The translations under genes and the position numbers were made by a program. This document shows positions 1-10,836 of a stretch of 10,836 bases of DNA, one piece after another. Source of the DNA: Bryobacterales bacterium (GTDB lineage: Bacteria > Acidobacteriota > Terriglobia > Bryobacterales > Bryobacteraceae); the NCBI GenBank assembly GCA_003132865.1, contig PKYZ01000116.1, forward strand, positions 1 through 10,836. The letters are read 5' to 3'. The notes under the pieces are model-generated. The model saw only the letters and a list, made by a program, of their open reading frames with translations, was not told where the DNA came from and did no database searches. Position 1 is the stretch's first letter. The number at the start of each line of letters is the position of its first letter.

Positions 1-15
1 ATGCCCATCCGCTTG

Positions 16-660
16 CTACTCTTTGCGGAATTGAGGGGGGTGAGCGGGCTCCTGCACTTCGGGCCGCACCAGTCTGCGCGTGAAGGCGACCCGGTCTGCC
101 AGGCGCAACTCCGGATATACCGTGTCGATGGCTTCGATCAACAGCCGGTCATTCACGGCGATGGCCACGCCGGCGTCGAACCAATGCGCCGGCTCCATCA
201 CTTCGGGACGGACTCGCTCGGCCTCCACCTGCGCGGCCCCGAATCTGGATACCGTGGGGTGGGCGGGTTCTAACCATGCAGTGCCCAGTTTCAGCCGCAG
301 AGCGCTCTGCCACAGCAGGTAAAGCTGGTAATTCCCAGGCGCCACTTTCCACGAGGCCGCTTCCTTGGCCCTAAACACAGCCGGCAACTCCCGGTGGAAG
401 AGAGTGTCTTTTAGGTGCTCCGCGCCCATATTGATATTCTTGAGCCTTCCGCCTTCGCCGATTTCGAAGACGACCGGTATGGTGGTCGTGACCACGAATC
501 CAATCTGCCTGGAAACGCGGTCGAAAGCCTCGTCGAGCTGCGTCTGGTATTGATCCCGAATCACCGTGTAGATGGATACCAGGTCGTCGAGGAGTTGCAC
601 AACGCCCGGATGAGCGGGCTCTACCCAATCACGCAGGCTTACAAACGTCTTTTCAGCCAT
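16..660 (-). CDS. Unrecognised 214-aa protein with four EPAH(P) motifs, partner of radical SAM gene
   Basis: I do not recognise this family. The ATG at 660 is chosen because a near-perfect Shine-Dalgarno sits 9 bases upstream; longer in-frame readings run into the radical SAM gene. EPAH occurs at residues 14-17, 131-134, 156-159 and 204-207, with a following proline in copies 1, 2 and 4 and tryptophan in copy 3. Copies 1 and 2 read W-V/L-EPAHP; copies 3 and 4 read RPEV-M/Q-EPAH. The ~110 residues between copies 1 and 2 are not repetitive and look like a folded domain: a predicted helix (about 21-50), hydrophobic stretches around 53-66 (TTTIPVVFEIG) and an aromatic run near 108-118. There is no signal peptide, transmembrane segment or cysteine, so it is probably cytosolic. 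It starts 29 bases after the radical SAM stop on the same strand, which suggests co-transcription. Substrate, scaffold or accessory subunit of that enzyme are all possible; this is inference. Reality of the gene is quite sure, function unknown. Confidence 0.85.
   Translation of the reverse strand: MAEKTFVSLRDWVEPAHPGVVQLLDDLVSIYTVIRDQYQTQLDEAFDRVSRQIGFVVTTTIPVVFEIGEGGRLKNINMGAEHLKDTLFHRELPAVFRAKEAASWKVAPGNYQLYLLWQSALRLKLGTAWLEPAHPTVSRFGAAQVEAERVRPEVMEPAHWFDAGVAIAVNDRLLIEAIDTVYPELRLADRVAFTRRLVRPEVQEPAHPPQFRKE
40..621 (-). repeat. Four dispersed EPAH-coding motifs in one gene
   Basis: The codons for E-P-A-H lie at 610-621, 259-270, 184-195 and 40-51. They read GAG CCC GCT CAT, GAA CCC GCC CAC, GAG CCG GCG CAT and GAG CCC GCT CAC. 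The wobble positions vary while the residues stay fixed, so the repetition is at protein level and not a fresh DNA duplication. Copies 3 and 4 also share the preceding CCCGAAGTG (Pro-Glu-Val), so those two may descend from a local duplication. Confidence 0.85.
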
Positions 661-669
661 GAAAAAGGT

Positions 670-676
670 CCTCCTT
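670..676 (-). promoter_or_regulatory. Strong ribosome binding site of the EPAH gene
   Basis: On the minus strand AAGGAGG precedes the ATG at 660 by 9 bases, in the gap between the radical SAM stop (690-692) and the EPAH start. It is a near-perfect anti-16S match, fixes the start codon, and suggests the small protein is translated more strongly than the enzyme upstream. Confidence 0.8.
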
Positions 677-689
677 AGTTGGACCGGAG

Positions 690-2444
690 TTATTGGCAAC
701 CGGTGGCAGCGGTCTGTTCCGTCAATGCGCGTTTGAAGACGTGATACGGGATGGGTCCGCCGGCAGGCCCACTCGCGCCGTTGAAGAAGTCGATCCCCTG
801 CAGGCCCTCGACGCCGCGGTATGGCAACGCGCGGCAACCGATGGACGGTAATCCAGCATTCGCCAGAGCCGGCCTTTGCTGCGCGGGATTCCCACGATTC
901 TGAAATGCTTCATCCAGCCAGCCCAGGATACGCTCGCCTTGAATGTGGAGGCTTTGGCTGCGCTGGTCCACGTGTTCGCGCATCTCCCGGGCAAAGCCGC
1001 GGATGGTCACCTGGTCGTGCGGGTCGGCCGCCGCCACGAAATCGTAGATGCGGCAGAGGCACTCGTGCGTGTCCAGGTTGGTCCGCTTGATGAAGGTGCG
1101 TACCGCGGCGCGAAGCGTCTCGGTCAGCACCTCCGGATGGAAGCGGCGCAGCAACTGGAAGTAGAAATCCACCTGCATGTTGAAATAATGCAGCCCGAAG
1201 TCGCTGAAATTGCGGTCGAAGAAGGCGTAATTGGCGACTTGGTGGAACGCTTCACAGCGCGGATCGCGCAGCCGGTAATCGAACCCGAAGTAGTCTCCCA
1301 GCAGCCGGCCCTCGGGCCGCAGCTTGGCCTCCAGGCCCGTGCCGGGGTAGGCCTCGGCGCGGCAGAAGTTGAATGGATTGTCGATGTGCCGTTCCATAAA
1401 GCGCAGGTTGATGAGCAGATCCTGCATGGTGGTGTCGGGCTCGAACATCAGCAGGTTGTAAGCCAGGTGGACATCGAAATCGTTGAGGATCTTGAGGGCG
1501 TTCAGGATTTGCTCCGGAGTGTTCTTGCGGTTCAGGTTCCGCAATCCGTTCTCGGAGGCGTTTTCCACGCCGAGGAAGACACGGAATAACCCAAGATCGT
1601 CGAGCACCCGGATGGATTCATAATTGATGCTGTCCGGCCGCGCCTTGACGGCGATCGCGATTCCGGTGACGCCCTCCCGCTCCAGACCCGCCCGCAATGC
1701 CACGAAGCGAGCGAGCGCCTTCTCCGGGTTGGGGAGAAAGAAGTTGTCGTCCTGAATATTGAAGATGCGGATGCCGTGCCGGTGGTAAAGCTCCTTCATT
1801 TCGGCTACTACGTTCTCGACGCCGCGCACGCGGAATTTCTTACCGCCGGTGCGCAGGTACCAGGCGTTGATGCTGCAGAAGGCGCAGTCGCGCCAGCAGC
1901 CCCGGCTGGTGAGCAAGCTGGCGATGGGCTTGTCGTAGTACGAGTGAAAGGTGGTGCGTGTCGGGAAGGCCAGAGTGTCCAGGTTTTCCGGGCTCCCGGC
2001 GGACGGGTTGATGGCAACGGAACCCTCCCGCGTGCGGTAGCTGATGCCGGGCAGCCGCTGGAAATCGTTCAAATTGGCGGCCATGGCGCACAACAGATCC
2101 TCGCCCTCGCCCAGGCCCACCGAATCGAAGGCCGGAAATTCCCGCAGCAGCCGCTCGCAGTTGAAGGAGGCGAACGGCCCGCCGGCGATCAGATGGCCCT
2201 TGTACCCGGCATTCCGGACCGCCTCGGCGAGTCCGCAGAACTCGCGGGCGCGGTTGGTAAATACCATCGATAGACCGGTGATTTCCGGATCTAATGCCGC
2301 GATTTGCGATACAGCCGACGCGGTATCGTGCTCGGAGTTGAAAGGCACGATCTCGGCTTGGTGCCCATTGCGTTCCAGAGCCGAGGCCATGTATCGCAGC
2401 CCCAGGTTCTCTTCGAGTTCCGCGCCAACCAGAGCGACCTTCAT
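690..2444 (-). CDS. B12-binding-domain radical SAM protein
   Basis: 584 residues if started at the ATG at 2444, which has GGAGG five bases upstream; an in-frame TTG four codons earlier is part of that site and a poorer choice. Residues 1 to ~135 look like a Rossmann-type cobalamin-binding domain (VALVGAELEENLGLRYMA, later IAGGPFAS and GLGEGED). The DxHxxG lower-ligand motif is absent, as in many B12-dependent radical SAM enzymes. The radical SAM core has C183-x3-C187-x2-C190 (SRGCWRDCAFC) for the [4Fe-4S] cluster, then a DDNFF strand end (232-236) and GVENASE (292-298), typical for SAM binding. Residues ~400-510 form a helical C-terminal region and ~515-584 a Gly/Pro-rich tail with Cys537 and Cys583. 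Members of this class do methylations and other radical chemistry on small molecules, lipids or peptides. The substrate cannot be read from the sequence; the adjacent EPAH protein is the obvious candidate. First gene of its operon. Confidence 0.92.
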   Translation of the reverse strand: MKVALVGAELEENLGLRYMASALERNGHQAEIVPFNSEHDTASAVSQIAALDPEITGLSMVFTNRAREFCGLAEAVRNAGYKGHLIAGGPFASFNCERLLREFPAFDSVGLGEGEDLLCAMAANLNDFQRLPGISYRTREGSVAINPSAGSPENLDTLAFPTRTTFHSYYDKPIASLLTSRGCWRDCAFCSINAWYLRTGGKKFRVRGVENVVAEMKELYHRHGIRIFNIQDDNFFLPNPEKALARFVALRAGLEREGVTGIAIAVKARPDSINYESIRVLDDLGLFRVFLGVENASENGLRNLNRKNTPEQILNALKILNDFDVHLAYNLLMFEPDTTMQDLLINLRFMERHIDNPFNFCRAEAYPGTGLEAKLRPEGRLLGDYFGFDYRLRDPRCEAFHQVANYAFFDRNFSDFGLHYFNMQVDFYFQLLRRFHPEVLTETLRAAVRTFIKRTNLDTHECLCRIYDFVAAADPHDQVTIRGFAREMREHVDQRSQSLHIQGERILGWLDEAFQNRGNPAQQRPALANAGLPSIGCRALPYRGVEGLQGIDFFNGASGPAGGPIPYHVFKRALTEQTAATGCQ

Positions 2445-2496
2445 GCGCACCTCCAATCGTTCGTGCTTAAAAGGATATTATCACGAAAACGGTCAT

Positions 2497-2526
2497 ATTA
2501 GATAAAAAGGTTCTGAAAATCTTCAA
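2497..2526 (-). promoter_or_regulatory. Candidate sigma70-type promoter for radical SAM operon
   Basis: On the minus strand TTGAAG (2521-2526) and TCTAAT (2497-2502) are separated by 18 bases, 4/6 and 5/6 matches to the -35 and -10 consensus. They lie in a markedly AT-rich stretch (about 2457-2540) in otherwise GC-rich DNA, just upstream of the operon. A second -10-like GATAAT at 2477-2482 lacks a good -35. Eye-based prediction only. Confidence 0.35.
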
Positions 2527-2534
2527 CCGATACT

Positions 2535-2555
2535 AAAAAGCGCGCGCCTGGCGCG
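2535..2555 (-). terminator. Weak hairpin plus T5 in divergent spacer
   Basis: On the minus strand CGCGC (2555-2551) and GCGCG (2547-2543) can pair around a 3-base loop, followed after three bases by TTTTT (2539-2535). This resembles a short intrinsic terminator that would stop antisense transcription leaving the peptidase gene before it enters the radical SAM operon. The stem is short and the T-tract is offset, so this is tentative. Confidence 0.25.
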
Positions 2556-2606
2556 TTGCCCCGAACAAACTCGCGCTGTGCGGACGCCTTGCTAAACTGA
2601 AGGGGC

Positions 2607-3848
2607 ATGGCGGCAAATCTCGCACCTATCTCCAGCCTGGTCGGCGAAGCAGCCGATCTGCGCGGCATGCGCGAGTGCCTCCAATGGTTCACGCGCGAGA
2701 AGCAGTGGATCAACGACATTCACCTGCAGCTTTGCCGCGTGCCCGCGCCCACTTTCCTCGAACAGCAGCGCGCCGAGTGGATCCTGGCGCAGTTCCGCAA
2801 TCTGGGATGGGAAGGCCATGTCGATCGCGCGGGCAACGTGGTGGCCATGCCCGATGCGCGCTCCGAAGGACCCTACGTCGCGCTCACCGCGCACCTCGAC
2901 ACCGTGCTCGCGCCGCGCGTCAAAGAAGACATCCGCGTGGAGCCGGGCGGCCGTTTTCACGGCCCAGGCATCTCCGATAACGGCGCCGGCCTGGCGGCCC
3001 TGCTGGCCATCGCGCGCGCCCTGAAGGTCTGCCCGCCGGTCGAGGGCTGGTATGCGGACCTGCTGCTGGTCGCCAACGTGGGCGAGGAAGGCGAAGGCAA
3101 CTTGAGCGGCATGCGGCACCTCTGCAAACAGTCGCCGCTGGGCAAGAAGATCGGAGCTTTTCTGGTGCTGGATGGCGCCTCGACCGATCACATTACCAAC
3201 CGCGCGCTGGGCAGCCGCCGCTTCGAAGTGATGTTCACCGGTCCCGGCGGGCATAGCTGGAGCGATTACGGCGTGGGCAACCCGGTACACGCGCTGAGCC
3301 GCGCCATCTCCCAGTTCTCCGACGCGCGCTTGAACGGCCCTCTAAAATCCAGCTTCAATGTGGGCTTCATCGAGGGCGGCGCCAGCGTGAACGCCATCCC
3401 GCCGCTGGCGCGCGCCAAAGTGGACATCCGCTCGGAGAGTAACGAGAAGATGGATGAGCTGGTGGATTGGCTCACCACCGCCATCGAGCGCGCGCTGGAA
3501 ATCGAGAATCAGCGCGCCACCGGCGGCAAGGTGGCGGTGAAGATTCGCGAGATCGGCTCGCGGCCTGCCGCCAACCTGGCCGAGCACTCCCCCATCCTCT
3601 CCTATCTCCGCGCGGTGGATAGCCACCTGGGCATCCGCTCCCACCTGGACCGCGCTTCCACCGACGCCAACATTCCCATGTCGCTGGGCATCCCCGCCAT
3701 TTCGATCGGCGCGGGCGGCCAGGGCGGCGGCGCGCACACCACCCAGGAATGGTTCAAGCCCGAAGGCCGCGACCTGGGTTTGAAGCGCATTCTGCTGACA
3801 CTGTGCCTGCTGCTGCGCGATCCTCAATTCACGGCCATCTCGCAGTGA
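2607..3848 (+). CDS. M20-family metallopeptidase (PepT/ArgE/DapE-like)
   Basis: 413 residues, a normal length for the family. M20 enzymes are di-zinc aminopeptidases, carboxypeptidases or deacylases of the cytoplasm. Visible ligand motifs in order: AHLDTV (H96, D98), SDNGAG with the bridging D124, GEEGEG (general base and ligand E160/E161), VLDG (D189), GPGGHSW (H216, dimerisation/lid domain) and a C-terminal GGAHTTQE (H377). The full set suggests an active enzyme. The overall pattern (TAHLDTV, ISDNGAG, GGAHTTQEW) is closest to tripeptide-aminopeptidase-like M20 proteins, but exact substrate is not determinable. The ATG at 2607 is preceded by in-frame TGA at 2598-2600; AAGGGG lies very close upstream, so a slightly later start is possible. 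It overlaps the downstream transporter by one base, indicating one transcript. Confidence 0.9.
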   Translation: MAANLAPISSLVGEAADLRGMRECLQWFTREKQWINDIHLQLCRVPAPTFLEQQRAEWILAQFRNLGWEGHVDRAGNVVAMPDARSEGPYVALTAHLDTVLAPRVKEDIRVEPGGRFHGPGISDNGAGLAALLAIARALKVCPPVEGWYADLLLVANVGEEGEGNLSGMRHLCKQSPLGKKIGAFLVLDGASTDHITNRALGSRRFEVMFTGPGGHSWSDYGVGNPVHALSRAISQFSDARLNGPLKSSFNVGFIEGGASVNAIPPLARAKVDIRSESNEKMDELVDWLTTAIERALEIENQRATGGKVAVKIREIGSRPAANLAEHSPILSYLRAVDSHLGIRSHLDRASTDANIPMSLGIPAISIGAGGQGGGAHTTQEWFKPEGRDLGLKRILLTLCLLLRDPQFTAISQ

Positions 3849-4735
3849 TGGGCAGTACCTTCGGGGTCCAGCGGCGCGCCGAAGCCGCGCTGATCGTCAA
3901 CACCATCATCTGGGGCGCCACTTTTGTACTGGTCAAACAGGCTCTGCGCGATGTATCGCCGGTCCTTTTTCTGGCCTTGCGATTCACCTTGGCGACCGCC
4001 GTGCTGCTGGTTCTCTTCCGCGGTTCATGGAGCCAACCCCGGAATCTCCGCTGGTCGCTGGCGGGTGGCGCTCTCGCCGGCACATTTCTGTTCGCCGGAT
4101 ACGCGTTTCAAACCATCGGCCTGCAATTCACGACCGCCCCAAAATCGGCCTTCCTCACCGGTCTCACCGCCGTGATGACGCCCGTGCTCGCCGCCGCGGT
4201 CTATCGGAACAAACCGCGCGCCAGGGAGATCGGTGGCGTTCTGCTGGCCACCTGCGGCATGGCCCTCATGACGCTGCCGACGCTGCCGGGCGCCACGCTG
4301 GCCATCAATCGCGGCGACCTGCTGACCATCTGCTGCGCGGCTTGCTACGCCGCCCACATCCTCACGCTGAGCCGCTATTCGGCCGCCGCCAGCTTCGAAT
4401 TGTTGTCTACGGCACAGATCGGGATTTCGGCGCTGCTGGCCTGGTCGCTTTGCCGCGGGATGGAAACGCCCCACATCCGCTGGACCGCGGGAGTGTGGGC
4501 GGCCATCGTCATAACGGGTGTTTTCGCCACTGCCCTTGCCTTTACTTTCCAGGCCTGGGCGCAACGCTACACTACATCCACGCGCACCGCGCTGATCTTC
4601 ATGCTCGAGCCGGTGTTCGCCTGGATTACTTCCTACCTGCTGACTGGCGAGACCCTCTCCGCCCAGGCGGCGGCGGGCGCGGGCCTGATCCTGGCGGGCA
4701 TCCTGGCGGTGGAGTTGAAACTCTTCCCTGGATGA
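3848..4735 (+). CDS. EamA-domain DMT-superfamily transporter
   Basis: 295 residues, typical for ten-TM drug/metabolite transporters of the EamA (RhaT/YdcZ-like) class. Two homologous halves are visible: the first opens with NTIIWGATFVLVKQAL (about residues 17-32), the second with DLLTICCAACYAAHILTLS near residue 160. Hydrophobic helices alternate with short polar loops throughout, and a small-residue-rich last helix (AAAGAGLILAGILAVE) ends the protein. It is an inner-membrane protein; many relatives export amino acids or metabolites. The ATG at 3848 shares its A with the TGA of the peptidase (TGATG) and has no clear Shine-Dalgarno, implying translational coupling. A longer reading from 3749 lies inside the peptidase and is rejected. 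The pairing suggests efflux of products of the peptidase, which is inference. Confidence 0.88.
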   Translation: MGSTFGVQRRAEAALIVNTIIWGATFVLVKQALRDVSPVLFLALRFTLATAVLLVLFRGSWSQPRNLRWSLAGGALAGTFLFAGYAFQTIGLQFTTAPKSAFLTGLTAVMTPVLAAAVYRNKPRAREIGGVLLATCGMALMTLPTLPGATLAINRGDLLTICCAACYAAHILTLSRYSAAASFELLSTAQIGISALLAWSLCRGMETPHIRWTAGVWAAIVITGVFATALAFTFQAWAQRYTTSTRTALIFMLEPVFAWITSYLLTGETLSAQAAAGAGLILAGILAVELKLFPG

Positions 4736-4740
4736 GTGGC

Positions 4741-4778
4741 GCACGCTTCAGCGTGCCGCCGTGGGCTTCAGCCGACGG
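4741..4778 (+). repeat. Tandem hairpins with identical TTCA loops (REP-like)
   Basis: Directly after the transporter stop, GCACGC-TTCA-GCGTGC (4741-4756) forms a perfect 6-bp stem. CCGTGGGC-TTCA-GCCGACGG (4759-4778) forms an 8-bp stem with one mismatch and the same loop. Two bases separate them. There is no T-tract, so they are not a classical intrinsic terminator. They may protect the 3' end of the transcript or belong to a genome-wide REP-like family. Confidence 0.6.
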
Positions 4779-5534
4779 TGCTGGCGGATACCTGGGGCGG
4801 GTCGGGGACCGGCAAACATGGACGCTAACTCAATCAACGCTCTCTGCCGTGGTTTCCTTTTGCGCGGGAAGTTGCTGACCTCCCTGATGCCTACCCTCAG
4901 CCAATTTCCGTCGCTTCACATATCAGCGATGCGCGTCTTGCGTCCAGTTGACGTGAGGGGGACTTAACCGGCTAATCTGTGCCCAATCCGGTGCGGTGGC
5001 GCGGCGAGGCACTCAAGACCACGAAGGACCATTCTGCACAATAAAACTGCGGACAGCAAGAGGTTTTTGTGCCAACTGAGTGCCAACTTCCGGGCTCCGG
5101 CCAGACGGGGCTTTTTGGAGCACCCTCAGGTAAGACAACTCGAACGAAAAGAAGAAATGAAGCCGATCCATCGAACACTGAGGGCTTCGTCCAACGGAGG
5201 ACCTCATTGAAGGATTGGCCGGTATAAAAGGACTTACCAGGAGTGATCTCCCAGAGCGCCGTTTGGGGGCCGCCAACACGCTCACTGGCCCCAAGGGCTG
5301 TTGCCGCCAGTCATGGGGGAGTGAACGCCCCGACTGTTCACTTCTCACCAACAGAACTTGAATCGGTGAAACCCCCGGTTCGGTGGAGGCAGCGCGTTGA
5401 AGTGGCCACGCAGAACAGGGGTTGCACAGTTGGTAGCTTCGTCTCCGGCACTGCACGGATTGTGAGGCTGGGCGCTAACCACCCCTTACGGTACACGCGC
5501 GTTGCAAGGCGCCCTCAAGCCTCCAAAATAAGCA
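4779..5534. other. Intergenic region without recognisable gene
   Basis: Short open frames exist on both strands (for example 5013-5456 minus and 5243-5554 plus), but their translations are Arg/Ser/Pro-rich, lack family motifs and have no convincing ribosome binding site. A TATAAA occurs at about 5223 without a spaced -35. I saw no tRNA, terminator or repeat array. It separates two converging units, the peptidase/transporter operon and the secreted repeat protein. Confidence 0.5.
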
Positions 5535-8500
5535 TCACTGAATTGTCACATTGACTGTGTTGGCGGCTTGCCCGTCTGCGGTAAGCAGGATGTTGACGCT
5601 TCCTTTACCCGCCAACGACTGCGGCAGTGGGCCGATGTTTACCTGATCCTCTCCAGCGAAACCCGGCGCCGCCCCAGCGTACAACACCGGCACGCTCAGG
5701 CCGCCCACCGTCACCGTGACGCTTTTGGCGTTGCGGATGCCCGTGCCGTACATCTCCAGATAAACCTGTTCCGTGGACGGCCCGAGATTGATCGGCAATG
5801 GAATCACGCTCCCGGATGCGATCTGGTACACCGGCTGCAACGGTTGCTGCGTTCCTGAAATCACCGGCAGGACCAAGGCCGCTACCAACCCCGAGCCATT
5901 TAACTCGAAGATCCCTGGCGAAACGCTGCCGATTGAGATAGTTGTGGACTGAATAGTCCCATTCTGATTCTGGAACGTCACCGTCGCAGTTCCCGTGGCC
6001 GTGCCTGCCGGAATCTCGAAATTGATCTGCGAAGGCGAGACATAAAATAGGGAAGCCTGACGCGCGACGCCGGATGAGTCTGTGACCGTCACTGTGTTGC
6101 CATCTAGCGATGTCGGCAGCGGTAAACTCACCGCCGAAGCTGTTCCGCCGGCCAAGTTTATGCCATATACCGAGACGATGGATTCCCCCGCGAAGGGTTC
6201 GACTTGTCCAGCCGTGGCTAGTGTGACTGTCGCGGAGGTTGCGGCGATCTTGGCTACAAAGCCGTGGGAGCAGCAGGGGTTGTTGCTGGCGGTCGTCTGG
6301 AATGCGCCGGGAGTCGTGATCAGGTTCGGGCCGCCGTTATTGCCGGCGAGATAGATGTCGCCGGCGGAGTCGACTGCCAGCCCGGCCGGACTCGCGGTGT
6401 CGAGCCCACCGGACCCAATGCGCGTGGAAAACAGCAGGTTAGCGCCCGTGGGGTCAAGCTCGGCGACGATTACGTCCATCTGCCCGCCGCTTGGGGCTGG
6501 CTCAACCGGATTGACCGATGGGAAACCGGATCCGGCTTCTTGCCCCATGATATAGATGTTCCCGTTCCCATCCAACTGGATGGGGCCGGTAAAGAATAAC
6601 GCGTCGCTGCCATCGCCCTTGCTGTCTCCCACAAAGGTGGACCAGACGATGGAGGTGGCGGTAGGATTCAGCTTGGTCACGTGGGCTGCCGCGCAGTTCT
6701 GGCCATTCGGCCCGCAGACGGTCGAATAAGCGCCGGGTGTCACGGGAAAATCCTTAGAATTGGTATATCCGGCGATATAGGCATTGCTGGCGCTATCGAT
6801 GGTGATGCCGCTGATGAAGTCGCCTGTATTCCCAGTTTTCCCGCCAAGGTAGGTGGCGTAGGCCAGCGATGCCCCACCGGCGGAAGTGACCGGATTGAAC
6901 TTCGCAACGAAGCCGCGCCACGCTTGCACATAGGTTGCTGGGTTGCCCAGAGGAGCACCGTTAGGCTGAACCACGCCGGCGGTCGTCGGCAGGTTGCTGG
7001 CCTGGGTCTCGCCGACCAGATAGAAGTAGCCGTTGGCATCCACCGTTACGCCAGTGCCATACGTGCCGCCGCCGCAGGCGATGATGCACTTGAAATTCAA
7101 GTCGCCAAAGAGCGTGGAATAGAGCAACTGGGCGCCGGTGGGATCGAACGCCGCGACGAAAGCGAACTGCGGGTCGCCTCCGACAGGTTGGTTTCCTGCG
7201 ATTACCGCGCCGCTGGTCGTGGGAAAGCAGGATTGGAACGTATAGGGGAGACCTCTGTAGCAGTCCTCGTCCTCGTTGCCGGCAATGTAGGCGCGGCCGG
7301 CGCCATCCACGGCAATGGCGGTTGCGTATGCGTACGAGCCGTTGCCGCCAAGAAAAGTCGAGTAGACCAGGCCCGTTCCGGTGGAATTCAGCTTGGTCAC
7401 AAATGCGGACGTGTTAGAGGTGCCGCAGTTGGAGGAATTCGGGATGGGCGCCCCTGTGTTGTTGGGGCTTGGGGAGCAGACTGTCTGGTACGCTCCGGCG
7501 GTTGCCGGGAAATCGGGCGAGTCCGTCTCACCGGTCACGTAAGCATTGCCACTGGAGTCCACCACTATGGCGTAGGCGTAGTCATAGCCGTTGCCGCCCA
7601 AATAGGTGGAATAAACCAGCGAGCTGCCATCCGGACTGAACTTGGTCACAAACGCTGAAGGCCATTGCCCTGGAGGCACGCCCGTCACTTTTGCCGGAGG
7701 CGCGCTTTGATAAGGGTTCTTCGTCGGGAAGTCGATGGAGTAGGTGTAGCCCGTCACATACGCACTGCCCGCGCTGTCTACCGCGATGCCCTGCGACGTA
7801 CCGTTCGGATTGTTATCGAGCGCCCGCCCGATGTGATCGTTGCCACTCCCGGCAAGATAGCTGGCATAGCTGAGCACGGGATCGATGATCAGCGCTCTCG
7901 AATGGTCGTAGCTGCCAAGCCGGAAGCGTATCTGGTTCCCGGCCACGGCGAACGCCCCTTCGACGCTGGTCTTCTTGTCTCCATCCATCTGGTACAGCAC
8001 CGGTTTCTTGAAGCTGGCCGGACCGTTGGGCGCACTCAGAGCTAAATTGCCCTCCGCGTCGACGCTGGCGCGGGCGCCGTCGATCCGCCAGGCGATGCGG
8101 TTGGGGTCGGCGCCGGGGGCGACCACAAAGTCGTACTCCAACTGGCGCTGATTACCGTAAAAGACCAGATCCACGCCACGGTAGATCTGGGGATACTTGA
8201 CCTTGCCATAGGTCGGGATGCCGGAGCGCCAGTTCTTCGGATCGTTGCCGATGAAGTAGTTCACCACGCCGGGCTGCCGGGCCAGTCCTACTGCGTTGGC
8301 CTCGGGATTTGCCCCGATCAGGCTCATGCGCAGGGTGTCGACGGACGCGGCTTCCGGTGTTTGCCCCGTCGCCGCGGCCGATGCCGGCTGTTGCCGCTCC
8401 AGGTTCAGGACGACCTTGCCCGGAGTGAGGAAGAGCGCGTAGCCGGAACCGCGCGAAAGAAACTGAACCGTGGATGCCAACTGTCCCTGGTTCGGCTCGA

Positions 8501-8714
8501 AACTCAATGGCACGCTCATGAGCTTCGTTTCGGGGCTGTTCGTGGACTGTGGGATAGATCGGGCGGCCGCTGGCGCCGCCTGCCGCTCGTTATCTCGCGA
8601 GGCCGCGGACGCGCGCGACCAGCCCATACCAAAGGAGATCGAAATTATCGTGAGCGCCGTTATTGCCCGGAGCGCCCGCGCCCGGGGCGCAATCGAAGAT
8701 CGTTCGCTTGTCAT
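5535..8714 (-). CDS. Secreted SBBP-type beta-propeller repeat protein with Solibacter C-terminal domain
   Basis: 1059 residues from the ATG at 8714, chosen because it opens a signal peptide (RARALRA, hydrophobic ALTIISISFGMGW, then ASAAS around 36-39) and has GAGAGGGA nine bases upstream; a longer reading from 8807 would bury the signal. Residues ~68-280 are the N-terminal domain found before SBBP repeats (LSFEPNQGQ, FLSRGSGYALFLT, YRGVDLVFYGNQRQLEYDF). About seven blade repeats follow from ~282 to 825, with the pattern Y-S/A-T-x-L/F-G-G ... AVDxxGxAYxxG ... FPxTxGAYQT. Residues ~833-1059 are the C-terminal domain named for Solibacter (TIGR03437 type: EPFAGESIVSVYG, VSPSQINFEIP, SPGIFELNGSG, GEDQVNIG). 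Paired cysteines in several blades (for example 412/430, 484/495, 813/814) fit an oxidising compartment. Such proteins are exported, multi-copy in these genomes, and of unproven role; surface binding or carbohydrate interaction is speculation. Monocistronic by context. Confidence 0.93.
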   Translation of the reverse strand: MTSERSSIAPRARALRAITALTIISISFGMGWSRASAASRDNERQAAPAAARSIPQSTNSPETKLMSVPLSFEPNQGQLASTVQFLSRGSGYALFLTPGKVVLNLERQQPASAAATGQTPEAASVDTLRMSLIGANPEANAVGLARQPGVVNYFIGNDPKNWRSGIPTYGKVKYPQIYRGVDLVFYGNQRQLEYDFVVAPGADPNRIAWRIDGARASVDAEGNLALSAPNGPASFKKPVLYQMDGDKKTSVEGAFAVAGNQIRFRLGSYDHSRALIIDPVLSYASYLAGSGNDHIGRALDNNPNGTSQGIAVDSAGSAYVTGYTYSIDFPTKNPYQSAPPAKVTGVPPGQWPSAFVTKFSPDGSSLVYSTYLGGNGYDYAYAIVVDSSGNAYVTGETDSPDFPATAGAYQTVCSPSPNNTGAPIPNSSNCGTSNTSAFVTKLNSTGTGLVYSTFLGGNGSYAYATAIAVDGAGRAYIAGNEDEDCYRGLPYTFQSCFPTTSGAVIAGNQPVGGDPQFAFVAAFDPTGAQLLYSTLFGDLNFKCIIACGGGTYGTGVTVDANGYFYLVGETQASNLPTTAGVVQPNGAPLGNPATYVQAWRGFVAKFNPVTSAGGASLAYATYLGGKTGNTGDFISGITIDSASNAYIAGYTNSKDFPVTPGAYSTVCGPNGQNCAAAHVTKLNPTATSIVWSTFVGDSKGDGSDALFFTGPIQLDGNGNIYIMGQEAGSGFPSVNPVEPAPSGGQMDVIVAELDPTGANLLFSTRIGSGGLDTASPAGLAVDSAGDIYLAGNNGGPNLITTPGAFQTTASNNPCCSHGFVAKIAATSATVTLATAGQVEPFAGESIVSVYGINLAGGTASAVSLPLPTSLDGNTVTVTDSSGVARQASLFYVSPSQINFEIPAGTATGTATVTFQNQNGTIQSTTISIGSVSPGIFELNGSGLVAALVLPVISGTQQPLQPVYQIASGSVIPLPINLGPSTEQVYLEMYGTGIRNAKSVTVTVGGLSVPVLYAGAAPGFAGEDQVNIGPLPQSLAGKGSVNILLTADGQAANTVNVTIQ

Positions 8715-9043
8715 ACTCGCTGTCCCTCTCTGTCCTCCCGGAATGTCGCAGGCTTTCATTAGCCAGGATTTCCGTTTTGGCCTCCTTGCCAACGTCAAGA
8801 ATAACACCAGTGGAGCCGTTTATCTCATTTCTTTCTATCCTGAGGGACTCCAGCGGCCCACGAACGGCCAGCTCTGGCTTTCCGGGAGTGCAAGAACGTG
8901 GAAGTACCTCATTTCAAATAATTTGTTAGAAGAATGCGTGGCGGCTTGCACCGGCGGCCCAGCCTGACGCCGCAGCGTTTACCGGCACTGCCGGCGCGCC
9001 GTTCGAGTGCTCCGCCCGGCCACGTCTCGGAGGTTGGCGCGTT
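8715..9043. other. Upstream region of the repeat protein; no gene seen
   Basis: The stretch holds the 5' region of the minus-strand repeat-protein gene. A TTGACG on the minus strand near 8795-8800 could be a -35 element, but no good -10 follows at the proper distance. An AT-rich patch near 8910-8935 is another possible promoter site. An AAGGAGG on the minus strand near 8787 lies too far from any start in frame. No convincing gene is present on either strand. Confidence 0.4.
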
Positions 9044-9083
9044 TGAACCGGACGAGTCCGGCGGCTCGTCGACGTCCGGTTCA
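9044..9083. repeat. Perfect 11-bp inverted repeat next to integrase fragment
   Basis: TGAACCGGACG (9044-9054) is the exact reverse complement of CGTCCGGTTCA (9073-9083), with an 18-base spacer. The spacer allows competing pairs: GACGAG (9051-9056) with CTCGTC (9065-9070), and CCGGAC with GTCCGG around 9048-9061. It lies 13 bases past the stop of the recombinase fragment. No T-tract follows, so it could be a recombination or attachment site remnant as well as an RNA 3' hairpin. Confidence 0.6.
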
Positions 9084-9096
9084 GAGCCGGTAACGG

Positions 9097-9483
9097 TCAG
9101 GCGTCTTCAAGGCCTAGGTTGTCGTTCACCGCGTGCCGAAGTTTCTGCTTGCGGCCCAGGTAACGCTCGGTCGTTTGAACCGTCGCGTGGCCGAGCAGAA
9201 ACTGGATTTGTTCCAGTTCTCCACCCGCCAAGTGGCACAACCTCGCGCAACTGCGCCGCAAATCGTGGGGGGCTGGGTTCTTGATACCAGCGCGTTGCGC
9301 AGCACCTTTCACAATATGCCAGATCGCTTTCGGCGTGATGCCATCGCCCCAGACTTTGCCCATCCGGTTTACTCGCCGGAAAATTGTCCCCCCACTGATT
9401 TCCGCCGACGCGATCCACGCGTCGATGGCTCGCTTCACCCAGCCCGGAACCGGAACCGTGCGCATGTGCTTTCCCTTGCCGAT
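9097..9483 (-). pseudogene. Tyrosine recombinase (phage-type integrase), N-terminally truncated
   Basis: The reading frame encodes the C-terminal catalytic half of a site-specific tyrosine recombinase. Counting from the internal ATG at 9465, the active-site box H67-x2-R70 (HDLR), H93 (LLGH) and the nucleophile Y102 (TTERYLG) are all present. The frame continues upstream of that ATG with IGKGKH, which with MRTVPVP makes the usual family strand, so the ATG is not a true start. An in-frame TGA appears a few codons further upstream. The core-binding domain and the first catalytic arginine are missing. Full-length relatives are usually about 300-400 residues; about 129 remain. Homology ends near 9484, where an opposite-strand transposase-like tail begins. 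It cannot recombine DNA by itself. Remnant of an integrated element. Confidence 0.82.
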
Positions 9484-9487
9484 CGCG

Positions 9488-9589
9488 CACGACGATGTGA
9501 TCCGTCACCTGTGCGAAGAACTGAACGCGACCGAAACGCTGTTTCCGGGAACCGGGCTCAAGCTAATCTACAAACTTGGCTCTTCTTAA
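9488..9589 (+). pseudogene. C-terminal remnant resembling a DDE transposase tail
   Basis: Thirty-three codons before a TAA read like the end of a longer protein: HDDVIRHLC, EELNATETLFPGT and LKLIYKLGSS. The LNATET-FPGT-LxLxYxLGSS pattern resembles, from memory, the C-terminal tails of transposase proteins in soil bacteria, but I cannot verify the family. No plausible start or upstream domain exists in frame, because the preceding DNA is the antisense of the recombinase fragment. The two remnants therefore meet at about 9484-9488. Confidence 0.35.
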
Positions 9590-9973
9590 TTCCATGAGAT
9601 CAGGAGGTCAGAGTCTTGTCTCCGCAAGATGAGCCTGAAGGGGGGATTAGGCACGCCAGGGATTGATCAGCATGGAAAAACGAGAGCAGTTGAGCATGGA
9701 GTAGAATGTCACCTGAATATCCGGGTCCTGCCAATTTGATACGGATAGCACAGAGGCAAGTCATCAGTGCTTCCCGGCCATAGGCTCAGGCCAGAAGTCC
9801 GGATTTGCGAAGCTTGGGCTCTACTGGGATTTCTCCCGTGAAACGCTCCCCACAGAAACGATCCTCCGCTTGCCTTGCCGCCTCAAGCGCGGGAGTGAAG
9901 GGCCAAGTGCGAACTCATTTCCCTCACACGCCCCACCCATAGTGGCCGTCCGCACACGCAACGCGATTCCAAG
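9590..9973. other. No recognisable gene between mobile remnants and toxin-antitoxin locus
   Basis: Both strands carry only short frames without motif or ribosome binding site. An AGGAGG at about 9602-9607 is not followed by a useful start codon. Probably decayed DNA of the same accessory region. Confidence 0.45.
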
Positions 9974-10015
9974 CTCGCTGCCTTCGCTGCGCCGCCAGCG
10001 AGGGTGCTCTACAAT
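9974..10015 (+). promoter_or_regulatory. Candidate promoter and operator of the DUF433/DUF5615 pair
   Basis: CTCGCTG (9974-9980) and CAGCGAG (9996-10002) form a perfect 7-bp inverted repeat with a 15-base spacer. A -10-like TACAAT (10010-10015, 5/6) follows, with no good -35 at the usual distance. The repeat covers the -35 zone, where an autoregulating antitoxin would be expected to bind. The leader before the ATG at 10034 would be very short. Prediction by eye. Confidence 0.3.
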
Positions 10016-10033
10016 GGAAGGAAAGAGGATCCC

Positions 10034-10282
10034 ATGTCGCACTGGCAGCCAGCCGCATACAAGGAATATCAATGGATCGTAGCCGATCCCCAGCTCCTTG
10101 GCGGGAAGCTGGCAATTCGCGGTACTCGGCTGGCCGTCTCTCTGATCCTCGAATGCCTGGCTAGCGGCATGTCTCTTGATGATATTGATCAGTCTTTCGA
10201 TTGCGACTTTCCGCGTCAGGCCTTACCCGAGGTTCTGAAGGTCGCCTCCGAGTTCACCGACTCCTTCCATGTGGCTGCTTGA
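10034..10282 (+). CDS. DUF433 family antitoxin-like protein
   Basis: 82 residues, a normal size for DUF433 (VapB-like, winged-helix-type small proteins). The family signature is clear: IVADPQLLGGKLAIRGTRLAV (residues 15-35), then LILECLASGMSLDDIDQSF (37-55) with the usual L-A-x-G-x-S-x-x-[DE]-I pattern, and a final helix EVLKVASEF. The start at 10034 is preceded by AGAGGA at a 5-6 base spacing. Family members are typically encoded just before DUF5615/PIN-like toxins and are thought to bind DNA and neutralise the toxin. Here the next gene overlaps by 14 bases in another frame and fits that pattern, but is frameshifted. The antitoxin itself looks intact. A role as a stand-alone DNA-binding protein is possible now that the partner seems broken. 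Confidence 0.88.
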   Translation: MSHWQPAAYKEYQWIVADPQLLGGKLAIRGTRLAVSLILECLASGMSLDDIDQSFDCDFPRQALPEVLKVASEFTDSFHVAA

Positions 10283-10603
10283 CGCCAATATGGACGTGCA
10301 TCTGGTGTCCGTCCTGACCGGTTTCAAGATTCCTGCGACACCGCTGGGAGACGCGGGTGGAAGGCCCTTTCGAATGGCGACCTCGTGAGCATGGCCGTGG
10401 ACGCAGGCTTCCGCTGCTTGCTCACTCGGGACCAGCTCTTTGGCGAATCCGCTTCCCGCGCTCTAAAGCTGTTTCCGCAATTCGCAGTCGTGGTGGTGAA
10501 CGTCCCACAGCGACCTTGGCCCCAATATCGAGAACAATTCCTCGCACTATGGAGGGAACACCTAATTGAGCCAGTAGCCGGCCAGTTGATTCAGTGGCCA
10601 TGA
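10269..10603 (+). pseudogene. DUF5615 (PIN-like) toxin gene, frameshifted
   Basis: The ATG at 10269 lies within the end of the DUF433 gene. It reads MWLLDANMDVHLVSVLTGF KIP, then the frame goes off and stops at the TGA 10386-10388. From TGC at 10334, one frame over, the family sequence resumes: CDTA, GWKALSNGDLVSMAVDAGF, LLTRDQLFGESA, ending QLIQWP before the TGA at 10601-10603. One missing base near 10331-10334 explains the break; restored, the protein is about 111 residues, normal for DUF5615. The PIN-like acidic residues are visible: D5 in LLDAN, GDLVSMA, and TRD in LLTRDQLF. The family is regarded as toxin ribonucleases paired with DUF433. As read, only 39 residues would be made from the native start, so it should be inactive unless the base is a sequencing error. 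Confidence 0.8.
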
Positions 10604-10751
10604 GGTGGCACCATTGCTCCCGGTAAGCGCCATTCACTGAAAACGGGCGATTTCGGTTCGGGACGAGGCATTTGGACGCGTTGTCATTCCGGACTTGTGC
10701 CACTTGCGATCCGGGAACGGCGTAATGGAAGGCGGCTCCAAGGGGGAGCGT

Positions 10752-10836
10752 TTATGGGCCGGGGGTTGCCTTCTGCGCCTGCCGGGCGTCCCACATGCGC
10801 CGCATCCTTCTGGCGAACTGCCGCGGCTTCTCGTCG
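10752..10836 (-). CDS. Possible C-terminal end of a gene cut by the window edge
   Basis: From the right edge the minus strand reads 27 codons without a stop: DEKPRQFARRMRRMWDARQ, then AQKATPGP and TAA at 10752-10754. The composition (alternating Arg, Met, Trp, Ala in helical spacing, with a Pro/Gly tail) looks more like a real protein end than the other frames. No family can be named. A small hairpin (GCTCC with GGAGC, about 10736-10749) follows the stop on this strand but has no T-tract. The 148 bases between 10604 and 10751 hold nothing else I can support. Confidence 0.3.
   Translation of the reverse strand, partial: DEKPRQFARRMRRMWDARQAQKATPGP

What the first reader, a model, noticed from the sequence alone, without database searches (positions are those of the whole stretch)
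16..2444. Candidate new radical SAM system: B12-type radical SAM enzyme with an EPAHP-repeat partner protein
Seen: two same-strand genes 29 bases apart, a radical SAM protein (Cx3Cx2C at 183-190, B12-type N-terminus) followed by a 214-residue protein with EPAH four times and a very strong ribosome binding site. Known: B12-type radical SAM enzymes often act on peptides or small molecules encoded or made by neighbours, and substrate proteins tend to be more strongly translated than their modifying enzymes. Inferred: the EPAH protein may be the substrate or a cofactor-carrying partner, with EPAH(P) as the recognised or modified site. I know of no described radical SAM substrate with this motif.
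Basis: partly seen in the sequence, partly recalled or inferred. Interest (0 to 1): 0.8.

Follow-up and report, generated by a model that had tools for sequence, protein, structure and literature searches.

The report
Radical SAM enzyme with EPAH-repeat protein partner
A vitamin-B12-type radical enzyme and the small protein beside it, which carries the same four-letter motif several times, occur together as a pair in distant bacteria and archaea, so the enzyme most likely modifies that repeated motif, a protein-modification system for which we found no description.

Summary
A B12-binding/radical SAM protein (690-2444, minus, 584 aa) is followed after 29 bases by a 214-aa protein (16-660, minus) with EPAH four times. 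The pairing is real: in 17 genomes, bacterial and archaeal, plus the window, both genes lie together (16 of 17 adjacent, one with a single gene between). In one class-wide sample the same 8 of 244 genomes hold each gene. E, P and H of the motif are among the most constant letters of the small protein; longer relatives have up to 9 EPxH; three of four sites lie in loops predicted to be disordered. In a sister enzyme clade the arrangement is often fused: the enzyme carries a C-terminal tail with repeated EMAP- or DPxP-type motifs, and EMAP-type tails hold a domain that aligns with the EPAH core. This supports the EPAH protein being a dedicated substrate in trans. Most likely chemistry: cobalamin-dependent radical C-methylation at or beside the acidic residue (inferred; no product was seen). 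No NCBIfam family reaches its cut-off for the enzyme and none matches the partner; ten paper searches found no description. New variant of a known kind.

The parts
690..2444 (-). B12-binding/radical SAM enzyme, 584 aa
2085..2414 (-). cobalamin-binding domain (residues 11-120)
   Evidence: Pfam PF02310, E 1.7e-14, 54.2 bits against cut-off 32.1
1440..1910 (-). radical SAM core (residues 179-335)
   Evidence: Pfam PF04055, E 2.1e-18
1875..1898 (-). Cx3Cx2C cluster motif (Cys 183, 187, 190)
   Evidence: invariant in 74 of 74 rows; shared with sister enzymes
16..660 (-). EPAH protein, 214 aa, proposed substrate
670..676 (-). AAGGAGG ribosome binding site of the EPAH protein
610..621 (-). EPAH copy 1 (residues 14-17)
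   Evidence: EPAH in 104 of 105 aligned rows
304..492 (-). part of the core (residues 57-119) that aligns with fused tails of sister enzymes; TolA/TonB C-terminal-like arrangement
259..270 (-). EPAH copy 2 (residues 131-134), in predicted disordered loop
   Evidence: EPAH in 96 and EPVH in 7 of 105 rows; pLDDT under 50
184..195 (-). EPAH copy 3 (residues 156-159), in predicted disordered loop
   Evidence: EPAH in 97 and EPVH in 6 of 105 rows; pLDDT under 50
40..51 (-). EPAH copy 4 (residues 204-207), in predicted disordered C-terminus
   Evidence: EPAH in 96 and EPVH in 6 of 105 rows; pLDDT under 50

Best explanation
A two-gene protein-modification module. The cobalamin-dependent radical SAM enzyme acts on the EPxH tetrapeptides of its neighbour, a dedicated substrate protein (no signal peptide is apparent by eye) that holds them in flexible loops around a small TolA/TonB-C-like domain. 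The enzyme would reductively cleave S-adenosylmethionine at its [4Fe-4S] cluster and, using methylcobalamin, methylate an sp3 carbon in each motif copy, most likely on or next to the acidic residue, since the acid is the element shared by EPAH and by the EMAP and DPxP motifs of sister enzymes. Shown: the genes, their pairing across phyla, the motif constraint, clustering of partner type by enzyme clade, the cis-fused sister tails. Inferred: that the motif is the site, that the change is C-methylation, which atom is changed. What the modified protein does in the cell is not known; several identical modified sites suggest multivalent binding of a metal, cofactor or protein.
For: Pair present in 17 of 17 genomes that hold either gene of this clade, plus the window; record titles include Acidobacteria (Bryobacterales), Brocadia, Nitrospinae, deltaproteobacterial groups, ANME-2 and Methanoperedens. 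Same 8 of 244 genomes hold both genes; 3 of the 8 (G004, G006, G008) were known beforehand, 5 were new. 722 and 768 protein clusters matched in the two protein searches, the second capped at 7995 candidates; 17 longest-contig lengths are shared between the two listed sets of 120 (jittered control mean 0.7, maximum 6). E, P and H each at 98% or more at all four sites of 105 rows. Longer members have more copies, to 8 EPAH or 9 EPxH. Sites 2-4 in disordered loops. Enzyme fold closest to OxsB, MgmA and TsrM; MgmA (9ccb) also first by sequence, a protein glutamine C-methylase (PMC11796369, passages). Partner type clusters on the enzyme tree: 7 changes against 26.1 shuffled. Cis-fused motif tails in sister enzymes and alignment of the EMAP-type tail domain with the EPAH core.
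Against: No product, binding or expression data. Conservation would look the same if the motif only bound a metal or the enzyme. NCBIfam models of methylases all score far below their cut-offs (best HpnR 95 of 650 bits), so methylation rests on fold and superfamily only. Four of 49 sister loci examined show no motif partner (L025, L085, L094, L095). The reversed control motif is also enriched in the repetitive tails (46 against 11.8), so the exact motif frame in the DPxP group is uncertain. A single DPxP is common background: one occurs upstream of the enzyme in 7 and downstream in 3 of the 18 EPAH loci, so the separate one-motif partners rest on their shared V-(V/C)-D-(P/M)-x-P context, read by eye. 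The tail-core homology rests on few, divergent rows (probability 56%).
Confidence: 0.62

Rival explanations
1. The EPAH protein is a partner or cofactor carrier, not a substrate: the Glu and His of the motifs bind a metal or deliver a cofactor, and the enzyme acts on a small molecule or lipid.
For: E and H could be ligands and are rarely replaced; the best-scoring NCBIfam model is a lipid methylase, HpnR; among 12 loci no other gene family recurs in more than two.
Against: Copy number varies, 0 to 8 EPAH in 130 sequences, unlike a fixed site; in sister enzymes the DPxP and EMAP motifs lack His and are often fused to the enzyme.
Confidence: 0.18
2. The enzyme modifies the motif, but the change is not methylation: for example a C-C or C-S crosslink, ring contraction or oxidation within E-P-x-H. 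(Shares the substrate claim with the best explanation; the odds overlap.)
For: OxsB, recalled as a ring-contracting enzyme, is the top fold match; [quoted passage not shown]
Against: The two protein- or peptide-acting relatives looked up here methylate (MgmA; ApyD); the motif itself excludes none of these chemistries.
Confidence: 0.2
3. A peptide natural-product (RiPP) system: the EPAH protein is a precursor, cut and exported after modification.
For: rSAM_ocin_1 and ApyD models score, below cut-off; repeated motifs recall multi-core precursors.
Against: The protein is over 200 aa with a folded core; no other gene family recurs in more than two of 12 loci, though several loci are short contigs; the motifs lie on both sides of the core.
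Confidence: 0.08
4. Chance neighbours.
For: Two genes on one strand are common.
Against: Pair kept in 17 of 17 genomes; of 244 genomes 8 have both and 236 neither; relatives 40-83% identical to the window's small protein over the aligned part.
Confidence: 0.01

Closest known systems
MgmA (TIGR04014, PDB 9ccb), glutamine C-methylase of methyl-coenzyme M reductase
   Same: B12 radical SAM enzyme that modifies a protein residue; nearest solved relative by sequence (E 9.3e-13) and among the nearest folds
   Different: The window's enzyme scores 63.2 bits against the family cut-off of 360; MgmA's substrate is one residue of a large catalytic enzyme, not a repeated motif in a neighbour
ApyD (NF050148), tyrosine beta-C-methylase of the aminopyruvatide RiPP
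   Same: B12 radical SAM enzyme acting on a peptide encoded in the same cluster; +14 Da (PMC10635010, passages)
   Different: 76.3 bits against 750; precursor peptide with RRE, P450, MNIO and methyltransferase partners
HpnR (TIGR04367), hopanoid C-3 methylase
   Same: Best NCBIfam match, residues 12-371
   Different: 95.4 bits against 650; lipid substrate
OxsB (PDB 5ul3)
   Same: Best Foldseek match, E 2.7e-20
   Different: 17% identity; substrate is a small molecule (recalled)
Sister B12 radical SAM clade in the class of G011, with fused EMAP/DPxP tails (found here, no published name found)
   Same: Same enzyme core (310-550 bits with the EPAH-clade profile); motif repeats in cis or a motif in trans; EMAP-type tail domain aligns with the EPAH core
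   Different: Motif differs; many tails follow a hydrophobic stretch and Cys that look, by eye, like lipoprotein signals; up to 5 copies per genome

Membership tests
Radical SAM superfamily (PF04055) | Cx3Cx2C motif in a radical SAM core above the curated cut-off | tested here: met
   67.5 bits against 29.5; Cys 183/187/190 invariant in 74 rows
Cobalamin-binding radical SAM enzymes | N-terminal B12-binding domain before the radical SAM core | tested here: met
   PF02310, 54.2 bits against 32.1; fold like OxsB, MgmA, TsrM
Cobalamin-binding radical SAM enzymes | Binds cobalamin and transfers a methyl group | not testable with these tools
   needs reconstitution and assay
MgmA / TIGR04014 | Score above the equivalog cut-off | tested here: not met
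   63.2 of 360 bits
HpnR / TIGR04367 | Score above the equivalog cut-off | tested here: not met
   95.4 of 650 bits
RiPP maturation rSAM_ocin_1 / TIGR03975 | Score above the subfamily cut-off | tested here: not met
   82.2 of 281.85 bits
RiPP system | Short precursor peptide with leader and core | tested here: not met
   214-395 aa partners with a folded core in the model
RiPP system | Protease, transporter or RRE genes nearby | tested here: inconclusive
   no other gene family in more than two of 12 loci, but several contigs are short, only ten neighbours were scanned against Pfam, and RRE was not searched for
TonB/TolA C-terminal domain | Recognised by family profile | tested here: not met
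   no Pfam match up to E 1 for the window's protein
TonB/TolA C-terminal domain | Same fold | tested here: inconclusive
The EPAH pair as found here | Enzyme of the EPAH clade with an EPxH-repeat partner in the same cluster | tested here: met
   18 of 18 loci; clade support 100/100

The most novel reading that the evidence does not exclude
EPAH enzymes are one branch of an undescribed superfamily of B12 radical SAM enzymes, each dedicated to a repeated acidic-x-x-Pro/His tetrapeptide (EPAH, EMAP, DPxP, DMLP) that is supplied either by a neighbouring protein or by the enzyme's own C-terminal, apparently exported lipoprotein-like tail: a repeat-coded protein modification in which enzyme and motif diversify together across bacteria and archaea.
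Probability: 0.5. Interest if true: 0.87.

Novelty: new variant of a known kind. Interest (0 to 1): 0.76.

Why it matters
B12 radical SAM enzymes that act on whole proteins are few (MgmA and MamA/Mmp10, both on methyl-coenzyme M reductase, are those named in the passages seen). A conserved enzyme with its own repeat-bearing partner gives a simple two-gene handle: co-expression and mass spectrometry would tell whether EPxH is a new modification site. The fused sister enzymes look like natural enzyme-substrate fusions and so would predict the target motif of many unannotated enzymes. Enzymes 56-72% identical to the window's across bacteria and archaea (archaeal ones 66%), with rare and patchy presence, point to strong constraint and horizontal spread.

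Tried and rejected
Whole-genome context of the window: none held. Wider operon: all-against-all of ORFs in 12 loci found only the pair recurring across more than two loci; a LuxR-type regulator clusters in 2 loci (Pfam on one; a similar one is upstream in G775 by eye) and a 737-781 aa protein in 2. Viral origin: 50 pattern matches in viral contigs, none a relative. Plasmid carriage: 106 records match, none over 80% of the enzyme, the first-ranked at 30.9% identity. Wider presence: only the seed genome in samples of 247 and 246 genomes (at most 10 candidates per genome were scored, so some may be missed). Order of G008: 4 of 136, no new genome. Known fold for the EPAH core: no Foldseek match at E under 0.001; TolA/TonB matches are within noise. 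Pfam and NCBIfam for the small protein: none. Exact motif frame in DPxP tails: not settled. Literature, ten searches: 'EPAH' with 'radical SAM' 0 papers; 'DPLPPP' with 'radical SAM' 0; 'VVDP' with 'radical SAM' 0; a four-term myxobacterial lipoprotein search 0; a six-term fusion search 0; 'EPAHP' alone 139 papers, of which the 20 listed are unrelated by title and the other 119 were not seen; some searches listed papers on ApyD, MgmA, RiPPs and others, none on this pair by title and start of abstract. Only passages of PMC10635010 and PMC11796369 were seen. Subscription papers are mostly not in that library.
Full report
What is in the window. The upstream one encodes a 584-residue protein with a B12-binding domain and a radical SAM core, both above Pfam's cut-offs. 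The downstream one, 29 bases on, encodes 214 residues with EPAH at 14-17, 131-134, 156-159 and 204-207. It has no Pfam or NCBIfam match up to E 1 and no sequence match in the PDB. On the enzyme tree the window sits with two Bryobacterales records (support 90/94), so it is probably acidobacterial (inference).

The small protein is a real, wide family. A search of about 5.8 billion proteins gave 722 clusters at E up to 1e-3, of which 120 were listed; of these 120, 115 have three or more EPAH and five have two or fewer. In a 105-row alignment the four sites read EPAH in 104, 96, 97 and 96 rows; most of the rest read EPVH. In 130 sequences (the 120 listed plus 10 from loci, chosen with two or more EPAH) EPAH occurs 527 times against 0.46 expected; the one-letter variants change A in 30 cases (25 of them EPVH), and E, P or H in nine (2, 1 and 6). 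Position -2 is usually W or V, and the residue after H usually P, F or W. Longer members have more copies: 7 EPAH in P0043 and L002, and in L011 8 EPAH and 9 EPxH. The five low-count members are EPVH, EPGH and other variants (P0012 has EKVH and ERVH, P0085 ECVH and DPAH) and one that looks frameshifted, P0042.

The pair is conserved. The scan of 84,980 species genomes gave 11 loci, from records titled Brocadia, ANME-2, Bryobacteraceae, Bryobacterales, Deltaproteobacteria, Syntrophobacterales, Desulfuromonadales, Methanoperedens and Nitrospinae. All 11 have the enzyme gene adjacent (L003's small gene was read), ten with the enzyme first, one (L002) with the order reversed; the gaps in the ten are 30 to 327 bases. 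Six more genomes came from enzyme searches (G665; G757, G775, G839, G872, G886). Five have the small gene next to the enzyme; in G775 a DUF900 hydrolase gene lies between them on the same strand. In the sample of 244 genomes from the class of G004, the enzyme at E up to 1e-90 and the EPAH protein at E up to 1e-5 occur in the same 8 genomes and in no others (G004 is the seed, and G006 and G008 were known; one search scored at most 5 and at most 11 candidates per genome). In the sample of 240 from the class of G011, only G011 has the EPAH protein, and it alone has an EPAH-clade enzyme, while 42 others have sister enzymes. The pair is rare: 1 of 247 and 1 of 246 genomes in two phylum samples, the seed in both; G007 and G003, both known before, of 150 in one family; 2 of 62 in one order; 1 of 34 in the Methanoperedens family; 4 of 136 in the order of G008, all known. 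Patchy presence in distant lineages with 56-72% enzyme identity to the window suggests horizontal transfer.

The enzyme. It has 140 invariant columns in 74 aligned rows. NCBIfam models of B12 radical SAM enzymes match but none of the 25 shown of 33 reaches its cut-off. The AlphaFold model (mean pLDDT 84.4) is closest by Foldseek to OxsB (E 2.7e-20), then MgmA, TsrM, CysS, AprD4 and TokK. MgmA is also the best PDB hit by sequence; it makes 2-methylglutamine in methyl-coenzyme M reductase (PMC11796369, passages seen). ApyD, a weaker NCBIfam match, makes beta-methyltyrosine in a peptide (PMC10635010, passages seen).

Sister enzymes. With the same enzyme profile, 43 of 240 genomes of the class of G011 have matches at E up to 1e-90, 80 in all; one is the EPAH-clade seed (996 bits), and the other 79 score 310-550 bits. 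I examined 47 of those 79 plus two, 49 in all. Forty-two show a motif-bearing tail or neighbour. Of 32 with a fused tail over 60 residues, 10 carry EMAP-type motifs (9 with two or more; L040 has only EMMMEP), 21 carry three to eleven DPxP, none carries both, and one (L025) has neither. Two more have DPxP in a tail cut by the contig end (L087) or in a frame interrupted by masked bases (L061). Nine have a separate downstream protein with a V-(V/C)-D-(P/M)-x-P motif, most after a signal-like stretch: L024, L058, L063, L066, L086, L089, L091, L092, L093 (read by eye). Three end at a contig end (L041, L046, L047). Four show no such partner: L025 (also at a contig end), L085, L094 and L095. In 22 fused tails of the first batch DPxP occurs 65 times against 11.9 in shuffles and EMx(x)P 21 against 1.7; the reversed control P.PD is also high (46 against 11.8), because the tails are repetitive, and so is the reversed form of the merged motif (66 against 22.2, forward 96 against 22.3); the reversed EM control is not (0 against 1.7). 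Single DPxP are common background near EPAH loci too, so only the repeats and the shared context count.

Partner type follows the enzyme tree. On a 49-row tree (one duplicate locus, L037, dropped) the 18 EPAH enzymes form one group (100/100) and the four enzymes with separate DPxP partners another (100/100); fused DPxP needs 2 changes and fused EMAP 3, the latter because rows cut by contig ends and L040 were labelled 'unassigned'. All five labels need 7 changes against 26.1 when shuffled, 0 of 200 as low. Near relatives cluster, so this shows clustering, not independent gains. The loci were not in this tree.

Cis and trans forms look homologous. A profile of the EPAH family aligned with a profile of 12 EMAP-type tail pieces over the beta-alpha-beta part of the core: score 36.9, probability 56%, E 1.1e-4 for the pair; 50 column shuffles reached at most 17.2, the reversed profile 15.8, and a profile of 14 DPxP tails 11.4. 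The short tails of L038 and L083 were left out of that profile. It was first seen with six rows: 35.1 against at most 15.9 in 20 shuffles. In several tails, as in the EPAH protein, motifs lie before and after this domain. So the EPAH protein looks like the separate form of what sister enzymes carry fused to themselves.

Interpretation. A substrate role explains together the strict pairing, the constraint on E-P-x-H in otherwise flexible loops, copy gain, and natural fusions. The acid is common to EPAH, EMAP, DPxP and DMLP, while the second letter varies between P, M and A and the fourth between H and P; this points to the acidic residue or its neighbour as the modified place, but recognition alone would leave the same trace. 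The enzyme groups share basic residues (for example K267, R269, R288, R362; 18 EPAH-clade and 31 sister rows), which would suit an acidic target; their place at the active site was not tested. C-methylation is the default taken from protein-acting relatives, not a result obtained here. The odds given for the explanations overlap: the second rival shares the substrate claim with the best explanation.

What would change my mind. An unmodified pair in co-expression with an active enzyme, a small-molecule product, or a metal site shared by two or more motifs in a solved structure would shift weight to the partner or metal-binding readings.

Noticed in passing
L038-L040, L042-L045, L078, L079, L083: B12 radical SAM enzymes with fused tails carrying EMAP-type motifs and, in several, a domain that looks TonB-C-like; L078 seems to have two such domains.
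   Followed up: partly
L048-L057, L059, L060, L062, L064, L065, L080-L082, L084, L087, L088, L090: B12 radical SAM enzymes with fused tails of DPxP motifs, many after a hydrophobic stretch and Cys resembling a lipoprotein signal (by eye).
   Followed up: partly
L024, L058, L063, L066, L086, L089, L091-L093: Related enzymes followed by a separate protein with a VVDPxP-type motif; L089 has two such proteins in tandem.
   Followed up: partly
L094: A sister enzyme followed by a lipoprotein-like protein with a long (TD)n repeat and no DPxP motif.
   Followed up: no
L036:719-1435 minus: Divergent EPAH protein in which the motif is extended to FRPPPEPAH, intermediate in look between EPAH and proline-rich sister motifs.
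   Followed up: no
L009 10001-10693: The Methanoperedens small protein has four EPVH in a row and ends in KAGH; the profile match runs on past two stops, so its C-terminus may be degraded.
   Followed up: no
window 9097-9465 minus: Short ORF (122 aa) matching the C-terminal part of the phage integrase family (PF00589), probably a remnant.
   Followed up: no
window 10004-10603 plus: DUF433 protein (PF04255) followed by a small ORF without Pfam match, arranged like a toxin-antitoxin pair.
   Followed up: no
window 5535-8807 minus: 1090-aa protein with DUF7948 and SBBP beta-propeller repeats.
   Followed up: no
L009 7059-8105 and 11315-12409: Two related ORFs flank the pair in Methanoperedens; one was scanned and is a radical SAM protein with a SPASM match.
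   Followed up: no
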